In this document: positions 1 to 5,821 of the stretch, in pieces
Layout of the letters: every line of letters starts with the position of its first letter
Position numbering within the stretch: position 1 is the stretch's first letter
Source of the DNA: Candidatus Cloacimonadota bacterium
GTDB lineage: Bacteria > Cloacimonadota > Cloacimonadia > JGIOTU-2 > B8-G9
DNA length: 5,821 nt
Direction: 5' to 3'
Assembly (NCBI GenBank): GCA_003647765.1
Contig: QMNM01000111.1
Span: 1-5,821 of the forward strand
Program-made: the position numbers and the translations under genes
Notes under the pieces: generated by a model
What the model was told of the DNA's origin: nothing
Seen by the model: the letters and a program-made list of their open reading frames with translations, nothing else
Databases searched by the model: none

Positions 1-362
1 ACACCGACTTGAATTCCCTTGTCAATAATGTCTTGGAATTTCAATGAATCAATTGTTGCATTGTAGTTGTAATTATCTTTGTAGATTTTTAGTAAGTAGG
101 CTCTTTTTGCTACATCATCCCAAATTGGATACATTTCAGATATCATATTAGCGGCAGTTTCAATAACTTCGTCCCACAATTTATCTATCTTAATTTTGTT
201 ATATATTTTCAGGTTAAGTGATTCAAACAGTTGTGCTGTTAGTGTTTCCGAATCATTTGTACACCAGTTAATTGCTCGTTTAAGTTTGGCAGGAGAATAC
301 TTTTCTAACCTACCATCTCTCTTCTGCACTAAATGGTCTTTACCTTTGATTTTCTCAATCAT
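1..362 (-). CDS. nrdA: Ribonucleoside-diphosphate reductase large subunit, N-terminal part (runs off the left edge)
   Basis: Reading leftward from an ATG at 362-360, the frame stays open for 120 codons to the window edge, so only the start of the gene is present. The protein begins MIEKIKGKDHLVQKRDGR. Residues about 11-34 (VQKRDGRLEKYSPAKLKRAI) match the ATP-cone that opens class I ribonucleotide reductase large subunits and binds the allosteric ATP/dATP. Residues about 70-95 (AANMISEMYPIWDDVAKRAY) match the following helices of NrdA (compare the P-x-Y-x-x-VAAR pattern in T4 NrdA). NrdA reduces ribonucleoside diphosphates to deoxyribonucleotides with NrdB and supplies phage DNA synthesis in the cytoplasm. 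AAGGA at 370-374, 7 bases before the ATG, supports this start. The catalytic cysteines lie outside the window, so activity and subclass are inferred. The gene follows the ligase/nucleotidyltransferase gene with a hairpin between them. Confidence 0.87.
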   Translation of the reverse strand, partial: MIEKIKGKDHLVQKRDGRLEKYSPAKLKRAINWCTNDSETLTAQLFESLNLKIYNKIKIDKLWDEVIETAANMISEMYPIWDDVAKRAYLLKIYKDNYNYNATIDSLKFQDIIDKGIQVG

Positions 363-426
363 TTTTACATCCTTATTAGTATATTCATACGATACAGATA
401 TTTTACATTAAATGATTGGGAAATTG

Positions 427-485
427 AAAAAAGGAGGAGCTTTCTCAAACATTTATATCTTAATTTTATTTATGTTTGAGAAAGC
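427..485 (-). terminator. Long perfect hairpin followed by a T run, probable terminator between the ligase fusion and nrdA
   Basis: A perfect 14-bp inverted repeat (gctttctcaaacat at 439-452 and atgtttgagaaagc at 472-485) encloses a 19-base AT-only-plus-one-G loop. Read in the gene direction it begins 9 bases after the ligase-fusion stop codon, and the stem is followed by TCCTCC and then six T (432-427). This is the position and shape of an intrinsic terminator, although the T run is offset by six bases and the loop is unusually large. On the other strand the tail is only loosely T-rich, so termination in that direction is less likely. The loop/stem edge also contains TATAAATG on the minus strand (457-450), one base off the late-promoter box. 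It could instead be an RNA-processing or stability element. Confidence 0.6.
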
Positions 486-494
486 GAAAATAAT

Positions 495-2075
495 TTATTT
501 TTGGAATTCTTCCTGAATATTAGAGAGGTAATTATAAGTTTTTGCAGTAACTAAATTTTTGAATGTCGCTAAATCACCACTTTTAATTGACATTATAGCA
601 CGAGTAGCAGATATTTCATTTTCTGCTAATTCTTTTCTAATCGTTTCGACCACTGCCAAACTGGAATGTCGTTTTAGCTGTGCCTCGTAGCTATCAATTC
701 TGTCTGAGCCTGCTAAAATAAATCGTAATCTCTTAGGAGATTTATTGATTATTGAGGTCAAATTCCCAGTAGAATGGGTTATAATAGTGATACTGTCGCC
801 AAATATAGATGTCAGAATATTAGTCTGTAATTCAAGAGATAAACTCTCCTTTACATCCTTTTTTGCCTTCACAATACATACTACAACATGAGGATATATT
901 TTCAATGCTTCCTCAATAATATTTATGTGAGCTTTTGTTGGTATTCGAAACTTTCCTACAAAAAGTGCATTTTGATTTTCAGGTAATCTATCGAGAATCA
1001 TCTGTTTTGCTGTAAGGAATATGTCATCCTTTGCTTTATGTTTTACTATACAAGGTCTGATTGTTTCAGTTGCTTTTATCTTCTCAGCAAACACTTCTGA
1101 TATGTATTCATGACCACTGATAAAGACTTTGTTATTAAGGTCTTTTAAGAGCACTTCCAAAGGTTTCTGATAATCACTATGAATGAGATATTCATGGGCT
1201 ACTTTATTGACATCAGACCAATATTGTGTCTCTACCTCTGGAGTCCCTTGGTATGGAACTTTACGAGCAAATCTAACTGATTTTGAATATTGGTCTGCTT
1301 GAACGAACTTATAGAGAGCATCCTCGGCTTCTAACACCACACCCTCAGTCTTACCACCTAAACAGCTTTCAAAGCCAAGGAACACCGCTTTAATCGTTTC
1401 GTAGTCTATAAGGCTATGTGGAGCATCAATGAACTTGTGTTTGTGAGTTTCCCATTGAGCCATTAACCCCCAACTCTTAATACCCATTTCAAAGTTTCCA
1501 AGTGTATCAATCTTTCCTTGAAATACAACTGGTGGTAAAGCGATACCAAGTAAGTTAGAATATTCAAGATTGTTTTTTGTGCTGAACTCTGTGGGATTAG
1601 TTTTAATCATACCACCAACAATCTCCGCAGTTGCAGGAGAATAGGCAATAAGGAACAAATCAAACTTCTGATGATAATCTCTTGTAGTTGTCAATTTGTT
1701 CTGAATGAACTCTATGAATACTTCTGTGTTAAGTGGGAAGTCTTTTGTTTGAATATGATTAGCTTCAAGGTGGTCGTGTATTAAAGCATACTGAGAAATA
1801 CCAACAGAATAGTTTTTAATGTCAACTCTATCAATATCATCAAACTCTTCCTTAAATAGTATTTGATTTTTGAATGCTACTACCCAATTCTTCGTGTAAT
1901 CTTTATTCCACGGTTCATTGTTTCTCCAGAGAGTAAGTTTTGTTCCATCGAACTTTTCAGTCACAATGTATTCTTTAGATAGGAATTCTTGTAGTTTTTT
2001 GTCTGTTGTAGTTGCTTTGTCAGCATTGAGGATAGATATATCCAGCATGGCAATCCTTTTTTTAGTTTTGCTCAT
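495..2075 (-). CDS. RNA-ligase-like domain fused to NMN adenylyltransferase/cytidylyltransferase-like domain
   Basis: The 526-residue protein has two recognisable enzymatic halves. Residues about 30-270 look like a covalent nucleotidyltransferase ligase: K41-F-D-G44 is motif I with the lysine that would be adenylylated, FIEF at 120-123 fits motif III, KFDLFLIAYS at 137-146 fits motif IIIa, EGVV at 244-247 is motif IV, and YKFV at 255-258 sits where motif V falls, with the second lysine of KxK replaced by Val. A helical, unassigned stretch (about 272-367) follows. Residues about 368-520 resemble the HIGH-type nucleotidyltransferase fold: GKFRIPTKAH (374-383, normally PTxGH, here Ala for Gly), GSDR (456-459) and ISATR (488-492). 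Family knowledge suggests ATP-dependent RNA sealing plus dinucleotide synthesis (for example NMN to NAD+), but neither substrate can be read here. RBS strength favours a start at 2048 (M10). The gene follows the 837-residue gene by 23 bases and precedes nrdA. Confidence 0.85.
   Translation of the reverse strand: MSKTKKRIAMLDISILNADKATTTDKKLQEFLSKEYIVTEKFDGTKLTLWRNNEPWNKDYTKNWVVAFKNQILFKEEFDDIDRVDIKNYSVGISQYALIHDHLEANHIQTKDFPLNTEVFIEFIQNKLTTTRDYHQKFDLFLIAYSPATAEIVGGMIKTNPTEFSTKNNLEYSNLLGIALPPVVFQGKIDTLGNFEMGIKSWGLMAQWETHKHKFIDAPHSLIDYETIKAVFLGFESCLGGKTEGVVLEAEDALYKFVQADQYSKSVRFARKVPYQGTPEVETQYWSDVNKVAHEYLIHSDYQKPLEVLLKDLNNKVFISGHEYISEVFAEKIKATETIRPCIVKHKAKDDIFLTAKQMILDRLPENQNALFVGKFRIPTKAHINIIEEALKIYPHVVVCIVKAKKDVKESLSLELQTNILTSIFGDSITIITHSTGNLTSIINKSPKRLRFILAGSDRIDSYEAQLKRHSSLAVVETIRKELAENEISATRAIMSIKSGDLATFKNLVTAKTYNYLSNIQEEFQK
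2046..2060 (-). promoter_or_regulatory. Ribosome-binding site favouring the later start (M10) of the ligase fusion
   Basis: On the minus strand AAAAAGGA ends 5 bases before an in-frame ATG at 2048-2046, giving the better spaced Shine-Dalgarno of the two candidates. The upstream ATG at 2075-2073 has only AAGGA at 13 bases, and that AAGGA lies inside the direct repeat at 2090-2108. Starting at 2048 would give a 517-residue protein beginning MLDISIL and would leave the whole ligase domain intact. Both starts may be used. Confidence 0.55.
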
Positions 2076-2089
2076 TATACCGAATATAT

Positions 2090-2108
2090 CCTTAAGAGTT
2101 ACTTAGAT
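2090..2108. repeat. Direct repeat, left copy, spanning the stop of the 837-residue gene
   Basis: CCTTAAGAGTTACTTAGAT occurs here and, identically, at 4662-4680. Allowing one inserted base, similarity continues for six more bases on the left (aatata). In the gene direction it reads through the last codons TCT AAG TAA and then CTCTTAAGG, so it encodes Ser-Lys-stop and the first bases after the stop. The two copies are 2572 bases apart and bracket exactly one gene. It contains the palindrome CTTAAG. It could be a recombination scar, a shared regulatory site, or both. Confidence 0.9.
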
Positions 2109-4612
2109 AAACCTAGTGTTTCAGAAATAAAATCAATATCTTCAACATTCACAGAGATTGTATTTTGTTGGTTTGTAGCCCGTCTAATGGACTTCTTGAC
2201 TGCTTTTTTATGTTTTCTTTCGTTATCAAGTATGTCAATCTCTTTCATTAGTTTTTCAGAACTATATTTTTTATATATTGGTATTACTATTATATTCATG
2301 AATAAGTGCCTGATCATACTGTAATCACGCGAATTAAGGTCATCTAGTTTGAATTGTTGCATACGAGTAGAATCAAAACCTTCTGATTCTTTGTCCATTG
2401 CTTCCAAATTTGCATCAATTAAAGCTGAATATTTTTTATAATTTTCAAGTGTCAACTCATCTCCTTTATAACCAATAATGGAGGAAATAAATGCCATATA
2501 ATTATCTCCCCTTAAGAAACTACTTCTCCCTAAAGTAGTGCTATTATTATAATTGTATATTTCAATCATTCTATATAGTTTGGTTGTATCAACCACAATA
2601 CCAAAATCATTTAATTCTCTAATAAATCCATCTAATTCTTCAATTGAATAAATTACCGAATAATTTATATTATGTTCTAACATATGTGCTTTCATATTAA
2701 GTAAAATTATAAATGGGTCACTATCATTCAACACAGCTTTCTTATCATCGGTACTCAAGGTTAATACCTTTAAATGTTTTTTAATAATTTTTAATAAACT
2801 GATAGAATGGGTTTTATTAAACTGGTTTCTATTCTTTTCCAATTGACTTACTATTTCATTTTTGGCAAAAGATATAGCCGTACTTGATAAGGTTGTTGTA
2901 TCTTTATATAATTCATCTAAGATAGCTTTGGTTGGGTTTGTTCTTCTACCATTTTTAAAAAGATTATTGGCAGTCGTAAAATACCTTCTTCCAGATAAAT
3001 TTACAAATAATGAAATAGATTTAATAAATTGCCAGTCAGAATCAGTTATAAAACTGCCGGTTGGTTTTTTTATTCTCCTACCTTTGTTATAACCATTATT
3101 TATATAATGTAATCGTGTTATATTGAATGAACTAACCTTGCTAACAACCTTATGGAGTGGGTTTTGCGAAGCATCTGTTGCAGTATAAGCGTGGATGTCA
3201 GAATATTTAAAATTTAATGCAGAACATAAAATACTTAGTTTGGTTTTTGATATATATTCCAACTGTTCATCTTTACTTTGGTTACGAATTGCGTTATTTA
3301 TAGAAACAAATGACTTACTTTCCGATGAATTTTCAAATAATCTAATATAGACTTTTGGTTGAGACACAACTATCAAATGTTGGAATAATAAGAAAGTGTC
3401 GTCAGACCAATTTCTAATATCTTTTTCAATCTTGTGTAAAAACTTTCTCAATCCAACTATATCTAATTTAGATATAAATCTTTTTAATTCCAATAGAGCA
3501 ATAGTATTATGTTGAGCATTCGATAATGCAGTGTCACATGTAAATACAGAAATATTTCGCCCTTCTTTATTTACATTAATTGTAGTCAGCTTCTTACTTC
3601 CACTAAGCAGCCTATCATGCCAACCTATATTACCCGCAGAAGCAACAGCTTCAACATCCAACAATTGTATATATGGATTGTCATAAGTAATTTTGTGAAA
3701 AGTATCAGCCATTGAATCATATAATATCTCTACTTTTTCGTCATTTAATGCTCTAACATTGTCATTGCTTGATCCACCTCTTTCTGAGGATCTAATCGGT
3801 AAATTTTCTAGTGTAAAGGCATTTTTAATAGTTTTATCGAAATTAATATGCACATCTGACATATCACCTCGTGATGACCAGTCCTTATGTTCAACATCAT
3901 TAAATTCTATAATAGCAATATTTGTTCCTGTTTCAACAGATTTTAAAATCTCAGATACTAATGAATCTGGATTAGCTATATCAGAAGGTAAAATACCATA
4001 GTTATAATTATCTTGCAATGAATATATTTGAGACTTACTTAATATAATAACTTTAGAGAATAAACCTGTTTTTTCAAATAATTTTTGATCTTCTACAAAA
4101 TTTTTACTAGCCTGCATATAAGTATCATATCCAGATTTTGTAGAAAAGAAAGAGTCTGGATGGTAAAGGCATACTTGGATATATACGGTATCAGCTAAAG
4201 ACTCATCTACTGCATCGGAGGTAAATGTCAGCATATAATTTAATGCCTGTGCCATTTTTTTATTAAACTGTGTTATTAAATTTCTCTCAGTTGTTGAAGG
4301 TACTATACCATTTTCAATAATAACACCTATCTCTTTATTAGCATTTTTGATTGCTACATCAAGAAACCCTTTTACAGTATCTGTGTTTTTTAAATATTTA
4401 GAATCATAATATAATTCTGTTTTAATACCAGTTGTATTCTGCTCAATCAATAAACGACCGAAGGTTAAACTATAGCATAGTAATTCTCTTTTTTGAGCAG
4501 TATATGCTATATACTCAAATGAATCATCGTTCATGACTCTAATACCACCATTATTATCAACTACTTTATAAAGTTTAGCTAGTTCAGCTACAAATTTATT
4601 CTCTTTTGTCAT
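2099..4612 (-). CDS. Large protein of unknown function (837 aa), AT-rich, repeat-bounded
   Basis: I do not recognise this protein. The start is well supported: AAAGGAG ends 5 bases before the ATG at 4612. The sequence has no signal peptide and no convincing membrane segment, so it is probably soluble. Residues about 1-250 alternate hydrophobic strands and helices (for example IGVIIENGIV near 95-104 and NIAIIEFNDVEH near 232-243), suggesting an alpha/beta domain. A Ser/Gly/Asn-rich stretch (SSERGGSSNDN, about 275-285) looks like a linker. The remainder is mainly helical and Asn/Lys/Ile-rich, ending in a basic helix (ERKHKKAVKKSIRR, about 796-809) and an acidic tail. In counted 60-base samples GC was 18-28 percent, against 32-50 percent in flanking genes. 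Identical 19-base repeats lie at both gene boundaries, suggesting a cassette. A virion, injected or host-takeover protein is possible, but nothing in the sequence decides. Confidence 0.82.
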   Translation of the reverse strand: MTKENKFVAELAKLYKVVDNNGGIRVMNDDSFEYIAYTAQKRELLCYSLTFGRLLIEQNTTGIKTELYYDSKYLKNTDTVKGFLDVAIKNANKEIGVIIENGIVPSTTERNLITQFNKKMAQALNYMLTFTSDAVDESLADTVYIQVCLYHPDSFFSTKSGYDTYMQASKNFVEDQKLFEKTGLFSKVIILSKSQIYSLQDNYNYGILPSDIANPDSLVSEILKSVETGTNIAIIEFNDVEHKDWSSRGDMSDVHINFDKTIKNAFTLENLPIRSSERGGSSNDNVRALNDEKVEILYDSMADTFHKITYDNPYIQLLDVEAVASAGNIGWHDRLLSGSKKLTTINVNKEGRNISVFTCDTALSNAQHNTIALLELKRFISKLDIVGLRKFLHKIEKDIRNWSDDTFLLFQHLIVVSQPKVYIRLFENSSESKSFVSINNAIRNQSKDEQLEYISKTKLSILCSALNFKYSDIHAYTATDASQNPLHKVVSKVSSFNITRLHYINNGYNKGRRIKKPTGSFITDSDWQFIKSISLFVNLSGRRYFTTANNLFKNGRRTNPTKAILDELYKDTTTLSSTAISFAKNEIVSQLEKNRNQFNKTHSISLLKIIKKHLKVLTLSTDDKKAVLNDSDPFIILLNMKAHMLEHNINYSVIYSIEELDGFIRELNDFGIVVDTTKLYRMIEIYNYNNSTTLGRSSFLRGDNYMAFISSIIGYKGDELTLENYKKYSALIDANLEAMDKESEGFDSTRMQQFKLDDLNSRDYSMIRHLFMNIIVIPIYKKYSSEKLMKEIDILDNERKHKKAVKKSIRRATNQQNTISVNVEDIDFISETLGLSK

Positions 4613-4661
4613 ATAAACTCCTTTTAATAGTAGAAGTCTATCATAAAGGATATTAAATATA

Positions 4662-4680
4662 CCTTAAGAGTTACTTAGAT
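4662..4680. repeat. Direct repeat, right copy, spanning the stop of the 58-residue gene
   Basis: This is the second exact copy of the 19-base element at 2090-2108. It again covers the codons TCT AAG TAA plus CTCTTAAGG, this time at the end of the small basic gene, 50 bases before the start codon of the 837-residue gene. The stop codon sits at the same offset in both copies (4671 against 2099). Confidence 0.9.
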
Positions 4681-4847
4681 TTATTCACTCTAATGTAATC
4701 TTTAACATTTTTTTTCTTTTTGTGCTTCTTTAATTTTCTTGGAATCATAATAGGAAGTTTTGAATCTTCACCAGTATGACTATCTTTAACACCAGCCGGT
4801 GTTTCATTCCATAATAAAGCATTATTTAAGTCACCAAGAGTAAGCAT
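4671..4847 (-). CDS. Small basic protein (58 aa), unknown, coupled to the endolysin gene
   Basis: An ATG at 4847-4845 immediately follows the endolysin TAA (TAAATG) and opens a 58-codon frame ending at 4671. The product starts MLTLGDLNNALLWNETPAG and ends in a strongly basic tail with KLKKHKKKKNVKDY followed by IRVNKSK. No good Shine-Dalgarno precedes it (only AAGAG), so translation probably depends on ribosomes finishing the endolysin gene. The moderately polar N-terminal half and Lys-rich tail have no membrane segment, so it is not an obvious holin. The tail could bind nucleic acid or another polyanion. It fills the whole gap between the endolysin and the upstream region of the 837-residue gene, which argues that it is real; the alternative is an untranslated spacer. 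I do not recognise a family. Confidence 0.68.
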   Translation of the reverse strand: MLTLGDLNNALLWNETPAGVKDSHTGEDSKLPIMIPRKLKKHKKKKNVKDYIRVNKSK

Positions 4848-5504
4848 TTATATTGCTCTTAGTTCAAAGTGTGGTAAATCGTCAAAGTTCTGGTCAGTGT
4901 AAATATCATCTTGATCCCAATCTCCACCCCATCTTACTTTATGAGAGATTTTAACTTCTTCTAATAACTGTCTGGCTGCCATTTTAACAAGTCCTGCTAA
5001 GTAGTAAAATCTTCTTAAATCTTTTTGAGCACCACTAAAAGCATTAGAACCTTTTTTGTATGGCATAATATCAACAGCATAACTTAATCCATCACCGTGA
5101 TCCTGATGCTTCGATAATTTCTTAACACCGTCTAACTTACTTCTACCTGTTTCAAAGTATTCTAATTGCTTCTCAGCAGTTCTTAGTCCTTCAAGCACCG
5201 ATATATCGTATATCTTAATAACTTCTTCCATTATCTTAATCATATCTGGGTGACATGTATCCAATCTTGCTCTACTTCTATTTCCAAATCTATACATTGC
5301 TTTGATCTCCTTTTTATTAGTAGTTTCTGTAACCTTGAATGGTTCAACTACTTTATCTTCTAATATAGCAACTACTTTACTCATACCACTAATAGTATGT
5401 TGAGAGTTACTAACCTCACTGTCTATATTTTTATTTATATTTTTATTTCCAGTCTTTAATATTTTAGTCATAAAACTTGAAAAAAATGCTATAATTTTGT
5501 CCAT
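4848..5504 (-). CDS. M15-family peptidoglycan peptidase (endolysin or virion peptidase) with N-terminal extension
   Basis: Residues about 70-218 are a typical M15C L-alanyl-D-glutamate/D-Ala-D-Ala peptidase domain that cleaves the peptide part of peptidoglycan. The motifs are GLRTAEKQ (107-113), SKHQDHGDGLSYAVD (131-145) and DDLPHFEL (208-215). By comparison with T5 endolysin, H133, D145 and H212 would bind zinc and D209 would be catalytic; all are present, so it should be active. The 69 residues before the domain are unusual: family members normally start near the equivalent of M70. The extension has a short amphipathic stretch (IIAFFSSFMTKIL, 4-16, too short for a clear membrane span) and an NKNI duplication. 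The full-length start has AAAAGGAG 5 bases upstream and an exact late promoter 20 bases upstream. A second strong RBS precedes M70. Late lysis or cell-wall penetration are both plausible roles. Confidence 0.9.
   Translation of the reverse strand: MDKIIAFFSSFMTKILKTGNKNINKNIDSEVSNSQHTISGMSKVVAILEDKVVEPFKVTETTNKKEIKAMYRFGNRSRARLDTCHPDMIKIMEEVIKIYDISVLEGLRTAEKQLEYFETGRSKLDGVKKLSKHQDHGDGLSYAVDIMPYKKGSNAFSGAQKDLRRFYYLAGLVKMAARQLLEEVKISHKVRWGGDWDQDDIYTDQNFDDLPHFELRAI
5295..5315 (-). promoter_or_regulatory. Internal ribosome-binding site and in-frame ATG inside the endolysin gene
   Basis: On the minus strand AAAAAGGAG is followed 8 bases later by the in-frame ATG of codon 70 (5297-5295). This is a near-ideal Shine-Dalgarno, and the ATG falls exactly where ordinary M15C endolysins begin (YRFGNRSRARLD follows). 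A separate 149-residue peptidase could be made from here. The same bases encode Lys-Lys-Glu-Ile, so a chance match is possible. Confidence 0.55.
5424..5447. repeat. Tandem 12-base duplication in the endolysin N-terminal extension
   Basis: Two perfect adjacent copies of tatatttttatt (minus strand AATAAAAATATA) encode Asn-Lys-Asn-Ile twice at residues 20-27. The unit is a multiple of three, so the frame is kept. The junction creates an exact TATAAATA on the minus strand at 5439-5432. Confidence 0.85.
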
Positions 5505-5524
5505 ATGAACTCCTTTTGTAGGAA

Positions 5525-5532
5525 TATTTATA
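5525..5532 (-). promoter_or_regulatory. T4-type late promoter (TATAAATA) for the endolysin gene
   Basis: The minus strand reads TATAAATA, the exact T4 late-promoter consensus used with the phage sigma factor gp55 and co-activators. It ends 20 bases before the endolysin ATG, with the AAAAGGAG ribosome-binding site between, so the transcript would have a very short leader, as is usual for T4 late genes. The octamer also occurs by chance in AT-rich DNA, but its placement in the only sizeable intergenic gap here supports function. It would drive the endolysin, the small basic gene and perhaps the 837-residue gene. Confidence 0.72.
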
Positions 5533-5581
5533 TGATTTAGTGGGTTTTTATTAGAAATTGGAGTTTTATTGGTGAAGTGGA

Positions 5582-5600
5582 AGAGGGTTTAATGCCCTCT
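5582..5600 (-). other. Short GC-rich hairpin around the stop codon of the rightmost gene
   Basis: AGAGGG and CCCTCT form a 6-bp stem with a 7-base loop that contains the gene's TAA (5591-5589). In this AT-rich region such a stem stands out. The following bases in the gene direction (TTCCACTTCACC) are not a clean T run, so it is a weak intrinsic terminator at best; mRNA end protection or processing is the alternative. Confidence 0.4.
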
Positions 5601-5821
5601 GTGTAAAGAATTAATTGGTAGTGATATAACTTCAAAGACCAACCCATTAGCATCAGAATTCATTGTATTGCATCCCGATGTACTATCAACCATACCCATA
5701 CCTTCTAATGAATAATCATTTCGAGTTAATCTATAGGTATTACCAATAAGATTAAACCAATAATTATTGTATCCATCTTTCTTAGCATCTACCAATCTAA
5801 CTCTAACACCTTCATCTAAAG
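5589..5821 (-). CDS. Unrecognised protein, C-terminal part (enters from the right edge)
   Basis: The frame is open from the right edge to a TAA at 5591-5589, giving 76 visible residues that begin LDEGVRVRLVDAKKDGYN and end PINSLHRGH. The only in-frame starts inside the window are a TTG at 5795 and later ATGs, none with a visible ribosome-binding site, and the reading frame continues beyond the edge, so I treat it as the 3' end of a longer gene. The segment has alternating short hydrophobic strands (GVRVRLV, YWFNLIGNTYRL, LVFEVISL), which suggests a small beta-rich domain, and Gly/Asn/Ser-rich turns. There is no membrane segment. It lies upstream of the late promoter of the endolysin and on the same strand. 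No family is recognised. Confidence 0.65.
   Translation of the reverse strand, partial: LDEGVRVRLVDAKKDGYNNYWFNLIGNTYRLTRNDYSLEGMGMVDSTSGCNTMNSDANGLVFEVISLPINSLHRGH

Follow-up and report, generated by a model that had tools for sequence, protein, structure and literature searches.

The window, i.e. the whole stretch of DNA that was analysed (5,821 nucleotides), is a complete 5.8-kb contig (C137) of a bin that comprises 1.97 Mb in 360 contigs. Every gene lies on the minus strand, and in that orientation the order is a contig-end ORF, an M15-type endolysin, a 58-aa ORF, an 837-aa ORF, an RNA ligase-like/nucleotidyltransferase fusion (hereafter the ligase) and, last, the start of the large subunit of a ribonucleotide reductase, with an ATP-cone. 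The 837-aa gene stands between two exact copies of a 19-base repeat. The features, all on the minus strand, are as follows:

439-485, minus strand: likely intrinsic terminator after the ligase (-18.4 kcal/mol, z -6.5), a hairpin and then a U-rich tail
495-2048, minus strand: RNA ligase-like/nucleotidyltransferase fusion, likely start MLDIS (phrog_27149, 9e-75; PF01467; weak PF09414)
2074-2079, minus strand: TATAAT, -10 hexamer of the predicted ligase promoter, 11 nt after TTAAG and 25 nt from the ATG at 2048
2090-2108, minus strand: repeat copy 1, with the boxes CTAAG (2106-2102) and TTAAGG (2095-2090), over the stop of the 837-aa gene; best matrix match
2099-4612, minus strand: 837-aa orphan gene, relatives absent from every library and collection searched
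4635-4656, minus strand: best-scoring -27 box and -10 of copy 2 (TTAAT-N11-TAGACT), 22 nt before the start of the 837-aa gene, with a score (10.6 bits) within the null range
4662-4680, minus strand: repeat copy 2, with the two identical boxes, over the stop of the 58-aa gene and upstream of the 837-aa gene
4671-4847, minus strand: 58-aa basic ORF, no family match
4848-5504, minus strand: M15-type endolysin (phrog_465, 8e-37)
5525-5532, minus strand: T4-type late promoter octamer TATAAATA upstream of the endolysin, a consensus match only

The closest relative of the window is a viral contig of 224 kb, L003, the endolysin and the ligase of which are 77% and 52% identical to those of the window. 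From this nearest relative, and because relatives of the ligase fusion were found in T4-like phages of Campylobacter and Vibrio, we identify the window as a fragment of a T4-like phage. The genome of this phage is probably scattered through the bin, since several small contigs (C20, C85, C104, C141, C180, C215, C243, C302 and C322) encode homologues of L003 proteins. The capsid marker of T4-like phages, PF07068, has no match in the bin, yet these other contigs do encode such homologues. Judging from the promoter form described below and from the phage relatives, the host would be an epsilonproteobacterium. On another contig of the bin (C1; L080 5292-7673), we noticed a 794-aa ORF that fuses a family-4 uracil-DNA glycosylase-like domain and a PolA-like polymerase domain.

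A sequence-only reading of this DNA had placed one and the same 19-mer at both boundaries of the 837-aa gene, and CCTTAAGAGTTACTTAGAT does occur exactly at 2090-2108 and 4662-4680, with 2572 bases from start to start. Its view that a chance match of this length is very unlikely was borne out as well, in that none of 1000 third-order Markov sequences of equal length contained an exact repeat of at least 19 bases. On the coding (minus) strand the repeat reads ATCTAAGTAACTCTTAAGG, of the form CTAAG-N6-TTAAGG, and the similarity of the two copies runs on past a one-base indel (GG[A]TATATT) to cover 25 of 26 positions. No further copy was found in the window with up to three mismatches, or anywhere in the 1.97-Mb bin; the 19-mer was also sought in viral_contigs, at the L003 and L009 loci, and was absent. 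The copies have, as had been noticed, an equal offset over the stop codon of each upstream frame, and both span a Ser-Lys-stop, that of the 58-aa ORF and that of the 837-aa ORF. A paralogy of the 3' ends of these two genes beyond the repeat was rejected, codon-shuffled controls reaching the score in 284 of 1000 cases.

The repeat coincides with the boxes of a promoter class that can be defined independently in L003. When this contig was searched for TTAAG followed at varied distance by TATAAT, 39 matches were found, the expected number over all spacings tried being 6 to 9, and 36 of them had one identical spacing (N11). Most of these TTAAG-N11-TATAAT sites directly precede start codons, at a median of 28 nt, and their alignment revealed a second TTAA box exactly 11 nt further upstream, so that the class consensus of the 36 promoters is TTAA-N7-TTAAG-N11-TATAAT. 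The stop codon of the upstream gene is overlapped by 19 of the 36, and the offset of the window repeats over stop codons therefore appears ordinary for promoters of this class.

A scanning matrix was built from the 36 L003 sites alone, with no window sequence in the training set. Its top match in the window is copy 1 with TATAAT at 2079-2074, on the coding strand, with 22.2 bits, knowing that the 95% point of the null is 11.4 bits and that most training sites score 18-30 bits. This score is strong but not absolute, since one of 200 random windows scored as high as 21.6 bits; the position, the strand, the distance to the start codon and the coincidence with the repeat add support. First, the TTAAG of copy 1 lies exactly 11 nt before TATAAT (2095-2074), as in the class. 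Second, its upstream box (CTAAG, 2106-2102) stands 11 nt further upstream, with one mismatch to the TTAA-box form, and CTAAG also occurs in promoters of phage NCTC12673. Third, the distance of 25 nt from the -10 to the ATG at 2048, on the same strand, falls inside the class range of about 17-33 nt. With a matrix derived from phage CP21, copy 1 (7.1) was again the top match in the window but ranked under nearly all CP21 sites. In addition, a standard sigma70 scan (TTGACA/TATAAT) of the window gave no excess, and a T4 late promoter at the repeats was rejected, the octamer given above being absent there.

The predicted promoter bears on the ligase gene, the annotated start of which (ATG at 2075) falls inside the -10 hexamer. 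The true start is likely the ATG at 2048 (MLDIS...), because AAAAGGA precedes it, its 25-nt distance fits the L003 median, and homologues start nearby.

At copy 2, no TATAAT stands at the proper distance from the boxes. Its best match, the second-best of the L003 matrix in the window, is shifted by one 11-nt step and has TAGACT as the -10, and an alternative -10, TATCCT at 4647-4652, has a spacer one base short. The promoter activity of copy 2 is uncertain, given this missing TATAAT and its null-range score. If the sigma70-type promoter is active, the 837-aa gene would be expressed with the sigma70-driven genes, and not with the late structural ones.

The same promoter class was found in cultured phages. 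CP21 (Firehammervirus) and NCTC12673 (Fletchervirus), both T4-like phages of Campylobacter, carry TTAA-N7-TTAAG-N11-TATAAT on the coding strand directly before genes, like copy 1 of the window, whereas copy 2 lacks a good -10. There are 40 sites of the class in CP21, two of which share 16 of the 19 bases of the window repeat, although the window spacer between the -27 box and the -10 is less T-rich than in CP21. The sites of NCTC12673 include CTAAGATAACCTTAAGGTTAAATGTTGTATAAT, of the form CTAAG...CTTAAGG...TATAAT, and a promoter annotated by the depositors of that record (26628-26659) has this form. The bin of the window itself holds 31 sites of the class, versus 6 for the reversed pattern, and many of them are on contigs with L003 homologues.

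This promoter form recalls the sigma70 promoters of epsilonproteobacteria. Those of C. jejuni have no strict -35 but periodic T signals at -7, -17, -27 and -38 (PMC3847290), and a -35 of the form TTTAAGTnTT has been described (PMC3824568). T signals every 10-11 bases, TTTAAGTnTT and TATAAT are common to the phage class and to these bacterial promoters (Petersen 2003 and Wosten 1998, cited in PMC3847290 and PMC3824568), whereas the phage boxes are sharper and have a fixed G (TTAAG). In NCTC12673, RNA sequencing traced most of the transcription to two A/T-rich motifs (PMC6024767), which may or may not be those of the TTAAG-N11-TATAAT class, the text of that paper not giving their letters.

From these lines of evidence, we consider it probable that the repeat is the upstream half of a phage promoter, the copies of which most likely arose by duplication. 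In this view, T4-like phages of epsilonproteobacteria use a sigma70-type promoter, and the 19-mer would supply its -38 and -27 boxes (CTAAG-N6-TTAAGG). The ligase/nucleotidyltransferase gene would be transcribed from copy 1, with the TATAAT at 2079-2074 as the -10, its leader reaching to the ATG at 2048 and its terminator lying at 485-439; copy 2, with its weaker -10, would stand in front of the 837-aa gene. Each putative promoter would overlap the stop codon of the preceding gene because the genes are packed end to end.

The gene between the two copies remains an orphan. No relative of the 837-aa protein was found in Pfam, PHROGs, NCBIfam, PADLOC or PDB, in phage and plasmid records, in genomes of its phylum, or in IMG/VR and GTDB contigs, the latter two being searched with short peptide patterns, a method limited to close relatives. 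A weak match to a portal protein (E 0.4) was taken as noise, and an AlphaFold2 model made without an alignment was useless (pLDDT 34).

The orphan status of this gene invites another reading, in which the repeat has no function and is the scar of a gain of the 837-aa gene, by recombination or template switching at 19 bases of homology. Consistent with such a scar, L003 carries the endolysin, a 98-aa gene and the ligase at this locus, and has no 837-aa gene there or in its whole record, and the identity of the two copies exceeds the promoter consensus (see below). We nevertheless regard a functionless scar as unlikely, first because the repeat coincides with the boxes of an independently defined class, correctly spaced relative to both a -10 and a start codon, and second because of the base composition. 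The GC content of whole genes is 28.8% for both the 837-aa and the 58-aa genes, 31.7% for the endolysin and 34.7% for the ligase, and that of third positions is 0.200, 0.203, 0.224 and 0.290 in the same order. At third positions, the contrast between the 837-aa gene and the ligase is significant (p = 2e-4), whereas that between the 837-aa gene and the endolysin is not (p = 0.51). The low-GC contrast with the flanks that had been proposed therefore holds versus the ligase only, and not versus the endolysin or the 58-aa gene; the 60-base samples from which it was read overstated it relative to the whole-gene values, and a gene cassette of foreign base composition finds no support.

L003 appears too distant to offer a clean empty site, as it also differs from the window by the 98-aa gene and by an extension of the ligase. 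This N-terminal extension of about 195 residues, absent from the window protein, is encoded at L003 9413-10000. A close relative with an empty site, i.e. a single repeat copy, was sought and not found, so that the gain of the 837-aa gene by recombination, plausible and with parallels in related phages, is still something that we infer. Of the two possibilities raised in the sequence-only reading, such a gain and a repeated regulatory element serving gene swapping, it is the regulatory element that fits best, in view of the promoter class in relatives and of the genes that it brackets there.

The likeness of the copies could also be pure convergence, in which two independent promoters of the same class became identical over 19 bases by chance. 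The boxes are conserved, and in CP21 runs of at least 19 are common to 3 of 33 neighbouring promoter pairs, as convergence might allow. The position frequencies of CP21, however, put the chance that these 19 positions are identical at about 1e-4. Moreover, among 29 promoters of the class in the bin, copy 1 itself apart, the best match to the 19-mer is 13/19, and the longest in-register run common to any pair is 14 (0 of 406 pairs above 14). These counts make convergence quite improbable, and the likeness of the copies probably exceeds what the promoter consensus demands. The 3 of 33 CP21 pairs also indicate a tendency of neighbouring promoters to be copies of one another.

As to the duplicated promoter half that we favour, we take the identity beyond consensus, other bin promoters reaching at best 13/19, as a sign of local duplication, for which CP21_165 and Hef53 offer parallels. 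One copy would most likely derive from the other, the copies being more alike than the consensus demands, when a promoter-plus-gene unit was gained or a neighbour was lost, and this gain or loss would have occurred by recombination at the promoter sequence.

Related phages offer several precedents for such bracketing. In NCTC12673, the gene of the free-standing homing endonuclease Hef53 has one promoter at its start and a nearly identical one (about 30/33) overlapping its stop, and in CP21 an exact promoter repeat of 33 nt brackets the homing endonuclease genes CP21_071-073. In both cases a gene or small module is bracketed by promoters at the start and over the stop, as in the window, whereas the 837-aa protein has no similarity to homing endonucleases. 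CP21_165 similarly sits as a single gene between near-identical promoters, the promoter-plus-gene unit (CP21_165/166) being present twice in CP21, and relatives carry one unit fewer: four of them have one promoter fewer between the portal and the DNA ligase, with no separate copy of the CP21_165-type unit. CP21_165 and CP21_166 are paralogues, indicating a tandem duplication with no foreign gene, whereas the neighbouring genes of the window are unrelated. At CP21_071-073, the homology of CP21 to the Campylobacter phages CP220, F379 and CJLB-12 stops at the promoter box, at 43260, a place of exchange for homing endonuclease genes. It is known that T4 amplifies and deletes genes via recombination between short flanking homologies (PMC9391042), and it is already accepted that phages exchange modules at linker sequences (PMC4546147).

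The homing endonuclease genes bracketed in relatives could also suggest that a transposon-like or homing element carries the 837-aa gene and that the repeat is its target-site duplication. We consider this very improbable, as the boundaries lack terminal inverted repeats, domain searches detected no transposase, nuclease or recombinase, and comparison with two homing endonuclease profiles (Hef and CP21/CP220) gave a probability of 0.1%, i.e. no similarity. On these grounds a free-standing homing endonuclease (no nuclease domain, same profile result) and a transposon with target-site duplication (no inverted arms, no transposase match) were rejected, as was an integron-type gene cassette, the repeats having no inverted arms (attC) and the window no integrase.

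Since related phages show the same arrangement, the layout is mostly ordinary, and it suggests a way in which single genes may enter or leave these phages at their promoters. The pair of repeats, puzzling at first, thereby becomes readable regulation, and the start codon of the ligase is corrected. The promoter form with two TTAA(G) boxes, defined by sequence alone, is common to cultured Campylobacter phages and to uncultured relatives, and should aid their annotation. Several such phages have single genes set between near-identical promoters, and gene exchange based on promoters thereby becomes an idea open to test. A bolder proposal, which we think is probably wrong, is that the 837-aa orphan represents an undescribed type of mobile phage gene, which would insert at sigma70-type promoters and duplicate them, thereby keeping the displaced gene expressed; if this were true, promoter-box homology would be a general junction for the exchange of single genes in T4-like phages of epsilonproteobacteria.

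Finally, many genes at about 190-222 kb of L003 (G059) are preceded by members of a second promoter family, of early type, which show up to about 66 nt of exact identity, leader and ribosome site included.
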